This document shows, piece by piece, positions 1 through 64,000 of a DNA stretch of 64,000 bases. The notes under the pieces were generated by a model. The model worked only from the letters and a program-made list of their open reading frames with translations. It did no database searches and had not been told where the DNA came from. The DNA comes from Saprospiraceae bacterium. GTDB lineage: Bacteria; Bacteroidota; Bacteroidia; Chitinophagales; Saprospiraceae. The stretch covers positions 124,001 to 188,000 of the forward strand of contig JALHLK010000003.1 of the NCBI GenBank assembly GCA_022844565.1. The letters are read 5' to 3'. The translations under genes and the position numbers were made by a program. Every line of letters starts with the position of its first letter. Position 1 is the first letter of the stretch.

Positions 1-1441
1 TCATGTTCGATTCTGAATGGTATTTATGGAAGTTTGGATGGGTGAGGTATTCTGATGTTCTTGACAACTGAATTGTATCTACATGATCTCTTAAAGTTAC
101 TGTTTTACCAGTCAATGCTTCAAATATAGATATTATTGCAACCACGTCATCCGAATCAATCTCTTCTCCTATTGATAAAGACACCGAATTATTTCTGTAA
201 AAAAGATTGGTTTCTTTGCTTTCGGCTATTGATTTTAATTTTGTGACTTCTTCGCTAGATAGGTTTATGGTAAGTGTATCAAAATATTGATTATTTACTA
301 CCGATAGTCCTAAATCCGTCAAGGCATTATTAATTTGTGCTGTATTCGACCTAATGATCTCTGCAATATTTTTTATGCCATCGGGGCCATGATAAACAGC
401 ATACATAGCAGCCATGTTGGCAAGGAGCGCTTGAGCCGTACAAATATTGGATGTTGCTTTTTCTCTTCTAATGTGCTGCTCTCGAGTTTGTAAAGCCATT
501 CTCAGTGCAGGTTTTCCTGTCGAATCGATTGATAAACCGATGATTCTACCTGGAATCAACCTTTTATATTCTTCCTTTGTACTAAAAAATGCTGCGTGAG
601 GTCCGCCATATCCCATTGGCACTCCAAATCGTTGAGAGTTACCAACTACAATGTCTGCACCCCATTCTCCCGGAGGAGTGATCATCGTAAGTGCCATCAG
701 GTCACTTGCTGCACAGACCATGATCTCTTTTTCTTTGCAAGCACTGCAAAGTTGGGTATAATCACTGATTTCTCCTAAACCATCAGGATATTGTATCAGA
801 ATACCGATGACCGATTCATCAAGTACAAAACTTTTCCAATCGGCTATGACAACTTCTATACCCAAAGGTTCTGCCCTAGTATATAATATATCCTTAGTTT
901 GCTCAAATACATTGGTGTCGACCAAAAAACGATTAGCTTTATTGGCCTTTGCTTTTTTATTTCGGATTCCCTCCATCATGGCCATTGCTTCTGCGGCAGC
1001 TGTTCCCTCGTCTAGTAGACTTGCATTTGCTATTGGTAGTCCAGTCAAGTCTGATACCATCGTTTGAAAATTAAACAATGATTCTAATCTGCCTTGTGCT
1101 ATTTCAGCTTGGTAGGGTGTATATTGTGTGTACCAACCTGGATTTTGAAACACATTTCTTAATACAACTGAAGGTGTAATCGTACCATAATAACCTTGAC
1201 CGATTAATGACCGATATACTTTATTTTGCATACCTATTTTTCTTATCTCGTCAAGCAATTGTTGCTCAGACAAGGCTTGAGGTATATTCATTTGGGTAGT
1301 AGATCTGATTTGTGGCGGTACTGTTTCGTCAATCAACTGATCGATAGAACTTACTCCGATAAGCTTCAACATTTTAGCTACTTCGTGTTTATTTGGGCCT
1401 ATGTGTCTTCTTTCGAAGTTATTTAAATTGGTTTGATTCAT
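1..1441 (-). CDS. gcvP: Glycine dehydrogenase (decarboxylating), P protein, 5' half (cut by window edge)
   Basis: The P protein of the glycine cleavage system decarboxylates glycine and passes the aminomethyl group to lipoylated GcvH in the cytoplasm. I translated the minus strand by hand. It opens MNQTNLNNFERRHIGPN, continues with YYGTITPSVVLRN, PGWYTQYTPYQAEIAQGRLE and LLDEGTAAAEAMAMMEG, and reaches RTSEYLTHPNFHKYHSE just before base 1. These are all hallmark GcvP stretches. About 480 of the usual 950 or so residues are present, with no internal stop. The PLP-lysine half lies outside the window, so the ORF track missed the gene. A -7 box TAATTTTG (reverse strand, 1471-1478) sits about 30 bases upstream of the start. 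I saw no glycine riboswitch in the 232-base gap upstream. Confidence 0.95.
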   Translation of the reverse strand, partial: MNQTNLNNFERRHIGPNKHEVAKMLKLIGVSSIDQLIDETVPPQIRSTTQMNIPQALSEQQLLDEIRKIGMQNKVYRSLIGQGYYGTITPSVVLRNVFQNPGWYTQYTPYQAEIAQGRLESLFNFQTMVSDLTGLPIANASLLDEGTAAAEAMAMMEGIRNKKAKANKANRFLVDTNVFEQTKDILYTRAEPLGIEVVIADWKSFVLDESVIGILIQYPDGLGEISDYTQLCSACKEKEIMVCAASDLMALTMITPPGEWGADIVVGNSQRFGVPMGYGGPHAAFFSTKEEYKRLIPGRIIGLSIDSTGKPALRMALQTREQHIRREKATSNICTAQALLANMAAMYAVYHGPDGIKNIAEIIRSNTAQINNALTDLGLSVVNNQYFDTLTINLSSEEVTKLKSIAESKETNLFYRNNSVSLSIGEEIDSDDVVAIISIFEALTGKTVTLRDHVDTIQLSRTSEYLTHPNFHKYHSESNM

Positions 1442-1470
1442 GTATTATAGATATACTTTTAAAATTTGTG

Positions 1471-1478
1471 CAAAATTA
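1471..1478 (-). promoter_or_regulatory. -7 promoter element of gcvP
   Basis: The reverse strand reads TAATTTTG, matching the Bacteroidota TAnnTTTG consensus, about 30 bases upstream of the gcvP ATG. I could not find a TTG at the usual distance upstream. Confidence 0.45.
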
Positions 1479-1642
1479 TAATTTTAGGATTATGTTTTAC
1501 CATTTTAATATACAAACTTTTTAACAATATGTTGAGTACTGTGAATTGTAATTTTGTAAAAATTTATAATCATTCTATTTTTATGAGTTTGAATTAACAT
1601 TAATTTTAAATCAAATTTCCTTTTCAATCATCATAAGTCTTA

Positions 1643-1650
1643 TATATTTG
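1643..1650 (+). promoter_or_regulatory. -7 promoter element of alkaline phosphatase gene
   Basis: TATATTTG matches TAnnTTTG and lies 23 bases upstream of the ATG at 1674. No clear -33 TTG is visible, and no Pho-box-like direct repeat is obvious. Phosphate control cannot be claimed. Confidence 0.45.
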
Positions 1651-1673
1651 CCAATTGAAGTAAAAAAAGAGGT

Positions 1674-3071
1674 ATGAAAAGAAGAGATTTTTTTAGAAAT
1701 GGAAGTGTTTTAGCAGCTCTTTCAAGTATTGGTTGTTCTCCAAAAAGCCTACTCATAGATGCTGACAATAAGTTAAAGACCGCTAAAAATATTATCTTTT
1801 TGGTAAGTGACGGTATGAGTCAAGGTACATTCAATATCGCGCAGACATATCTTAATCGCAAGGAAGGTATTAATACCCATTGGGTCAACTTATACATTGA
1901 AAGAAAGGTTTCGAGAGGTCTAATGGATATGGCTTCCGCTTCATCAATCGTTACTGATTCTGCTGCGGCTAGTTCATCATGGGGTGGGGGTGTACGCGTG
2001 CGTAACGGTTCGCTCAACATGGGTCCAAAGGATGAAGTATATACTCCTATCTTGCAAAAAATGAAAGCCGCTGGAAAAGCAGTGGGCTGTGTTACTACCG
2101 TACCTATCACACACGCTACACCTGCTGGTTTTTGTGTGAATTCTAAAAGTAGAAATGCGCAACCGGAGATTGCTGAGCAATATCTTAAGCTAAAATTTGA
2201 CATCATGATGGGTGGTGGTGAAGAGTTTTTTAGTGCTGAAACGAGAGAAGATAAAAAAGATCTATTTACAGACTATAAAAATGCTGGTTTTCAAGTTTGT
2301 AGGAATAAAGCAGATATGAAAAGTGTGAAAAGTGGATCTCCCGTTTTAGGTGTTTTCCATAAAAACGGATTACCTTACACCATCGATCGTATCAATAATC
2401 AAGAATTAACCAATAAAATACCAACCTTGGCTGAAATGACAGAAACGGCCATCAATCACATGAAATCCAATCCAAAGGGTTTTATGTTGCAAGTCGAAGC
2501 TGGTAAGGTAGACTGGGCAGCACATGGTAACGACATTGCTGGAATTTTGCATGATCAACTTGATTTTGACAAAGCGGTGAAAGTTGCTATGGATTTTGCA
2601 GAAATGAATAAAGAAACCTTAGTAGTCATAACCACAGACCATGGTAATGCAAATCCAGGCATAGCCTATGTGACAAGTGCCAATACTAAATTTGATAGCC
2701 TAACAAAATATACCTGCTCTAATGAGTTTATCCTCAATTCTTTTAATGCAAATACGACAGACAAAGAATTGATCACAACTATTCAAGAAAAACAAGGCTA
2801 TATTTTGACCACTGCGGAAGCTAAATACCTTCTTCTCAACTACAAAGGAATTGCTCAAGAAGGCATCTACAACCCCGCTCAATTGCCTTTTAGACCTCTT
2901 GCAGAGATGCAGTTGAATCACAATGCTGTAGGATGGATGAGTGGTGAGCATACGGGAGATTTTGTAGAGTTGGCGATGTACGGACCTGGAAGTGAATCTA
3001 TGCCAGGTTTTATGAAAAATACGGATATGCATACGTTTTTATTAAATGCAGCGGATGTGCCAAATAAATAA
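1674..3071 (+). CDS. Alkaline phosphatase (PhoA superfamily), Tat-exported
   Basis: This is an alkaline phosphatase of the metal-dependent PhoA family, which hydrolyses phosphomonoesters outside the cytoplasmic membrane. The N-terminus KRRDFFRNG followed by a hydrophobic stretch is a twin-arginine signal. Cys21 after SSIG may be lipidated. Family motifs are in order: the metal ligand in LVSDGMSQG (Asp46), the nucleophile in TDSAAA (Ser96), TTDHGN near residue 325 and a C-terminal SGEHTGD histidine. The 465 residues match the usual family length. The gene stands alone between divergent gcvP and a toxin-antitoxin patch. Exact substrate (monoester or diester) is not readable from sequence. Confidence 0.93.
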   Translation: MKRRDFFRNGSVLAALSSIGCSPKSLLIDADNKLKTAKNIIFLVSDGMSQGTFNIAQTYLNRKEGINTHWVNLYIERKVSRGLMDMASASSIVTDSAAASSSWGGGVRVRNGSLNMGPKDEVYTPILQKMKAAGKAVGCVTTVPITHATPAGFCVNSKSRNAQPEIAEQYLKLKFDIMMGGGEEFFSAETREDKKDLFTDYKNAGFQVCRNKADMKSVKSGSPVLGVFHKNGLPYTIDRINNQELTNKIPTLAEMTETAINHMKSNPKGFMLQVEAGKVDWAAHGNDIAGILHDQLDFDKAVKVAMDFAEMNKETLVVITTDHGNANPGIAYVTSANTKFDSLTKYTCSNEFILNSFNANTTDKELITTIQEKQGYILTTAEAKYLLLNYKGIAQEGIYNPAQLPFRPLAEMQLNHNAVGWMSGEHTGDFVELAMYGPGSESMPGFMKNTDMHTFLLNAADVPNK

Positions 3072-3291
3072 ATGAGTGCAAACTTTATTGTAAATTGATT
3101 GGAAGAAAAGAAAAAACCTTCTAACATTTCTTATAAAATATTGAGCGGTAACAATATTGGCAGAACGATTACTGCAAAGATAGAATTCTATTGTTAAGGG
3201 TATGGAATTTGGAAAACCTGAAAGTTTAGATTCGTTGGCATTACTATGAGTTAGCACTAAGCACAAAAAATAATCGTAATAAATTAGATAC

Positions 3292-3322
3292 TTACGTAAT
3301 AAAATTTTATTTTTGTACGTAA
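3292..3322 (+). promoter_or_regulatory. vapB promoter with paired TACGTAA sites
   Basis: TATTTTTG at 3308-3315 matches the TAnnTTTG -7 box, 19 bases before the ATG at 3334. Two copies of TACGTAA, at 3293-3299 (inside palindromic TTACGTAA) and 3316-3322, flank it with a 23-base period, about two helical turns. This is what a dimeric ribbon-helix-helix autorepressor site would look like. The operator role is inferred. Confidence 0.5.
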
Positions 3323-3333
3323 ATAAATTTATC

Positions 3334-3576
3334 ATGAACACTAAACTCACATTAAATCTTGACAAAGGCGTTATCGACCAAGCAAAAAACTATGCAAAAG
3401 ATAATAATGTTAGCCTTTCTAAACTTATCGAAAACTATCTTGACGCTCTAACAAAAAGATCAGAGAAAAAATCCAAAATTAGTCCTCTAGTAGAAAGTTT
3501 AACAGGAGTTATACCAAGTGGAAACTATGATGACAGAAAAGATTACAAAGATTATCTTTCTGAAAAATATTCATAA
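3334..3576 (+). CDS. vapB: VapB-type antitoxin (ribbon-helix-helix, DUF6364-like)
   Basis: This is the antitoxin of a type II pair. It should bind and neutralise the PIN toxin encoded next and repress its own promoter. The protein starts MNTKLTLNLDKGVIDQAKNYAK, a short beta strand followed by a helix typical of RHH/DUF6364 antitoxins. Its charged C-terminal tail would wrap the toxin. The ORF track begins at 3313 with another seven codons, but that ATA/GTA-rich stretch covers the -7 box. I therefore place the start at 3334, giving 80 aa. The stop codon overlaps the toxin start (TAATGG), indicating translational coupling. Confidence 0.85.
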   Translation: MNTKLTLNLDKGVIDQAKNYAKDNNVSLSKLIENYLDALTKRSEKKSKISPLVESLTGVIPSGNYDDRKDYKDYLSEKYS

Positions 3577-3983
3577 TGGAGAAATTATTAGTTGACACAA
3601 ATATTGTTATTGATTTACTTTCTAAACGAGCGGAGTTTTTTCAAGAAGCTCAAGAATTATTTACGCTTGCAGACAATAAAAAAGTTGAACTTTTTGTTTC
3701 TGCTTTAACTTTTGCCAACACACATTATTTACTTAGCAAGTATCAAAAACTTGATGATGCTCGAAAGACCTTAATTAAATTTAAAGTGTTAGTGAATATT
3801 TCGCCATTGGATGACAAAATTGTAGAACTTGCTTTAGTTTCAGACTTTAATGATTTTGAAGATGCAATCCAATATCATACAGCATTGGAAAATGAAATTG
3901 ACATTATTATTACAAGAAATAAAAAGGATTTCAAAAATTCAAAGCTTCCAATTTTGACCGCAAAAGAATACTTAAAAAAGTAA
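3576..3983 (+). CDS. vapC: VapC-type PIN-domain ribonuclease toxin
   Basis: This is a PIN-domain endoribonuclease, the toxin partner of the preceding antitoxin. VapC toxins cut tRNA or rRNA using an acidic metal site. The residues are visible: VDTNIVIDLL (first Asp, residue 7), a Glu in the middle helix region, DFEDAIQYHTA (the D/E pair typical of PIN) and IITRNKKDF with the terminal Asp. The 135 residues are the normal length, and no motif is missing, so the toxin should be active. It overlaps the antitoxin stop by one base. Confidence 0.9.
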   Translation: MEKLLVDTNIVIDLLSKRAEFFQEAQELFTLADNKKVELFVSALTFANTHYLLSKYQKLDDARKTLIKFKVLVNISPLDDKIVELALVSDFNDFEDAIQYHTALENEIDIIITRNKKDFKNSKLPILTAKEYLKK

Positions 3984-4155
3984 GCGTAAGCGACTACTAT
4001 TAACAGCCGTTTCATGAAATAGCGAAATTTGTGGTAGCCAGACGTTCATTTTCCGCAAGATATTTTATCTTAGCAGAAAAAAAGCAGTTACTATGTTCGC
4101 CACTTCATGAATCGGATGAACTTTATGAGGATAAGAAAAATCACAAAAAAAACAC

Positions 4156-4186
4156 TTGACAACTATACCAAATATTGGTATCTTTG
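4156..4186 (+). promoter_or_regulatory. parD promoter with overlapping palindromic operator
   Basis: TTGAC at 4156-4160 and TATCTTTG at 4179-4186 are separated by 20 bases from TTG to TA, which fits the Bacteroidota -33/-7 consensus. Between them lies ATACCAA-ATA-TTGGTAT (4165-4181), a perfect 7-base inverted repeat that runs into the -7 box. Repression by ParD would directly occlude polymerase. Confidence 0.65.
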
Positions 4187-4203
4187 TAAAAAAAAATGTA
4201 AAA

Positions 4204-4449
4204 ATGTCAAAGAACACATCCGTAACCTTAGGGAAACACTTTGAACAAATCATTGAAAAAAGCATAGAATCTGGTCGGTATTCTTCTGCAAGTGAAGTAA
4301 TTAGAGAAGGACTAAGACTTGTCGATGAAAGGGAACAGAAAATTAAGATTCTTAGGGATGCAATCGAAGCGGGAGAAAAAAGTGGTTATGTGAAAAATTT
4401 TGACCCAGTAAAACACTTAGAAAAACTTAATCAAAGCTACAAAAAATGA
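4204..4449 (+). CDS. parD: ParD-type antitoxin (CopG/RHH)
   Basis: This is a ParD family antitoxin, which neutralises a ParE gyrase toxin and represses its own operon. The protein reads MSKNTSVTLGKHFEQIIEKSIESGRY, then SASEVIREGLRLVDERE, the textbook ParD helix-turn region, then an acidic toxin-binding tail. The ORF track starts at 4156, but that extension covers the promoter and palindrome, so ATG 4204 is the likely start (81 aa). Its stop overlaps the parE ATG (ATGA). Its partner is broken, so this antitoxin now appears to be an orphan. Confidence 0.88.
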   Translation: MSKNTSVTLGKHFEQIIEKSIESGRYSSASEVIREGLRLVDEREQKIKILRDAIEAGEKSGYVKNFDPVKHLEKLNQSYKK

Positions 4450-4670
4450 TGCTTAAGTATGAAATAAGTGAATTAGCATTAGAAGATTTAGATAATATAT
4501 GGGAATATACGGATGAACAGTGGTCTAATGAACAAGCGAACAAATATTACAATTAGATATTTTTGGCAATAGGTCAAATTTGTTAAAACTCGGATTTTGG
4601 TAAACCTATCGGCGAAGTTAAAAAGGACCATGGTTCAATTAATAAATTAGAGCAATTAAAGTGTATATAA
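4446..4670 (+). pseudogene. Broken ParE-type toxin gene
   Basis: The ATG at 4446 overlaps the parD stop. The reading frame gives MMLKYEISELALEDLDNIWEYT and EQWSNEQANKYYN, a good ParE N-terminus, then hits TAG at 4554-4556. Reading on in the same frame gives IFLAIGQIC, TAA at 4584-4586, then NSDFGKPIGEVKKDHGSI, which still resembles the middle of ParE proteins. Similarity ends there, and the frame stops at 4668. The roughly 45 C-terminal residues with the conserved arginine/histidine region are missing. This is two nonsense mutations plus loss of the 3' end, with no frameshift needed. The ORF track misses it because each piece is short. Confidence 0.8.
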
Positions 4671-5350
4671 ACAGAGTTACATTTTCACTAAATAAGAATC
4701 ATTTTAATAATAGTATTTTACTGCAGTTTAATGACGAACATATTAAAAGATTTAATCAAATTACAAATTTATTTGAAGAATATTTACTCTATCTTTTACC
4801 TAGAAACACAAATTTGGGTGGTTTTGGTTTTTTTCATAACATTCTAGTTAACGACAAAAGCAAACTTTCTATAAACTACTACGGACAGTGTATTGACTTT
4901 TACCACTATTTAGATATAGTTAATTTGGAAGATTTTGTCAATTCTTCCTCAGACATTCAATTAATAAAACTTTCTGAACTGCTAAAATTTGCAATCATCG
5001 AAATTTCAAAAGTGCATATAGCTGATACTGACATTTTCCTGTCTACAATTGAAAAACTTCTTGAGTCTCCTTTAGGTTTTGAACAAAGATTGAAAGTGTC
5101 AAAATCACATAAATCGAAAAAAATAAAAATCGAAATAGTAAGAAAAGTTGAGTTGCCTACTGAAAATATTCTGTATCGAATAATAAATGATAAAGGCGAA
5201 TCACTATTTGAATCTATTTTAGAACACAATACATCTGTATATGACTGTTCATATTCCTATAGAAAGTCAAAATGGAAGGAGAATAGTCTGGAAATATTTA
5301 ATAGGTTCGATAAAGTTCATAAAACGATAAACGTTGATAGATTCTTATAA
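4661..5350 (+). CDS. Hypothetical protein, 229 aa
   Basis: I do not recognise a family. The predicted start is GTG (MYINRVTFSLNKNHF), overlapping the tail of the parE remnant. The protein has no signal peptide or membrane segment. It is rich in Ile, Leu, Asn, Lys and Ser, with alternating hydrophobic stretches that suggest a soluble alpha/beta fold (for example QLIKLSELLKFAIIEISKV). Base composition is markedly AT-rich compared with the housekeeping genes around it. It is the last gene before an attC-like hairpin and sits with toxin-antitoxin genes, so an accessory origin is likely. No function is proposed, and the start could be an internal Met. Confidence 0.5.
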   Translation: MYINRVTFSLNKNHFNNSILLQFNDEHIKRFNQITNLFEEYLLYLLPRNTNLGGFGFFHNILVNDKSKLSINYYGQCIDFYHYLDIVNLEDFVNSSSDIQLIKLSELLKFAIIEISKVHIADTDIFLSTIEKLLESPLGFEQRLKVSKSHKSKKIKIEIVRKVELPTENILYRIINDKGESLFESILEHNTSVYDCSYSYRKSKWKENSLEIFNRFDKVHKTINVDRFL

Positions 5351-5356
5351 AGAAGC

Positions 5357-5421
5357 ACCTAACAATGCATTGGACATGCATACTCCCTATAGGTTGTCCG
5401 TCGCATTGCAAACCGTTGAAC
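5357..5421 (+). repeat. attC-like imperfect hairpin
   Basis: ACCTAAC (5357-5363) fits the integron R'' box RYYYAAC, and GTTGAAC (5415-5421) fits the R' box GTTRRRY. Between them CAATGC-ATT-GGAC (5363-5375) pairs with GTCC-GTC-GCATTG (5396-5408) around a 20-base loop. Length (65 bp) is in range for attC. The inner stem is offset by about six bases relative to the two boxes, which a classical attC would not show. No integrase is in the window. It could be an ordinary terminator-like palindrome. Confidence 0.3.
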
Positions 5422-5464
5422 AAACCTTAACATCAATCCATCCATTCTCTCCAATCTTTTTCAC

Positions 5465-7246
5465 TCAAAACAAGTTGACATAACCAAAATGTATCTTAGT
5501 ATTTGCAAAGTCAAATCCTTTTTGATCATAATTACCTGCTGCAAAAGAAATATTGAAAATCCCTGCTTTGGTTGAAAAGTTCATACCAAGCCCAACACCC
5601 ATTGCCCAAACCCCTTTTGGTCTAAGACTTTGGGAATCTGTTTGTAAAAAACCGAGATCAAAAAAGGGCAAACTCAAAAATGAATTCTGATCAAGAATCA
5701 ATCTAAACTCTGTCGTGGCAACAGCGTAAAAGTTATGAAGGAGTGTCAACTCGTCAAACCCACGCATTAATCTATTACCACCAAGTCTATACAAATCATT
5801 TTCTACCACACGGTCATTATTGTATTTTAAGCCCGCTGTCAAACTAGTCTTATTAACCCCCCAATTAGAAATCGGGGTATATCGAGCCAAGTCAATATCC
5901 AAACCAATCTGCACATTTTTTAACCTGATACTATCATAAGCTGTACTAAAGTTGATGGATTCATTATTTAGTGCCAAGATTTCTTGGTTTTTGATGATCT
6001 TTCTTTGACCAAGTGAAATGTTTATTTTAGCAGTATTTCCTTTTCTAGGATTGAAAATATAATCAAGTTTGTTATACCAAAACTCCAATCCTCCACCATT
6101 GATGGAGTAATCCAAGGTTTTTGGTAGTCTTTTTTGCGCTAAAATCTGCGTTGTATTGACATTTATTAGCGAACTGCTATTGAGGTTCCAATATGCTTTA
6201 AATCTTTTTGTGTTAGAAAGATTATAATGTATACCAAAGCTACCGAGTACGTCTAGGGTAAGATTTCTATTTCTTCTCAATTCAAAATCACCATCAATAC
6301 CAAAAGCACTTCCTAGTAAAAAAGGCATATTACCACTTACTTTCAGCAATTGATCTTCCAAAGAAAGCCTTTTGATCACAGCACTTATTCGCTCACCAAA
6401 TCCAAATTTATTAATCATGTCGGCCATAAATTCACCGTTAATATTCCATACCCTTCTATTACCATCATTACTCGGCAATACGCCAATGATAAAGTCAAAT
6501 CGAGAAGCCGGTCTGTCAATCAGCGGTAAGATGATACTTGCCTGATCAAAGATAAATTTGACTTGGGGTTCACCTTGTAATTGGACAAAAGTAAGATTAC
6601 GCATCCTAACCTTTATGTCATTGACCAATTTTATATCAAACGGCTGCCCTTGCTTAACGTTAAGAATTTGTGATAAAAAACTCTTACGCAAATTGATGCT
6701 ATCAGGTATCGAAATCGTATCCCAAGTGATATATTCACCTTTTTCAAATTCATGGTTCAATTGTATCTTATCAGTAGTCAGCGAATCAATTGTAAAGGCG
6801 CTTTTAGCAAAAGGATAACCTTTAGAATTGTAATGCTCAAGCACCTGTTTGTGAAAAAGCACAACACCTGCAGTATCTAAATCTATTTTTTTTGGAATAA
6901 ATGAAATATCCTTTTGGACAATACTATCTATGATAAGTGCAATATCTATTTTATCTCCTTTGTACCAAAAAACAAACAGTGTATCACTTTTAATAAAAGT
7001 AGTATCTATGGTACTAAATACCCTACCTTCTTTTTTATATAGGCCTATTCGTGTTTTTACATTACTTAAAATAGTTTTACTTTCGTAAGCAATATTCGGT
7101 TTTAATCCAAAATCTACAAGATTGTCATGGCCATTAACTTCTATGATTTTTGGAAAATAAAGACTTTGTCCAGAAATAACCAATCCAGATGTAATGACAA
7201 AAACTAATGCAACAAGATATTTAATAGCTAATTTTTCGAATATCAA
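5465..7246 (-). CDS. Omp85-family outer membrane protein (BamA/TamA-like)
   Basis: This is an outer membrane beta-barrel of the Omp85 superfamily, which inserts or translocates proteins at the outer membrane. The N-terminus has a hydrophobic signal (LVALVFVITSGLVISGQS). A POTRA-like region follows (VLEHYNSKGYPFAKSAF is the typical POTRA helix). From about residue 330 a bacterial-surface-antigen barrel contains YRLGGNRLMRGFDE, the conserved GGxxxxRGF loop. The last residue is Phe, the outer membrane sorting signal. At 593 aa it is shorter than true BamA (about 800 or more), so it is more likely a TamA-like or accessory Omp85. It is last in the operon rsmA-yqeY-this gene, with a 21-base gap. 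Confidence 0.85.
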   Translation of the reverse strand: MIFEKLAIKYLVALVFVITSGLVISGQSLYFPKIIEVNGHDNLVDFGLKPNIAYESKTILSNVKTRIGLYKKEGRVFSTIDTTFIKSDTLFVFWYKGDKIDIALIIDSIVQKDISFIPKKIDLDTAGVVLFHKQVLEHYNSKGYPFAKSAFTIDSLTTDKIQLNHEFEKGEYITWDTISIPDSINLRKSFLSQILNVKQGQPFDIKLVNDIKVRMRNLTFVQLQGEPQVKFIFDQASIILPLIDRPASRFDFIIGVLPSNDGNRRVWNINGEFMADMINKFGFGERISAVIKRLSLEDQLLKVSGNMPFLLGSAFGIDGDFELRRNRNLTLDVLGSFGIHYNLSNTKRFKAYWNLNSSSLINVNTTQILAQKRLPKTLDYSINGGGLEFWYNKLDYIFNPRKGNTAKINISLGQRKIIKNQEILALNNESINFSTAYDSIRLKNVQIGLDIDLARYTPISNWGVNKTSLTAGLKYNNDRVVENDLYRLGGNRLMRGFDELTLLHNFYAVATTEFRLILDQNSFLSLPFFDLGFLQTDSQSLRPKGVWAMGVGLGMNFSTKAGIFNISFAAGNYDQKGFDFANTKIHFGYVNLF

Positions 7247-7267
7247 ATTTTATGTCCGACTAGAATA

Positions 7268-7717
7268 TTACCCTACTAACAATTTTTTAACCACTGCTGA
7301 AATTGACTTTCCATCGGCCTTCCCTGCTAGTTTTTGATTAGCTGCTCCCATCACTTTTCCCATATCTTTTGCAGAAGTAGCACCGACTGTTTCAATGATT
7401 TCTTTGATAATTGGCTCCAATTCTGCTTCTGAAAGTTGAGTTGGCAAATACTTCATGATGATATTGATCTCTTCTTCTTCTACGACAGCTAAGTCAGCCC
7501 TATTTTGTTTTTGATAGATTTCTAAAGAATCTTGTCTTTGTTTTACCAATTTTTGTAACAATTTTACTTCTGCTGCCTCATCAAATTCGTTACCCGATCC
7601 ATCCGTTCTGAAAAGGAGGATAGCTGATTTGATTGCTCTGATGCCCCTTAATGCTGCTTGATCTTTAGCTTTCATGGCAGTTTTTAGGTCTTCTGTAATT
7701 TTAGCTTCTAAGCTCAT
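7268..7717 (-). CDS. GatB/YqeY domain protein
   Basis: This 149-aa protein is a stand-alone YqeY family member, related to the tail domain of the GatB amidotransferase subunit that grips tRNA. The family motifs are LKTAMKAKDQAALRGIRAIKSAI at the N-terminus, YLPTQLSEAEL in the middle and GATSAKDMGKVMGA followed by KADGKSISAVVKKLL at the end. The cellular role of free YqeY proteins is not well defined. Its start overlaps the rsmA stop by four bases (ATGA), so the two are translationally coupled. Confidence 0.93.
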   Translation of the reverse strand: MSLEAKITEDLKTAMKAKDQAALRGIRAIKSAILLFRTDGSGNEFDEAAEVKLLQKLVKQRQDSLEIYQKQNRADLAVVEEEEINIIMKYLPTQLSEAELEPIIKEIIETVGATSAKDMGKVMGAANQKLAGKADGKSISAVVKKLLVG

Positions 7718-8493
7718 TTTCTGATATTTTTTTCTAATTTATTAGTTAATAGTACAAATTCTTGATATGAAAGTTGCTCTGGTCTTTTGTTAAATTCTTC
7801 AGGATCGAGTATGGAAGGATCATCCACTAAAGGCTTTAACGTATTTCTTAGCATTTTTCTTCTAGAATTAAAGGAAGTTTTTACAATTGTTCTAAAAAGT
7901 CTTTCGTCACATCCTAAGGTAAAGTCTTCTTTTCTCTTTAATCTAATGACAGCAGAGTCAACCTTCGGAGGTGGATTAAACGCTCCTGGCGGTAGTTTTA
8001 GCAACATTTCACCTTCGTAATATGCTTGAGTTAATACACTGATTACCCCATATGTTTTGCTACCGGGTGGTGCAATAATCCTTTCTGCCATCTCTTTTTG
8101 AAACATCCCCACAATTTCAGGTACCAATTCCTTTTCGTGTATAGCCTTAAAAACTATTTGTGAAGAAATATTGTACGGAAAGTTGCCTATGATGTAAAAA
8201 GGTTCTCCTTCAAAAAGTTTATACAAATTAGCCTTAAGAAAATCCATTTCGATGATGCTTCCTGCGAAAGTTGGATAGTGCTTCGTTAAGTAAGTGACCA
8301 TATCTCTGTCTGCTTCAATCGCTCGAAGGTTGATGTCTTGCTTAAGTAAATACTTAGTCAGCATCCCTTTGCCTGGTCCAATTTCTAATACATTTTTGAT
8401 GCCTTCTGTGCGCAATAGGCTACTCGCAATTTTCAAAGCAGTATCTTCATTGGTCAAGAAATGTTGCCCGTAGGACTTTTTGGCCTTGATCAT
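7714..8493 (-). CDS. rsmA: 16S rRNA (adenine1518/1519-N6) dimethyltransferase
   Basis: RsmA (KsgA) dimethylates two adjacent adenines in the helix 45 loop of 16S rRNA late in 30S assembly. The protein begins with KKSYGQHFLTNE (the family's K-x-QHFL signature). It carries the SAM motif LEIGPGKG, the acidic residue in EADRDM, and the catalytic IGNFPYNISS (the NLPY motif with Leu to Phe). It then has FNPPPKVDSAVIRL and the all-helical C-terminal domain, giving a normal length of 259 aa. It is first in the operon, with a -7 box TACTTTTG on the reverse strand at 8514-8521. Confidence 0.97.
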   Translation of the reverse strand: MIKAKKSYGQHFLTNEDTALKIASSLLRTEGIKNVLEIGPGKGMLTKYLLKQDINLRAIEADRDMVTYLTKHYPTFAGSIIEMDFLKANLYKLFEGEPFYIIGNFPYNISSQIVFKAIHEKELVPEIVGMFQKEMAERIIAPPGSKTYGVISVLTQAYYEGEMLLKLPPGAFNPPPKVDSAVIRLKRKEDFTLGCDERLFRTIVKTSFNSRRKMLRNTLKPLVDDPSILDPEEFNKRPEQLSYQEFVLLTNKLEKNIRK

Positions 8494-8513
8494 ATTTGTA
8501 TAGTTCTGAAAGT

Positions 8514-8521
8514 CAAAAGTA
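8514..8521 (-). promoter_or_regulatory. -7 promoter element of rsmA operon
   Basis: The reverse strand reads TACTTTTG (TAnnTTTG), 21 bases upstream of the rsmA ATG. No -33 TTG was found. Confidence 0.45.
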
Positions 8522-8632
8522 GGGAAAAATTTTGGGAAATCATAATTTGGCCCGTACGAGTAGTTTTTTGAATAGGGTGGTATAGAAAAGTGAAGATAAC
8601 ATTAAGGTCAAATTATTTAAACTAAATACATC

Positions 8633-8663
8633 TTGCAAGAAAGTAATCATTATCGTACTTTTG
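8633..8663 (+). promoter_or_regulatory. aspS promoter
   Basis: TTG at 8633-8635, a 20-base spacer and TACTTTTG at 8656-8663 match the Bacteroidota promoter consensus well. Transcription would begin near 8670 and include about 210 bases before the aspS ATG. The whole fold-back element at 8678-8858 would therefore be transcribed in the leader. Confidence 0.6.
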
Positions 8664-8677
8664 CCCAAATTTTACAC

Positions 8678-8858
8678 AAGGGTGTTCTAAAAAATAGTTT
8701 TCGTTGTGAAAAAAGTACGAAATGACAAAGAACAAGGCAAATTATAAAAAGTACCGCAAGTGTAGCCTAAGCTACATTGAGGACACTTTTTATCATTTAA
8801 CGCTGTAATTTGTCATTGCAGTTTTTTGTAATAGAAATTGGTTTTTTTGAACTCCCTT
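8678..8858. repeat. Fold-back palindromic element A (in aspS leader)
   Basis: The ends AAGGGTGTTC and GAACTCCCTT are inverted repeats with one mismatch. Pairing continues inward: A-tracts against T-tracts, AAATGACAAA against TTTGTCATT, and TAAAAAGT against ACTTTTTA. The centre is TGTAGC-CTAA-GCTACA (8761-8776), whose midpoint (8768.5) is the midpoint of the element. It holds no ORF of note. It is either a MITE or a structured RNA leader, and no second copy of this sequence is in the window. Confidence 0.65.
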
Positions 8859-8880
8859 TCATACATTATAAATTTTCATC

Positions 8881-10650
8881 ATGTACAGATCACATAATTG
8901 TGGAGAACTTAGAATGGCTCACATTGGCCAAAAGGTAACTTTGAGTGGGTGGGTGCAAAAAGCACGCGACCTTGGAGGGCTTACGTTTTTAGACCTAAGA
9001 GATAGATATGGCATCACTCAAGCTGTATTTAATATGGATGAAAATGCAGAATTGTGTCTCGAGGCTCGTAAATTGGGGAGAGAGTTTGTAGTGCAAGTAG
9101 ATGGTATCGTAAGAGAAAGAAGTTCGAAAAATGCTAGTAGACCTACAGGTGATATCGAAATAGAAGTTTCTGCTCTCAAAGTATTGAATCAAGCAAAAAC
9201 GCCTCCTTTTACAATCGAGGATGATACAGATGGAGGAGATGACCTAAGAATGAAATATAGGTACTTGGATCTAAGACGGACACCTTTACAAAATAACATA
9301 CTTTTTAGATCAAAATTGGCATTAGAAACCCGAAAGTACTTAAATGAAAGTCAATTTGTAGAAATAGAAACACCTTTTCTAATCAAATCTACTCCTGAAG
9401 GGGCAAGAGACTTCGTAGTACCTTCTCGATTGAATCCAGGAGAGTTTTACGCATTACCTCAGTCGCCACAGACCTTTAAGCAAATATTAATGGTAGCTGG
9501 TTTGGATAGATATTTTCAAATTGTGAAGTGCTTTAGGGATGAAGATTTAAGAGCAGATAGACAGCCTGAGTTCACGCAGATCGACTGCGAAATGGCATTT
9601 GTCCATATCGAAGATATATTGAATACTTTTGAAGGGTTGGCTAAGCATTTGTTTCAGACCATGATTGGAAAAGACCTTGGTGATTTCCCACGGATGACAT
9701 ATGACGAGGCACTTTCTAAATATGGAAGTGATAAGCCAGACCTTAGATTTGATATGTCATTTGTAGAATTAAATGATGTGGCCAAAGGAAAAGGTTTTGG
9801 TGTGTTTGATAGTGCAGAGTTGGTAGTTGGTATTTGTGCTAAAGGAATAGCAGAGTCTTATTCCAATAAAGATCTTAAAGACTTGACAGAATGGGTACAA
9901 AGACCACAAATTGGTGCAAAAGGCCTCGTCTACGTAAAATATCAGAAAGATGGTATAAAGTCTACCGTTGGTAAATTCTATTCTGACGATGAGCTGAACG
10001 ATTGGGGTAAGTTATTTGGTGCCGAAGAAGGTGACATTCTTTTTATCTTAAGTGGTGATGCAGAAAAAACAAGAAAACAACTTAGCGAACTTAGATTAGA
10101 ATTGGGTCGAAAATTGGGCTTAATGAAAGCTGGTGATTTCAAACCACTATGGGTGATTAACTTCCCACTACTCGAATGGGATGAAGAAGCAGGACGTTTT
10201 CATGCTATGCACCACCCATTCACTTCTCCAAAGATCGAAGATATACCACGTATGCTAAATGGCGATCATGAGACGATGAAAAGCCTACGTGCTGATGCCT
10301 ACGACCTCGTAATCAATGGCTCCGAAATAGGTGGTGGTTCGATCAGAATCCACGATAGAGAATTGCAGTCTAAAAACTTTGACCTTCTTGGTTTTAGTAA
10401 AGAAGAAGCAGAAGCACAGTTTGGATTTTTATTAGGAGCGTTTGAATTTGGAGCACCTCCACATGGTGGTATTGCCTTCGGATTTGATAGATTGTGTGCA
10501 GTGATGAATGGTCAAAGTAGTATCAGAGACTTTATTGCCTTCCCTAAAAATAATATGGGTAGAGACATGATGATTGATGCACCTTCGGATATTCATGATG
10601 TTCAGATGAAGGAGTTGAATTTGAAGTCGACATACACTAAAGGTAATTAG
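8881..10650 (+). CDS. aspS: Aspartyl-tRNA synthetase
   Basis: This class II synthetase charges tRNA(Asp) with aspartate in the cytoplasm. It has an N-terminal OB-fold anticodon domain ([26 protein letters not shown]), then the catalytic core with the flipping-loop and motif 2 region ([29 protein letters not shown]). A bacterial GAD-type insertion lies at roughly residues 300-400, and motif 3 is [13 protein letters not shown] near the end. The length of 589 aa is normal for the bacterial form. Whether it is discriminating or also charges tRNA(Asn) depends on whether the genome has gatCAB and asnS, which cannot be seen here. Confidence 0.98.
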
Positions 10651-10690
10651 AAATTAGGGTATTCTTTAGGTTGACTATAAATATTCTGGT

Positions 10691-10717
10691 TTGATTGAAC
10701 AATTTAATTTAAATTTG
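10691..10717 (+). promoter_or_regulatory. Promoter of the 56-aa antitoxin-like ORF
   Basis: TAAATTTG at 10710-10717 matches TAnnTTTG and lies 23 bases before the ATG at 10741. A TTG at 10691-10693 is 16 bases upstream, slightly short of the ideal. Confidence 0.4.
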
Positions 10718-10740
10718 TTGTTGATTTAAATTTCAATAAA

Positions 10741-10911
10741 ATGCCTTCAGAATTTATAATCGATAACAAAAAATATATCATTCTGGCGAAAGAGCAATAT
10801 GAAAGTCTACTTCAAAAAAAAGTGCATAAGCAGTTGGAAGGAGAACTGTTAACTTTAGGAGAGGCTAGAGAGAGATCTTTGCAAAGAATAAGTAAATGGG
10901 CGAATCATTGA
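10741..10911 (+). CDS. Small orphan antitoxin-like protein, 56 aa
   Basis: This ORF is just below the length cut-off of the track. It translates as MPSEFIIDNKKYIILAKEQYESLL, then a charged helical tail ending RISKWANH. A short strand-rich head with KYIILAKEQYESLL resembles the Phd/RelB-like antitoxin fold, in which the tail binds a toxin. No toxin follows. The next gene is convergent and its stop overlaps this one by seven bases. A promoter-like TAAATTTG precedes it. It may be an orphan antitoxin or the remains of a module, and family assignment is tentative. Confidence 0.5.
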   Translation: MPSEFIIDNKKYIILAKEQYESLLQKKVHKQLEGELLTLGEARERSLQRISKWANH

Positions 10912-12365
10912 TGCATACTTGACTGAGTATGTGAGACAAATCCAGGTATTTCTGCCAAATTTGCTCCCCAAAGAGTTGTATTACCAAAAATTTTCGCTAA
11001 ACCAGTTTCTTGTTGGTTAATCGCGGATATCACAATTTCCACATGTTCATCATTTAGCTTAAATGTCATATTGCTGACCGTGACAAAATATCCCTCTTCC
11101 GTTTTTTTTGCTTGACTGTAGAGTGATAAATAGTTGGCAATTCCTTCGACTAACTTTACTGGCAATTCACCATTTTTCTGATAATAATTTAAAATTACAG
11201 GCACAATCCGAATGCCAATTTTATTGGTATAGTTAAATGCAATATCCTTCCAATAATGTTTTAAAAATGGATTAGAAAATCGATCAATTACACTTGCAGC
11301 AAAGGTGGTTTTTATATTTTGATCTATCTCATATGGGATGCCGGGCCCTATCTCTTCACCCATCAAATCTTCTGCATATTGTTTGAAACTTTGGTCACTC
11401 ATGGCTTCAAATACCGTAGAAAATCCACTCAATATTGCATAAGCGGTCAATGAAGAGTGTGTGGCATTCAACAAGCGAAGTTTGAGCTCTTTATAAATAT
11501 TGATGTCTTCTTCGATTTTTACCTCTTCATTACATTGATAGAAACTACACACATCCTTGACCGATTGATCACCTTTGATAGCCCAAAGACCAAAGGGTTC
11601 TGATATGAATTTTAGATGATCGGTATAGCCTAGTTTGTCATTCCACTCTACTTCAGCTTGTGCATCCGGTCTTCCTGGTACGATTCGATCTACGAGACTG
11701 CTACAAAATTTGTTTTCTTTTACAATCCAAGAATAGAAGTCTTCTCCTAAATTGTTGTGTGTGATTAGTTTTAAAATGTTGGTTTTCACGATTTCGCCAT
11801 TGTCACTCAAAAGTTCGGTAGGGATGATGATTAAACCTTTTTTGCTATTTAAAAACCTTTGATACAACATCGAACACAATTTACCAGAAAAGCTCATTGG
11901 ACACTCTTCTGTAATTTGCTCCTCTACATACGTCAATCCACTCTCTGTCGTATTGGAAACAATGATTTCTAAGTCTTCGCTCAAGCCCAATTGGATGACC
12001 TCGTTCCACTGACTTTTGGCAGAGAGGAGGGCGCTTACCGATGAATTGATATAATCGAAATTTATTGTTTCACCATTTTCGATGCCTCGCACACCATTGG
12101 TAAAAAGATAATCTTGATCTTCAAATGCCTGAACCTCTTGAGGATTACCGTCTGTTGATTTGATGAGTGCAACTCTACCATTGAAAATTCCTTGTAAATT
12201 AGCATTATGAATAATGTCATCTATCAAGCCCCTCAGGAGTACCCCTGTGCCAAATTGAATAACTTTTGTAGGAAGTTTTTGGATGGCTATTTCTTTATCA
12301 AGACTATTGTTTAAGAGGTACGAAGTGTTTAGAAAACTTTTCACAATTATAGATTTGTTGTTCAC
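10905..12365 (-). CDS. uxaB: Tagaturonate reductase (altronate oxidoreductase)
   Basis: This is a member of the polyol-specific long-chain dehydrogenase (mannitol dehydrogenase) family. UxaB-type enzymes reduce tagaturonate to altronate with NADH in galacturonate breakdown. The N-terminal Rossmann-like motif is QFGTGVLLRG. PTELLSDNG and DRIVPGRPD are typical of UxaB, and the catalytic pattern K-x5-N-x2-H is in LKLRLLNATHS. The 486 aa match UxaB. No uxaA, uxaC or kdg genes are adjacent, so the gene stands alone here. Fructuronate or mannitol specificity is less likely but not excluded. Confidence 0.85.
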   Translation of the reverse strand: MNNKSIIVKSFLNTSYLLNNSLDKEIAIQKLPTKVIQFGTGVLLRGLIDDIIHNANLQGIFNGRVALIKSTDGNPQEVQAFEDQDYLFTNGVRGIENGETINFDYINSSVSALLSAKSQWNEVIQLGLSEDLEIIVSNTTESGLTYVEEQITEECPMSFSGKLCSMLYQRFLNSKKGLIIIPTELLSDNGEIVKTNILKLITHNNLGEDFYSWIVKENKFCSSLVDRIVPGRPDAQAEVEWNDKLGYTDHLKFISEPFGLWAIKGDQSVKDVCSFYQCNEEVKIEEDINIYKELKLRLLNATHSSLTAYAILSGFSTVFEAMSDQSFKQYAEDLMGEEIGPGIPYEIDQNIKTTFAASVIDRFSNPFLKHYWKDIAFNYTNKIGIRIVPVILNYYQKNGELPVKLVEGIANYLSLYSQAKKTEEGYFVTVSNMTFKLNDEHVEIVISAINQQETGLAKIFGNTTLWGANLAEIPGFVSHTQSSMHQ

Positions 12366-12400
12366 CTAAAAACGAGATTTTTCATTAAAACCCTTATTAG

Positions 12401-12859
12401 TCATTGTAAATAAAGCCGCTCATCAATTGAAAATGCTTCAATGCTTTGTACGCTACATTCATGATACAAGGGATGGTTTGGGTTTAATAAAACATTAAAC
12501 TCTTCTCCAATCACCATGCTTGGTACCCTGAGAGCAAGTACATTCTTATTGTAAAAATAGTCATCGAGTAGCCTCCAAAGTCGATCATCATTGATCAAAA
12601 TTCGATCTTTAGGCATAAGGTTTATGTCTAGCGCAATGATCAATTCATCAGGAACAAATATTTTCATAATAGAATATGGCATTTTGAGTGCAGATTTAGA
12701 CTCGAAGTGTACCAATAATTCTAATACGGCAAGGGACCGCGCAAAACTAGTGTATAAAACAGGAACACCAGGTCTGTTCCACCGTCCTCCATACAGTTTT
12801 GCTCCCATACCAGACATGTCTCCAGCATAATTTGACCTACAAATCCTATATACTAACAT
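12401..12859 (-). CDS. RES-domain toxin
   Basis: RES toxins, partners of Xre/DUF2384 antitoxins, break down NAD+ or ADP-ribosylate targets and stop growth. The three name-giving residues appear in order: Arg in YGGRWNRPG, Glu in ARSLAVLELLVH and Ser in RVPSMVIGEEFNVLLNP. At 152 aa the length is usual. The gene directly follows its antitoxin, sharing one base (stop TGA/start ATG in TGATG), so the pair is co-translated. All catalytic positions look intact. Confidence 0.92.
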   Translation of the reverse strand: MLVYRICRSNYAGDMSGMGAKLYGGRWNRPGVPVLYTSFARSLAVLELLVHFESKSALKMPYSIMKIFVPDELIIALDINLMPKDRILINDDRLWRLLDDYFYNKNVLALRVPSMVIGEEFNVLLNPNHPLYHECSVQSIEAFSIDERLYLQ

Positions 12860-13287
12860 CAGGCAAAAATACCGTGCTCTATTCTTCCTAAAGCTTGCTC
12901 TACCAGCTCAAAGCCAAATGGTGTGTCTAAATAAGATAAAGGAGTAAACCCTCCTAAAGCACTAACAGGAGCTTTAAGCCAACTATTAAAGGCAGCTTTG
13001 TCACCAAATACTCTTATCCCAGTAGCTTCTAACTTAGCCAAATACAATAACTTTGATGAAGCATCCGTATCCAACTTGGTAGTAGCATTGTAACGCTGCA
13101 AAGTACGTAAAGATACATGCAATATATCAGCTATATCCTTAAGCGTCAGTGATAACCTATCCATAATATCCATAACAAAGCGCATGTCCAACCCTTTGCG
13201 CGCATAACCTATCATAAATATCTCTGATGGCTCTTCTGCAAATATACCCTGACTGTCAGTATCCGGAAAATCATAATTTTTTACCAT
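12859..13287 (-). CDS. Xre/ParS-type antitoxin (MbcA/ParS/Xre family, DUF2384)
   Basis: This is the antitoxin of the RES module. It has an N-terminal helix-turn-helix (LSLTLKDIADILHVSLRTLQRYN) and a C-terminal DUF2384 toxin-binding domain (GIRVFGDKAAFNSWLKAPVSALGGFTPLSYLDTPFGFELVEQALGRIEHG region). The ORF track begins at a TTG at 13335. That TTGACA is the -33 box of a near-perfect promoter whose -7 box lies inside the extra codons. The true start is therefore almost certainly ATG 13287 (MVKNYDFPD), giving 142 aa. It probably represses its own promoter. Confidence 0.92.
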   Translation of the reverse strand: MVKNYDFPDTDSQGIFAEEPSEIFMIGYARKGLDMRFVMDIMDRLSLTLKDIADILHVSLRTLQRYNATTKLDTDASSKLLYLAKLEATGIRVFGDKAAFNSWLKAPVSALGGFTPLSYLDTPFGFELVEQALGRIEHGIFA

Positions 13288-13304
13288 GACTATGTAATTT
13301 GACA

Positions 13305-13335
13305 CAAATTTAATGACATTTGTCTGGTTTGTCAA
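13305..13335 (-). promoter_or_regulatory. Promoter of the Xre-RES operon
   Basis: On the reverse strand TTGACA (from 13335) is followed, 20 bases after TTG, by TAAATTTG (13312-13305). This is an excellent Bacteroidota promoter, ending 17 bases before ATG 13287. TGACAAA, GACAAA and TGTCAAA repeats overlap it and could be antitoxin-binding sites. Confidence 0.7.
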
Positions 13336-13379
13336 GTTTTTAATAAATTTTTTTTATTTTTTTCTAGATTAAGTATTTA

Positions 13380-13542
13380 GTAACTATTCAGGTCTCCGCG
13401 TTCAAATCATAAAAATAAGGACATTTTAAGTCAGACAAGGCTCTTTTTCGAGTTAATAGCATCGCTATTGACGAAAAAAAAGCCGAGGGATCACTAAAAA
13501 TGGACATTTTTTGGTTGAACAGTCGGGGACCTGAATAGTTAC
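13380..13542. repeat. Fold-back palindromic element F
   Basis: The ends are the perfect 15-base inverted repeat GTAACTATTCAGGTC / GACCTGAATAGTTAC. Pairing continues inward with interruptions (GTTCAA/TTGAAC, AAGGCT/AAGCC, TTTTTCG/CGAAAAA). The centre is AATAGC-ATC-GCTATT (13455-13469), at the exact midpoint. Flanking octamers AGTATTTA (left) and AATATTTA (right) differ by one base and could be an aged target duplication. No ORF is present. It lies upstream of the Xre-RES promoter and downstream of the P1 peptidase gene. Confidence 0.7.
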
Positions 13543-13584
13543 AATATTTAGGATTGCTGGAATATATTGAATAGCCACTCCATT

Positions 13585-14709
13585 CTATCGATTATATTTC
13601 ATCAATAAATCTCTTAATTGATCAATAGGTATAGCCTTCACCTCTCTATTTTTATAACCGATCATATCTTCTGCCATCAGTAAAGAATTGTAAATAGCTT
13701 CCTCCGTAGCCTCAAGTACAGCAAGGAATAATGGAGACATCTGATCATTACTTAGATCAGGTTTAGGGCTATTAGATCCGTTGATTCTGCATTCTTTATT
13801 TGTCGTAAATGCGATAGAATAGTCGCCACTGCCATTAGAAGAAAATGACCCAACTTTTCCAAAAGCAAGAAAAGACCGCTTAGCCAGTCGCTCTAAATTT
13901 CTATCAGATAGTGGTGCATCGGTCGCAATGACGATCATACAAGAGCCATCAACCGTATAGGGCACGTCTTCTAGCATGTAGTGATTTTTAAATTCCTTGC
14001 CAACAGGTACCCCATCGATTGTAAGGATGCCACCAAAATTTGATTGGACTAACACACCCACGGTATAACCGCCTTTACTTTTAGGCAAAACTCGAGATGA
14101 TGTACCAATTCCACCTTTGTATCCCATACACATGGTGCCAGTACCAGCACCGACATTACCTTCGGCTACCGGACCTGTCGCAGCTTTGGCCAAGGCATCT
14201 AAGACATGTTGTTCACTAACATGTCTACCTCTGATATCATTGAGGTGTCCGTCATTTGTTTCGCCCACGACGATATTTACCGACCTTACATTTTCATTAC
14301 CTTGCTGACCAAGAGAATAACTAATCAAAGCATCAGCTACCCGAGGTGCATTCAAAGTATTGGTCAAAGCAATTGGACTTTCAAGATTGCCCAATTCCAT
14401 AATTTGCGTAGTACCGATCATTTTGCCAAAGCCATTACCCACATATACAGCGGCTGGTATTTTTTCTTGAAACAAGTTGCCTTCATGAGGGATAATTACG
14501 GTGACCCCAGTTCTGATGCTGTCTCCAACGATTAATGTTTCTTGCCCAACTTTTACGCCTTTGACATCTGTGATACCATTGTATTTTCCAGGTGTAAGGA
14601 TCCCAATTTTCAGACCTAGTTCTGATGTAAGAGTTCTTTTACTTATTTTTTGTGCCATTGTACAGTTTGTAAAAACCAATAAGACCACAAGACTTAGAAT
14701 CCATTTCAT
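13585..14709 (-). CDS. P1 family peptidase (DmpA/BapA-like aminopeptidase)
   Basis: This is an Ntn-type aminopeptidase of family S58/P1, whose precursor cleaves itself to expose an N-terminal Ser nucleophile. The N-terminus is a signal peptide ending near TMAQ, so the enzyme works outside the cytoplasm. Visible family landmarks are GVTVIIPHEGN, VYVGNGFGKMIGTTQ, GAGTGTMCMGYKGGIGTSSR and the self-cleavage junction Gly-Ser in VDGSCMIVIATDAPLSDRN. The length (374 aa) matches DmpA-like enzymes. Substrates in this family range from D-amino acid peptides to beta-peptides and cannot be told apart by eye. Confidence 0.9.
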   Translation of the reverse strand: MKWILSLVVLLVFTNCTMAQKISKRTLTSELGLKIGILTPGKYNGITDVKGVKVGQETLIVGDSIRTGVTVIIPHEGNLFQEKIPAAVYVGNGFGKMIGTTQIMELGNLESPIALTNTLNAPRVADALISYSLGQQGNENVRSVNIVVGETNDGHLNDIRGRHVSEQHVLDALAKAATGPVAEGNVGAGTGTMCMGYKGGIGTSSRVLPKSKGGYTVGVLVQSNFGGILTIDGVPVGKEFKNHYMLEDVPYTVDGSCMIVIATDAPLSDRNLERLAKRSFLAFGKVGSFSSNGSGDYSIAFTTNKECRINGSNSPKPDLSNDQMSPLFLAVLEATEEAIYNSLLMAEDMIGYKNREVKAIPIDQLRDLLMKYNR

Positions 14710-14793
14710 ATTTTTTAAAAATAAAGGTACTTAAAAAGTAAAATAGATTTTCAGGTTAGCGTAAATATTTTAATCTGCCAAAAGACATTTCGT

Positions 14794-15534
14794 CTATTTT
14801 TCCGACTTATAATAACCCTTTAAAGAATTAATCTTCATCGTAATTACACCTTTTAGTGCTTCAAAAATAATTCTTCCGCTCATTTTAGAAGTACCTTTTT
14901 CCCTATCTTTAAAAATTATAGGAACCTCAACAATCTTAAAATTATTTAAAAAAGCTGCATATTTCATTTCAATTTGAAAAGCATAGCCTTTACATTTGAT
15001 TTTGTCAAGATTGATTGTGTTTAATACGTCTTTGTGATAACATTTAAACCCAGCCGTACTATCTTGAACGGGCATAGAAGTGATGATTTTCACATAAATT
15101 GAAGCCCCTTTTGATAAAACACGTCTTATCCATGGCCAATCTTTTAGACCTCCACCTTTTATATATCTACTGCCTACCGCAAGATCAGCCCCTTTATTCA
15201 AACATGCATCATACAATCTTAACAAATCAGCCGGATTATGACTAAAATCTGCATCCATTTCACATAAATATTGATAACCTTTTGCCAAACCAAATTTAAA
15301 ACCTTCGATGTAAGCTGTGCCTAAGCCCATTTTTCCAGCTCGTTGAAGAAGGTGAATTCTGTTATCAAATTTTTGTTGAAGTTCTTTTACAATATTTACA
15401 GTTCCGTCAGGAGAATTATCATCAACTATCAACATATCAAAATCGGAAGATTGACCGAGTACGGCATGTATAATATCCGAAATATTTTCTATTTCATTGT
15501 ATGTTGGAATGATTACTAAAACTTGATTAGACAT
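14794..15534 (-). CDS. Polyprenol monophosphomannose synthase (GT2, DPM1-like)
   Basis: This glycosyltransferase family 2 enzyme transfers mannose (or a related sugar) from a nucleotide sugar to a polyprenyl phosphate on the inner face of the membrane. Motifs are VIIPTYNEIENI, MLIVDDNSPDGT, GLGTAYIEGFKFGLAKGY, the DxD-type CEMDADFSHNPADL and QDSTAGFKCYHKDVL. These match the DPM1-like subfamily closely. At 246 aa it lacks C-terminal membrane helices, like the soluble form of the family. It stands alone between convergent and divergent neighbours. Confidence 0.9.
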   Translation of the reverse strand: MSNQVLVIIPTYNEIENISDIIHAVLGQSSDFDMLIVDDNSPDGTVNIVKELQQKFDNRIHLLQRAGKMGLGTAYIEGFKFGLAKGYQYLCEMDADFSHNPADLLRLYDACLNKGADLAVGSRYIKGGGLKDWPWIRRVLSKGASIYVKIITSMPVQDSTAGFKCYHKDVLNTINLDKIKCKGYAFQIEMKYAAFLNNFKIVEVPIIFKDREKGTSKMSGRIIFEALKGVITMKINSLKGYYKSEK

Positions 15535-15728
15535 ATATTAAGACTAAATGTGAAGCAAAACTAATGATTATATATTAATAATTTATATAATATCAAATAT
15601 TTTTAAAGTTTTTATAATTTTTGGAGAAGTTTTTGATCTAAAAAATTTAAATTTGGGTGAGAAGTCTAATAATTGCCTATCAACTTAAATTTTTAAAATC
15701 ACAAATCAAATTATAAAAGGTTAATACT

Positions 15729-17090
15729 ATGCAAAGAAAAATTTTATTGAATGAAAACGAAATGCCACATCATTGGTATAATATTGTATCTGATATGGAG
15801 AATAAACCATTGCCTCCATTGCACCCTGGTACAAAACAACCAGCGGGTCCTGCTGATTTGGCACCATTGTTTCCTATGGAATTGATTATGCAGGAAGTAT
15901 CTGGAGAAAGATATATTGAGATTCCTGACGAAGTAAGAGATATTTATAAGATTTGGAGGCCTACTCCATTGTACAGAGCAATAGGCTTAGAAAAAATGTT
16001 AGGCACCGATTGTAAAATATACTATAAATACGAAGGAACTAGCCCGAGTGGGTCTCATAAGCCCAATACAGCAGTGGCCCAAGCGTATTACAATAAGCAA
16101 GAAGGCGTAAAAAAGATCGCTACCGAAACAGGAGCAGGACAATGGGGTACCGCTTTAAGTTTTGCATGTGCCCAATTTGGCATAGAATGCGATGTATATA
16201 TGGTCAAGGTCTCTTACGAGCAAAAACCCTATCGCAAAATAATGATGAATAATTTTGGTGCAAATGTTTATGCTTCTCCTTCTACAAGAACAAATGCTGG
16301 TAGGGCTATATTAGAAAAAGATCCTCAATCTACGGGTAGTTTAGGAATCGCCATCTCGGAGGCTGTAGAAATAGCTGCCTCTGATCCAGATACAAAATAT
16401 GCTTTGGGTTCAGTACTTAATCATGTATTGTTGCACCAGACAATCATCGGACAAGAATGCGAAAAACAATTAGAATATACTGGAGACTTTCCAGACATTG
16501 TGATCGCACCTTTGGGTGGTGGCTCCAATTTTGCAGGCATCGCCTTCCCTTTTTTAAAGCATAAACTCACCAATGGTAATAAAGTACGATGTATCGCTGT
16601 AGAACCAGCATCATGTCCAAAATTAACAAGGGGTAAGTTTATGTATGATTTTGGGGACACAGCGGGATATACGCCTTTATTACCTATGTATACTCTAGGT
16701 CATAACTTCAGCCCAGCAGCAATACACGCTGGTGGTTTGAGATACCACGGTGCAAGTGTCCTCTGCAGTCAATTACTCAAAGATGGATTGATAGAAGCGG
16801 TAGCTCTTCAACAATTAGAATGTTTTGAAGCGGGTGTTAAATTTTCTAAAGCAGAAGGAATAATACCAGCACCTGAAGCTACACATGCAATAGCTCAAGT
16901 GATGCATGAAGTTGAAAAAGCCAAAGAAGAAGGTGTTAGTAAAACCATCTTGTTTAACTTGTGTGGTCATGGTTTTGTTGATATGCAAGCATATGCAGAT
17001 TATTTTGATGGTAAGTTGGTAGATCATGTCTTGTCAGATGAGGACTTGACAACTGCTTTAGCCGAGGTAGACGCCTTACAGCCTGCGTAA
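15729..17090 (+). CDS. trpB2: TrpB2-type tryptophan synthase beta chain
   Basis: This PLP enzyme joins indole and serine (or O-phosphoserine in some TrpB2 proteins) to make tryptophan. The PLP lysine is in SPSGSHKPNTAVAQAYY. The substrate loop is TETGAGQWGTALSFAC and the phosphate-binding glycine loop is PLGGGSNFAG. The long N-terminus (KPLPPLHPGTKQPAGPADL) and 453-aa length mark the TrpB2 class rather than TrpB1. No trpA or other trp gene is adjacent, as is common for TrpB2, so it may work as a stand-alone indole-salvage enzyme. Confidence 0.93.
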   Translation: MQRKILLNENEMPHHWYNIVSDMENKPLPPLHPGTKQPAGPADLAPLFPMELIMQEVSGERYIEIPDEVRDIYKIWRPTPLYRAIGLEKMLGTDCKIYYKYEGTSPSGSHKPNTAVAQAYYNKQEGVKKIATETGAGQWGTALSFACAQFGIECDVYMVKVSYEQKPYRKIMMNNFGANVYASPSTRTNAGRAILEKDPQSTGSLGIAISEAVEIAASDPDTKYALGSVLNHVLLHQTIIGQECEKQLEYTGDFPDIVIAPLGGGSNFAGIAFPFLKHKLTNGNKVRCIAVEPASCPKLTRGKFMYDFGDTAGYTPLLPMYTLGHNFSPAAIHAGGLRYHGASVLCSQLLKDGLIEAVALQQLECFEAGVKFSKAEGIIPAPEATHAIAQVMHEVEKAKEEGVSKTILFNLCGHGFVDMQAYADYFDGKLVDHVLSDEDLTTALAEVDALQPA

Positions 17091-17218
17091 TATAGGGAAG
17101 TTTTAAAAAATCTATTTCTATTATAAAATGTGTTGGAATGTTGCATTTTTGGAAATATTTTACCAATTTTGTGACATTCCATTCTTTATTTCGTTATTTT
17201 TAGAAAAATGAAAGCAAA

Positions 17219-18100
17219 ATGAAAGTGCACAAATACTTTATCCTTACAGTTTTATTGATGAAATTTTACTCTGTCAAAGCACAGACAAATGAGTACGCAA
17301 AAAACTTTGAAAGATGGCAAAATGAGCGAATAGAGGAATTGAAATCAGAAAAGGGATATTTAAATCTGGCAGGTTTATTTTGGCTAAAGGAAGGAGAGTC
17401 AACGATTGGTAAAGCAAAATCTAATAATATTCAATTTAAAACTGAAAATACTTCTGACTTTTTAGGGAAAGTAACGGTGCAAAATGGAGAAGTTTGGTTT
17501 GACCCAGTGGATAATAAAGATATTTATATCAATGATAAACCAGCTATAAAATCTAAAATATTTCCAGATGGCGGAAACCCCATAATATTAAAGCATAACG
17601 ACTTAAGATGGTTTATTATCCAAAGAGGTGAGGATCTAGGCATTCGTTTAAGAGATTATAATGGTGAATTTCTAAAAAATTTTAAAGGTATTGCGAACTA
17701 TCCTTTAGATCAAAACATGGTTGTAGAGGGTACTTTTATTGCTACACCTGGCAAAAAATTGAATATTACACTTGCTACAGGTCAACCCTATGTAAGTGAG
17801 TCTCCTGGTAAAGTGGTATTTACATTGAATGGTAAGGAATATAGCCTTGAAGCGACAGGAAGTCTTAAAAATCTTTTCTTTGTTTTTGGTGATGAAACAA
17901 ACAATGAAGAAACGTACGGTGGTGGCAGATTCTTAGAAGCAAAAGGACCTGATGCCAATAATAAAGTGGTCCTTGATTTTAACCGAGCTTACAATCCGCC
18001 ATGTGCATTTACACCTTACGCTACATGCCCTTTGCCCACCAAGGAGAATAAATTGCCTAGATCAATATTGGCCGGTGAGAAATATAGCGATGAGCATTGA
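17219..18100 (+). CDS. DUF1684 domain protein, exported
   Basis: This 293-aa protein carries an N-terminal signal peptide (VHKYFILTVLLMKFYSVKAQ) followed by the DUF1684 domain. Recognisable parts are RWQNERIEELKSEKGYLNLAGLFWL near residue 30 and the conserved C-terminal block YNPPCAFTPYATCPLPTKENKL with its two cysteines. The family is widespread in Bacteroidota and Actinobacteria and has no proven function. The gene is monocistronic, 128 bases after trpB2 and convergent with cdd. Confidence 0.88.
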   Translation: MKVHKYFILTVLLMKFYSVKAQTNEYAKNFERWQNERIEELKSEKGYLNLAGLFWLKEGESTIGKAKSNNIQFKTENTSDFLGKVTVQNGEVWFDPVDNKDIYINDKPAIKSKIFPDGGNPIILKHNDLRWFIIQRGEDLGIRLRDYNGEFLKNFKGIANYPLDQNMVVEGTFIATPGKKLNITLATGQPYVSESPGKVVFTLNGKEYSLEATGSLKNLFFVFGDETNNEETYGGGRFLEAKGPDANNKVVLDFNRAYNPPCAFTPYATCPLPTKENKLPRSILAGEKYSDEH

Positions 18101-18146
18101 TTGATGGGGAATTGTAAAAAACCCTTATAATTCTATGATTTTTGGT

Positions 18147-18632
18147 TTAACTCAAAAATGAACCGTCAAAACTATATGGTAGTAAGTCTTTTACAGAATT
18201 TACTTTATAAACTTTGTTATCATTAGTAAGGAGATAAACATTTATATCAGTACCATATCTATATTCGTACTCAAGAATGACTTGCCTACAAGCCCCACAC
18301 GGCATGACAGGTGAGGTAATGAGCTTGCCCTCTGTTCGCGCTGTTATAGCCACGGCAACTGGTATGGACGAAGGAGAAGCCATTGCAGTATGATATAGTG
18401 CATTTCTTTCGCCACACATACACAAAGGATAAGAGGCATTTTCTTGATTTGATCCTCCAAAGATTTTACCATCGTCTGTCAGTACAGCAGCTCCAACATG
18501 AAAATTCGAGTAAGGAGCATAAGCTATATCGAGATATCTCACAGCAGTTGTCAATAATTCTTTTATCTTATCATCGACTATTTCTTCAAGACCACATTCT
18601 TCTAAAATAAAATCTACCTTATGTTGTATCAT
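18147..18632 (-). CDS. cdd: Cytidine deaminase
   Basis: This enzyme deaminates cytidine and deoxycytidine to uridine and deoxyuridine in pyrimidine salvage. The zinc site is complete: Cys and the catalytic Glu in CMCGERNALYHTAM, and two Cys in MPCGACRQVILEY. FHVGAAVLTDDGKIFGGSNQENASYP is the substrate loop region. At 161 aa it fits the homotetrameric short form with a small N-terminal extension. It is a single gene. Confidence 0.95.
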   Translation of the reverse strand: MIQHKVDFILEECGLEEIVDDKIKELLTTAVRYLDIAYAPYSNFHVGAAVLTDDGKIFGGSNQENASYPLCMCGERNALYHTAMASPSSIPVAVAITARTEGKLITSPVMPCGACRQVILEYEYRYGTDINVYLLTNDNKVYKVNSVKDLLPYSFDGSFLS

Positions 18633-18699
18633 ACAAATTTATTTTTGCTCATTTTAATTACTCAAATAAAATTCTACAATTATTATGCCCGAATTTCAT

Positions 18700-18830
18700 T
18701 ATTCTCTGCTGTTAGCTTTTGGTGATTAGCGTGATTAGCTGGTAGCTAGCTGAAGTCCCTTTCTATTATTTCTGTATTCTCACATTTTCGCATTCCTGCA
18801 TTCAAACATTCTTGCATTCTCGCATTCAAA
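18700..18830. repeat. Low-complexity intergenic repeats (TTAGC and CATTC motifs)
   Basis: Between cdd and porZ, repeats of GATTAGC/TAGCTGG (18724-18757) are followed by a run of CATTC-type units (CGCATTCCTGCATTCAAACATTCTTGCATTCTCGCATTC split over several copies, about 18780-18828). Units are degenerate and of uneven spacing. I see no gene or clear hairpin terminator in this stretch. Confidence 0.6.
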
Positions 18831-18832
18831 CC

Positions 18833-21157
18833 CTAATCCCCTACGATCAAAAACTTAGACACATAACTTTCCGAAGATTCAAAACTTAATTGAGAAGTGC
18901 TAAAAACCAGATATACTCCAGGGGCAGCTTTTCTACCTGCATAGTCGCGACCATCCCAATTGGCTTGACCACCTAATGCCTTAGTTTGATAGACAAGTAC
19001 ACCATTGATATCGGTTATTTTTACAGTAGCATCGCGCCCCAGACCTCTTATAGATATGGTACCTTCATATCCTGGCCTAACTGGATTTGGAAAAGTGTAC
19101 ACATTGGATGAATGCGTTTTTAAAGAACCAAAAGTCTCCGTTTGATAAGCTTGTATGCCTTGAATTGACCCAACATACATTAAGCCTGTAGTTCCGTCAA
19201 ATTTCAGTGTATAAACTTGATTGTCAAGGAGCGGGGAATTTTCTTTGGTAATGTGTAAAATTTGCTCACTTCCATCAGCAGACTGTACAAAAATCCCATT
19301 TCGAGTGCCAAACCATTTGCGATTGCCCCCATCTACCTCTATAGAAAGAACCTCCTCATTGCTCAGTAGGAGTCCGACAACACCATCTTGCACAACTTTC
19401 CTAATTGTACCCTTACATCGATCTTCAAATGGATTACAATCAAAAATAACAGGACCTTGATTGGTTCCAACCCACACACGACCTTCTAAGTCAACTTTAA
19501 TTGAATAGATTTTATTACCAGTAATTTCAGAATTGTTTAAGTCAAAATATTTGTATTTATCGTCTGTGGGATCTTGTATTTTCTCACCTTCATTAAAAAC
19601 CAATACACCTCCAGGATTGCCAGCAACTTGTATCCATTTATTACCTCGTTGATCTATAGCTATTCTTCCAATTTTAGTACTTACTATTGGTGGCTTAAAA
19701 GTAAACCAAGTACTGTCTTTAGTTAATGCTATGATTGGTCTTTCGGCATTAGTATGAGTAGCCCAAAGGGTAGCATTTTTATCAAATTTGACATCAGCAA
19801 CCCAAGGAACACTTCCATTGAGTGGGGCGTTCGTTCGGTTATAAAAAGTGAGTTTTTTGGTTATATAATCATATTTCATAATGCCAGAAAAATAACTTGC
19901 TGCATAAAGTTCATTTTTCTCTGGATGCACATCAATACCAAAGAAATTGTGATAATCACTCCTTTCTAATTCTGGGTTAAAGGCCCCGACGAGATTTTCC
20001 CATTTATTGCTATCATAGATGTAAATACCACTTCTAATTGATAATAGTGCTAAGTCTTCTGAAGCGCCTCCTGAAGCAAAGAATACTTTTCCTTTCTTTA
20101 TTGCAATGTCAGAGGTAGTGTGTGAAAAAGGAGATGGGTATTCAGTAAAAGTACACCCCTCATTTAAGCCTCTCGCCGTATGTCGTATAGCTCTCCATTC
20201 ATCTGCAAACCACAGTCTCGATTGCTCATCTTCGATTCCATACTTTGCACGATTAGAACAACCACCTCCAGCTGGCAATATCTTATTATCATCGGTAAGA
20301 GCAAAAGTGGAAGCACTATTTCCTTTATCTCTATAACCTACAATAAGATGTTTGCCTTCTCCACTGATATATTTTATTGTAAACCCATTTGGGGCTATTA
20401 AATTGGGTATTTTTGTAAAAAATATACCATCATTAGATTCATAAATTTCATTATCAATTCCAGCAAATATTTTATCACCTTTGGTAGCTATTGCATTTAC
20501 CGTATACAAAGCTTTTAGACCATTTCTTCCATCTAGTAGTTGCCATCGATTAAAATTGACCTTAAGCACATCATCTTTATTAATGGCATATAGACCATCT
20601 TCTGTAGATGCTACGAGCGTATTTTTTATCAATTTTACAGATATAATGGGTGTATTAGAGAAAATGGTGCTTCTAAATTCTTGCTTTTTTAAGTCCCATT
20701 CTATGATACCAAAACTTGTGGACAAGTAAGCAAAATTCTGATTAACAATTGATATATCATTTATATTTTTTAGGCCAGTAATAGTTCTATTTTCCTTGAT
20801 AAAAGGTAGATTTATTATGCCTTCTTTTGTTACCACATCAATGTCACCATTTTGGTAAGCTATGATCAGTTGGTCATTAAAATTATCAAAAGCTATTTTT
20901 TCAATCAATGTTTCAGAAAGTCCGTCTTGTCGAGATATTTCAGTCACACCACCACCAGATTTTTGGATCCCCAAAATGGACCTTGTCGTGCTATAATATA
21001 TTTTTTCCTTACTTTGGGTAACCCAATTACCTTCCCTTTGTGGTAAATAAGTGATCCATTCCCCAGTTTTAATCGGCAACTGGGCATTTAAATCTGAAAT
21101 TGAGATTAAAATACCAATGCAGACGAAAAGAATAAAATTATTTTTTTTGATAGGCAT
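18833..21157 (-). CDS. porZ: PorZ-like type IX secretion system surface protein
   Basis: PorZ is an outer-surface component of the T9SS attachment complex that helps anchor cargo after the C-terminal signal is removed. The 774-aa protein has a signal peptide (FILFVCIGILISISDLNAQ). Two beta-propeller domains follow, with repeated units such as SRQDGLSETLIEKIAFD, LIIAYQNGDIDVV and GRVWVGTNQGPVIFD. It ends with a T9SS-type C-terminal domain (VYTFPNPVRPG, VKITDINGVLVYQTKA, WDGRDYAGRKAAPGVYLV). Order and wording of the N-terminal blocks match PorZ rather than two-component hybrid sensors, which share propellers but have kinase domains. Confidence 0.88.
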   Translation of the reverse strand: MPIKKNNFILFVCIGILISISDLNAQLPIKTGEWITYLPQREGNWVTQSKEKIYYSTTRSILGIQKSGGGVTEISRQDGLSETLIEKIAFDNFNDQLIIAYQNGDIDVVTKEGIINLPFIKENRTITGLKNINDISIVNQNFAYLSTSFGIIEWDLKKQEFRSTIFSNTPIISVKLIKNTLVASTEDGLYAINKDDVLKVNFNRWQLLDGRNGLKALYTVNAIATKGDKIFAGIDNEIYESNDGIFFTKIPNLIAPNGFTIKYISGEGKHLIVGYRDKGNSASTFALTDDNKILPAGGGCSNRAKYGIEDEQSRLWFADEWRAIRHTARGLNEGCTFTEYPSPFSHTTSDIAIKKGKVFFASGGASEDLALLSIRSGIYIYDSNKWENLVGAFNPELERSDYHNFFGIDVHPEKNELYAASYFSGIMKYDYITKKLTFYNRTNAPLNGSVPWVADVKFDKNATLWATHTNAERPIIALTKDSTWFTFKPPIVSTKIGRIAIDQRGNKWIQVAGNPGGVLVFNEGEKIQDPTDDKYKYFDLNNSEITGNKIYSIKVDLEGRVWVGTNQGPVIFDCNPFEDRCKGTIRKVVQDGVVGLLLSNEEVLSIEVDGGNRKWFGTRNGIFVQSADGSEQILHITKENSPLLDNQVYTLKFDGTTGLMYVGSIQGIQAYQTETFGSLKTHSSNVYTFPNPVRPGYEGTISIRGLGRDATVKITDINGVLVYQTKALGGQANWDGRDYAGRKAAPGVYLVFSTSQLSFESSESYVSKFLIVGD

Positions 21158-21226
21158 ATCTTATATCTTGCAAATATATTCAAATAACGAGCAAATGACG
21201 ATTAACGTTTAAATAAACAAAGAAAC

Positions 21227-21391
21227 TAGTGTTTTGTTAAGTGTGTTGTGTCTGTTAAGTTGCAGATATTTTTACTTCAGACAAATTAAAAAAATATGAG
21301 CATAGCCATAGCTACGCAAATATTTTTTTAAGAAGTATGAATTAAAAAGATCAAAACTTGGGCAGGCTAAAACATGCTTAACATAACACTA
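21227..21391. repeat. Fold-back palindromic element D, copy 1
   Basis: It is flanked by TAGTGTTTTGTTAAG and (reverse complement) TAGTGTTATGTTAAG. Arms pair imperfectly over their length (TTAAAAAAATAT against ATATTTTTTTAA near the middle). The centre is TAGC-CATA-GCTA (21303-21314), at the midpoint. The core from AGTGTT to AACACT is 163 bp and has a near-identical copy at 27066-27228. This copy sits between porZ (start 21157) and DUF1080 (start 21422 or 21473). AACT flanks it on both sides of the 163-bp core, a possible but weak target duplication. Confidence 0.8.
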
Positions 21392-21472
21392 ACTTAAAAA
21401 ATTAAAAAATTATTTTGAAATATGATGATGAAGGTAGTACTTTGGTCTTTTGAAATTTTAAAGTCATTAGAT

Positions 21473-22234
21473 ATGAGAAAAACAATTGTACTCTTCAGTG
21501 TTTTTTTATTCTTAGGGATCAATTTCTCGTCTGCTCAAAAGAAGGCTAAAAAAGTAGAGCCTACTGATCCAAAGCAGACGGAAGTATGGACTCCGGTACC
21601 TGTTGTCGTAACTCCAGGACAAGTTAATTCTTCAGCTCCATCAGATGCTGTTGTCATATTTGATGGCACGAATACGGATGCCTTCGAACATCTTGACGGA
21701 AGCCCAATAAAATGGACACTTAATGGAGACGGATCCATTACTGTTACCCCTAAATCTGGTGACATTAGAACCAAAGCATCGTTTGGAAGTTTCCAACTTC
21801 ATATAGAATGGAGAACACCTTCGGTTGTCAAAGGAGAAGGTCAAGGTAGAGGAAATAGTGGAATCTTTCTTCAGGATAAGTATGAAGTACAAGTATTAGA
21901 TAGTTATAATAACCTTACTTATTCAAACGGACAAGCTTCTTCTATTTACAAACAAACAATGCCTCTTGTAAATGCTTGTAGGCCTCCTGGAGAATGGCAA
22001 TCATACGACATCATTTACAAAGCACCAAAATTTAATAAGAAGGGAGTAAAAACATCAAGTGCTTATGTTACTGTAATCCAAAATGGTATTCTTACACATA
22101 ATAATACTAAAATTCAAGGAACAACACCTTATATAGGATGGCCAAAAAATCCACCACATGAAGATGGACCTTTAAAATTACAAGATCACGGTGATTTAGT
22201 GAGTTATAGAAATATTTGGTTAAGGAAATTGTAG
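21473..22234 (+). CDS. DUF1080 protein (3-keto-disaccharide hydrolase-like), exported
   Basis: The DUF1080 fold is a concanavalin-like jelly roll, and some members hydrolyse 3-keto-disaccharides. The ORF track begins at 21422, but the clean signal peptide MRKTIVLFSVFLFLGINFSSAQ begins at ATG 21473. I prefer that start (253 aa); the upstream ATG remains possible. Domain landmarks are AVVIFDGTNTDAFEHLDGSPIKW, FGSFQLHIEWRTP, GRGNSGIFLQDKYEVQVLDSY, INACRPPGEWQSYDI-like text and a C-terminal LQDHGDLVSYRNIWLRKL. The protein acts in the periplasm or outside. No sugar-utilisation genes are adjacent. Confidence 0.88.
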   Translation: MRKTIVLFSVFLFLGINFSSAQKKAKKVEPTDPKQTEVWTPVPVVVTPGQVNSSAPSDAVVIFDGTNTDAFEHLDGSPIKWTLNGDGSITVTPKSGDIRTKASFGSFQLHIEWRTPSVVKGEGQGRGNSGIFLQDKYEVQVLDSYNNLTYSNGQASSIYKQTMPLVNACRPPGEWQSYDIIYKAPKFNKKGVKTSSAYVTVIQNGILTHNNTKIQGTTPYIGWPKNPPHEDGPLKLQDHGDLVSYRNIWLRKL

Positions 22235-22241
22235 ACCGTTA

Positions 22242-23120
22242 TTATCGCACCAACTTAATCAATCTATCTGGATAATCGGTAATAATTCCATCAACTTCGA
22301 GGGCTAAGATTTTTTTCATATCTTCCGTTTCATTAATCGTCCACGGGATGACTTTCATTCCTTTTTGTTTACACGCTGCTATTAGTTTTTGATCAACGAG
22401 TTTGAAATATGGACTGTAAGCAAAAGGGATGTGATCAAGTTTGGCTAAATGCCATTCAAGTGTATTGTCATCTTCGACCAACATTACAGTCTTTAAATTT
22501 TTGTCAATACTACGAGTATAATTTAGGCTTTCGTGATCAAATGATTGCACAGTGGTTTTGTCAGCTATACCGAGATATTTAATTTCTTCTACTACTTTTG
22601 AAGTGAAAGAAAAGCCAGAAGGGTGATAGACACCGTCGCCTTCTGGCGTTCGCTTAATTTCTATATTATAAAAAGGATCATAACCTGCTTCTTTTACGGA
22701 TTTCACCACATCTGCAAGCGTAGGTTTATTAATTTTTATTTTCTTTTGGTCAGGAAATCTAGGGTGAGGCTTCATACCCACGTCAAAAGACTTGACGGTA
22801 GGTGTAGTCATAGTGTAAATGTTAAACTCTTTTTCATTTTCTTCAGTAATTGGAATTTCAAAATGACTGGTACTGATCTCATGATTAAAAAAAGCTTCAT
22901 GTGACACGATCACGCTGCCATCTGCACTGATGACGACATCCATTTCTAAAGTAGTTACGCCCAATTTACATGCTTCTAAAAATGCAGGAATGGTATTTTC
23001 AGGTAATAGACCTCGGCAGCCTCGATGACCTTGAATGTCAAAATCTTTGTATTGATTGCATGATATCATTGTCGTATATATTATTATAGTGCAAAAAGTG
23101 GTAATGTTTGTTTGCTTCAT
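22242..23120 (-). CDS. Glycerophosphodiester phosphodiesterase family lipoprotein
   Basis: GDPD enzymes hydrolyse glycerophosphodiesters to glycerol-3-phosphate and an alcohol. The catalytic signature is present: IQGHRGCRGLLPENTIPAF with the His-Arg pair, ETDV-type TTLEMDVVISADG and VSHE. FYNIEIKRT and the closing VIPWTINETEDM, DGIITDYPDRL are also typical. The N-terminus is hydrophobic and ends TTMISC, a plausible lipobox, so it is probably membrane-anchored in the periplasm. It lies six bases behind murI on the same strand, so the two are likely one transcript. Confidence 0.93.
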   Translation of the reverse strand: MKQTNITTFCTIIIYTTMISCNQYKDFDIQGHRGCRGLLPENTIPAFLEACKLGVTTLEMDVVISADGSVIVSHEAFFNHEISTSHFEIPITEENEKEFNIYTMTTPTVKSFDVGMKPHPRFPDQKKIKINKPTLADVVKSVKEAGYDPFYNIEIKRTPEGDGVYHPSGFSFTSKVVEEIKYLGIADKTTVQSFDHESLNYTRSIDKNLKTVMLVEDDNTLEWHLAKLDHIPFAYSPYFKLVDQKLIAACKQKGMKVIPWTINETEDMKKILALEVDGIITDYPDRLIKLVR

Positions 23121-23126
23121 ATTTTC

Positions 23127-23972
23127 TTAATTTTGTAGTGATAGTGCATGAAAGTCAAGGTGTTTGCTTTTGATCGATGTATCCATGAATAAGGCTGATT
23201 TTTCATCAAAATCTAAAGGATCGTCTGTCGTGTAAATATCCAGACTTCCACCTTTTGTAATTTGCTCATTCATCCATTGATGTCTATTGAGATATTCTTT
23301 TAAACTTGTGGCAACTATCGGACCTTGTTCTACGATGCGTATGTAGTCAGGTAGAAATTGTTTAATTTTATCTTTAAGGATAGGGTAGTGGGTACATGCC
23401 AATAAAAGTGTGTCTGTGCTAGGATTCTGGGTGAGTAATTGGTCGATATATTTTTTTACAAAATAATCAGCCCCTTGACTTGAATGTTCATTATTTTCTA
23501 TCAATGGTACAAATAATGGGCAAGCTACTTGACTTACGCTGGTGTCAGGAAAAAACTTACCTATTTCTATCAAATACGACTCCGAGACTACCGTACCACG
23601 AGTGGCAAAAATTCCAAGATTTCCTGTTTTGCTGAATGTTCCTATGATTTCAGACGTAGGTCTAATTACCCCTAAAACCCTTTTATTGGAGTCTATTTTA
23701 GGTAAATCTAGTTGTTGTATATTTCTAAGTGCTTTTGCGGAGGCCGTATTGCAAGCTAGGATGACCAATTCACATCCTTGACTAAAAAGCCATTTTACGG
23801 ATTCAAGGGTATACTGATATACCGTTTCAAAGCTTCTATTGCCATAAGGTGCGCGCGCATTATCGCCAAGATATAAATAATCATATTCGGGTAGTAGTGT
23901 TCTTATATCTTTTAAGATGGTCAATCCTCCAAAACCGCTGTCAAAAATACCTATGGGCTTTTTATTTATCAC
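23127..23972 (-). CDS. murI: Glutamate racemase
   Basis: MurI makes D-glutamate for peptidoglycan. The two catalytic cysteines are seen in VILACNTASAKALR and LLLACTHYPILKDK. The N-terminal GIFDSGFGGLTILKDI, YLGDNARAPYGNR and mid-protein GVIRPTSEII are all family signatures. At 281 aa it is normal. It is first of a two-gene transcript with the GDPD gene and divergent from mqnA. Confidence 0.97.
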   Translation of the reverse strand: MINKKPIGIFDSGFGGLTILKDIRTLLPEYDYLYLGDNARAPYGNRSFETVYQYTLESVKWLFSQGCELVILACNTASAKALRNIQQLDLPKIDSNKRVLGVIRPTSEIIGTFSKTGNLGIFATRGTVVSESYLIEIGKFFPDTSVSQVACPLFVPLIENNEHSSQGADYFVKKYIDQLLTQNPSTDTLLLACTHYPILKDKIKQFLPDYIRIVEQGPIVATSLKEYLNRHQWMNEQITKGGSLDIYTTDDPLDFDEKSALFMDTSIKSKHLDFHALSLQN

Positions 23973-24081
23973 TATTTTAATGTTACTTGTGCGTGCTAAG
24001 GTAAAACAAATAAGATATTTCTCATGTTATTATTTCATTAGATTTAGAACAAATCCTAAATTTGATTTTTAAATTTTCATA

Positions 24082-24834
24082 ATGAAATTAAAAACAGCAA
24101 TTGTTTCCTATCATAATACAGTTCCTTTTTTAGAGGCAATACAACATTCCGATATAGGTAATCAACTTGAGCTTTTTCTTACGCCTCCATCTCAATGCGC
24201 TAACTTATTTGCCAATGGAAGTGTGGATTTGGCCTTAGTGCCTGTTGGTTCTCTCCAAGATTTGACGGATTACAAAATCATTACAGATACCTGTATCGGC
24301 TGCAACGGTTCAGTGTACACTGTAGCAATATTTTCTAATAATCCCCTTCATCTTTGTAAAGGTATTTATCTAGATGCAGATTCTCGCACAAGTAATGATC
24401 TAGCCCAAATAATCACCAACGAATATATGCAAATAGACTTAGAAGTCAAAGGTTTTATCAATTTTTCGTTTCAGTTTAATGACGAAGATGCATATATCCT
24501 TATTGGTGATAAGGTTTTCGAGCACGAGCATAAATTTAGCTATAAATTCGACTTAGGCACTCTTTGGAAAGAATATGTAGGATTGCCTTTTGCATTTGCG
24601 GTTTGGATCGTTAGGAATAATGTCGATTTAGAACTTGAATATGAAGTCTGTAAAGTTTTAAATAACTTAAATCTTAATCAAATAGAGGATGAAAAAATAG
24701 GCCCGAATATGACCCTTTTGACATACTTAAATGATTTTATCTCCTTTGATTTTGATGAAAACAAGAAATTGGCTTTGAGTAAATATTTATTACTTCAGAA
24801 GAAGTTAAAAGTAGGTTCGGAAGTAGAATTTTAA
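24082..24834 (+). CDS. mqnA: Chorismate dehydratase, futalosine menaquinone pathway
   Basis: MqnA removes water from chorismate to give 3-(1-carboxyvinyloxy)benzoate, the entry step of the futalosine route to menaquinone. The fold is that of a periplasmic-binding protein, but the protein is cytoplasmic with no signal peptide. Landmarks are KTAIVSYHNTVPFL at the start, PSQCANLFANGSVDLALVPVGSL (residues about 32-55), LDADSRTSNDLAQI and DLGTLWKEYVGLPFAFAVWI. At 250 aa it matches the family. Other mqn genes are not in the window. Confidence 0.9.
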   Translation: MKLKTAIVSYHNTVPFLEAIQHSDIGNQLELFLTPPSQCANLFANGSVDLALVPVGSLQDLTDYKIITDTCIGCNGSVYTVAIFSNNPLHLCKGIYLDADSRTSNDLAQIITNEYMQIDLEVKGFINFSFQFNDEDAYILIGDKVFEHEHKFSYKFDLGTLWKEYVGLPFAFAVWIVRNNVDLELEYEVCKVLNNLNLNQIEDEKIGPNMTLLTYLNDFISFDFDENKKLALSKYLLLQKKLKVGSEVEF

Positions 24835-24849
24835 ATTAGTAAAAATTTA

Positions 24850-25307
24850 TGGCTCTATGTCGAAAGCTGTGGGCACAACCATATGTAAAAGAATTCTATG
24901 CAATCAAGTAGCAATACCCCTCTATCAATACTCTGTTCTTTTGTCTTGATACATGACTGAACGATGCTTTAGCAAAATTGTGATACGAAATCACAATTTA
25001 GAGAAGGAACCGAAGAAAACTTTCTGAGGGGTACCAAAAAATCAAGGCTTTAACCAAAAATACTAAAAACACTTCACAAAACCTAAATTTGAAAAACTCG
25101 CATAAATTTTGAACTTCGATTAATAATCAATATGTTATAATACAATATCATTTTGATTTTATAGTATTACGTGCTCAAACAGTTTCAAATTTTTAACGGT
25201 TTTATTCCGTAATTTTTTAACGTATTTTTGATTAAGGCCATTTCAAGAATGAGCCTAAGTTATTTATATAACAATTTTTCTACCCATACAAATCGACATA
25301 GAGCCAA
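24850..25307. mobile_element. Non-autonomous IS-like element (ISL3-type ends)
   Basis: TGGCTCTATGTCGA at 24850-24863 and its exact complement TCGACATAGAGCCA at 25294-25307 bound 458 bp. A weaker match (TGTGGGCA against TGTATGGGTA) extends inward. GGCTCT-starting ends are characteristic of ISL3-family elements, which duplicate 8 bp. The flanks here (AAATTTAT left, AAATT..AC right) are similar and AT-rich, so a duplication is possible but weak. The interior has no transposase-length ORF, although ATTGTGATA-CGAA-ATCACAAT forms an internal hairpin. It fills most of the 475-base gap between mqnA and the Uma2 gene. Confidence 0.65.
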
Positions 25308-25309
25308 AT

Positions 25310-25840
25310 TTACTCTTCAAAGCACTCTGCAATATCAAAATTGATCTGACATCCATCTAAATCAAAATCATTGGTATACAACCTTTCGTATACTCCATTT
25401 AAGAGTTGATACACTTCATACGTATTGTCTTTAGGGTCAACAATGATGTAATATTTGACACCTTCGTTCTGATAAAGGTCGTATTTGGTATTTCTATCTT
25501 TAAGAGCTGTTGACGGAGACAGAATTTCTACTATCAAACTTGGAGTAAAGTCAAGATACTGGCCTTTGATTGGCTGACAGACGATCAGTAAATCTGGATT
25601 TAGAATGGTATCATCTTTAACCAGATAGTCTATTGGTTGATAAACTCTGCATTTTTTACAGCCACTTATTCTTATTGCGCCCCTAATTATTTGGGAAAGC
25701 GCAGCACTGATTTCTTGATGTCTTGGATTAGGCATTGGAGACATGGCAATAGCAATGCCTCGGATAATTTCCCATCTTCCTTGCCAGATTTTATAATCTT
25801 CGTAAGTGTAGTGAGGTAAAATTTGTCTTATCGAGCCCAT
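25310..25840 (-). CDS. Uma2 family (DUF820) endonuclease-like protein
   Basis: Uma2 proteins have a PD-(D/E)xK restriction-endonuclease-like fold and unknown biological role; they are often found near mobile DNA. The fold is visible: YTYEDYKIWQGRWEIIRG (starting strand with a Glu), NPDLLIVCQP (catalytic Asp), LIVEILSPSTALKDRNTKYDLYQNEG (Glu and the conserved SPST motif) and VKYYIIVDP. The 176 aa are intact. The stop codon is only a few bases from the end of the adjoining IS-like element. Confidence 0.88.
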   Translation of the reverse strand: MGSIRQILPHYTYEDYKIWQGRWEIIRGIAIAMSPMPNPRHQEISAALSQIIRGAIRISGCKKCRVYQPIDYLVKDDTILNPDLLIVCQPIKGQYLDFTPSLIVEILSPSTALKDRNTKYDLYQNEGVKYYIIVDPKDNTYEVYQLLNGVYERLYTNDFDLDGCQINFDIAECFEE

Positions 25841-25914
25841 TAATTCAGTCTTAATAGTGACAAAGATAAGAATTTTTAAAATATAAGATGAAAAAATAAG
25901 TTTCTATCAATAAG

Positions 25915-26064
25915 CTATGACCCTATTAACTGCTTCTCTTTTGAGGTTGATTCGAAAAGAGCTAAAAACAAATCAACAACATAATTTAAAATACCTTTGA
26001 TCAAGCTATAAGGCATACAGATTACCAAGGCTGTCAGAATTGCAAAAAGTAATTTCTTGTTCAT
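25915..26064 (-). CDS. Small single-span membrane protein, 49 aa
   Basis: This is too short for the ORF track. The reverse strand ATG at 26064 opens MNKKLLFAILTALVICMPYSL, a lysine-led hydrophobic segment of about 17 residues. An amphipathic stretch (LNYVVDLFLALFES) and a charged tail (TSKEKQLIGS) follow. A TAATTTTG box lies about 25 bases upstream on the same strand, at a promoter-like distance. I do not recognise a family. It could be a small inner-membrane peptide. The alternative is that the 305-base gap is non-coding and this frame is chance. Confidence 0.45.
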   Translation of the reverse strand: MNKKLLFAILTALVICMPYSLIKGILNYVVDLFLALFESTSKEKQLIGS

Positions 26065-26145
26065 AGAATCAAATTTTTTACAAAATTATATTACCCGTGT
26101 TAACTCTATATAAACACTACATTACCAATACGTTAAATTATCTCT

Positions 26146-27048
26146 TTAAAAAAACAAATCTTGCGCAACTCTAAACGTATTAGCATGGCAATCGACAATG
26201 TCAGCCAATTTATGCGAGTAGCCTCCTCCCATACTGATTGCAACAGGGATATTGTTCTTTTTAAATAAGTCTAGGCTGTATCGATCTCTTTCTTTACATC
26301 CCTGTTTTGATACAGATAGTCTGCCTAATTTGTCACTTTCTATGATATCAACTCCTGATAGATAGAAGATAAATTCAGGCTGGATTTCGTCAACTAATCT
26401 AGAGAGTACATTTTTTAAAGTGTTTAGGTAGAGGTTGTCGTCTGTTTTATCTGGTAAACCGATATCAAGATTACTTTTCTCTTTTCTAGTGGGAAAATTT
26501 TTCTCTCCATGTATGCTAAATGTAAAAACCCTATCTTCAAATTCGAAGATTTTGGCAGTGCCATTACCTTGATGTACATCGACATCTACTACTAATATTT
26601 TTTGAATACTATGTTTATGCAATAGTAGATTAGAAGCGATGGCAATATCATTAAATACACAAAAGCCCTCACCAAAATCTCTGAAGGAATGATGTGTTCC
26701 TCCAGCAATATTCATCGATATCTTATGCTCTATAGCATGTAAAGCACACTGATAAGTACCATTTGCGATATGTTTTCCTCTATCTACAAGGGATTTTGAC
26801 ATTGGGAAACCAATTCTTTTTATTTCTTTGGTATCTAAGGTTTGATTATTTAGTTTTGTTAAATAATCTTCACTATGGGTCAATAACAGGTCCTCATCTG
26901 CCATTTGTTCTGGTACAAAAAAGTTGTCATTTGATACAGTACCTTCGTACAGTAGTTGTTCAGGTATCAGATCATATTTAACCATAGGAAACCTATGACC
27001 ATCTGGTAGTTGGTACTTATAACATTCGTGAAAGGCAATTTTTAGCAA
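26146..27048 (-). CDS. Histone deacetylase family protein (AcuC-like)
   Basis: This is a zinc-dependent deacetylase of the arginase/HDAC fold. Bacterial members act on acetylated amines, polyamines or acetyl-CoA synthetase. The catalytic region is intact: NIAGGTHHSFRDFGEGFCVFND (paired His), VVDVDVHQGNGTAKIF (zinc Asp and His), LSGVDIIESDKLGRLSVS (second zinc Asp) and SMGGGYSH. At 300 aa it is the compact single-domain form. Its start is 18 bases from fold-back element D copy 2. No acetoin genes are adjacent. Confidence 0.92.
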   Translation of the reverse strand: MLKIAFHECYKYQLPDGHRFPMVKYDLIPEQLLYEGTVSNDNFFVPEQMADEDLLLTHSEDYLTKLNNQTLDTKEIKRIGFPMSKSLVDRGKHIANGTYQCALHAIEHKISMNIAGGTHHSFRDFGEGFCVFNDIAIASNLLLHKHSIQKILVVDVDVHQGNGTAKIFEFEDRVFTFSIHGEKNFPTRKEKSNLDIGLPDKTDDNLYLNTLKNVLSRLVDEIQPEFIFYLSGVDIIESDKLGRLSVSKQGCKERDRYSLDLFKKNNIPVAISMGGGYSHKLADIVDCHANTFRVAQDLFF

Positions 27049-27064
27049 TGTTCAGATTGATTAT

Positions 27065-27229
27065 TAGTGTTATGTTAAGTATGTTGTGTCTGTTAAGTTG
27101 CAGATATTTTTACTTCAAACAAATTAAAAAAATATGAGCATAGCCTTAGCTACGCAAATATTTTTTTAAGAAGTATGAATTAAAAAGATCAAAACTTGGG
27201 CGGGCTAAAACATGCTTAAAATAACACTA
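27065..27229. repeat. Fold-back palindromic element D, copy 2
   Basis: It is nearly identical to the copy at 21227-21391, in the same orientation and of the same 163-bp core length. Only scattered single-base differences are visible, for example GCCTTAGC for GCCATAGC at the centre. Ends are TAGTGTTATGTTAAGTATGTT and its near-complement AACATGCTTAAAATAACACTA. It sits immediately upstream of the deacetylase start and downstream of yebC, so it could be in the deacetylase leader. Confidence 0.85.
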
Positions 27230-27293
27230 GAAACATAATAATCTCTAACGTTAAAAGTTCAATATACGATTGTGAAATTATTTTTCTAATACA

Positions 27294-28004
27294 CTAAGCC
27301 ATATTGGTGAAAACTTCTTGAATATCCTCATCATCTTCAATTTTATCCAACATTTTTTGAATATCCACCATTTGTTCGTCTGAAAACTCAACAGGAGAAT
27401 TTGGTATTCTTTCCAATTTTGCACTACTCACCTCAATACCTCTCTCTTCAAATGCTTTGACCAAGGTACCAAAGTTGGTATAAGTGCCATAAGCATATAA
27501 AGTTTCTCCATCTTCCTCCAACTCATCTAATCCAAAGTCAATCATTTCGAGTTGTAATTCTTCAAGATCAATATTTGCGGGTCTTACAAACTCGACTACT
27601 GTTTTACGATCAAACATAAACTCTAGTGAACCTGTTGGTACAATTGAACCTCCGGCTTTATTAAAATATGACTTTACATTGGCTATTGTCCTTGTAGGAT
27701 TATCAGTAGCACATTCTACAATTACTTGGATACCGTGAGGACCTTTTCCCTCATAGTTGACCAATACTAGATCTTCTGCATCTTTGCCCTCTGCTCTTTT
27801 TATTGCTGCCTCCACGTTGTCTTTAGGCATATTATTAGCCTTTGCTAAATTGATTGCAGAACGAAGCTTAGCATTCATGTCAGGGTCAGAACCACCTTCC
27901 TTTACGGCTATCGTTATCGCTTTTGATAACTTAGGAAATATTCTAGACATACTAGCCCATCGCTTCTCTTTTGCTGCTCTTCGATATTCAAATGCTCTTC
28001 CCAT
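27294..28004 (-). CDS. yebC: YebC/PmpR family protein
   Basis: YebC-family proteins were named as transcription regulators, and some members help ribosomes through proline-rich stretches. The sequence shows the fixed N-terminus [30 protein letters not shown], where most members have GHSKW. It also has [58 protein letters not shown] and an acidic C-terminus. The 236 aa length is usual. It is monocistronic and divergent from the zinc-ribbon gene at 28162. Confidence 0.93.
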
Positions 28005-28161
28005 TATATGTTATTTTCTTATTTGGACGGCAAAATTAAAAATCTTAATTTTAAAGTGTTAAAAAAATGGAAGATATTTGTAAGTTTATGTTTTAAAATG
28101 AGATAATCGTCAGAAATACAGGCGATATGACAAATTTTTACCAAATTTATAATCTTATTTC

Positions 28162-28539
28162 ATGCCTAAAGTAAAAGAAGAAAGAAGCTGTATGCAATGT
28201 GGCAACAAACTTTTTGGAAGAAGAGACCAAAAGTATTGTAGTGATCAGTGTAGGGTAGAGTACAATAATATTCTTAATAGGGATGTGTCAAAATTTATGA
28301 CCAATATCAATAACTTACTTCGTAAGAATAGGCGAATATTAGAAAAAATGAATCCAAATGGCAAGTCTAAAGTTACTAAAACCCAATTGTTGGATGAAGG
28401 CTTTAACTTCAATTATTTTACCAATGAGTACAAGACCAAAGCAGGTAAAAGTTATAAATTTGTATATGAACAAGGATATTTAGAATTGGAAGAAGGGGTT
28501 TTTGCATTGGTGGAGAAGCATGAGTACGTGGGTAAATGA
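28162..28539 (+). CDS. Small zinc-ribbon protein, function unknown
   Basis: This 125-aa cytoplasmic protein starts with a four-cysteine zinc ribbon, CMQCGNKLFGRRDQKYCSDQC, of the treble-clef type seen in DUF2116-like and MYM-type fingers. A helical stretch with NINNLLRKNRRILEKMNPNGKSKVTK follows, then a short aromatic C-terminal region (YKFVYEQGYLELEEG). Proteins of this shape are common in Bacteroidota, but I know no assigned role. Nucleic-acid binding is a reasonable inference from the finger and the lysine-rich helix. It is monocistronic. Confidence 0.75.
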   Translation: MPKVKEERSCMQCGNKLFGRRDQKYCSDQCRVEYNNILNRDVSKFMTNINNLLRKNRRILEKMNPNGKSKVTKTQLLDEGFNFNYFTNEYKTKAGKSYKFVYEQGYLELEEGVFALVEKHEYVGK

Positions 28540-28555
28540 AAGGGAAATTATTATC

Positions 28556-29323
28556 CTACATCTTCACAATATACCCCTCCATCTTATGCTCAGTTATCAA
28601 CTGATTGCGTAGTGCTTCCGCCTCACCCATTGTATTAAACTCACCTAACACCACTTTATATACGATGGAGTTGTTTTTGTAATCTTGTATGATCTGTGGT
28701 TGGTCTAGTAACTTAGGACCTAAATCGTTTACTAATTTATTAGCGCTTTCCTTTTTGGTGAAGACACCAAGTTGTAATTTGTAGATATGGTTTAAAGAGT
28801 TAAAATTTGAGTTGATCTCTTCTACAGTTAGATTGTCAGAATAGGTCTCGATATCTGTTTTTAGTTTAGGATTGGTGTTGGGTGCTGCTTTTTTAGCTGT
28901 ATTTGTCGAAGTTGATTTATGTTGTGTAAGAAGGGCTGACATTTTTGATACGCCAACAGTTTCCTCTAATCTTTCTATTACTCTACCATTTTTAAAAATA
29001 ATAATCGTAGGTAAGTACCTGACTTCGTATTTACTTTTCAATTCATAACCATCAAAATCGTCAATGTTTACTTTGATGGAAATATAGTCTTCTGTTAACA
29101 ATTTCTTTATCTCTTGGTCACTAAATGTTGTTTCATCCATCCATTTGCATGGGCCACACCAAGTAGCATAAAAATCAACCAAGAGCGGTTTGTTTTCTTT
29201 TTTAGAAATCTTCTCTGCTTCTTCAAAACTACTAATTCTAAATGGGGTTTCGTTTGCCCACAACACTGCGGAGAAAACCACAAAAAGTATTATCAATTTC
29301 GTTCTTTTTAGTACTTCAATCAT
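28556..29323 (-). CDS. Thioredoxin-like protein with C-terminal SPOR-like domain
   Basis: The 255-aa protein has a signal-like N-terminus (LIILFVVFSAVLWA). A thioredoxin domain carries the CGPC active site at residues 56-59 (DFYATWCGPCKWMD) and the cis-proline loop YLPTIIIF. A Ser/Thr/Lys-rich linker then leads to a C-terminal SPOR-like repeat (KLQLGVFTKKESANKLVNDL, then VYKVVLGEFNTMGEAEALRNQL). SPOR domains bind denuded septal peptidoglycan. The combination suggests a periplasmic thiol reductase held at the wall or division site; that role is inferred. The promoter box CAAAACTA (reverse TAGTTTTG) is at 29344-29351. Confidence 0.85.
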   Translation of the reverse strand: MIEVLKRTKLIILFVVFSAVLWANETPFRISSFEEAEKISKKENKPLLVDFYATWCGPCKWMDETTFSDQEIKKLLTEDYISIKVNIDDFDGYELKSKYEVRYLPTIIIFKNGRVIERLEETVGVSKMSALLTQHKSTSTNTAKKAAPNTNPKLKTDIETYSDNLTVEEINSNFNSLNHIYKLQLGVFTKKESANKLVNDLGPKLLDQPQIIQDYKNNSIVYKVVLGEFNTMGEAEALRNQLITEHKMEGYIVKM

Positions 29324-29343
29324 TTCTTGTAAAGTATTAGGTA

Positions 29344-29351
29344 CAAAACTA
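29344..29351 (-). promoter_or_regulatory. -7 promoter element of thioredoxin-SPOR gene
   Basis: The reverse strand reads TAGTTTTG (TAnnTTTG), 21 bases upstream of the ATG at 29323. Confidence 0.45.
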
Positions 29352-29369
29352 AAAAATATTTCTAAATAT

Positions 29370-29427
29370 TGTTTATTGGGCTTGTATTTCTTTTGTTAAA
29401 CAATAGATAACAAATACCCAATAAACA
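29370..29427. repeat. Stable hairpin upstream of thioredoxin-SPOR gene
   Basis: TGTTTATTGGG (29370-29380) and CCCAATAAACA (29417-29427) are perfect 11-base arms. Inside them TATTT and GTTA pair with TAAC and AAATA, leaving bulges. It lies just upstream of the -7 box of the minus-strand gene. It is more likely a regulator site or small palindromic element than a terminator, because no T-tract follows. The rest of 29428-29626 is AT-rich with no ORF I would support. Confidence 0.5.
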
Positions 29428-29626
29428 TATTAGACAATTTTTTAAATTGTATGGTTCTATTAATCAATGGTATATCTGCAATCATTGTGCCAAAATTAAA
29501 TTATTTAAAGAAATAATGTCATAAATAATTAACAATCAATGTAATAAAAATTATAATTATTTTTAAAGTGTTTATTTGGCCAATTTATTTATTGATGTAA
29601 TCTTGTGTCTTTTTGTACAAACAGCA

Positions 29627-29791
29627 CTAGTGCTCCGTCTAAATAAAAAATTAAATAATTTGTGGCTCTTTTTGAATATCTCTTCGTTAAAAAGCCTCGC
29701 TGAACTAGTCAGTTCAACTACGTTTTTCGCCTTGATCTATCCAAAAATAACTCACAACTTAATTTAAAAAATTAATTAGACGGAGCACTAG
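29627..29791. repeat. Fold-back palindromic element E
   Basis: The ends are the perfect 16-base inverted repeat CTAGTGCTCCGTCTAA / TTAGACGGAGCACTAG. The arms pair along most of their length (AAATTA/TAATTT, TTTGTG/CACAA, AAAAAG.CG/CG.TTTTT). The centre is TGAACT-AGTC-AGTTCA (29701-29716), at the exact midpoint. It is 165 bp long with no coding capacity. It lies 71 bases upstream of the Fe-S protein gene. Confidence 0.72.
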
Positions 29792-29837
29792 AGTTTACTT
29801 TTTAGACTAATTCCATAGATTTATCCATCATTTAATT

Positions 29838-29845
29838 TAACTTTG
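29838..29845 (+). promoter_or_regulatory. -7 promoter element of Fe-S protein gene
   Basis: TAACTTTG (TAnnTTTG) lies 16 bases upstream of the ATG at 29862, outside element E. Confidence 0.4.
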
Positions 29846-29861
29846 AGTAAAATTTTCACAA

Positions 29862-31163
29862 ATGATGTATCAACTTATATTTTTAATCATTCTTGGGTCT
29901 GTCTTTTATTTTGCTTTTGGTAAATATAAAGAGATTTATCAAAAAATTATGATGGGTAAACCTGAAGTCATAGTGGGTAATAAAGCTTGGAGATGGAAAA
30001 ATGTATTGTTGATCGCTTTTGGGCAAAAGAAAATGTTCAAAAATTGGATACCAGCAATCTTACACCTTTTTATTTATGTAGCCTTTTTGTTTACTCAAAT
30101 AGAATTGATCGAAATTATCATTGATGGTATATTTGGTACCCATAGGATTTTTGCCAACATATTGGGAGGTTTATATACATTAATTATTAACTCCATCGAA
30201 ATATTGTCATTTTTAGCTTTAATTGCAACTATTGCATTTTTATACAGAAGAAATATTTTGAAACTACCGCGATTTACGAAGAAAGAATTGCTTGGTTGGC
30301 CACAAAAAGACGCAAACTTGATTTTGATAGGCGAGATTTTCTTAGTCACGGGCATTTTTATGATGAATGGGGCTGATAGTGTTTTACAAAGTATAGGATC
30401 GGCTCATTACCCACAACTTGGATATATAGCAATCAGCTCTACTTTTGGACCTTTATTTTTTGGAGGCTTAGAAGAGGCGACTTTGATTTCGATAGAGCGG
30501 TTTGGTTGGTGGCTGCATGTGATGGTTGTTTTTGGTTTTATAGTTTACTTGCCTTATAGTAAACATTTACATATTTTCTTAGCTTTTCCAAATGTATATT
30601 TTACCAAACCAATTTCAAGAGGTGAAATGGAAAATATACCAGCAATAACCCATGAAGTAAAGTCCATGTTTGGTCTGGTGGAGGATTCTGGTGTGGTGAG
30701 TGACGAAATACCAACTTTTGGCTCAAAGGATATACCTGATCTTTCATGGAAAAATATATTAGAGGCATATACGTGTACCGAATGTGGTAGGTGTAGTGCA
30801 GAATGTCCCGCTAATGTTACTGGCAAATTGCTATCGCCCCGTAAAATCATGATGGATGTAAGAGATCGATCAACAGAATTGTACGCATTTTCTAAATCCA
30901 ACAATGGATCGCTAGACGATGGTAAATCCCTCTTTGACTACATAACCAAGGAGGAAATCAATGCATGTACAACTTGTAACGCTTGTGTCGAAGCTTGTCC
31001 TGTCTTGATCAATCCATTAGATATTATTTTACAATTGCGTAGATATCAAATACTGACTGAGTCATCCGGTCCCGCTGAATGGGTACCGATGTTCAATAGT
31101 TTAGAAAATAGCGGAGCAGTATGGCAAGTTCCTGGGGATAGGGATGCTTGGGTGAGGGAATAA
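29862..31163 (+). CDS. Membrane-bound 4Fe-4S protein (HdrC/GlpC-like, electron transfer)
   Basis: The first 250 or so residues contain several hydrophobic helices (YQLIFLIILGSVFYFAFG, LIINSIEILSFLALIATIAFLY, WLHVMVVFGFIVYLPYS) like a respiratory cytochrome-type membrane anchor. The rest is a two-cluster ferredoxin domain with CTECGRCSAECPANVTGKLLSPRKIMMD and CTTCNACVEACPVLINPLDII. Such proteins in Bacteroidota pass electrons between the quinone pool and a soluble partner, often a CCG-domain Fe-S subunit encoded directly downstream. Here a TonB receptor follows instead. At 433 aa it looks intact. Electron donor and acceptor are unknown. Confidence 0.85.
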   Translation: MMYQLIFLIILGSVFYFAFGKYKEIYQKIMMGKPEVIVGNKAWRWKNVLLIAFGQKKMFKNWIPAILHLFIYVAFLFTQIELIEIIIDGIFGTHRIFANILGGLYTLIINSIEILSFLALIATIAFLYRRNILKLPRFTKKELLGWPQKDANLILIGEIFLVTGIFMMNGADSVLQSIGSAHYPQLGYIAISSTFGPLFFGGLEEATLISIERFGWWLHVMVVFGFIVYLPYSKHLHIFLAFPNVYFTKPISRGEMENIPAITHEVKSMFGLVEDSGVVSDEIPTFGSKDIPDLSWKNILEAYTCTECGRCSAECPANVTGKLLSPRKIMMDVRDRSTELYAFSKSNNGSLDDGKSLFDYITKEEINACTTCNACVEACPVLINPLDIILQLRRYQILTESSGPAEWVPMFNSLENSGAVWQVPGDRDAWVRE

Positions 31164-31201
31164 TATTTATCTGAATTTCACAATTTTTTCATTTTTCAAA
31201 A

Positions 31202-31245
31202 AATATCTACTTTTTTATCTCAAAGCTAAAAAAATAGTAGATATT
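31202..31245. terminator. Hairpin between Fe-S gene and TonB receptor gene
   Basis: AATATCTACT (31202-31211) pairs with AGTAGATATT (31236-31245), extended by a T-run against an A-run, leaving a loop of about ten bases. It may terminate the Fe-S transcript in either direction. The T-tract after it is poor, so an operator role is possible too. Confidence 0.4.
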
Positions 31246-31283
31246 CGTATTTTAATAATTTCTTAACAATTAAAAACAACAAA

Positions 31284-33995
31284 ATGAGTAAAATTTTTAC
31301 ATCAATTTTATCACTATTTGCCTTTTTGGCGATACAAGCACAAAATTCCACGATCTCGGGCGTAGTGCTCGATAAGGCTGGAACAGTGATCATAGGAGCC
31401 AATGTAACTGCTGGCTCTTCAAATACGGGTACAATTACTGATTTGGATGGGTCATATTCCTTAAAAGTGGCTCCAGGTACTTACAATGTAAATGTATCGT
31501 TCGTAGGGTATACCACCCAAACTATCAGTACTACAGTAGGTGACGGAGAAACCAAAGTAGTAAATTTCACACTAGAAGAAGATGCAATTGCACTTGGAGA
31601 TGTGGTTGTAGTAGGTACTAGAACTGCTCCAAGATCAAATACTACAAGTCCTTTACCTGTTGACGTTTTTACAGCTAAAGAACTTACTTCAACTGGTCAA
31701 AATTCATTTGATAAAGCTTTACAATATAGAGTACCATCATTCAACACTGTTCAGACACCAGTTAATGATGCTACTTCGCTCCTAGATCCCTATGAAATAA
31801 GAAATATGGGCCCAAGTAGAACTTTGATTTTAATAAACGGAAAGAGAAAAAATATGTCAGCACTGGTATATACGCAAACCTCTCCAGGCCGAGGAGAAAC
31901 TGGGGCAGATATATCAGCTATTCCTACCGAAGCTATTAAACGAGTAGAAATATTGAGAGATGGAGCTTCGGCTCAGTATGGTTCTGATGCGATCGCTGGA
32001 GTTATGAATATTATTTTAAAAGATGACTACGAAGGTGGCTCATTTACTTTAAATACAGGAATCACACATAAAGGTGATGGGGAAACTTTTGGTATAACAT
32101 TAAATCAAGGGGCTAAGATTGGTTCTAAAGGCTTTATAAACTATACAGCTAATTTTGGAAGAGTTGGATTAGCCAACAGACCAGGTATCCTAAGTGTGAA
32201 GGACGAAGCTGCTTATTGGGGCGTTTCAGAAGCAGTTACAAAGAAGTTTTTAGATAAATTTCCAGATGGAAACCACGTAAATGGATCACCAGAAACAAAA
32301 TCTGCGAAGTTTTCTGTAAACGGAGGTGCTGAAATCACCGCTTCCACTAGTATGTATGCTAATGCTGCATATGTGTACAAAAAAGTGAATAGTTTTGCAA
32401 ATTATCGTGCGCCTTATTGGGTAGACACAGATTTTGGTCTACTTACACCGCCTGGACAAGATTATATTGGATACTCACCGACATTTGATGGGGATTTAAA
32501 TGACTACAACGGTACAATCGGATTCTTAAATGAAAAGAATGGTTGGAAAACGGATGTCAGTTTTACTACAGGAGGTAATTCACAAATATACAATGTAGTA
32601 AATACCTATAATAGATCATTGGGTGCAGCTTCTCCAATAGAATTTAAACCAGGTGGTTATAAGTTTAATCATAATGTAGGTAACATTGATATTTCTAAAC
32701 TATTAAGCGACAAAGTATCTTTTGCATTTGGATCAGAGGTAAGGGTTGAAAACTTTGAAATACTTGCTGGTGATGAAGCGTCTTACATCAAAGGCCCTTT
32801 GGATGCTCCTGCTGGTGCTAACTCTTTTCCTGGTACAAGACCAGAAAATTCAGGATTATTTACAAGATTTAACCTCGGTGCCTATGCAGATTTTAACTTT
32901 GACTTGACTGATGATTTCTTAGTTGCACTTACTGGCCGTTTAGAAAATTATTCAGATTTTGGAAATGCATTTGTATGGAAGGCTTCTTCAAGATACAAAT
33001 TCAATGACGATAAAGTTACTTTAAGAGCTTCTGCATCTACTGGCTTTAGAGCACCAACATTGCACCAATTAAATCTACAAACTACTCAAGCTTCTTTTGT
33101 AGATGGGGTAATAAAAGAAACTGGGATTTTTAGAAATGGATCAGCACAGATCAAACAATTAGGAGTTCCTACATTAACACCAGAAAAATCATTCAACTTT
33201 ACAGCTGGTCTAGGATTTAGACCAAGTTCAGATCTTACTTTCACAATAGATTACTATAATATCACAGTGAATGATAGAATTTTACTTTCATCAGTCATCA
33301 GACCTACAGGCAATGCGAGTAATCCATTAGACAAAATTTTAACTACCAATGAAGTAGCTGGTATTCAATTCTTTACTAATGGTATTAACACAAGAACTTC
33401 AGGTATTGACCTAGTGCTCGGTTATAAAGGCTTAAGTATAGGAGATCGACCATTAGGAGTAAACTTGTCAGGTAACTATACCATTGGGAATGAAAAACTA
33501 GAGTTGAATGAACCTAAAATAATTTCTGACGCTAAAAAATCTATTTTTGATCCAACGCAAGAATCTTTAATGTTGACTTCAAGACCTCAATACAAGGTAA
33601 TATTGGGATTAGATTATAATGTAGGAAAGATTGGGTTTAGTTTAAATAATACTTTATTTGGTCCAACTAAATTCAGATTAGCAGACTTTTCGTCTACAAC
33701 AGATTTAGAGCAACAATTCAAACCAAAAGTAGTAACAGATTTAGGTATTACCTATTCTGTGTCTGATAAAACGACAATAAATTTTAATATTAGTAATTTG
33801 TTTAATGTTTTACCTGAATACGAAGTGGTAGGTCTTACAGCTGCTGGAAAAGCTATTGTTAATAATCCTGAAGCTTTAAAAACAGAAATCTCAAACATTT
33901 CTTTTAATGGAAGATACCCTGTTACTGCGTACGATGGTAGCCATTTTAGTCAACTAGGTGCAATATTTAACCTTGCTCTTAATTTTAAATTTTAA
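31284..33995 (+). CDS. TonB-dependent receptor with carboxypeptidase-regulatory-like domain
   Basis: This is an outer membrane importer powered by TonB. The 903-aa protein has a signal peptide (IFTSILSLFAFLAIQAQ). A CarboxypepD_reg-like domain (STISGVVLDKAGTVIIGANVT, VNVSFVGYTTQTI) covers about residues 22-95. The plug domain (TSTGQNSFDKALQYRVPSFN, RTLILINGKRKNMSAL, RVEILRDGASAQYGSDAIAGVMNIIL) follows, then a 22-strand-type barrel ending in LNFKF. No SusD partner follows, so it is not a classic glycan PUL receptor. Siderophores, cobalamin or small organics are candidates. RGET and GADISAIPTEAIKRVE stretches are common to catecholate-type receptors. Confidence 0.92.
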   Translation: MSKIFTSILSLFAFLAIQAQNSTISGVVLDKAGTVIIGANVTAGSSNTGTITDLDGSYSLKVAPGTYNVNVSFVGYTTQTISTTVGDGETKVVNFTLEEDAIALGDVVVVGTRTAPRSNTTSPLPVDVFTAKELTSTGQNSFDKALQYRVPSFNTVQTPVNDATSLLDPYEIRNMGPSRTLILINGKRKNMSALVYTQTSPGRGETGADISAIPTEAIKRVEILRDGASAQYGSDAIAGVMNIILKDDYEGGSFTLNTGITHKGDGETFGITLNQGAKIGSKGFINYTANFGRVGLANRPGILSVKDEAAYWGVSEAVTKKFLDKFPDGNHVNGSPETKSAKFSVNGGAEITASTSMYANAAYVYKKVNSFANYRAPYWVDTDFGLLTPPGQDYIGYSPTFDGDLNDYNGTIGFLNEKNGWKTDVSFTTGGNSQIYNVVNTYNRSLGAASPIEFKPGGYKFNHNVGNIDISKLLSDKVSFAFGSEVRVENFEILAGDEASYIKGPLDAPAGANSFPGTRPENSGLFTRFNLGAYADFNFDLTDDFLVALTGRLENYSDFGNAFVWKASSRYKFNDDKVTLRASASTGFRAPTLHQLNLQTTQASFVDGVIKETGIFRNGSAQIKQLGVPTLTPEKSFNFTAGLGFRPSSDLTFTIDYYNITVNDRILLSSVIRPTGNASNPLDKILTTNEVAGIQFFTNGINTRTSGIDLVLGYKGLSIGDRPLGVNLSGNYTIGNEKLELNEPKIISDAKKSIFDPTQESLMLTSRPQYKVILGLDYNVGKIGFSLNNTLFGPTKFRLADFSSTTDLEQQFKPKVVTDLGITYSVSDKTTINFNISNLFNVLPEYEVVGLTAAGKAIVNNPEALKTEISNISFNGRYPVTAYDGSHFSQLGAIFNLALNFKF

Positions 33996-34037
33996 AACTT
34001 AATTGTTGAAGGGCCTTCCCTTTGATTAATATATTTG

Positions 34038-34070
34038 AAAAGCCTGAGATGCATAAATTCTCAGGCTTTT
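34038..34070 (+). terminator. Rho-independent terminator after TonB receptor gene
   Basis: AAAAGCCTGAGA (34038-34049) and TCTCAGGCTTTT (34059-34070) are perfect 12-base arms with a nine-base loop, followed by CTATTTCTT. This is a strong terminator 43 bases after the stop codon, and its A/T-flanked stem would work in both directions. Confidence 0.88.
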
Positions 34071-34103
34071 CTATTTCTTAAATGCTTCATTGGTTTTCAA
34101 ATT

Positions 34104-34343
34104 ATCCCAGATTAAGCATTAGAAATGAACTGCAAGAAAATTATGCTTCATATTAGTTTCAGTACTCAATTTTCCGTCCTCTATGGCTTATGAACCATTT
34201 AGAATAGAAATAGCTAAAATCCAGTTGGTTTTAGTTCGCAGCTAAATTGATATTTCGGATATCAATTTTTTACGCTGCTCATGTGCTTCACTACTATTTT
34301 GCCAAATTTCCTTTCGAATAAAGTCTAATGCTTAATCTGGGAT
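34104..34343. mobile_element. Putative MITE with 20-bp terminal inverted repeats (element G)
   Basis: ATCCCAGATTAAGCATTAGA (34104-34123) and its exact complement (34324-34343) bound 240 bp. The inner arms pair only weakly, but a small hairpin CTAAAA.CCA-GT-TGG.TTTTAG (34214-34234) lies at the midpoint. An off-centre hairpin TTGATAT-TTCGG-ATATCAA is also present. No ORF and no clear target duplication were seen. It sits between the TonB receptor terminator and the DUF4292 promoter. Confidence 0.65.
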
Positions 34344-34435
34344 TATAATAATATAAAATCGTTTTCTTTCAATAGTTTCATCACTATTATCGTTACAGAT
34401 ACAACCTTACATCTACTAATTAAAATATTTTTTAA

Positions 34436-34443
34436 TATATTTG
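34436..34443 (+). promoter_or_regulatory. -7 promoter element of DUF4292-envC-queG operon
   Basis: TATATTTG (TAnnTTTG) lies 16 bases before the ATG at 34460. No -33 TTG was obvious. Confidence 0.45.
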
Positions 34444-34459
34444 CCTTTGAAATCTAAAA

Positions 34460-35239
34460 ATGGGTATGTCTCAGTTACTTAAAGTTGTTTGTTGTCTTTT
34501 TACAGGAGTTTTGTTTTTTACAGGGTGTAGATCTTCTAAAATTAAAACTTATGATGGTCCAGCACCTGAAAGAACGCAAAGTGAAGTGCTATCTCTAATT
34601 AAAAAAAATTCAATAAATTATAATTTTTACACAGCGAAAATAGGAGGTGACGTTGACACAGATGATTTTGAGATATCGGTCAATATCAATCTTTGGCTTA
34701 AAAGGGATAATTACATTTTTACTACTTTTAAGAAATTAAATATTGAAGCGGCCCGATCGTATATAACTAAAGATTCTATTTATATCATCAATAGATTACA
34801 GAGGTATTATCAAGCTGAAAAGTTAGGCAGTATATGGAAAATGATCAATCTACAAATGCCCCTTTGGCAGATGCAAGACTTAATCGTAGGTAATCAAATT
34901 GTGCCTTTTGAAGACGATATACTAACGTTTGGAAGAGAAGGAAACGATTACAAATTGGCATTTTTATACGATAACAATGAGGCATTTTATACCATAGACG
35001 GATATACAGGATTAGTAAAGGAGGTCAAAATGGTAAGCCAAAATTATGGTGAAGTGACAGCAATCTATGATGACTTTAGAAGTACAAATGGGGTAAAACG
35101 TCCTTATAAAAATACGTTGATTGTGAAAAGTCCAGATATCAATGCGAAAGTGGTATTAAATATCAAGGAAATCGTGTGGAATAAAGATACCAATATTCAC
35201 TTTACTATACCGACGAGATATGAGAGGGTTAGGTTATAG
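34460..35239 (+). CDS. DUF4292 lipoprotein
   Basis: This 259-aa protein has a lipoprotein signal (LLKVVCCLFTGVLFFTGC), so the mature protein starts at a lipidated Cys near residue 23. The rest is the DUF4292 domain, a LolA/LolB-like half-barrel, with NYNFYTAKIGGDVDTDDFEISVNINLWLKRDNYI, EAARSYITKDSIYIINR and a C-terminal DFRSTNGVKRPYKNTLIV. In Bacteroidota the family is regularly encoded upstream of an EnvC-like M23 protein, as here. It overlaps that gene by 20 bases. A role in outer-membrane lipid or lipoprotein handling is inferred from fold only. Confidence 0.85.
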   Translation: MGMSQLLKVVCCLFTGVLFFTGCRSSKIKTYDGPAPERTQSEVLSLIKKNSINYNFYTAKIGGDVDTDDFEISVNINLWLKRDNYIFTTFKKLNIEAARSYITKDSIYIINRLQRYYQAEKLGSIWKMINLQMPLWQMQDLIVGNQIVPFEDDILTFGREGNDYKLAFLYDNNEAFYTIDGYTGLVKEVKMVSQNYGEVTAIYDDFRSTNGVKRPYKNTLIVKSPDINAKVVLNIKEIVWNKDTNIHFTIPTRYERVRL

Positions 35240-36509
35240 TTTAATTTTTGTGATTTGCATGGTATCAGCTCAAAATGTATCTGGGCAGACGAAGGAACAA
35301 CTCGAGAAAGAGCGTGCAAAGATCATAAGAGAAATAGAAAAGACCAATTCATTCCTAAAAACTACAAAAAAAAATAAAGAGCTTACCGTAAAAGAATTGA
35401 AAGCAACTGTTGATCTAGTAGATAATAGAAAAAAACTGGCAGCTAACATCAAATCTGAGATAAATTCTGCTGATAAATCCATTAAAAATATTAATTCTGA
35501 AATAGACTCTCTTGCAAAAAACTATACGACAATCAAGTCTCAATATGAGCGCTATCTTCAGCGGTATTATACTTATGACTTGGCTAATAATCGGGTCGTT
35601 TACCTTCTTTCATCACAAAGTCTTAATGCATTCCTACTCAGATGGAGGTATATTGAGCAGTTTAATGCTTTTAAAAACCAAAAGCAAATAGAAATTAAGT
35701 CAATACGTGAGCAATTGGGCGATAAACTTGTCAAAATTGACTCAATAAAACAAACCAAATCCTCCTTGCTGGTCGAAGAGGTAGCAACTTTAAAGAAGTT
35801 GGAGCAGGACAAAAAGAAGAAAGACGAGGTACTTCGTAGAATCTCAGATAAAGAAAAAAACTTATTAGCAGACCTAACCGAAAAACAGAAACAAAGGGAA
35901 AAACTCAATGTTGCCATAGAACGAGTGATCATAGAGCAAATAAGGCTTGCAGAAGCTGCTGCTAAAAAGGCTGCGGAATCACTTGCTGCAAGAGAAAGCA
36001 AAGAAAAAGCAAGTTCTGTGAATAGTAGCAGTACAAATAGTAAAAGCACCCTTTCAAAAGAAGAAGTATTATCAACAGAAGCAAAGGCTTTATCCAATAA
36101 TTTTTCAGATAATAAATCACGTCTACCATGGCCAATTTCTTCTGGCTCTGTCTCTTCTCGATTTGGTAATCAGCCCCATCCCACGATTCCGGATCTTGTG
36201 ATCAATAATAATGGAATCGATATACGAAGTGCCAAACCACAAACCGTACAAAGTGTGTTTGAAGGCGAAGTGATTAGTGTCAATAATTACTTAGGTGATA
36301 TTAAATATATGGTCATCGTTAAGCATGGGCAATTCTTTACCGTTTACTCTCATATGGAATCAGCAAGTGTATCAAAAGGTCAGAAGGTAAAAACGGGTGA
36401 TGCAGTAGGTACTTCTTCATTAAATGACGAAGGTATGGCAGAAGTGCACTTCGAGCTATGGAAAGATAAGAATAAGCAAAATCCCGAATCTTGGTTGAGA
36501 AGAAAATAG
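35220..36509 (+). CDS. EnvC-like murein hydrolase activator (degenerate M23 domain)
   Basis: EnvC proteins switch on amidases that split septal peptidoglycan. The 429-aa protein has a signal peptide (YSLIFVICMVSAQNVSGQ). A long coiled coil spans about residues 22-270 (EQLEKERAKIIREIEKTN onward), with an Ala/Ser-rich linker to a C-terminal LytM/M23 fold (SSRFGNQPHP, VQSVFEGEVISVNNYLG, YSHMESASVSKGQKVKTGDAVGTS). The metal motifs are altered: NNNGIDI replaces HxxxD, and EVHFELW lacks the second His of HxH. Hydrolysis is therefore unlikely and activation is the expected role. It overlaps DUF4292 by 20 bases and precedes queG by one base. Confidence 0.9.
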   Translation: MRGLGYSLIFVICMVSAQNVSGQTKEQLEKERAKIIREIEKTNSFLKTTKKNKELTVKELKATVDLVDNRKKLAANIKSEINSADKSIKNINSEIDSLAKNYTTIKSQYERYLQRYYTYDLANNRVVYLLSSQSLNAFLLRWRYIEQFNAFKNQKQIEIKSIREQLGDKLVKIDSIKQTKSSLLVEEVATLKKLEQDKKKKDEVLRRISDKEKNLLADLTEKQKQREKLNVAIERVIIEQIRLAEAAAKKAAESLAARESKEKASSVNSSSTNSKSTLSKEEVLSTEAKALSNNFSDNKSRLPWPISSGSVSSRFGNQPHPTIPDLVINNNGIDIRSAKPQTVQSVFEGEVISVNNYLGDIKYMVIVKHGQFFTVYSHMESASVSKGQKVKTGDAVGTSSLNDEGMAEVHFELWKDKNKQNPESWLRRK

Positions 36510-36510
36510 C

Positions 36511-37455
36511 ATGCCTACAGTTCAAAACAAACAATTCATAACAAAATTTGTCAAAGATCAAGCTTTGGAATTAGGCTTTATGGGTGTAGCCATTGCAAAG
36601 GCGGAGTTTATGGAACCTGAAGCAAGAAGATTGGAAGATTGGTTAAATCAGGGCTTAAATGGGACCATGGAATATATGTCCAATCATTTTGACTTAAGGG
36701 TTGATCCTACAAAATTGGTGCCCGATGCAAAAAGTGTCATATCATTGATGTACAACTATTATACAGAGGTCAGTCAGGCAGATCTAGAGGCACCTAAGTT
36801 ATCCATGTATGCTTTGGGTAAAGATTATCACAAGGTGGTAAGAAAAAAGTTGAAGCTTTTATTTCAAAAAATAGAGGAAAAGGTAGGTAAGGTAGAAGGT
36901 CGTTGCTTTGTAGATTCTGCACCAGTATTGGAGAGAGATTGGGCAAAAAGAAGTGGTCTTGGATGGAGCGGTAAAAATACGTTGACCATCAATCCAAAAA
37001 TGGGTTCTTATTTTTTCTTGGCGGAGATCATTTGCGACATGGATTTGGAATATGATTTGCCCATTAAAGATTATTGTGGTACATGTACTCGATGTATAGA
37101 GGCTTGCCCTACAGAGGCTATCTCACCGAGTGGGTACTTGTTAGATAGTAATAAGTGTATTTCTTATTTAACGATAGAAAGAAAAGATGATATACCGCAA
37201 GAGTTTAAAGATAAAATGGGAGGATTTATGTATGGATGTGATATCTGTCAACAAGTCTGCCCGTGGAATCGATTTAGTCAAACTCATGCTGATCCTAACT
37301 TTACACCTAAGCAAGAAATAGTACAAATGAGCAAAAATGATTGGCAAGCATTAGAAGAAACTACCTTTAATATTTTATTTGAAGGCTCTGCTGTCAAAAG
37401 GACAAAATTCAAAGGCCTTAAAAGAAATATCAAATTCTTAACAGGGGGTGAATGA
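36511..37455 (+). CDS. queG: Epoxyqueuosine reductase
   Basis: QueG carries out the last step of queuosine synthesis, reducing epoxyqueuosine in tRNA with cobalamin and two 4Fe-4S clusters. Seen here are GFMGVAIAKAEFMEPEARRLEDWLNQGLNGTMEYM-type N-terminus, RCFVDSAPVLERDWAKRSGLGWSGKN (catalytic Asp region) and the cluster motifs CGTCTRCIEACPTEAIS and CDICQQVCPWN. At 314 aa it is the usual length, without the HEAT-repeat tail of longer forms. It starts one base after the envC stop, so the three genes are one transcript. Confidence 0.95.
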   Translation: MPTVQNKQFITKFVKDQALELGFMGVAIAKAEFMEPEARRLEDWLNQGLNGTMEYMSNHFDLRVDPTKLVPDAKSVISLMYNYYTEVSQADLEAPKLSMYALGKDYHKVVRKKLKLLFQKIEEKVGKVEGRCFVDSAPVLERDWAKRSGLGWSGKNTLTINPKMGSYFFLAEIICDMDLEYDLPIKDYCGTCTRCIEACPTEAISPSGYLLDSNKCISYLTIERKDDIPQEFKDKMGGFMYGCDICQQVCPWNRFSQTHADPNFTPKQEIVQMSKNDWQALEETTFNILFEGSAVKRTKFKGLKRNIKFLTGGE

Positions 37456-37475
37456 TTAAATTTCTAATAGTTACT

Positions 37476-37483
37476 TATCTTTG
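37476..37483 (+). promoter_or_regulatory. -7 promoter element of ypdA-anmK operon
   Basis: TATCTTTG (TAnnTTTG) lies 23 bases before the ATG at 37507, in the 51-base gap after queG. Confidence 0.45.
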
Positions 37484-37506
37484 GATTTTATGAATCACTA
37501 AAAAAT

Positions 37507-38478
37507 ATGTACGATATAGCAATCATAGGTGGAGGCCCAACGGGAATAGCATGTGCTATATCAGCCAAAAAAGCTGGATTGTCTTGTGTTATTTTAGAAA
37601 AAGGGGTTTTGGTCAATTCAATTTTTCATTTTCCTACTAATATGACTTTTTTTTCAACCTCCCTTAAATTAGAAATAGGAGAAATTCCATTTATTTCCAA
37701 TAATGATAAGCCTACAAGAGCAGAAGCACTCGAGTATTATCGTAGACTAGCGGAGTTTTATAAACTGGAGATTCGATATAAGACCCAAGTTTTAGCTTTA
37801 AAGCGACAAGAACAGAAATATGCCATCGAAACCAATAAAGGGACAGTCGAAGCACAAAGTATCATTGTAGCTACAGGATATTATGGCAAAGTACGATTAT
37901 TACATGTAGAAGGAGAAAATCTACCAAAAGTAAAACATTATTATGACGAAGCTCATCACTATATTGGACAAAACATTGTAGTGATAGGTGGTGCAAATAG
38001 TGCATGTGATGTTGCCCTTGAGACATGGACCAAGGGTGCGAAGGTGACCATGGTAGTACGCGAAGCCAACTTGTACCAAAATGTAAAATATTGGATATTG
38101 CCCAATGTAGAAAATAGAATAAAGGAAGGTTCTATTAAAGCTTATTTTAACAGCGAGGTGGTCAAAATCACAGAAAGTGACGTAGAAATAAATACTCCAG
38201 ACGGTAAAGTTACCATTCCTAATGATTATGTACTGGCCATGACAGGTTACTTGCCGGACTATGATTTTTTATCTTCTATTGGAATTGTAATTGAAAATAA
38301 TGAGATGAAGACTCCTCTATATAATCCCAAAACTTTTGAAACAAATCTCTCAAATGTCTATGTTGCGGGAGTTATCAATGCAGGGATGGCTACCAGTAAA
38401 TTGTTTATAGAAAATACAAGACATCACGGTGAAGTAATAATTGAAGATATTTTATCAAAGAAAACAAAGGAAGAATGA
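37507..38478 (+). CDS. ypdA: YpdA-like FAD/NAD(P)-binding oxidoreductase (putative bacillithiol disulfide reductase)
   Basis: This 323-aa flavoprotein has two Rossmann motifs, IAIIGGGPTGIACAISAKKAGL at the N-terminus and IVVIGGANSACDVALETW near residue 160. FHFPTNMTFFSTSLKLEIGEIPF is a stretch typical of YpdA. YpdA reduces bacillithiol disulfide with NADPH and lacks the CxxC of thioredoxin reductases, as does this protein. Bacillithiol is made by many Bacteroidota, so the assignment is plausible, but bsh genes are not in the window. It overlaps anmK by four bases. Confidence 0.85.
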   Translation: MYDIAIIGGGPTGIACAISAKKAGLSCVILEKGVLVNSIFHFPTNMTFFSTSLKLEIGEIPFISNNDKPTRAEALEYYRRLAEFYKLEIRYKTQVLALKRQEQKYAIETNKGTVEAQSIIVATGYYGKVRLLHVEGENLPKVKHYYDEAHHYIGQNIVVIGGANSACDVALETWTKGAKVTMVVREANLYQNVKYWILPNVENRIKEGSIKAYFNSEVVKITESDVEINTPDGKVTIPNDYVLAMTGYLPDYDFLSSIGIVIENNEMKTPLYNPKTFETNLSNVYVAGVINAGMATSKLFIENTRHHGEVIIEDILSKKTKEE

Positions 38479-39671
38479 GTAGTAATGCCACAAAATTATA
38501 TGAAATTGCCAATAAGAAAAGTAGGAATATCATTGGGCTGATGTCTGGTACCAGCCTAGATGGATTGGACATTGCATTGGTAAATATAGAAGCTTTTGGA
38601 AGTGATACAAAATGCAAGAGTATCAACTTTAAAACCGTAAATTATTCTGGTGAAGAAAGAGAAAAGATCAATAAGATATTTACCAAAAGCATGATTGACT
38701 TGCAGTATCTGACTGTTCTTAACGAATGGATAGGAAGACTTCATGGCGATATGATCAATGCTACTTTAGGGGAATGGGGTATCGATAATAGAGAAATAGA
38801 TCTAATTGCCAGCCATGGACAAACAATATACCACGCTCCGAATAGTTTGCACCAATTGAAAGATTTTAATTTTGATGCTACTTTGCAAATAGGAGATGGA
38901 GATCACATTGCAGTGACCACAGGCATAATCACACTATCAGATTTTCGACAAAAGCACATTGCAAAGGGTGGGGAAGGAGCTCCTTTAGCCTTGTACGGTG
39001 ATTGTATTTTGCTTTCTGACCCTGTTCGTCAAAGAATTTTGTTAAATCTTGGAGGCATTTCAAATTATACTTATATCCCCAATCAAGCATCCACATTTAT
39101 TGCAGAGGCAAGTGATATCGGACCTGGTAATACACTTATCGATTTATTGAGTAAAAAATTCTACAATCTGTCTTATGATAATGATGGTGCTATAGGAAAA
39201 AGTGGCTTCTTAAATCAGGCTTTACTTGATTCGATGATTGTAGATGAGTTTTTTGACTTACCTTATCCTAAATCTACTGGTCAAGAATATTTTAATGAAA
39301 AATGGCTTGATAGTCATGTTCAGAATATATACCCTTCTATTTCTAATGATGATTTGATGTGTACCGTTACCCACCTTACAGCTAAGAGCATAGCAATATG
39401 CTTAAATGACTTGATGGCAAAGTACGGACCTTGTGACCTTTTCATAAGTGGAGGAGGTGCTTTAAATAAATTTTTAGTAGAACTTTTTCACCAATACATT
39501 CCTAATACCAGAATAGCCTTCAGTGATGAATTAGGTGTACCTTACGATGCCAAAGAAGCCATACTTTTTGCTGTGTTGGCCAATGAATGCCTTTGTAATC
39601 GTGACCCTAGCTACAAATTGATTCAAAAATATGGGGATTTTACAATGGGTAAAGTTTGTTTTCCAAATTAA
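38475..39671 (+). CDS. anmK: Anhydro-N-acetylmuramic acid kinase
   Basis: AnmK opens the 1,6-anhydro bond of anhMurNAc and phosphorylates it, feeding cell-wall recycling. Motifs are IIGLMSGTSLDGLDIALVN (phosphate-binding), LIASHGQTIYHAP, TLQIGDGDHIAVTTGI, LNLGGISNYTYI, DIGPGNTLIDLL, KSTGQEYFN and ISGGGALNKFLVELF. The length of 398 aa is normal. It overlaps ypdA by four bases. The following gene begins ten bases downstream if ATG 39682 is used. Confidence 0.95.
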   Translation: MSSNATKLYEIANKKSRNIIGLMSGTSLDGLDIALVNIEAFGSDTKCKSINFKTVNYSGEEREKINKIFTKSMIDLQYLTVLNEWIGRLHGDMINATLGEWGIDNREIDLIASHGQTIYHAPNSLHQLKDFNFDATLQIGDGDHIAVTTGIITLSDFRQKHIAKGGEGAPLALYGDCILLSDPVRQRILLNLGGISNYTYIPNQASTFIAEASDIGPGNTLIDLLSKKFYNLSYDNDGAIGKSGFLNQALLDSMIVDEFFDLPYPKSTGQEYFNEKWLDSHVQNIYPSISNDDLMCTVTHLTAKSIAICLNDLMAKYGPCDLFISGGGALNKFLVELFHQYIPNTRIAFSDELGVPYDAKEAILFAVLANECLCNRDPSYKLIQKYGDFTMGKVCFPN

Positions 39672-39681
39672 TAATTTTGTC

Positions 39682-41226
39682 ATGGTCAGAAATATTCTAT
39701 TAGTACTGATAGTCTGTGTGAAGGTTAGTTGTTATACACAAGCTCAAAATATAAAAGTATTTAGCTGGAATATAAGGATGGATACCAAAAATGATGGAGT
39801 CGATCAATGGACAAATCGAAAGAAAGAATTAGCCAATTTTGTAAAAAACGAAAATCCTGATTTTTTTGGAATACAAGAAGGACTTTCTCACCAAGTAAAA
39901 TACCTCGAAAAGAAGCTAAAAGATTACGACTATATCGGTGTAGGGCGAGATGATGGGGCTCAAGCGGGAGAGTTTATGGCTTTATTTTATAAGAAAAAAC
40001 TATGGAAGCCTATAAAGTCGGGAAATTTTTGGCTTTCTGATACTCCTTCACAAGTATCAAGAGGTTGGGATGCTGCATGCCATCGTATTACAACTTACGG
40101 TACCTTTGTCAATAAAGGTAAAGACACGATCACCGTATACAACACCCACCTCGATCATCAAGGTGTCCTGGCGAGAACCAATAGTGTAACTCAACTCAAT
40201 CAACTGATCAATGAAAATAAATACCCAAAAATCCTGATGGGTGATTTTAATTTTAACCCGCAAAACCAATTGTATACCAATATATCAGCCATATGGTCGG
40301 ATAGCAGGCTGGCTACAAAAAATGTAAAAGAATCACAAGAAGGTACTTTTAATGGGTTTAAAACAGATCTCACACCTAAGGAACGAATAGATTATGTTTT
40401 TACCGACCCGGCAAATTGGTCAATAATTCAATACAAGTCAGCTAATGTATATTCAAAAAATAGCCGCCATTTATCGGATCATAATCCTGTGATGGTTGAG
40501 CTGGCATTGATTAAAAAGTCAACCTTTCAGTATCGATGGAAGGTGGTGGATTATGATACTTTGCCCTTCAGAGTTATGTACCCACTTGATTTTGATCCAA
40601 ACAAAAAGTATCCAGTTGTTTTGTTTTTACATGGAGCTGGTGAACGTGGTAATGATAATGAACGACAATTGATACATGGAGCTAAATTATTTCAAGATTC
40701 GATACATTCTTATCAAGCAATTTACATTTTACCACAATGTAGAGCAGGTAGTTACTGGGCATCGGTAGATGTAAACAGAACACCAGGTAACAATATTTTT
40801 GCTTTTAGAGATGACGTTAATCCAACAAAAGATCTTGGTAACGTGATTGATGTTTTAAACACAACAATTAAACTTCCGTATATAGATGAGCGTAGAATTT
40901 ATGTTGGCGGTTTGTCGATGGGAGGTATGGGTACATGGGAGTTGCTATGGCGACTACCCAATACTTTTGCAGCTGCAACGCCTATTTGTGGAGGGGGATT
41001 GGAGTCTAAAGCCTTTATGATGGTCAATGTCCCAATTTGGACTTTTCATGGTTCGACAGATGATGTTGTAGGCTTAAAGTATAGTCAGCAGATGGTAGAT
41101 GCCCTTTACTTAAATAATGGAAAACCCAAATTCACAGTTTATCCAGGCGTTGGCCATGATTCTTGGACGAAAGCCTTTGCAGAAAAAGATTTTTTGAAGT
41201 GGATTTTTGATCAAAGGAAGGATTGA
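39682..41226 (+). CDS. Secreted endonuclease/exonuclease/phosphatase-family protein fused to an esterase-like alpha/beta hydrolase
   Basis: The ORF track starts at 39631 inside anmK, but the signal peptide MVRNILLVLIVCVKVSCYTQAQ begins at ATG 39682 (514 aa). Residues about 23-285 are an EEP domain: IKVFSWNIRMD, FFGIQEGLSHQVKYLE, YNTHLDHQG, ILMGDFNFNPQ and HLSDHNPVMVEL give the catalytic Glu, Asp-Asn and His. Residues about 300-514 are a dienelactone-hydrolase/PhaC-depolymerase-like esterase: VVLFLHGAGERGND, the nucleophile Ser in VGGLSMGGMGTWE, Asp in GSTDDVV and His in GVGHDSW. Both halves keep their catalytic residues. EEP members act on phosphodiesters or sugar phosphates, and the true substrate is unknown. 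Confidence 0.88.
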   Translation: MVRNILLVLIVCVKVSCYTQAQNIKVFSWNIRMDTKNDGVDQWTNRKKELANFVKNENPDFFGIQEGLSHQVKYLEKKLKDYDYIGVGRDDGAQAGEFMALFYKKKLWKPIKSGNFWLSDTPSQVSRGWDAACHRITTYGTFVNKGKDTITVYNTHLDHQGVLARTNSVTQLNQLINENKYPKILMGDFNFNPQNQLYTNISAIWSDSRLATKNVKESQEGTFNGFKTDLTPKERIDYVFTDPANWSIIQYKSANVYSKNSRHLSDHNPVMVELALIKKSTFQYRWKVVDYDTLPFRVMYPLDFDPNKKYPVVLFLHGAGERGNDNERQLIHGAKLFQDSIHSYQAIYILPQCRAGSYWASVDVNRTPGNNIFAFRDDVNPTKDLGNVIDVLNTTIKLPYIDERRIYVGGLSMGGMGTWELLWRLPNTFAAATPICGGGLESKAFMMVNVPIWTFHGSTDDVVGLKYSQQMVDALYLNNGKPKFTVYPGVGHDSWTKAFAEKDFLKWIFDQRKD

Positions 41227-41284
41227 GTTTTGCTGCCACAAAGCAGCAAATAGTATAAAGAGTTTATTTGTTTAGGCTTTTTGA

Positions 41285-41556
41285 GGGATATAAATTAAAT
41301 TGAGGATTCAATTTCCTAATTGAAAATCCCAAACTTAATTTGGTCATATTGGAATAAAATTTTGGTTTTGCAGCTTTTTTAATCCATAGCAATTAAATAT
41401 TGAACTAAAATTTGGAAATGTTTTGATCTTTCACGATTTTCATTTCTACCTATACCTAGAAAATGACCATTTTTGCCCAATTTTGATGAGTAGTAGTATA
41501 TTTTACACTTGCTAATTTATTGATTATTAAAGAGCAATTGATTTAATTTATATCCC
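41285..41556. mobile_element. MITE with 16-bp inverted ends and 6-bp target duplication
   Basis: GGGATATAAATTAAAT (41285-41300) and ATTTAATTTATATCCC (41541-41556) are perfect complements bounding 272 bp. TTTTGA occurs immediately outside both ends (41279-41284 and 41557-41562), a perfect 6-base duplication. There is no ORF inside. The combination shows a transposition event rather than a chance palindrome. I do not recognise the source transposase family. A hairpin TTTGCTG/CAGCAAA (41229-41250) lies just outside and probably belongs to the end of the preceding gene. Confidence 0.8.
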
Positions 41557-41577
41557 TTTTGAGCAACTTTGTGCATT

Positions 41578-41686
41578 GGTGGTTATAATTTTTTCACCAC
41601 AAAGCTACAAAGGACATAATGAATTTAAGTGTTTAGATCTTTGTGCCACTTTGTGCCTTTGTGGTTATAATTTTTCTACCACAAAA
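41578..41686. repeat. Duplicated hairpin units GTGGTTATAATTTTT..ACCAC
   Basis: GTGGTTATAATTTTTTCACCACAAAG (from 41579) recurs as GTGGTTATAATTTTTCTACCACAAAA (from 41661). Each copy can fold through GTGGT/ACCAC. Between them CTTTGTGCCACTTTGTGCCTTTGTGG gives further short direct repeats. The second copy overlaps the 3' end of lpxH. It may terminate the minus-strand lpxH transcript. Confidence 0.5.
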
Positions 41687-42420
41687 TATTTTAATTCGAT
41701 CTTATCTTGAAGTTTGATATAACTACATTTATCCCACCATTCGCCTAAGTTGTAATAAACAGCTTTTCCATTTGGCAATTTATGCTCCATAGGTATATGT
41801 CTGTGTCCAAAAATGTAATAATCGATTTCTGGATGATCATCGTGATTAGCTTGGCAATAGATGATTTGTCTTTCTTTAGTAGAATCAATAAGGTGAGTCT
41901 CCTGATCATTCATCCGACTGGTGTGACTCGCATATTTCATCAATTTAAGACCAAGGGTAGGGTGGATAAGTGAGAAAAGGTTTTGACACATTTTATTGGT
42001 CAAAAGACTTTTTACAATTTTATATTTTATATCGCCTGGACCTAATCCATCACCATGGCCGATATGAAGATTTTTTCCAAATCGTGATATAGTTTGTGGT
42101 TGGTAGTAGATTTTTGCTCGAAATTCCTTCGTGAAATAATCCTTAACCCATAAGTCGTGATTGCCGGTAAAAAAGTGAATTTGAATACCCATGTCTGCCA
42201 ATTCTGCGAGTTTGCCTTGAAGCCTGATAAATCCCTTTGGCACAGCTTCTTTGTATTCAAACCAATAATCAAAGATGTCACCCAGTAGAAAGATCTCTGA
42301 GGCATCATTTTTTATCGAATCCAACCAAGATACGATGACTTTTTCCCTTCCACCAGAGTTGGGTAGGCTTTTTGAACCTAGATGAAAATCACTTGCAAAA
42401 TAAATTGCTTTTTCTAACAT
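41665..42420 (-). CDS. lpxH: UDP-2,3-diacylglucosamine diphosphatase
   Basis: LpxH cleaves UDP-2,3-diacylglucosamine to lipid X and UMP in lipid A synthesis, at the inner membrane surface. Metallophosphatase motifs are ASDFHLGSK, LGDIFDYWFEYKEAVPKGF, FTGNHDLWVKDYF, HIGHGDGLGPGD and YIFGHRHIP. WVKDYFTKEF and the lipid-binding insert fit LpxH of Bacteroidota. At 251 aa it is complete. The stop codon lies in the repeat hairpin described above. Confidence 0.92.
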   Translation of the reverse strand: MLEKAIYFASDFHLGSKSLPNSGGREKVIVSWLDSIKNDASEIFLLGDIFDYWFEYKEAVPKGFIRLQGKLAELADMGIQIHFFTGNHDLWVKDYFTKEFRAKIYYQPQTISRFGKNLHIGHGDGLGPGDIKYKIVKSLLTNKMCQNLFSLIHPTLGLKLMKYASHTSRMNDQETHLIDSTKERQIIYCQANHDDHPEIDYYIFGHRHIPMEHKLPNGKAVYYNLGEWWDKCSYIKLQDKIELKYFVVEKL

Positions 42421-42567
42421 GGGTAATGTTTATATCGCAAAAGTAAGATAAGTTTCGCTTTTTTAATCGAGACTTAAATAAAGACTGTGTTTTTCAAAAT
42501 ATTCTAGATCATAAAGCTTTTTTATCTTATCTCTATCCGATGAATATTCCTTTGATGATTAGGTTAA

Positions 42568-43413
42568 TCAAATTTTTGCTAGCTGATCGTCAATTTGATA
42601 AAGAAAAAGTTCATCAAATCTTTCAAAATATGGTTCTCCCTTTTTTTGGCCATTTATTAGTAATTCTCTCGCTTGAAGAAGATATTTTTTAGCTTCTACC
42701 TTATTGTCTTTTGCTATATAAAGTAAGCCTAATTGGTAAAGAGCTTCTGAATATTTTGGTGCAAATTTTAAAACTATTTGGTAGTGATGTGAGGCTTGAT
42801 CATAATTTTTGTTTTCTTGATGACATCTACCAAGGTAAAAATGAACTAAAAAATTCTTTTCAGTACTGAATCCGATTTTACGCTCCTCCGAAAGAACAGA
42901 ATCTAGAACACTTATAGCTTCAGGATATCTTTTTAATCGCATCAAAGCTTGGCCTTTAAGTAGTCCACATGGTTCTCCCCAGCATCCGCTATACTTTGTT
43001 TTGAGTATGGTAAAAATCTGATCTACATCTCGTATTGTACCAGTATAATCTCTGTAGAAGTAAAGTAAACTCCACGCCCTATACTTAAGCGCATCTGCAT
43101 TTCCCTTTGCTACATCCATTGCGACAGCCTTATTGAGTATCGCCATTGCTTTTAAATGTTCCCCATTTTTCTTATACGAATAGGATAAGACTTGGATATT
43201 TTCGATATTGTCGGGTTGCAACAATATTGCCGTATCTTTAGCGAGCCTATGTGCTTTAGATGTTTGTAGATAATAATATGAAAGATCTCTAAACTGTTCT
43301 GAAAGGGAATCTTTTTCTGTCTTACTCAGTTTTTCATATGGAAATGGAGCTGGCCCATCAGTTGACTTGCAACCCACAAATAGTATCATAATCAAAAGTA
43401 TTCTTATGGACAT
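42568..43413 (-). CDS. TPR-repeat lipoprotein
   Basis: This 281-aa protein starts with a lipoprotein signal (IRILLIMILFVGC, Cys15). It contains tetratricopeptide-like helices, clearest in YKKNGEHLKAMAILNKAVAMD, FLVHFYLGRCHQENKNYDQASHHYQIVLKFAPKYSEALYQLGLLY and a last repeat rich in Lys/Glu. TPR proteins act as scaffolds, and the partner is not evident. It overlaps the preceding gene by ten bases, so both are probably translated from one mRNA and may work together. Confidence 0.85.
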   Translation of the reverse strand: MSIRILLIMILFVGCKSTDGPAPFPYEKLSKTEKDSLSEQFRDLSYYYLQTSKAHRLAKDTAILLQPDNIENIQVLSYSYKKNGEHLKAMAILNKAVAMDVAKGNADALKYRAWSLLYFYRDYTGTIRDVDQIFTILKTKYSGCWGEPCGLLKGQALMRLKRYPEAISVLDSVLSEERKIGFSTEKNFLVHFYLGRCHQENKNYDQASHHYQIVLKFAPKYSEALYQLGLLYIAKDNKVEAKKYLLQARELLINGQKKGEPYFERFDELFLYQIDDQLAKI

Positions 43414-44534
43414 AAATCTGTAATTTTACCATTTTCGATTTTAAACATTAAAAATGCGTGAACATCTTTAAAGCCAAGATATTCACCATCTATACTTGGC
43501 CAATCTTTGAGTTGCACTACCTGACTAATTATGTGATTTACTAATCCAAAATCAAATGCTATTTTTTGAAAATTTGTATCCATTTGTTCCAAACCTATGT
43601 GTCCAATTTCTCCTCTACAGTTCACTGTGAAATGTACATTAATGTATCCATCACCTTTGGATACGGGTGCTTGGTCAGATATTTTTTTGACCAAAAAATC
43701 ATTGCCTTTTAGATATGTCACGTCACCAGTTGATGTATAATAGTATTCACCAGTGAAACCTTCAAAACAAGGATGAAATTCTTTGCCAGCCATTGGTACT
43801 TTAAGACTACTTATGGTTGTGAATTCTTCTATTTTTTCATCTGAATCATCAAAATATCGCAGTGTCATTCCAGAATCAGATATTTTCAAAACTTGATATA
43901 AAGTCTTTGGATTATTTACTGGATCAACATTCTCAGAAATGAAGAGAAGGTCATCAATTCTCGTAAGTGTATATGCGGTCTTTTGGTATTCTTGATAAAT
44001 ATATTGTCCTAAGTAGTAATAGTCATATGTTGTTGTTAGTTGGCCATTTTCAAATTTCCAGTATTTGTTAATTTTTAAATCTGTATTTGGATTGTTTGGC
44101 ATTTCAGGGCATTTAAATGTGCGATACTCTAGGTTAACCTGTGATTTAATATTTGCTTGAAGAGCTTTCCTAAATCTGATTCGGTATTTCCAATTAAGAT
44201 TGCCTTCAGATATCGGAAAGCTTAAAGTATCATTTAATGGAAAAGTATTTAATACATCGTTTGATTTCCATAATATCAAAGATGGATTATTTTTGAATAA
44301 TATGGTATCACCTGTTTCTGTCGTTTTATGAACGTTCACAGAATCAACAATTTGGCTTTTATAATCTAATAATTCAATTTGATGCTCATTCATTTGGATA
44401 AAGTATGGATATGGTATAGTCATATCAATACTTCTATTTGTTCCTACCCAGACATCTGACAAAAGCTTTTCACTACTTTTACACGAGCCAAACAAAAACC
44501 AAAAGATGATAGAATATTTAAAGTATCTCTGCAT
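43404..44534 (-). CDS. Hypothetical lipoprotein with TonB-C-like terminal region
   Basis: The track gives 383 aa from 44555, but a conventional lipoprotein signal MQRYFKYSIIFWFLFGSC begins at 44534, so I use that start (376 aa). The body is beta-rich without a family I recognise. Near the C-terminus, GYINVHFTVNCRGEIGHIGLEQMD followed by a helix and LKDWPSIDGEYLGFKDVHAFLMFKI resembles the energy-transducer TonB_C fold seen in many Bacteroidota surface lipoproteins. It is coupled by a ten-base overlap to the TPR lipoprotein. Function is unknown. Confidence 0.7.
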   Translation of the reverse strand: MQRYFKYSIIFWFLFGSCKSSEKLLSDVWVGTNRSIDMTIPYPYFIQMNEHQIELLDYKSQIVDSVNVHKTTETGDTILFKNNPSLILWKSNDVLNTFPLNDTLSFPISEGNLNWKYRIRFRKALQANIKSQVNLEYRTFKCPEMPNNPNTDLKINKYWKFENGQLTTTYDYYYLGQYIYQEYQKTAYTLTRIDDLLFISENVDPVNNPKTLYQVLKISDSGMTLRYFDDSDEKIEEFTTISSLKVPMAGKEFHPCFEGFTGEYYYTSTGDVTYLKGNDFLVKKISDQAPVSKGDGYINVHFTVNCRGEIGHIGLEQMDTNFQKIAFDFGLVNHIISQVVQLKDWPSIDGEYLGFKDVHAFLMFKIENGKITDLCP

Positions 44535-44555
44535 GAACCAGAATCTGTTAAGCAA

Positions 44556-44853
44556 AAATAAGTTTATAATTTCGGATAGAAATATTTATTTGTCATATTA
44601 ACAACTGGATAACAATATGAAAATTTGAGTTTCAATTTTTTAGAATCCTTTTCCAAAATTTAAAATGGTACATGACATAACTGGAATAGAAGAAAAGTTT
44701 AACTTCCATTTCTTTATTTTACATAATCAAATAAATTTTCTATTGACTAATTTTAGTTAAATATTATCAAAAATATTTTTTATTTACTAAGAACAATTCA
44801 ATGTTAGTTTGCGTTAGAAAAATAGTTGTCATTATTGTTAAAATATATAAAAA
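44556..44853. other. AT-rich divergent intergenic region
   Basis: This 298-base gap holds the divergent starts of two lipoprotein genes. I see no ORF, no RNA gene and no clear inverted repeat. A perfect TAnnTTTG box is not evident in front of either start. Confidence 0.6.
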
Positions 44854-45264
44854 ATGAAAAAGTTAGTTTTAATGTTGTTTGCATCACTCATCATTGTGTC
44901 ATGTGGAAAAGAAGAAGTCGTTGAAGACTCAAAACCTGAAGCCAAATTGGTTGAAATAAAATCTCTCACAGAATTTGAAAGTACTATTAAAACAGGTGTT
45001 TCTTTTATGTTTTTCCATGCTACTTGGTGCAGTATTTGTAAAGCCCAAAGGCCTAATATTCTTGGCCTTTTGTCTGATTCTGCTTTATCTAAAGTAAAAT
45101 TTGGGGAAGTCGATAAAGACCAAAGTAAACAAATTTTAGATAAATATCCTGTCGCAGGTCAACCAGTGATGATCATTTATAAAGACAATGTAGAGAAGGA
45201 GCGATTGTCAGGTGTTCACACGAAAGAACATATGACCGAGTTGTTGAAAAAATTAAATCCATAG
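44854..45264 (+). CDS. Thioredoxin-fold lipoprotein
   Basis: This 136-aa protein has a lipoprotein signal (LVLMLFASLIIVSC) and a thioredoxin domain with active site WCSIC (HATWCSICKAQRP) and the cis-Pro loop PVAGQPVMIIYK. The CSIC dipeptide differs from the reducing CGPC, and redox direction cannot be read from it. It is anchored in the periplasm, most likely handling disulfides of exported proteins. It is monocistronic, with a strong terminator immediately downstream shared with convergent glyS. Confidence 0.88.
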   Translation: MKKLVLMLFASLIIVSCGKEEVVEDSKPEAKLVEIKSLTEFESTIKTGVSFMFFHATWCSICKAQRPNILGLLSDSALSKVKFGEVDKDQSKQILDKYPVAGQPVMIIYKDNVEKERLSGVHTKEHMTELLKKLNP

Positions 45265-45290
45265 GATTGATTTATTATTTTCCAAAAATA

Positions 45291-45327
45291 AAAAAGACCC
45301 TGAAAATGTGAATTTCAGGGTCTTTTT
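45291..45327. terminator. Bidirectional terminator between thioredoxin lipoprotein and glyS
   Basis: AAAAAGACCCTGAAA and TTTCAGGGTCTTTTT form a perfect 15-base stem around a seven-base loop, with A/T tails on both sides. It sits between two convergent genes and should stop both transcripts. Confidence 0.92.
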
Positions 45328-45349
45328 ATTTTAGAAAAGTGCTTTTTGT

Positions 45350-46882
45350 TTAAATTATATTCGAATAATCTACTTTTTCACCCACAATCTTACTAATCTC
45401 ATCAATTGACACCCTAATTTGTTGTAAAGTATCTCTATCTCTTAAGGTCACCGTATTGTTTTCCAACGTTTCGAAATCTATCGTCACACAATATGGGGTA
45501 CCTATAGCATCTTGTCTTCTATATCTTCGACCGATCGCATCTTTTTCATCGTATTGACATAAGAATTTTTTCTTTAACGTGTCAAATACATCACTTGCAG
45601 CTTTAGTCAACTCCTCCTTATTTTTCAAAAGGGGTAAAACTGCCACTTTATTTGGAGCAAGACAAGGGTGCAATTTCATCACAGTCCTTGTTGACTCATT
45701 GCCATCAGCATCTGGCACTTTTTCTTCTTGCAAAGACTCACTGATCATCGCTAAAAACATTCGATCACATCCTATTGAAGTCTCCACAACATATGGTACG
45801 TAATTTTCATTCAATTCGGGATCGAAATATTGTAGTTTTTTGCCTGATAACTCTTGATGTTGACTTAGATCGAAGTTGGTTCGAGAGTGTATACCTTCTA
45901 ATTCTCTAAAACCAAAAGGAAACTCATATTGGATGTCTACCGCGGCATTAGCATAGTGTGCTAAATTATCGTGATCATGAAATCTCAATTTAGAAGAGGG
46001 AGTTCCTAACGCCAAATGCCATTTCAATCTCGTTTCTTTCCAATATTCATACCACTTCATTTCTTCACCTGGTCTTATGAAAAACTGCATCTCCATCTGT
46101 TCGAATTCGCGCATTCGGAAGATAAACTGACGAGCCACAATCTCATTTCTGAAGGCTTTACCTATTTGAGCAATTCCAAACGGTATTTTTTGTCTAGTTG
46201 ACTTCTGTACATTCAAAAAATTGACAAAGATACCTTGTGCTGTCTCAGGTCGAAGATAAAGCTTTCCTTCTTCCCCAGCAATATTGCCCAATTGAGTATT
46301 AAACATTAGATTAAACTGACGGACTTCTGTCCAATTTCTTGAGCCACTTTCTGGACAAGGGATTTCGCAATCTTCGATGACTTGTTTGAGGCCTTCCATA
46401 TCGCCTACTTTCAAGGCTTCATTCATCCTCTTCAGTACAGTATCAATTTCAGCTTGTCTTTCAAGTACTCTTGGGTTGGTAGCACGATACATCACTTCGT
46501 CAAATGAGGTACCAAATTTTTCTTTAGCTTTAGCTACGTCTTTATTGATTTTTTCTTCAATTTTCTCTGCATATCCTTCTATCAATTGGTCCGCTCTATA
46601 CCTCTTTTTAGAATCTTTGTTATCAACCAACGGGTCATTAAATGCATCAACGTGACCTGATGCTTTCCAAGTCTTAGGGTGCATAAAGATCGCAGCATCG
46701 ATACCAACAATATTTTCATGCATTTGTACCATGCTCTTCCACCAGTAAGATTTGATATTGTTTTTTAGTTCTGAGCCATAAGGACCGTAATCGTACACAG
46801 CACTCAGGCCGTCATAGATTTCACTTGACGGGTATATAAATCCATATTCTTTACAGTGAGATATAAGATCTTTAAATTCCAT
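45350..46882 (-). CDS. glyS: Glycyl-tRNA synthetase (homodimeric type)
   Basis: This class II synthetase charges tRNA(Gly). It is the single-chain dimeric type of archaea, eukaryotes and many Bacteroidota, not the GlyQ/GlyS tetramer. Landmarks are EYGFIYPSSEIYDGLSAVYDYGPYG at the N-terminus, LYLRPETAQGIFVNFLNV, IAQIGKAFRNEIVARQFIFRMREFEQMEMQFF (motif 2), VVETSIGCDRMFLAM, and the C-terminal anticodon domain with DAIGTPYCVTIDFE and RDRDTLQQIRV. At 510 aa it is normal. It is downstream of DUF3127 and proS on the same strand. Confidence 0.97.
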   Translation of the reverse strand: MEFKDLISHCKEYGFIYPSSEIYDGLSAVYDYGPYGSELKNNIKSYWWKSMVQMHENIVGIDAAIFMHPKTWKASGHVDAFNDPLVDNKDSKKRYRADQLIEGYAEKIEEKINKDVAKAKEKFGTSFDEVMYRATNPRVLERQAEIDTVLKRMNEALKVGDMEGLKQVIEDCEIPCPESGSRNWTEVRQFNLMFNTQLGNIAGEEGKLYLRPETAQGIFVNFLNVQKSTRQKIPFGIAQIGKAFRNEIVARQFIFRMREFEQMEMQFFIRPGEEMKWYEYWKETRLKWHLALGTPSSKLRFHDHDNLAHYANAAVDIQYEFPFGFRELEGIHSRTNFDLSQHQELSGKKLQYFDPELNENYVPYVVETSIGCDRMFLAMISESLQEEKVPDADGNESTRTVMKLHPCLAPNKVAVLPLLKNKEELTKAASDVFDTLKKKFLCQYDEKDAIGRRYRRQDAIGTPYCVTIDFETLENNTVTLRDRDTLQQIRVSIDEISKIVGEKVDYSNII

Positions 46883-46932
46883 TATATTTTTATAGTTGAA
46901 TTTTTATTAATAGCTTTTTATTAAAATTTTGC

Positions 46933-47298
46933 TTAAAATGGTAAATCACCAAAATCTGGCATATCTTCAGAGATTGATTCAAAAGTATCAAAATCTCCCA
47001 TCGTTTTTTCTTGTACAGGTGCATTGGCAACTGCGGCTACTTTTTCCAATTTCCAAGCATTAAGATTGGTTAAGTACTTTCCTTGCCATTCTCTTCCTCT
47101 CAAGTCAAAGAATACCTTTACCTTCTCTCCTTCAGCATAGGAATCCAATATACCACATCGCTCTTGTGTCAATTGAAACTTGATGTACTGAGGATAGGTC
47201 TCCTCTGTGGTAATTACCAAATCTCTCGTTTGAAATGTACTCGTTTTTGACTCTGTGTCAAACTTTTTATGTAATAATCCTTGTATTTCGAAACTCAT
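46933..47298 (-). CDS. DUF3127 domain protein
   Basis: This 121-aa protein belongs to DUF3127, an OB-fold-like family nearly confined to Bacteroidota. The domain spans about residues 1-90 (IQGLLHKKFDTESKTSTFQTRDLVI, then VKVFFDLRGREWQGKYLTNLNAWKLE). An acidic tail ends DMPDFGDLPF, very like the C-terminal tip of bacterial single-stranded DNA-binding proteins. I infer a nucleic-acid or SSB-like partner role. It lies between proS and glyS on the same strand with gaps of 82 and 50 bases. Confidence 0.85.
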   Translation of the reverse strand: MSFEIQGLLHKKFDTESKTSTFQTRDLVITTEETYPQYIKFQLTQERCGILDSYAEGEKVKVFFDLRGREWQGKYLTNLNAWKLEKVAAVANAPVQEKTMGDFDTFESISEDMPDFGDLPF

Positions 47299-47380
47299 TT
47301 TATTAACTTTTAATTTTTAAAAACTTTTATATTTAAATATATCTATCCTTTTCTAAAACCTAATCCCTAACCCCTAAAAC

Positions 47381-48850
47381 CTAGTACGCCCGTGCAAAGA
47401 TAACACGTTGTTTGGAAGGTTTACCAGTTAAGATGCATTTACCTTCTTCAAGTATTGATTCGTCTGGTATACACCGAATTGTAGCTTTGGTCAATTCTTT
47501 GATTTTTTCCTCTGTTTCGCTTGTTCCATCCCAGTGGGCAAGACAAAATCCACCTTTTGTATCTAAGACTTCGAGTAGTTGTTCCATACTATCTACATTG
47601 GTGGTTGCGGCAGTTCTGTATGCTAAGGCTCTTTGGAAAAGATTTTCTTGAATATCATCCAATAACTTTTCAATATATTGTGAAACAGTATCTAAAGAAA
47701 CTTGAGTTTTCTCTTTTGTGTCTCTTCTTGCTATTTCTACCACTCCATTTTCTAAATCCCTTTTGCCAATACCTACCCTTACAGGTATACCTTTCATCTC
47801 ATATTCCGCAAATTTAAAACCAGGCCTGTTCTTTTCATCACTATCTATTTTCACAGAAATTCCTTTAGCCTTTAATTCATCATTGATCCTATCAGCTACT
47901 AACATGATTTCTGGTTCTGGCTTAGGTATTGGAACAATTACAACTTGGATAGGAGCCAATTTAGGAGGAAGTACTAGACCTTCATCATCAGAATGTGTCA
48001 TGATCAGGCCTCCTATTAATCTAGTAGATACACCCCAGGAAGTCGCCCATACGTATTCTTCTTTATTTTCACTAGTCAGATATTTTACTTCAAAAGCCTT
48101 TGCAAAATTTTGACCAAGGAAATGTGAAGTACCTGCCTGAAGCGCTTTGCCGTCTTGCATCAGCGCCTCTATAGTAAAAGTATCATCAGCACCAGCAAAT
48201 CTTTCATTTTCTGATTTTGATCCTTTGATTACAGGCATGGCCATGAAGTCTTCTGCAAATCGGGCATAAATCTCATGAATAATTTTTGCCTCCTGAATAG
48301 CCTCTTCTTTGGTGGCATGTGCTGTGTGGCCTTCTTGCCATAGAAATTCTGCCGTGCGAAGAAAAGGTCTAGTTCTCATTTCCCATCTTACCACATTTGC
48401 CCATTGATTGATCAAAAGGGGTAAATCTCTGTATGATTGAATCCAATCTCTATAGGTATTCCAAATGATCGCTTCACTTGTAGGCCGGACGATCAACTCT
48501 TCTTCGAGTTTTGCATTTGGGTCTACCATTAGTTTACCGGGGTTGTCTGGGTCGTTTTTTAGTCTATAATGCGTCACTATAGCGCATTCTTTAGCAAAGC
48601 CCTCTGCATTTTTTTCTTCAGCTTCAAATAGACTTTTAGGCACAAAAAGTGGAAAGTATGCATTAACATGCCCAGTCTCTTTAAACATCTTATCCAATTG
48701 AGCTTGCATCTTTTCCCAGATAGCATAGCCATAAGGCTTGATGACCATACAGCCTCTTACAGCACTGTTATCGGACAGTCCTGCCTTCTTTACAATGTCC
48801 AAATACCATTGTGAATAATTTTCTTCTCTTAATGTAATTTCTTTTGCCAT
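47381..48850 (-). CDS. proS: Prolyl-tRNA synthetase (ProS type 3, archaeal-like)
   Basis: This class II synthetase charges tRNA(Pro). The short form without an editing insertion (489 aa), with [77 protein letters not shown] and a C-terminal zinc-like domain ([18 protein letters not shown]), is the archaeal/eukaryal-like ProS3 group. It is followed by DUF3127 and glyS on the same strand, grouping two archaeal-type synthetases. No promoter of good quality was found in the gap upstream. Confidence 0.97.
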
Positions 48851-49157
48851 ATACTTTTGTAGTCTATATTATGTATTACTACTATCTTTTGTTAATTTAT
48901 GTTTAATAAAATTATGTTCTGTAACTTATTTGAGTGTTTTCGCATTTTATATTATGAATTAGCTAATTAAAAGGTAGCAAAAAAAATATTAAAGCTTTCT
49001 TTTTTTTGACACTTTTAGCTTCTTCAGTAAAAATTAGGATATATTTTAAATTGTTTATCAAAATTTTAACTGAAAATTCGTGCAAAAGTAATAAATTGCA
49101 CCTTGTTAGGAAAAGGAGAGACAAATTTATTGTGATTAAACATAAAATAAATTACAA
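48851..49157. other. Divergent intergenic region between proS and the Trp/Asn-rich gene
   Basis: This 307-base AT-rich stretch presumably holds two divergent promoters. I find no perfect TAnnTTTG box, only near matches such as TAATTTTA on the minus side. No ORF, RNA gene or strong hairpin was seen. Confidence 0.55.
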
Positions 49158-50360
49158 ATGAAATCTAAATTATTAAATGGACTTGTTGGTTTGTTGGTTT
49201 TAGGAGCATCACCGCTTAGTGCTCAATTTGATGATCTTTACAGTAACCCTATTAAAAGGGAGCCGGTAAAGAAAGAAATTAAAAGCCCAAGTTACGCTAT
49301 TGGTGGGAGTGAAACGGATAATGACTACTACGACGCTGATGGTACAGACTACTATAATGACGAAAGAAGAAGTGGTGACGTAAATTATTACGATGACCTC
49401 GACTATACTTACTCTAGAAGAATCAATACTTTCCACAGAAGGAATTTTGCCTTCAATAATCCTTATAGATTTGGGAGTATGTTCGATCCATTTGGATATT
49501 CTTTTAACGACCCTTTCTTTGATCCTTTCTGGGGTGGTAATAACATCATCGTAAATGTAGGTATCGGGTCAGGATTTGGATGGAATAGATGGAACAGATG
49601 GAATAACTGGAATAGTTGGGGATTTAACAATGGTTGGAATAATGGTTGGAACAACGGATGGAATAGTTGGGGTAACTATGGATGGGGTAACAATATAGGC
49701 TGGAATAGCTTCGGTTGGAATTCTTGTCCTCCTTCTTGGAATAGACCTGTATTTGTTAACAACTATTATAATAATGTAGGTGGCAACGCAAACAATAATC
49801 CGAATAATGAAAGTGGTTCAAACAGATATTATGGATCGAGAACTACAAGTTCCACTACAACAAGTACAGTAGGTAGAGTTGATGGACCTAGGTCGTATAG
49901 AGGTGATACACCTTCAAGTGAGAGTGTAGGACCAAGAAGTAGAGGTACAGACCCAACATTAACAACGTCATCTACTACTCGAAGATCAACTACCGAGACG
50001 AGTAGTGCAAGGCCTTCTATCTACTCAAGAGGTAATACGAGTGGAAGCACAACTACCTCAAGTGCAAGTGGAAGAACAGCGAGCACAAGCAGAGGATCTT
50101 CTTCTGGACAAACTGAGCGATCAGTGTACAGTGGTAGCAGAAACTCTGATGGATATTCAGGAAGCAGAACCAGTCCTTCTTCAAATGATAACTATAGCAG
50201 GAGTTCATCACCAAGCAGAAGTAGCGATAACTTCTCTTCTGGAAGTAGCAGATCATCTTCATCATCATCTTCTTCAGCAGGAAGTAGCAGGTCTTCTAGT
50301 GGAGGCTCAAGCGGTGGAAGTAGCTCAGGAGGTGGAAGAAGCAGCGGTAGAGGCGGATAA
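49158..50360 (+). CDS. Low-complexity secreted protein (Trp/Asn/Gly and Ser-rich)
   Basis: The 400-aa protein has a signal peptide (LLNGLVGLLVLGASPLSAQ) and then three compositional zones. Residues about 40-85 are Asp/Tyr-rich (DNDYYDADGTDYYNDE). Residues about 115-195 carry repeats of WNRW, WNNGWN and NSWG with some 18 tryptophans. Residues 225-400 are Ser/Gly/Thr/Arg-rich and end SSGGGRSSGRGG. There are no cysteine pairs or catalytic motifs to build on. It is probably an extracellular or outer-surface structural or adhesive protein; that is inference from composition. Out-of-frame ORFs over it are shadows. Confidence 0.75.
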   Translation: MKSKLLNGLVGLLVLGASPLSAQFDDLYSNPIKREPVKKEIKSPSYAIGGSETDNDYYDADGTDYYNDERRSGDVNYYDDLDYTYSRRINTFHRRNFAFNNPYRFGSMFDPFGYSFNDPFFDPFWGGNNIIVNVGIGSGFGWNRWNRWNNWNSWGFNNGWNNGWNNGWNSWGNYGWGNNIGWNSFGWNSCPPSWNRPVFVNNYYNNVGGNANNNPNNESGSNRYYGSRTTSSTTTSTVGRVDGPRSYRGDTPSSESVGPRSRGTDPTLTTSSTTRRSTTETSSARPSIYSRGNTSGSTTTSSASGRTASTSRGSSSGQTERSVYSGSRNSDGYSGSRTSPSSNDNYSRSSSPSRSSDNFSSGSSRSSSSSSSSAGSSRSSSGGSSGGSSSGGGRSSGRGG

Positions 50361-50402
50361 TCTCCAATACAATAAAGAGGAATATAGAATATAGATAAGT
50401 AG

Positions 50403-50428
50403 AAAGGGAGTTTTAGGGCTCCCTTTTT
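50403..50428 (+). terminator. Terminator after the Trp/Asn-rich gene
   Basis: AAAGGGAG (50403-50410) and CTCCCTTT (50419-50426) form an eight-base stem with an eight-base loop, followed by TTATT. It lies 43 bases after the stop codon. Confidence 0.8.
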
Positions 50429-50607
50429 ATTAGGATTCTAAAAAAAATGTCTGGCAATTACATTTTGGATGTATAATAAAACTTATTCATCCATAGTAGT
50501 TTCTTTTTTTAATTGTAATCCCCGCTATATTTTAATCAACTTATTTTCAAGAATTGTAAAGTTCTTTGACTTACAATTTTATTGTTAATTTTTAAATTTT
50601 AAACAAA

Positions 50608-52089
50608 ATGAGAAAGTATATTTTATTTATAAGCATATTGAGTTTAGGAGTTACCAGCCTTATTAGTCAAGGAATAGGTGACGCAGTTAGGTTATCTCAA
50701 TTTAATCCTGGAGGAACGGCAAGAGTCTTAGGAGTAGGAGGGGCGTATGGAGCGATGGGAGGTGATTTTTCAGTACTAAACATTAATCCAGCTGGCTTAG
50801 GTGAATTCAAAATAAGTGAATTTTCTATCACACCTTCCTTCAATCTTACATCTACCAATGCTGGATATGCTAATCTCGCTAACAATCTGACCAACGAAAA
50901 GAGAAGTCAATTGGCTTTGGATAATCTGGGGATGGTAATTGCATCTAAAAGAACAGGTGGAAAACTAGTCACTAGTAATTTTGCCATAGGTTTAAATAAG
51001 ACAGCAGACCTTAATGACCGATTTATGTATTCTGGAAAGTCTAAAGGATCCATCACCCAACGATTCAAAGAAAAAGCTAATGGTAAACAGCCTAATGCTT
51101 TAGATAATTTTGAAGCGGGTGTAGCTTTTGATGCAGGCGCCATCTATGATTTGAATAAAGATCTAAATTATGAAGCGGATGTATTTGCTGACGAGTCTCT
51201 CACAAAGTCTCAAGAAGTCATCCGTAGTGGGCAGATCAACGAGCTATCTCTTGCTTGGGCAGGTAAAATAGATAATAAATTGAACGTTGGTTTTTCTTTG
51301 GGGATACCTTTTATCAATTTTGAAGAGCAAAAATTTTACAGAGAAGAAGATGTTGGTGATGAAGTCCCTTTTTTTGAGAAACTTTTATATGACGAATTTC
51401 TTACCGTCTCAGGTACAGGACTCAATGTAAAAGGAGGATTTATCTACAGTGCAAATAACTTTATTAGGATAGGAGGTTCCTTCCATAGTCCAACTTGGTA
51501 TAATTTGAATGACAACTTTAATACCGTTGTAGATTATACTTTTAAGGATACTAATATAGAAAATTTTAATGCACGCAGTCCTCAAGGCGATTTTAGATAT
51601 TTATTAAATACGCCTTGGAGACTAATAGGTAGTATAGGAAGTATATATAATCTAGGCAAAGTAAAAGGTTTTATCAATGCGGATGTAGAATATACAGATT
51701 ACAAAAACAATCAATTTAACTTCACAAAATACTCTGACGCCATTGGTGATCGTGAATATGAAGCAGAAGTCAATAGAGATATCAACTCATTGCTTGCTCA
51801 AGCAGTCAATTTTAGACTTGGTACAGAGTTGGTAATAAGTAAGTTGAGACTTAGAGCAGGACTTGCATCTACTCAAACGGCATTCTCAGGTGATACGAAG
51901 AGAAATCTGTCTAATACTTTTGGCATAGGCTTGCGAGAGGATCGGTTTTTTATTGACGTGGCGATGATTAATAATACAATCAACAGTGGCTATATACCGT
52001 ATGCTTTAGTAGACTCTGCACAAGATCCTTTGGTCAGTTTAGAAAGTGGTAAAACAAGGATCGTGATGACTTTTGGGTTTAAATTTTAG
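50608..52089 (+). CDS. Outer membrane transport protein (OmpP1/FadL-like)
   Basis: This 493-aa beta-barrel protein has a signal peptide (YILFISILSLGVTSLISQG). The N-terminal plug sequence RLSQFNPGGTARVLGVGGAYGAMGGDFSVLNINPAGL has the NPA motif of FadL-like porins, and the C-terminus ends in an aromatic residue (MTFGFKF). FadL proteins admit hydrophobic molecules such as long-chain fatty acids or aromatics. No beta-oxidation genes are adjacent, so the ligand is open. It is monocistronic with a hairpin terminator downstream. Confidence 0.87.
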   Translation: MRKYILFISILSLGVTSLISQGIGDAVRLSQFNPGGTARVLGVGGAYGAMGGDFSVLNINPAGLGEFKISEFSITPSFNLTSTNAGYANLANNLTNEKRSQLALDNLGMVIASKRTGGKLVTSNFAIGLNKTADLNDRFMYSGKSKGSITQRFKEKANGKQPNALDNFEAGVAFDAGAIYDLNKDLNYEADVFADESLTKSQEVIRSGQINELSLAWAGKIDNKLNVGFSLGIPFINFEEQKFYREEDVGDEVPFFEKLLYDEFLTVSGTGLNVKGGFIYSANNFIRIGGSFHSPTWYNLNDNFNTVVDYTFKDTNIENFNARSPQGDFRYLLNTPWRLIGSIGSIYNLGKVKGFINADVEYTDYKNNQFNFTKYSDAIGDREYEAEVNRDINSLLAQAVNFRLGTELVISKLRLRAGLASTQTAFSGDTKRNLSNTFGIGLREDRFFIDVAMINNTINSGYIPYALVDSAQDPLVSLESGKTRIVMTFGFKF

Positions 52090-52109
52090 TTTTTACATGA
52101 TCGAAATAA

Positions 52110-52160
52110 TGTCGCTTATTGTTTTTTGTAAAAAATGAAACAGTAGGCGACAGCTTTTTT
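52110..52160. terminator. Hairpin terminator between FadL-like and flavin reductase genes
   Basis: TGTCGC (52110-52115) pairs with GCGACA (52147-52152), and inner TTGTTT pairs with AAACAG-like bases. A T-run follows (GCTTTTTT). It is placed between two convergent genes. Confidence 0.6.
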
Positions 52161-52178
52161 AGGGTGTTTCTATTAATT

Positions 52179-52781
52179 TTAGATGATTGTTACCATTTTC
52201 TTCGGTTCCGAAAAGTATTGTGCCACTCCTAATGCTCCAACTACCCCGCTTTTGCTATTGTTTATTAGATAGTTTTCTTCAACAAGATTTTTGTTGAGTA
52301 TGATCACCTTCACCTCTCCAATGACAAGAAATGTACCATTCAACTTGATTGGTAAAATCTCGCGTAATTCTAACCCAAACTTTACAAAACACTCTTTGAC
52401 AAAAGGTGGATGAAAGTCTGCGAAATATTCTGGCGTCAAAGCACAAGCCGCAAACTCTGACACTTCTTTTGGGTGCTTTTCGGATGTATTATGTGCATTT
52501 TGTAAGATACCTTGATGTACATTATTGATTGTGTACACTCCTGTAGCCTCGATATTCATGATGGTATGACTATACTCACTTTTGGGCCTATGAACAAATC
52601 CAATAAGTGGTGGATGTGAGCCTAAATGGGTGACTGTACTGAAAATGGCAAGATTTTCTAGCCCATTAAAATCTTTGGTCCCAATTAGGTTTACAGACTT
52701 AACGCCAGGAAGGCTATTGATAAGGTTTATTTTATGGACTTTATCGAGAGTTTGTATAGCAAATTCGTCTAAAATGATCAT
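52179..52781 (-). CDS. Flavin reductase family protein
   Basis: This 200-aa protein has the FMN-binding split-barrel fold of the flavin reductase-like family. NLAIFSTVTHLGSHPPLIGFVHRPKSEYSHTIMNIEATGVYTINNV is the typical flavin-binding core, and ECFVKFGLELREILPIKLNGTFLVIGEVKVI is the dimer half. Members reduce FMN for a monooxygenase or bind FMN as a cofactor. No oxygenase is adjacent. It is divergent from the GNAT gene across an unusual iteron-bearing gap. Confidence 0.88.
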   Translation of the reverse strand: MIILDEFAIQTLDKVHKINLINSLPGVKSVNLIGTKDFNGLENLAIFSTVTHLGSHPPLIGFVHRPKSEYSHTIMNIEATGVYTINNVHQGILQNAHNTSEKHPKEVSEFAACALTPEYFADFHPPFVKECFVKFGLELREILPIKLNGTFLVIGEVKVIILNKNLVEENYLINNSKSGVVGALGVAQYFSEPKKMVTII

Positions 52782-52921
52782 AAACTTGTTTTGTTTTGAT
52801 AAAACATTAAATTATGTATGACTTTCTGGTGAAAACTGAAGTAATGATAATAAGAAAAAACCAAGGAATTTGTTCTAAAAAACTAAAAATAGGGCATGTA
52901 TAATTCATTGATTGATTAATA

Positions 52922-52999
52922 TTGAGTAAAATTAAAATATTATTGAGTAAAAATACTCAACATATTGAGTAAAAATACTCATTAAATTGAGTAAAATAT
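52922..52999. promoter_or_regulatory. Four TTGAGTAAAA iterons with 21-22 bp period
   Basis: TTGAGTAAAA occurs at 52922, 52943, 52965 and 52987, always on the plus strand. After copies two and three the complement follows, giving TTGAGTA-AAAA-TACTCAA and GAGTA-AAAA-TACTC palindromes. The period of two helical turns would place bound proteins on the same DNA face. It lies in the 323-base gap between divergent flavin reductase and GNAT genes, which is otherwise AT-rich with no ORF. No repressor gene is adjacent. Function as an operator is inferred. Confidence 0.6.
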
Positions 53000-53068
53000 A
53001 AATATTTCTTTGACTTTTGCTTGAATATTGTTGTGAAATAAATCCACCAAATTATTGACCTCAAACAA

Positions 53069-53076
53069 TATTTTTG
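53069..53076 (+). promoter_or_regulatory. -7 promoter element of GNAT gene
   Basis: TATTTTTG (TAnnTTTG) lies 28 bases before the ATG at 53105, about 70 bases downstream of the iterons. Confidence 0.45.
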
Positions 53077-53104
53077 TAATTTTACGTCAATTAAACCAAC
53101 AACA

Positions 53105-53632
53105 ATGGTAAATTCGATAATTCAGCTTCCAACACTGCAAGATGACTTGGTTGTCATGAGTCCTTTGACACAAGATGATTTTAGTGAACTTTGGAAATTG
53201 GCATCCAATCCAGAAGTTTGGGCTCAACATCCCGCTAAGGAAAGAGCCACGGTAGAAGGGTTTACTAAATTTTTTGAAGCCAGTCTTCATACCCGCAGTA
53301 GTTATGCTATCCGAAACAAAGAGGGAGAAATGGTAGGCATGAGTTCTTACTATGAATATGATGATTATCACAACATGGTATCTATTGGTTTTACCTTTTT
53401 TGGGTTAGAATATTGGGGTAAAGGGTATAATCCTCATGTAAAACAACTGATGATTGACTATGCTTTTGATCATTTGAAAGTGGAGCATGTCATTTTTCAT
53501 GTAGATGAAAACAATATTCGATCACAATCCGCTTTGGATAAATTAGGGATTAAAAAAATCAATGACATTCATACCATCAAGAGGGATCATACGGAGACGC
53601 ATAATGTCCTTTTTATGAAAAGTAAATGTTAA
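53105..53632 (+). CDS. GNAT family N-acetyltransferase (RimJ/RimL-like)
   Basis: This 175-aa acetyl-CoA-dependent acetyltransferase is of the type that modifies protein N-termini or small molecules. QDDFSELWKLASNPEVWAQHP is the RimJ/RimL-like start. The acetyl-CoA loop is FFGLEYWGKGYNPHVKQLMIDYAF, and VEHVIFHVDENNIRSQSALDKLGIKK is the conserved end of the fold. Its substrate is unknown. A 74-aa ORF follows 22 bases downstream and is probably co-transcribed. Confidence 0.9.
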   Translation: MVNSIIQLPTLQDDLVVMSPLTQDDFSELWKLASNPEVWAQHPAKERATVEGFTKFFEASLHTRSSYAIRNKEGEMVGMSSYYEYDDYHNMVSIGFTFFGLEYWGKGYNPHVKQLMIDYAFDHLKVEHVIFHVDENNIRSQSALDKLGIKKINDIHTIKRDHTETHNVLFMKSKC

Positions 53633-53654
53633 CCTATAAAGAAATTTTGAATAT

Positions 53655-53879
53655 ATGAGATTTATTGACAAGTACAAAGTTGACTACCTAGATTATAAAC
53701 TCTTCACATCTTCTTGGGGAGTGGTAAATCATCAAGATAAAGCCAATCATATGGAAGCTTTAATTAATGAGCGATATGGTGAAGGATATAAACTCAAAGA
53801 AATTTTATCAAATATTGATACGGTAGGATATCATCATTTGACATTTGTGTTTGAAAAAATGGAAGAATTAAAGCAGTAG
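53655..53879 (+). CDS. Hypothetical protein, 74 aa
   Basis: This small soluble protein (MRFIDKYKVDYLDYKLFTSSW...) has no signal peptide, metal motif or family I recognise. It is rich in Tyr, Asp, Lys and His and probably alpha/beta. Position behind the GNAT gene on the same strand, 22 bases away, makes it a likely second gene of that transcript. Codon use looks normal for the region, which supports it as real. Confidence 0.55.
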   Translation: MRFIDKYKVDYLDYKLFTSSWGVVNHQDKANHMEALINERYGEGYKLKEILSNIDTVGYHHLTFVFEKMEELKQ

Positions 53880-53902
53880 CTTTTAAATATTTTGAGTAGA
53901 CA

Positions 53903-54379
53903 TTAATTCACCACCTTATCAGCACAGCATGATGAGGCGAAAGCATCAGGTTTGGCCTTAAAGGTGTACCCCATTCCCATAATATAGCCCATTGCTTCTT
54001 TTAACGCAACATTAGACTTAAAGGTAGGGTCAGTATTTATATCTGCATGCACCTCTAATTCTACATGATACCTATCTAAAAGATCACACAGTTTATAAGC
54101 AATGTCGACTGATCTACTAACTTCTGTGATCATTCTTTCTTTGAGTGACATGTTATTATTATGAATGCTTTCATTAAGAATATACATAAATCCACCTCTT
54201 TTTTCTCTTAAAAATACAATGACCGTTGCAAATTCTATTTGTTCGTTATGAACTTGAGAATCCGAACCAATGCACACCTTTAATTTTATCCCTTCCGCAG
54301 TCTCGCGTATAATCGCTTCTTCGACTGCATCTAGGATAGGCTTTTTAATTTTTTCACCATTTAATCTTCTCCAATACAT
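53903..54379 (-). CDS. YkuK-like RNase H-fold protein (DUF458)
   Basis: This 158-aa protein belongs to the YkuK/DUF458 family, which has an RNase H-like fold. KVCIGSDSQVHNEQIEFATVIVFLREKRGGFMYI has the first strand with an acidic residue, and LEVHADINTDPTFKSNVALKEAMGYIMGMGYTFKAKPDAFASSCCADK contains the later acidic positions and the conserved C-terminus. Nuclease activity is suggested by the fold but has no experimental basis that I know of. The gene is monocistronic. Confidence 0.87.
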   Translation of the reverse strand: MYWRRLNGEKIKKPILDAVEEAIIRETAEGIKLKVCIGSDSQVHNEQIEFATVIVFLREKRGGFMYILNESIHNNNMSLKERMITEVSRSVDIAYKLCDLLDRYHVELEVHADINTDPTFKSNVALKEAMGYIMGMGYTFKAKPDAFASSCCADKVVN

Positions 54380-54598
54380 ATAAACTATTTTTTAATAACA
54401 TTGAGTTAACCTTACAAGTCAAATCTAGGTACAAAAAATATATAATATTAGTTTATATGTAAATAATTTACTAACAGATGTTTAAAACTGAATGGATTTG
54501 GGTAGGATCCAATATTTTAAAATCTAGTCATAGCAACTAAATGATTGCCATTTAAGAAATATGTAAGAAATAAGTTGAATGAAAAGCCTTTTAATGTT

Positions 54599-55906
54599 TT
54601 AATAAAGTGCCTTAACCCTATTCTCAAATTCAGTTTTAAATGAAGCATACTTAGCTGTTGCTGGCCCATAAAAACCTGAGTAGACATGATTTATTTTATT
54701 GTTTTGGTCTACAATTATCAATGTAGGATAAGCTACTACCTTATCAATGAAACCTAGAGCACTAGCTGCTTCTTTTTTGTCATAATAACCGCCTAGCAAG
54801 AGATCCCAATCCATATTATTTTTTTCTTTATAAACTGACAATTGGGCTAAAGACTTGATGGTATCGCGATATCGTTCAAATGCTAATGTGATTATTTCTA
54901 CATTTTCAAATGCTGGTTTACTTTTTAATTCTTTTAAGAATACTGTCGCGTCTTTACAATTTGGACACCAAGTACCCATAATTTCTATAATCTTTATTTT
55001 GTTCTGATATTTTGGATCATTTAAAGAAACTAACTTTCCATTATGATCTGGTAGACTAAAATTAATGGAGCTGCTTTGAGTAGCCTTAGACAAAGAGTAA
55101 GCATCAGCCAAGGTAGGATTGTCTTTTTTGACACCATCCCAAGATACGGTGTAGTGCTTTCCTGATCTAAATGATCCTGTCAAAGTCGTATCATTGAGCA
55201 ATTTGGTTTCGATCAAGAATGCGTGTGAACCATCAAAGCAAGAAAGATAAGCTTTACTACCAATAACATTACCTTCTAAGTACCTATAATCACCAGTTTC
55301 AGTTTCAATAGTTCCAGTAATTTTATCTTTATTTTGTTTGAACTCTGCAACACCAGGAAATGGTTCTTTCGAATTTGGATCAAATACTGCCTGCCATTTA
55401 CCAGAGAAATTTGCTGTTAGTGGCTTATTTGAAGGTTCAAATCGGTAGTCTTTGCCATGGGTTGCTTTAAATCTTATTGCATAATTTTCTCTGTAATTGA
55501 CAATCCAAGATCCTTCCATCGTAGAGTTTTCATAAAGAGCCTCTATTCTGGTATCAAATTCTTTAAAATGTATGACAACAGAATCTTTATTTATTGATTT
55601 TGCGGTCATAAATTCATTATCTGTCACCTTTATTCTCTCAGTACCATTTATCAATTCGATATAAAAATTGTCTTTATCCTCATAGATTACTTCGAATGTG
55701 AAGGGTAACTCACCAATAAAATCAGTTTTTTTAATAATTTCTTTTTTGTTATCAGAAAACTGAGGGTTTTCGGTTAAGTATAAGACTCCTCTCCAAATAC
55801 CCGGTGGTATTTTGGTATAGGATTTTTGAGGTTCTACACATGAATTAATTCCAATGATGAGTATTGAAAATATCAAGAACTTAAAGAATATTTTATTGAG
55901 TAACAT
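54599..55906 (-). CDS. TlpA-like redoxin lipoprotein with beta-sandwich N-terminal domain
   Basis: This 435-aa protein has a lipoprotein signal (FLIFSILIIGINSC). The N-terminal 280 residues are beta-rich (FSGKWQAVFDPNSKEP, KITGTIETETGDYRYLEGNVIGSKAYLSCFDGSHAFLI). They recall the domain preceding the redoxin in many Bacteroidota TlpA relatives. The C-terminal domain is a TlpA/ResA-type thioredoxin with FSLPDHNGKLVSLND, MGTWCPNCKDATVF (active site CPNC) and AYPTLIIVDQNNKI. It acts in the periplasm, probably as a thiol-disulfide reductase. Partner proteins are not evident. Confidence 0.88.
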   Translation of the reverse strand: MLLNKIFFKFLIFSILIIGINSCVEPQKSYTKIPPGIWRGVLYLTENPQFSDNKKEIIKKTDFIGELPFTFEVIYEDKDNFYIELINGTERIKVTDNEFMTAKSINKDSVVIHFKEFDTRIEALYENSTMEGSWIVNYRENYAIRFKATHGKDYRFEPSNKPLTANFSGKWQAVFDPNSKEPFPGVAEFKQNKDKITGTIETETGDYRYLEGNVIGSKAYLSCFDGSHAFLIETKLLNDTTLTGSFRSGKHYTVSWDGVKKDNPTLADAYSLSKATQSSSINFSLPDHNGKLVSLNDPKYQNKIKIIEIMGTWCPNCKDATVFLKELKSKPAFENVEIITLAFERYRDTIKSLAQLSVYKEKNNMDWDLLLGGYYDKKEAASALGFIDKVVAYPTLIIVDQNNKINHVYSGFYGPATAKYASFKTEFENRVKALY

Positions 55907-56123
55907 CTACAAATATTTGATTGATGAAACAAAAGTAACACATATAAGGTTTTTCTTATAATATTTATAGGGCCATTTGCTCTTTAGTTTTTGCAGAACC
56001 TAATAAATTTGAAAAGTTTATTCATTTCCTTCAATTTTTATGATGGCTTGTTCGTTTTTCATGAAAAAATATAGATTAGTCATAAATTTAATTCCTAAAA
56101 TATATGGCTCACTGATTTTTTAT

Positions 56124-56131
56124 TAGTTTTG
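56124..56131 (+). promoter_or_regulatory. -7 promoter element of PBP1A gene
   Basis: TAGTTTTG (TAnnTTTG) lies 19 bases before the GTG start at 56151. Confidence 0.45.
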
Positions 56132-56150
56132 CATTACAAAATTTTTAGAT

Positions 56151-58661
56151 GTGTTAGATAAATTGTTTGAAAATCTTTCTGGAAGACAAAAATTAATAGC
56201 TCAATCCATATGGGTTTGTATACTAGCTGGAATTTTATTAGCGGGAATCCTCTTCTTATATATTTCTAATTTTAAATTACCAGACACTAATCAGCTGGAG
56301 AATCCAAACTATGAGATAGCTTCACAAGCTTATGCCAATGACGATTCTGAGATGTTTAAAATATTTACCACAAATAGGGTTTGGTTGGGCTATAAAGACC
56401 TGAATCCTAACATCATAAACGCTTTGATCAGTTCTGAAGATGAGCGTTTTCATAAACATGTTGGTGTAGACGCTAAAGGTATTATACGTGCTGTAGCTTT
56501 TGCAGGTGAAAGAGGTGGTGGTAGTACTATTACGCAACAATTGGCTAAACAGTTCTTCACAGATTATGCAAAATCTAAACCAAAGAGAATTTGGCAAAAG
56601 TTGAAGGAGTGGGTTATTTCAATTGAATTTGAAAAGAGGTACACCAAAGAAGAAATCATTGCCATGTACCTTAATAAATTTGACTTTTATTATAACGCGG
56701 TCGGTATAGGCACTGCATCAAAGGTCTATTTTGGCAAAGATCAAAAGGATGTTACTCCAGATGAGGCAGCTATTTTAATAGGCCTATTACAAAATCCATA
56801 TTTATACAACCCTAAAGCCAATCCTATTGATTGCACGAAGAAAAGGAATACGATACTAGGCCAAATGCATAAGCACGGCCACATCACAGATGAACAATAT
56901 CAAAAATATTTAGAGCAAAAGATCGATATGTCTAAGTTTAGAAGTGAGGATTTTTACAATGGACCTGCAGCCTATTTTAAAGTAGAAATGACTAAATGGG
57001 TAAAGAATCTACTAAAGGAGGAGCAATACAAAGCCCCTGATGGTACAATTTATGATATTAATACGGCTGGTTTAAAGATTTATACGACACTTGATCCTAT
57101 TATGCAAAAGCATGCCGAGAGAATAGCACATGAGCATATGGTGGCATTGCAAACAAAGTATTTTTCTGTCTGGAAAAATTTGGATCCATGGACATATCAG
57201 ACGGATGAGCTCACAAAAGGCCTTAGAGCTGGGTCACTTCAAACGTCAATCCGAAATTCAGAAAGGTTTATTCTTTTGAGAGATCAGTATCTCGGAGATA
57301 TTTCAAAGCAAATCTTGAGTGAAGTCTCTAGTTCGAGACTGATGGATGGGGACATTTTTAGGCTTCATGATGCTGAAAAAGATCCGAAGTATTTAGCTAA
57401 GTTGTTGAAGACAAATATGATTTCAGAGAAACAACTGGAAACTTATGAGGTAATATTGAAATCAAAATACTGGCCTGAACTAAAGGCAAAATGGAAAAAA
57501 TTAAATGTTGAAGCAGAAAAAGCATTTAATAAACCCGTGACGATGAAGGTATACGATTATGCAACTAAGGGCGAAAAAGTGGTAACGATGACACCAAAGG
57601 ATAGCATCAAATATTATCAAAAGCATCTTCAAATTGGTTCGCTAGCGGTAGACCCTAGAAATGGTGAGGTCAAAGCGTGGGTAGGTGGAACAAATCACAA
57701 ACATTTTCAATTTGACCACGTGACTTCTAATAGGCAAATTGGTTCCGCAATAAAACCTTTTATTTATGCTACAGCGATAATTGATCAGGCAATGTCTCCT
57801 TGTTTTAGAGTTACTGATACTAAACAATGTATTCCTGCAGGAGATTCTAATTTTGGATTGGAAAAAACATGGTGTCCAGATAATGCTAAAAAAACTTTCA
57901 CAGGAGCTTCTATGACACTCAAAGAAGCATTAAAAGAATCCGTCAATTCGGTTTCTGTATTTTTGATGAAGGAGATTGGTAGTGTGGCTCGGGTAAGAAA
58001 GCTATTAGAAGACTTAGGTGTTGATCCTAAAAAAGTACCTAATGCACCTTCTATCTGTTTAGGTACACCCGAAGTATCTGTTTATGATATGGCTATGGCC
58101 TACTCAGCTTTTGCCAACAATGGTACCGTAGTTAAACCTTACTTTGTGTCAAGAATAGAGGATAGGAATGGACGCATCATTTATCAGGCTGTACCAGAAC
58201 AAAAAAATGTCATTAATCCTTCCTACAATTATGCTATGGTAGATATGTTAAAGCACGTTGTACGGGAAGGCTTATCCGCGGATATGACATTTAGCAAAGG
58301 ACAAGTAGGAGGTAAAACTGGCACAACAAATGATTATAAGGATGGCTGGTTTGTTGGCTTCACGCCTAGCATTGTAGTAGCTACTTGGGTAGGAGGTGAC
58401 CAACAATGGATTCGTTTTAATAGTATTACAGATGGGCAAGGAGCTGTAATGGCTCGTCCTTATTTTTTGAAGTTTTTAAATGCTATAGAAAGTGATAAAA
58501 ATATAAGTTATAGCTGGAAAACGGCCTACACTGAGCCTCAAGAAAAATTGATAGAAGTAGATTGTAGTAAGTATACAGGTTCGGGCAATAAGGCAGACGG
58601 CCAAGAGGTAGAAGTCAAGAAACCAAAAGCGGACTTATTGGATGATGAGGAATTTCAATAA
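56151..58661 (+). CDS. Bifunctional penicillin-binding protein 1A
   Basis: This class A PBP polymerises glycan strands and cross-links them outside the inner membrane. The start is GTG, because the ATG two bases upstream is followed by a stop in its frame. An N-terminal TM segment (SIWVCILAGILLAGILFLYI) precedes the GT51 domain (ISSEDERFHKHVGVD, GGGSTITQQLAKQFF, IAMYLNKFDFYYNAVGIGTAS). The transpeptidase has IGSAIKPF (SxxK), SVNSV (SxN) and GGKTGTTN (KTG). A large insertion at roughly residues 340-470 between the domains is typical of Bacteroidota PBP1A. It is complete at 836 aa. Confidence 0.95.
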   Translation: MLDKLFENLSGRQKLIAQSIWVCILAGILLAGILFLYISNFKLPDTNQLENPNYEIASQAYANDDSEMFKIFTTNRVWLGYKDLNPNIINALISSEDERFHKHVGVDAKGIIRAVAFAGERGGGSTITQQLAKQFFTDYAKSKPKRIWQKLKEWVISIEFEKRYTKEEIIAMYLNKFDFYYNAVGIGTASKVYFGKDQKDVTPDEAAILIGLLQNPYLYNPKANPIDCTKKRNTILGQMHKHGHITDEQYQKYLEQKIDMSKFRSEDFYNGPAAYFKVEMTKWVKNLLKEEQYKAPDGTIYDINTAGLKIYTTLDPIMQKHAERIAHEHMVALQTKYFSVWKNLDPWTYQTDELTKGLRAGSLQTSIRNSERFILLRDQYLGDISKQILSEVSSSRLMDGDIFRLHDAEKDPKYLAKLLKTNMISEKQLETYEVILKSKYWPELKAKWKKLNVEAEKAFNKPVTMKVYDYATKGEKVVTMTPKDSIKYYQKHLQIGSLAVDPRNGEVKAWVGGTNHKHFQFDHVTSNRQIGSAIKPFIYATAIIDQAMSPCFRVTDTKQCIPAGDSNFGLEKTWCPDNAKKTFTGASMTLKEALKESVNSVSVFLMKEIGSVARVRKLLEDLGVDPKKVPNAPSICLGTPEVSVYDMAMAYSAFANNGTVVKPYFVSRIEDRNGRIIYQAVPEQKNVINPSYNYAMVDMLKHVVREGLSADMTFSKGQVGGKTGTTNDYKDGWFVGFTPSIVVATWVGGDQQWIRFNSITDGQGAVMARPYFLKFLNAIESDKNISYSWKTAYTEPQEKLIEVDCSKYTGSGNKADGQEVEVKKPKADLLDDEEFQ

Positions 58662-58715
58662 GATATTTTAGTTTAAATCTATAACCTTTTTACATTGATT
58701 TAAGTCCTTCCGGTT

Positions 58716-60446
58716 TCAGATGTTATTCCTTACTTCTTGTTCTAAAGATACAAGCTCATGAATAATGATTTCTTTACTTGTGTTCATTGACGTGAGCGCA
58801 ATTTGCTCATCTTGCAACAAACGGTCAAAGTTGATGAAGTTGTCATCTATTCTAGTTTTTATCCTTTTTGTATAATCGTTCAATTTTTCTGAAACTTGTA
58901 TTTCCATAATTTCACGACCTTTTAATATTTCAGACTTAAAAGATTTTAGTATTCTACTTCTGTTGATACCAAGCGTCACACCTGCGAATAGTAGGCCAAC
59001 ACCGGTAAGAATACCACCCGTTATATCAAAAACAGAACTTTGTACAGCTGCTGCTAGGATAACACCCACTATAGCAATACCACCTCCCGCAGCGAGATTA
59101 GGTGCCATCTTAGATGTTTCATCCAACATCTTTTCGTCATAAAAATTTTCAGACTTTGACATAAATTGCTGAAAAGACTGCTGTAGATCCCTTAATACAT
59201 TGGTCCTTCTTTCCGCAATATCAGCAAATATCTCGTCTGTATCCGTCAAAATAGTAGTATTGGTTTTAATTTTAGCATCAACCAATTTACCCATTAATTG
59301 GATATTATCGGCTACATCAATGATGCCAGATTGCAATTTGTCTTTAAGTGATGTATTCAACTGTAGTTCAAAATCTTTGGCATGGCCCGCTAACCATTCT
59401 TTTAACCCCGAATCCTTACCAAATAAGGAAGTGAACGCTTTTCTAATAACCGTAGTAAACTCAAGTCCTTTTTCAAGCTCTTCATATTTATTATCTGTGA
59501 TTTTGTCGTAGGTGGCCAAAAGATTTTCAACCAACTGTCCAACTTGATTTTTTGTCTTCGTTTCTTGGTGGGCTAAGGTTTCTTTTATTTCACTTCTAAA
59601 TATAAGATCAGCTTCGTATTGATTTTGTCTGATCACCAGACTTTTACTGATATTTTGGATGATTTGTTGAGAAGTAAATATGGTATTATTAAGTTTTAAA
59701 TAAGGTGCTTTCCCATTTGTAATATTATCAGCGATGTATGCTCTTAAAGGTATAAAACCACTATTTTGGTGATCTTTGTTTTGTTCCATTTTGGCGGAAA
59801 CGCTAAATACTTTAGGATCCTTTATGCCTCTTTTTAATGCATAATCATATACACCTTGATGGTTGATGATCAGATCGTTTGGCTCCATAATGTCCTTTTG
59901 TTGCAAAACGAAAATGATTTTTCTTTGCCATTCACTGTTTATAAAATTGAAAAAGTCCCAAGCAGACTGTCTATAAGGATTTTTTGCCTCAAAAACAAAA
60001 ACGATCAGATCTGAATAGGGTATAAACTTTTCAGTAATTTCTTGGTGATGTTCGATGATAGTGTTAGTTCCAGGTGTATCGACTATGGCGATTTCTTTTA
60101 ATATTTCAAAGGGTGCTGTAATTTTTTTGACATGAGGTGAAATAAATTCTTCGGACTTTTCTGTGCCATAGACGATTTGTTGAATAGTATCCGTCATTGG
60201 AGAAGGTGCAACTTTACAAATATCTTCAGTGGACTCAAGGAGTGCATTAATAAAACTACTTTTTCCAGCTTTTACTTCGCCAACTATTACAAAAGTAAAA
60301 GGTGTCTCTAACTGTAGCAGCATTGTTTTCACCGTTTCGTTCATCTCACTGTGTTTAACTTGGGAGGTTAACCCCTCAAGTTTGCCAATGACAGAACCTA
60401 TTTGTAATGTTAATTTAGATAATTTTGGATCTATGTGATCTCTCAT
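58716..60446 (-). CDS. Dynamin-like GTPase
   Basis: This is a bacterial dynamin-family large GTPase of 576 aa, probably remodelling or guarding the inner membrane. Motifs are the P-loop GEVKAGKSSFINALL, switch II VDTPGTNTIIEHHQEI and FVFEAKNPYRQSAWDF. Helical stretches follow, with two hydrophobic segments (GIAIVGVILAAAVQSSV and GILTGVGLLFAGVTLGI, about residues 450-490) that serve as membrane paddle or anchors, then a final coiled region. Such proteins often come in pairs, but here it is single. A TAAATTTG box on the reverse strand at 60473-60480 lies upstream. Confidence 0.88.
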   Translation of the reverse strand: MRDHIDPKLSKLTLQIGSVIGKLEGLTSQVKHSEMNETVKTMLLQLETPFTFVIVGEVKAGKSSFINALLESTEDICKVAPSPMTDTIQQIVYGTEKSEEFISPHVKKITAPFEILKEIAIVDTPGTNTIIEHHQEITEKFIPYSDLIVFVFEAKNPYRQSAWDFFNFINSEWQRKIIFVLQQKDIMEPNDLIINHQGVYDYALKRGIKDPKVFSVSAKMEQNKDHQNSGFIPLRAYIADNITNGKAPYLKLNNTIFTSQQIIQNISKSLVIRQNQYEADLIFRSEIKETLAHQETKTKNQVGQLVENLLATYDKITDNKYEELEKGLEFTTVIRKAFTSLFGKDSGLKEWLAGHAKDFELQLNTSLKDKLQSGIIDVADNIQLMGKLVDAKIKTNTTILTDTDEIFADIAERRTNVLRDLQQSFQQFMSKSENFYDEKMLDETSKMAPNLAAGGGIAIVGVILAAAVQSSVFDITGGILTGVGLLFAGVTLGINRSRILKSFKSEILKGREIMEIQVSEKLNDYTKRIKTRIDDNFINFDRLLQDEQIALTSMNTSKEIIIHELVSLEQEVRNNI

Positions 60447-60472
60447 TGATGATAATTAATTTTAATTCCATA

Positions 60473-60480
60473 CAAATTTA
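60473..60480 (-). promoter_or_regulatory. -7 promoter element of dynamin-like gene
   Basis: The reverse strand reads TAAATTTG (TAnnTTTG), 27 bases upstream of the ATG at 60446. No -33 TTG was found. Confidence 0.4.
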
Positions 60481-60878
60481 CTTAAAATTAAGTTTTTAAC
60501 CTAAAAATTTATTTTGTTAATCAATTATATCCTCTAATTACTTCAAAATCAGGCAAAAGATTAATGTAGGAAATTGTTCAAGAAACCTTTTATGCGTATC
60601 TAATTTTGCTATTGATAATTGATTTTATTTTGTCTTGAGATTTGTGAATTTATTCTTCAAATGAAAATTTATTCTTTAAAGATACTCTACTTCTATAACT
60701 TTTGTTGATCTAAAATTCTTTTAGTATAAGTTCTAGATAATTTATATTTTGAAAGATTGATTTCAAATGTTTTATACCAATTCCTTATTTTTAGTATACT
60801 TTTTCGCCAAATATTTATATAATAATCTGTATAAAGTAGTATAATTGAAGTATTACAGTATTTTTATTTGGTAAAGTA
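60481..60878. other. AT-rich intergenic region upstream of rel/spoT
   Basis: This is nearly 400 bases of very AT-rich DNA between two divergent promoters. I see no ORF, RNA gene or significant palindrome, only short poly-T/A tracts. Confidence 0.6.
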
Positions 60879-60908
60879 TTGATTTTTGTTGATTTTTCAA
60901 TACTTTTG
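60879..60908 (+). promoter_or_regulatory. Promoter of rel/spoT-fur operon
   Basis: TTG at 60879-60881, a 19-base spacer and TACTTTTG at 60901-60908 match the Bacteroidota consensus. The ATG is 21 bases downstream at 60930. Confidence 0.65.
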
Positions 60909-60929
60909 TATGATATGTAATAGAGTAAG

Positions 60930-63155
60930 ATGCCTATAGGACAAGAAATAACGGTAGAAGAAAGGTTAGCAATAAACAGTCATTTTGAATCATTTCTCAA
61001 TGAAATCAAGTCAAATATGACTTTGGAGGATGAAATTAATATTCGAAAGGCTTATGAATTAGCAATAGAGGCTCATAAATATCAAAGGAGAAAATCAGGA
61101 GAACCATATATCTATCATCCTATTGCAGTTGCTAAAATTTGTACTTTAGAAATTGGCTTAGGGCCCACTGCTGTAATATGTGCTTTATTGCACGATGTTG
61201 TAGAAGATACCGACATTTCACTAAACGAAATTACGGAATTATTTGGGCCAAAAATTGGAAAAATTGTTGACGGTCTCACAAAATTGGATGGTCTTTATAA
61301 CGTAGAAAGTCCACAAGCTGAGAATTTTAAAAAAGTATTAAGCACTTTAATTCACGATGTCCGTGTGGTGTTAATAAAACTGGCTGACCGATTGCACAAT
61401 ATGCGTACTATTGGCTCCATGCCCATACACAAAAAACTTAAGATAGCAGCTGAGACCGAATATATTTTTGTACCGTTGGCTCATAGACTAGGGCTTTATG
61501 AAATTAAAACCGAGTTTCAAGATATTGTTTTAGAAATCAAAGAACCGGAAGAATTTGCTGAAATTAAACAAAAATTTGACGAGACGGAAGCTGAACGATT
61601 AGCATATGTTGATTCATTCATCAAGCCTTTAATGCAACCATTAGATGCTTTAGGCACAAAATACAGAATCCTCGGACGGTCAAAATCCATAGCATCTATT
61701 CATAATAAGATTAAAAATAAGGGTGTACCATTTGAAGAAATCTATGACATTTTTGCAGTAAGAATTATTGCAGATGTTCCAATTGAACAAGAAAAATTGA
61801 TTTGTTGGCAAATATATTCAAAAATTACTGAAGTCTATAGACCAATACCTGAGCGATTAAAAGATTGGGTAAGTACGCCCAAAGCCAATGGTTACGAATC
61901 ATTACACACTACAGTCATCGGACCAAAGGGTAAGTACGTAGAAGTACAAATTCGAACTGAACGGATGAATGAAATTGCGGAAAAAGGATTTGCTGCACAT
62001 TGGAAGTATAAAGGTGTAAAAAGTCAAAATAACGTTTTTGATAGCTGGCTTGACAATGTCAGGACGATGTTAGAAGAACAAGACACCAATGCTTTAGAAT
62101 TTGTGAGTGACTTTAAAAATAGCTTCTTTAGCGAAGGAGTCTATGTATACACGCCCAAGGGTGAAATGAGAATCTTGCCTCAAGGTTCCACAGCATTAGA
62201 TTTTGCATTTGAGATTCATACAGATGTAGGGATGAGGGCTTATGCTATAAAAATAAATGGTAAGCCAGTACATATGAGTTCTCTACTTAAAAATGGGGAC
62301 CAAGTACATGTCACTACGAAGACCAGTCAAAGACCTCAAAAAGAATGGCTTAATAACGTTGTAACAGGAAAGGCGAAAGCCAAAATTAGAAGTTCACTTA
62401 GAGATGATTTAAGAGCCGATGCCGATTTAGGTAAAGAAGTTTTAGAGAGGAAATTTAAATCTATGAGAATTGGTTTTGAAGACAATGTAGATTTCTTGGT
62501 AAGAAGTTATGGATATCAATCCCGATTAGAGTTTTTCTATGGTTTGTATAACAATGAGTTTAACCTAGATTTAAAGTCGTTTGACTTAGAAAATGGCTTA
62601 TTAATTCCTAAAAAAGTAGATATACCCAAAGAAGTTGAATCTACAAAACAGGTAGACCAAAAACGTGCCCGTAAAAAAGTAGAAAATAAGTCAAAAATAC
62701 TGGTAAATGGGGAATCAGCAGATATGTATGAGTTTAAATTTGCTACCTGTTGTAACCCTGTGCAAGGTGATCCTATTTTTGGATACTTGACCTCGACCAA
62801 TGAATTAAAAATTCATAGATACAATTGTCCGAACGCTTCATTGATGTTGTCTCATTATGGATACAGAGTTTTAAAAACTGAATGGGATACTCTTTCTGAC
62901 GAAAGTTTTGTTACTAATCTAAAAATTACAGGAGTTGACACTGGAAAAGGTGTTATTCAGATGCTGACCAATACGATTTCTACAGAGCTTGATATCAATA
63001 TTAAAGGCTTAAATATTCAGGGCAAAGAGGGATATTATGAAGGATTTGTCACTATATTTGTCAAAAATAAAGATCAGCTAAACCAAGCTTTGAAAAGAAT
63101 TAATCAATTGGATGGCGTTAGAACGGTCGAAAGATCTGAAATAGAAGAAAATTAA
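60930..63155 (+). CDS. Rel/SpoT-type (p)ppGpp synthetase/hydrolase
   Basis: This makes and degrades the stringent-response alarmone. The 741-aa protein has the HD hydrolase (IYHPIAVAKI, ALLHDVVEDTDIS, KLADRLHNMRT), with the HDxxED residues intact. The synthetase domain follows (SIASIHNKIKNKG, IYDIFAVRIIAD, GYESLHTTVIGP, EVQIRTERMNEIAEKGFAAHWKYKG). After it come TGS (VYVYTPKGEMRILPQGSTALDFAFEIHTDVG), a zinc-finger-like CCNPVQGD region and a C-terminal ACT domain (VIQMLTNTISTELDINIKGLNI). Both activities should be present. It is ten bases upstream of a Fur-family gene, an operon that could tie iron or metal status to the stringent response. Confidence 0.96.
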   Translation: MPIGQEITVEERLAINSHFESFLNEIKSNMTLEDEINIRKAYELAIEAHKYQRRKSGEPYIYHPIAVAKICTLEIGLGPTAVICALLHDVVEDTDISLNEITELFGPKIGKIVDGLTKLDGLYNVESPQAENFKKVLSTLIHDVRVVLIKLADRLHNMRTIGSMPIHKKLKIAAETEYIFVPLAHRLGLYEIKTEFQDIVLEIKEPEEFAEIKQKFDETEAERLAYVDSFIKPLMQPLDALGTKYRILGRSKSIASIHNKIKNKGVPFEEIYDIFAVRIIADVPIEQEKLICWQIYSKITEVYRPIPERLKDWVSTPKANGYESLHTTVIGPKGKYVEVQIRTERMNEIAEKGFAAHWKYKGVKSQNNVFDSWLDNVRTMLEEQDTNALEFVSDFKNSFFSEGVYVYTPKGEMRILPQGSTALDFAFEIHTDVGMRAYAIKINGKPVHMSSLLKNGDQVHVTTKTSQRPQKEWLNNVVTGKAKAKIRSSLRDDLRADADLGKEVLERKFKSMRIGFEDNVDFLVRSYGYQSRLEFFYGLYNNEFNLDLKSFDLENGLLIPKKVDIPKEVESTKQVDQKRARKKVENKSKILVNGESADMYEFKFATCCNPVQGDPIFGYLTSTNELKIHRYNCPNASLMLSHYGYRVLKTEWDTLSDESFVTNLKITGVDTGKGVIQMLTNTISTELDINIKGLNIQGKEGYYEGFVTIFVKNKDQLNQALKRINQLDGVRTVERSEIEEN

Positions 63156-63164
63156 AAATGTAAA

Positions 63165-63644
63165 ATGGCTTTCATAGTAGAGGACAAATTAAAAGAGCTT
63201 ATCGTACAGGTAAAAAAAATATTTTCAATTCATCTTGAGAAAAATAGTTATCGTAAAACCCCAGAAAGATATTCTATTTTGGAAGAAATTTACAAGAAAA
63301 ATGATCACTTTGATGCAGAAGGATTATACATCCATATGAAAAACCAAAACTATCGGGTCTCAAGGGCAACTGTCTACAATACTTTAGAGTTACTCGTAAA
63401 CTGTGATCTTGTAACCAAACATCAATTCGGAAAAAACCTAGCTCAATATGAAAAGTCTTATGGATTTAGACAGCATGATCATTTGATCTGCATAGACTGT
63501 GGAGATGTCCTTGAGTTTTGCGACCCTAGAGTCCAACAAATCAAGAATATGATGGGTGATATTTTATCTTTTGAGGTTACTCACCACTCACTCAATTTGT
63601 ATGGTAAATGTAAGAGGGTTGCTTGTGAAGGAACAAAGAGATAA
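63165..63644 (+). CDS. Fur family transcriptional regulator
   Basis: This metal-responsive repressor of 159 aa has an N-terminal winged helix (RKTPERYSILEEIYKKNDHFDAEGLYIHMKNQNYRVSRATVYNTLELLV) and a dimerisation domain. That domain holds the structural zinc cysteines (CIDCGDVLEFCDP) and a second Cys pair region near the end (CKRVACEG). HDHLICIDCG is the hallmark of Fur/PerR/Zur. Which metal or oxidant it senses cannot be decided by eye. It directly follows rel/spoT and is probably co-transcribed. Confidence 0.94.
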   Translation: MAFIVEDKLKELIVQVKKIFSIHLEKNSYRKTPERYSILEEIYKKNDHFDAEGLYIHMKNQNYRVSRATVYNTLELLVNCDLVTKHQFGKNLAQYEKSYGFRQHDHLICIDCGDVLEFCDPRVQQIKNMMGDILSFEVTHHSLNLYGKCKRVACEGTKR

Positions 63645-63654
63645 ATAGGTTACA

Positions 63655-64000
63655 TTAATTTTCAATCATAAGCGTACCATTCACAATTTTTATACTTTCG
63701 TCTATTAATTTTAGTTTAAGGTGGAAGATATAGGTACCAGCCTCTATTTCATTTGAACTAATTTTGTTGAAATTAATTATACCATCTACTAGTTGATTTT
63801 CCTTCAGTAAAATATTACCAAATCTATCAAAAAGCAAAAACTCTTCTAAAGTATAGTTTTGCCCAAAAGGACCACTAAATTTAAAATTTCTATTGGCAAT
63901 TTCATTGGGATTTAGGCTGATGATATTAGAGTAGTAGATAGGAATATTTTTATCTATTTTTATGAAAATGGAGTCGATAGCAATGCATCCATTAGGATTT
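63655..64000 (-). CDS. 3' end of a T9SS cargo protein with gliding-motility-type (CHU_C) C-terminal domain
   Basis: The minus-strand frame is open from the window edge to the stop at 63655, giving 114 residues plus a partial codon. It is longer than the 60 aa in the ORF track, which begins at an internal Met. The text NPNGCIAIDSIFIKI is the end of an Ig-like repeat. IYYSNIISLNPNEIANRNF and FLLFDRFGNILLKENQ with GTYIFHLKLKLIDESIKIVNGTLMI match the type B C-terminal domain that sends proteins through the T9SS to the surface. The bulk of the protein lies outside the window. It fits the PorZ found at 18.8-21.2 kb. Confidence 0.8.
   Translation of the reverse strand, partial: NPNGCIAIDSIFIKIDKNIPIYYSNIISLNPNEIANRNFKFSGPFGQNYTLEEFLLFDRFGNILLKENQLVDGIINFNKISSNEIEAGTYIFHLKLKLIDESIKIVNGTLMIEN

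Follow-up and report, generated by a model that had tools for sequence, protein, structure and literature searches.

A MITE-like palindromic element in the predicted aspS leader of a Saprospiraceae bacterium carries a hairpin tip found across phyla

Why is an aminoacyl-tRNA synthetase gene preceded by a long hairpin, and does that hairpin regulate the gene or merely lie in its path? The question arises at aspS of a Saprospiraceae bacterium, within a 64,000-nt stretch of one contig (hereafter the window). The gene encodes an aspartyl-tRNA synthetase of 589 aa (8881–10650, plus strand), and its start codon at 8881 agrees with the orthologue starts in relatives, the same start being used in congener orthologues of 84–85% identity. 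The upstream gene, rsmA, is divergently oriented (7714–8493, minus strand). A palindrome of 181 nt (8678–8858) separates the two, forming one long hairpin with the apex TGTAGC-CTAA-GCTACA at 8761–8776. The predicted RNA fold of 8633–8880 has a free energy of −59.5 kcal/mol compared with −40.5 ± 4.1 kcal/mol for shuffled sequences (z −4.7), and none of 200 shuffles was equally stable; the fold-back that a first-pass annotation had placed inside the aspS leader region is thus real. The copy contains 60 standard pairs, 3 G·U pairs, and 1 A·C pair, and lies in the conserved (sense) orientation relative to aspS. Its left terminal inverted repeat is GGGTGTTCTAAAAAATA (8680–8696, plus strand), its right repeat, read on the minus strand, is GGGAGTTCAAAAAAACC (8840–8856), and its conserved tip CCGCAAGTGTAGCCTAAGCTACATTGAGGA (8754–8783, plus strand) is built from CC, a GCA-GA internal loop, a stem with a conserved G·U, and the loop CNNA. 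Rfam returned no match at gathering score anywhere in the window.

The −7 promoter consensus of Bacteroidota is TAnnTTTG. Its sole occurrence within 8500–8880 is TACTTTTG (8656–8663, plus strand), the probable −7 box of aspS, possibly paired with a −33 TTG at 8633–8635 (plus strand). Among 30 relatives, 23 carry TAnnTTTG at most 90 nt from the aspS ATG, compared with 1 in control slices and a shuffled rate of 5% per sequence. The relatives' box mostly falls 19–25 nt before the ATG, and most of their aspS leaders measure only ~20–60 nt. In the window, 217 nt separate the box from the ATG and 14 nt separate it from the downstream hairpin element; with the element subtracted, the distance to the ATG would be 36 nt. 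Because the box is conserved in relatives and here displaced to just upstream of the element, the element most likely inserted directly downstream of the transcription start. The aspS mRNA is predicted to start near 8668–8672, which would place the hairpin ~10 nt from its 5′ end, and under this promoter model the whole hairpin is very probably transcribed as part of the mRNA. The 22 nt between the element and the ATG (8859–8880, plus strand), which stay unpaired with the element when the leader is folded in silico, would represent the remainder of the ancestral aspS 5′ UTR. Leader folds and the window scan gave no sign of an alternative structure or terminator in the leader. The first-pass annotation had likewise placed the full palindrome in the transcript ahead of aspS, which agrees with the position of the element between the probable promoter and the gene. 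It had also named a near-consensus promoter. A σ70-type site on the plus strand (8671–8698) is weak, and such sites are no more frequent than chance (2 found versus 1.9 expected); the Bacteroidota box is the better candidate.

To place the hairpin in its genomic setting, we searched the genome with 8640–8880 and obtained 46 matches, comprising 11 near-full-length copies of 177 bp (82–86% identity), 238-bp variant copies with a different core, and fragments. This family, F1, has ~35 dispersed copies in the genome and is bounded by GGGGAGTTCTAAAAACTC and its complement. The aspS copy is of the ~177-bp form and scores 161 bits with our covariance model R2, among whose sequences it was itself included. 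All 26 F1 copies examined are intergenic, and the insertion sites are A+T-rich. The gene context of 28 elements (two of family F5) is divergent for 12, tandem for 8, convergent for 7, and undetermined for 1. F1 siblings adjoin unrelated genes, several lying 20–50 nt before an ORF and others directly after one. Five congeneric genomes contain no copies of the family; a 30-base match in one congener (G001) lies inside a gene and was set aside as chance. The first-pass annotation had suggested checking whether near relatives lack the element upstream of aspS, and it is missing in 30 of 30. The nearest relatives are just 84–85% identical in AspS, and the exact empty site cannot be aligned.

The flanks of the family bear on how it moves. 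With GGGG..CCCC taken as the element ends, the flanks of 17 F1 copies are 82% identical at k = 4. Shuffling gave 44% on average and 68% at most, and neither k = 3 nor k = 5 showed a signal. For related Saprospirales elements, flank identity over 4 bp is 85%, and the match is exact for 16 of the 26 rows compared, in which most loci appear in both orientations. The element thus moved by a mechanism that duplicates 4 bp, and the duplication points to a DDE-type transposase acting in trans. A clear 4-bp duplication is not recognizable in the flanks of the aspS copy. That copy is 14–18% diverged from most full copies and shares 91% identity with one 238-bp copy over the latter's right half, a comparison suggesting that its divergence is at least partly that of its subfamily.

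Several copies depart from the standard form. In the 238-bp F1 variant (L020, L022, L026, L027, L112, L116), different small hairpins (e.g., ATCGTCGCAAACGAT and CTGGGGCCTCCGTGCACCAG / CTAGGGTCTCCGTGCCCTAG) take the place of the 5′ side of the tip and show what look like compensatory changes, and Saprospirales elements of 258–270 bp (L131, L190, L197) carry a comparable insert ahead of an intact tip. One F1 copy (L019, G000 C6:70423–70771) contains a further palindrome of ~170 bp, CCCAAATTGGTCATTAG..CTAATGACCAATTTGGG, nested close to its tip. At a contig end (L101:2500–2641, G000 C15), the F1 terminal repeat is followed by CTATTTCTAT and then by GTGTGCC..GGTGAAAGTCC, where the contig breaks; the latter segment resembles a group II intron at its 5′ end, which may have inserted into the hairpin.

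A fold scan detected five long palindromes in the window, including the aspS copy. The other four, of ~160–177 bp, represent at least three other arm families, and two of them share an ATAGCC-NN-AGCTAC tip. The palindrome at 13381–13541 (~161 bp, strand unassigned) has the same general build and a different tip, AATAGC-ATC-GCTATT. Two F5 copies lie on the plus strand at 21226–21392 (tip GCATAGCCATAGCTACGC, flanks CTAG/CTAA, 34.9 bits with R2) and 27065–27229 (30.0 bits), and a palindrome of a further family with CTAGTGCTCCGTC termini, like L258, occupies 29620–29796 on the minus strand. Across the genome, R2 gave 57 matches, including families with unrelated arms. As R2 assigns 30–60 bits to any palindrome of such length (41.8 bits on the minus strand of the window), we claim kinship only for palindromes with the tip. 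An earlier model, R1, consisted of 10 tip pairs only (the arms of different classes do not align) and was not used. The genome also holds family F2, with ends AACCCAGATTACGCATTGGAC and tip ATGCAGCCTTAGCTGCATAGAGGA, for which 89 terminal-repeat matches correspond to roughly 50 elements of ~176, ~240, and ~298 bp, and further families with CTAG-type flanks.

Genome G011, from another genus of the same bacterial family, harbors an amplified related element with different ends. We took the motif common to the elements of both genomes, RGYGTAGCCNNAGCTACRTYGAGGA, as a tip pattern and scanned 84,980 species genomes with it. The pattern was found at >109 places across about ten phyla, compared with ~0.1 expected under uniform base composition. 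By record title, the carriers include Saprospirales, Aquimarina, Phycisphaerae and other planctomycetes, Acidobacteria/Holophagae, Fermentibacteria, Desulfobacterales, Geobacter, Lysobacterales, Gemmatimonadetes, Nitrospirae, a myxobacterium, Selenomonas, and a clostridium; most are metagenome-assembled genomes (MAGs), and a lone occurrence may therefore reflect a contig binned in error. The sites occupy the apices of ~180-bp hairpins; for 65 of 72, the predicted fold is more stable than that of any control window from the same locus (mean −92 versus −60 kcal/mol). CC[GA]CAG directly 5′ of the scanned pattern is also conserved. Element length is near constant across phyla (mostly 171–187 bp), and arms and terminal repeats differ by lineage. 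Among 396 Bacteroidota genomes, the tip occurs only in that of the window (24 matches; 0 with the reversed-pattern control), a patchy distribution as for mobile DNA. A consensus DNA search of 399 order-level genomes scored only two candidates in each, and the low number of matches it gave should not be read as a prevalence. No tip match was present in the IMG/VR viral collection, and Rfam gave no match with E ≤ 1 at the elements in 8 loci. Tandem hairpin copies were seen in deltaproteobacterial, Lysobacterales, and Nitrospirae records (L201:1308–1620, with 148-bp spacing and shared arms; L156; L159; L169). An ORF, MKMSEKFKIEEEGKIFRRRSHSYVEERF, crosses the hairpin in three Saprospirales copies (L150, L153, L204); we abandoned the idea that the tip is coding, since by eye the frame is closed in planctomycete and G000 copies and is not open in other lineages.

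We then asked whether the pairing itself is maintained. We aligned 22 elements drawn from Bacteroidota, Planctomycetota, and Desulfobacterota. Both partners had changed in 47 of the 69 pairs, and the covariation score was 0.465 versus 0.192 for shuffled alignments and 0.07–0.16 (at most 0.161) with the structure slid, the structure having been derived from the same sequences. Of the 22 elements, 21 retain the G·U that forms the second pair of the apical stem. The first-pass annotation had named a lack of conserved pairing in related leaders as a refutation; such pairing is indeed lacking in the aspS leaders of relatives, but it is present in sibling elements. Homogenization of the arms could mimic covariation, yet it would favor neither strand. 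When arms were aligned by Watson–Crick identity only, isolated mismatches outside the tip numbered 71 G·T and 17 A·C, or 42 and 14 with one element per genome (p = 2 × 10⁻⁴), with the bias in the same direction in 18 genomes versus 4. This bias tells against homogenization, and the excess of G·U over A·C mismatches indicates selection on a single folded strand. At 69 of 72 sites, folding is more favorable for the motif strand than for its complement, and the favored strand is the one transcribed with aspS. From these sequence patterns we infer that tip and pairing are selected on one strand, which may act as RNA or single-stranded DNA alike.

The elements share several features of miniature inverted-repeat transposable elements (MITEs), being short (176–187 bp across phyla, with the 238-bp variant, against 70–300 bp for MITEs), multi-copy, devoid of a transposase gene, and equipped with terminal inverted repeats and a 4-bp target duplication. 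We consider it very likely that a non-autonomous, MITE-like palindromic element inserted between the aspS promoter and start codon, with spread and strand selection as proposed here. Spread would depend on a trans-acting, probably DDE-type transposase, as suggested by the 4-bp duplication, and the element's own propagation or tolerance would depend on the folded strand. The aspS hairpin is then probably the chance landing of one mobile-element copy, an ordinary insertion. The same terminal repeats, A+T-rich intergenic sites, and 4-bp duplication, as known in some IS families with CTAG/YTAR targets, could also describe an ordinary MITE, i.e., the internal deletion product of one insertion sequence whose cross-phylum tip is incidental. 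We regard this account as unlikely, since internal deletion predicts the reverse of an internal tip that is kept across phyla while terminal repeats change. The strand-specific mismatch bias also counts against it, and no IS with matching ends was found in the own and related genomes.

Two further explanations assign the hairpin a role at aspS. A mobile element domesticated to regulate the gene through its leader hairpin, by attenuation, RNase processing, or 5′-end protection, would suit the sense orientation, the inclusion of the entire hairpin in the predicted leader, and the retention of most pairs despite 14–18% divergence from most full copies. That divergence is, however, shared in large part by the subfamily, the insertion is unique to this genome, sibling copies stand beside many unrelated genes, and the leader offers no alternative structure or terminator, making domestication quite improbable. 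The proposal in the first-pass annotation thus survives in its mobile half, through the dispersed copies and the duplication, and is not supported in its domesticated half, with 0 of 30 relatives sharing the insertion. Its other proposal, a regulatory RNA on a synthetase gene, could draw on the placement before such a gene and the stable fold. A dedicated synthetase regulator is disfavored by the unrelated genes that neighbor the siblings and by the brevity of the relatives' leaders, and a conserved riboswitch- or T-box-like RNA of aspS is refuted by relatives' leaders that lack the element; with dozens of copies elsewhere and no Rfam match, we give that reading hardly any credence. For the preferred explanation, an ordinary insertion, an effect of the hairpin on aspS expression is possible; the most likely one would be modest and non-specific (RNase III-type cleavage or 5′-end protection), and ligand- or tRNA-dependent control would not be expected. 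Stable hairpins ahead of synthetase genes should not be taken by default for riboswitches or attenuators.

As a search for a mobilizing partner, we looked in the own and related genomes for autonomous IS bounded by F1, Saprospirales, or F2 terminal repeats, and found no pairs 0.7–3 kb apart on MAG contigs, which break at repeats and could hide a full-size partner. When genes near the elements were compared between genomes, nothing recurred except ABC-type ATPases and ORFs internal to the elements. A more far-reaching proposal, which we advance tentatively and rate somewhat below an even chance, is that the elements form a new superfamily, present in about ten phyla, and propagate through recognition of a fixed single-strand motif at the apex (CCGCAGGCGUAGCC-NN-AGCUACGUCGAGGA), with arms and terminal repeats free to turn over. 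The motif would be recognized, as RNA or single-stranded DNA, by a shared factor of host or mobile origin. If true, it would imply a previously undescribed transposition route via the folded strand, or a previously undescribed function of mobile-element RNA. In either case, the 25–30-nt motif offers a probe with which to capture a binding protein and to search for the mobilizing enzyme.

How do these elements compare with known systems? The literature covers ERIC, NEMIS, YPAL, RUP, and REP, along with RNase III and RNase E effects on some carrier transcripts. GGGG-starting termini of F1 suggested a Tn3-family TIME, an origin we rejected upon finding no PF01526 in 21 genomes (the own and 20 related) and a duplication of 4 bp rather than 5 bp. 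REPs measure 20–40 bp and carry an unpaired GTAG or CGTC tag, whereas F1 is ~180 bp with GTAG inside the apical stem. Transposition of the IS200/IS605 type yields no 4-bp duplication. REP/RAYT-associated TIRs are palindromic, occur in several phyla including Planctomycetes, and are in many cases probably transcribed (Di Nocera et al. 2013, PMC3733652). Neither GTAGC nor GAGGA appears as a string in the text of that paper. NEMIS/Correia elements of Neisseria are MITEs of ~107–155 bp with terminal repeats, cotranscribed and cut by RNase III (PMC2229807, PMC10969869). They differ in being genus-limited, with 24-bp terminal repeats and TA termini, and no cross-phylum tip is described for them in the literature consulted. 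In Geobacter metallireducens, "24 predicted short RNA elements" are intergenic and multicopy, with a central palindrome GRCGTAGCGCTGCTACGCC also present in Desulfotalea (Aklujkar et al. 2009, PMC2700814). Their apical loop differs from the tip reported here, and they may represent an early sighting of this superfamily. With this possible exception, a tip-like motif was absent from the palindromic-element literature searched.

The closest parallel is ERIC/IRU (RU-1) of Enterobacteriaceae and Vibrionaceae, likewise a non-autonomous intergenic palindrome that forms one long stem-loop once transcribed. ERIC is 127 bp long and intergenic, and its transposase is unknown (PMC2229807, PMC10969869). 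Its sense strand also folds better than the complement (−52.3 versus −38.2, computed here), and by eye the two share superficially similar short motifs (AAGGCG / AACGCAG). Membership in ERIC, suspected from these motifs, was rejected, as R2 scores ERIC at ~4 bits with filters off. ERIC ends in TATAC..GTATA, with TA termini (PMC2229807), and its tip CTTACATAAGTAAG lacks the GTAGCC/GAGGA motif, whereas F1 ends in GGGG..CCCC with a 4-bp duplication. Together, the elements are apparently an undescribed group of the ERIC-like palindromic MITE kind, set apart by their cross-phylum tip and strand-specific pairing. How ERIC-like palindromes move, and what part the folded strand plays, are the questions that the tip, the compensatory changes, and the G·U bias address.
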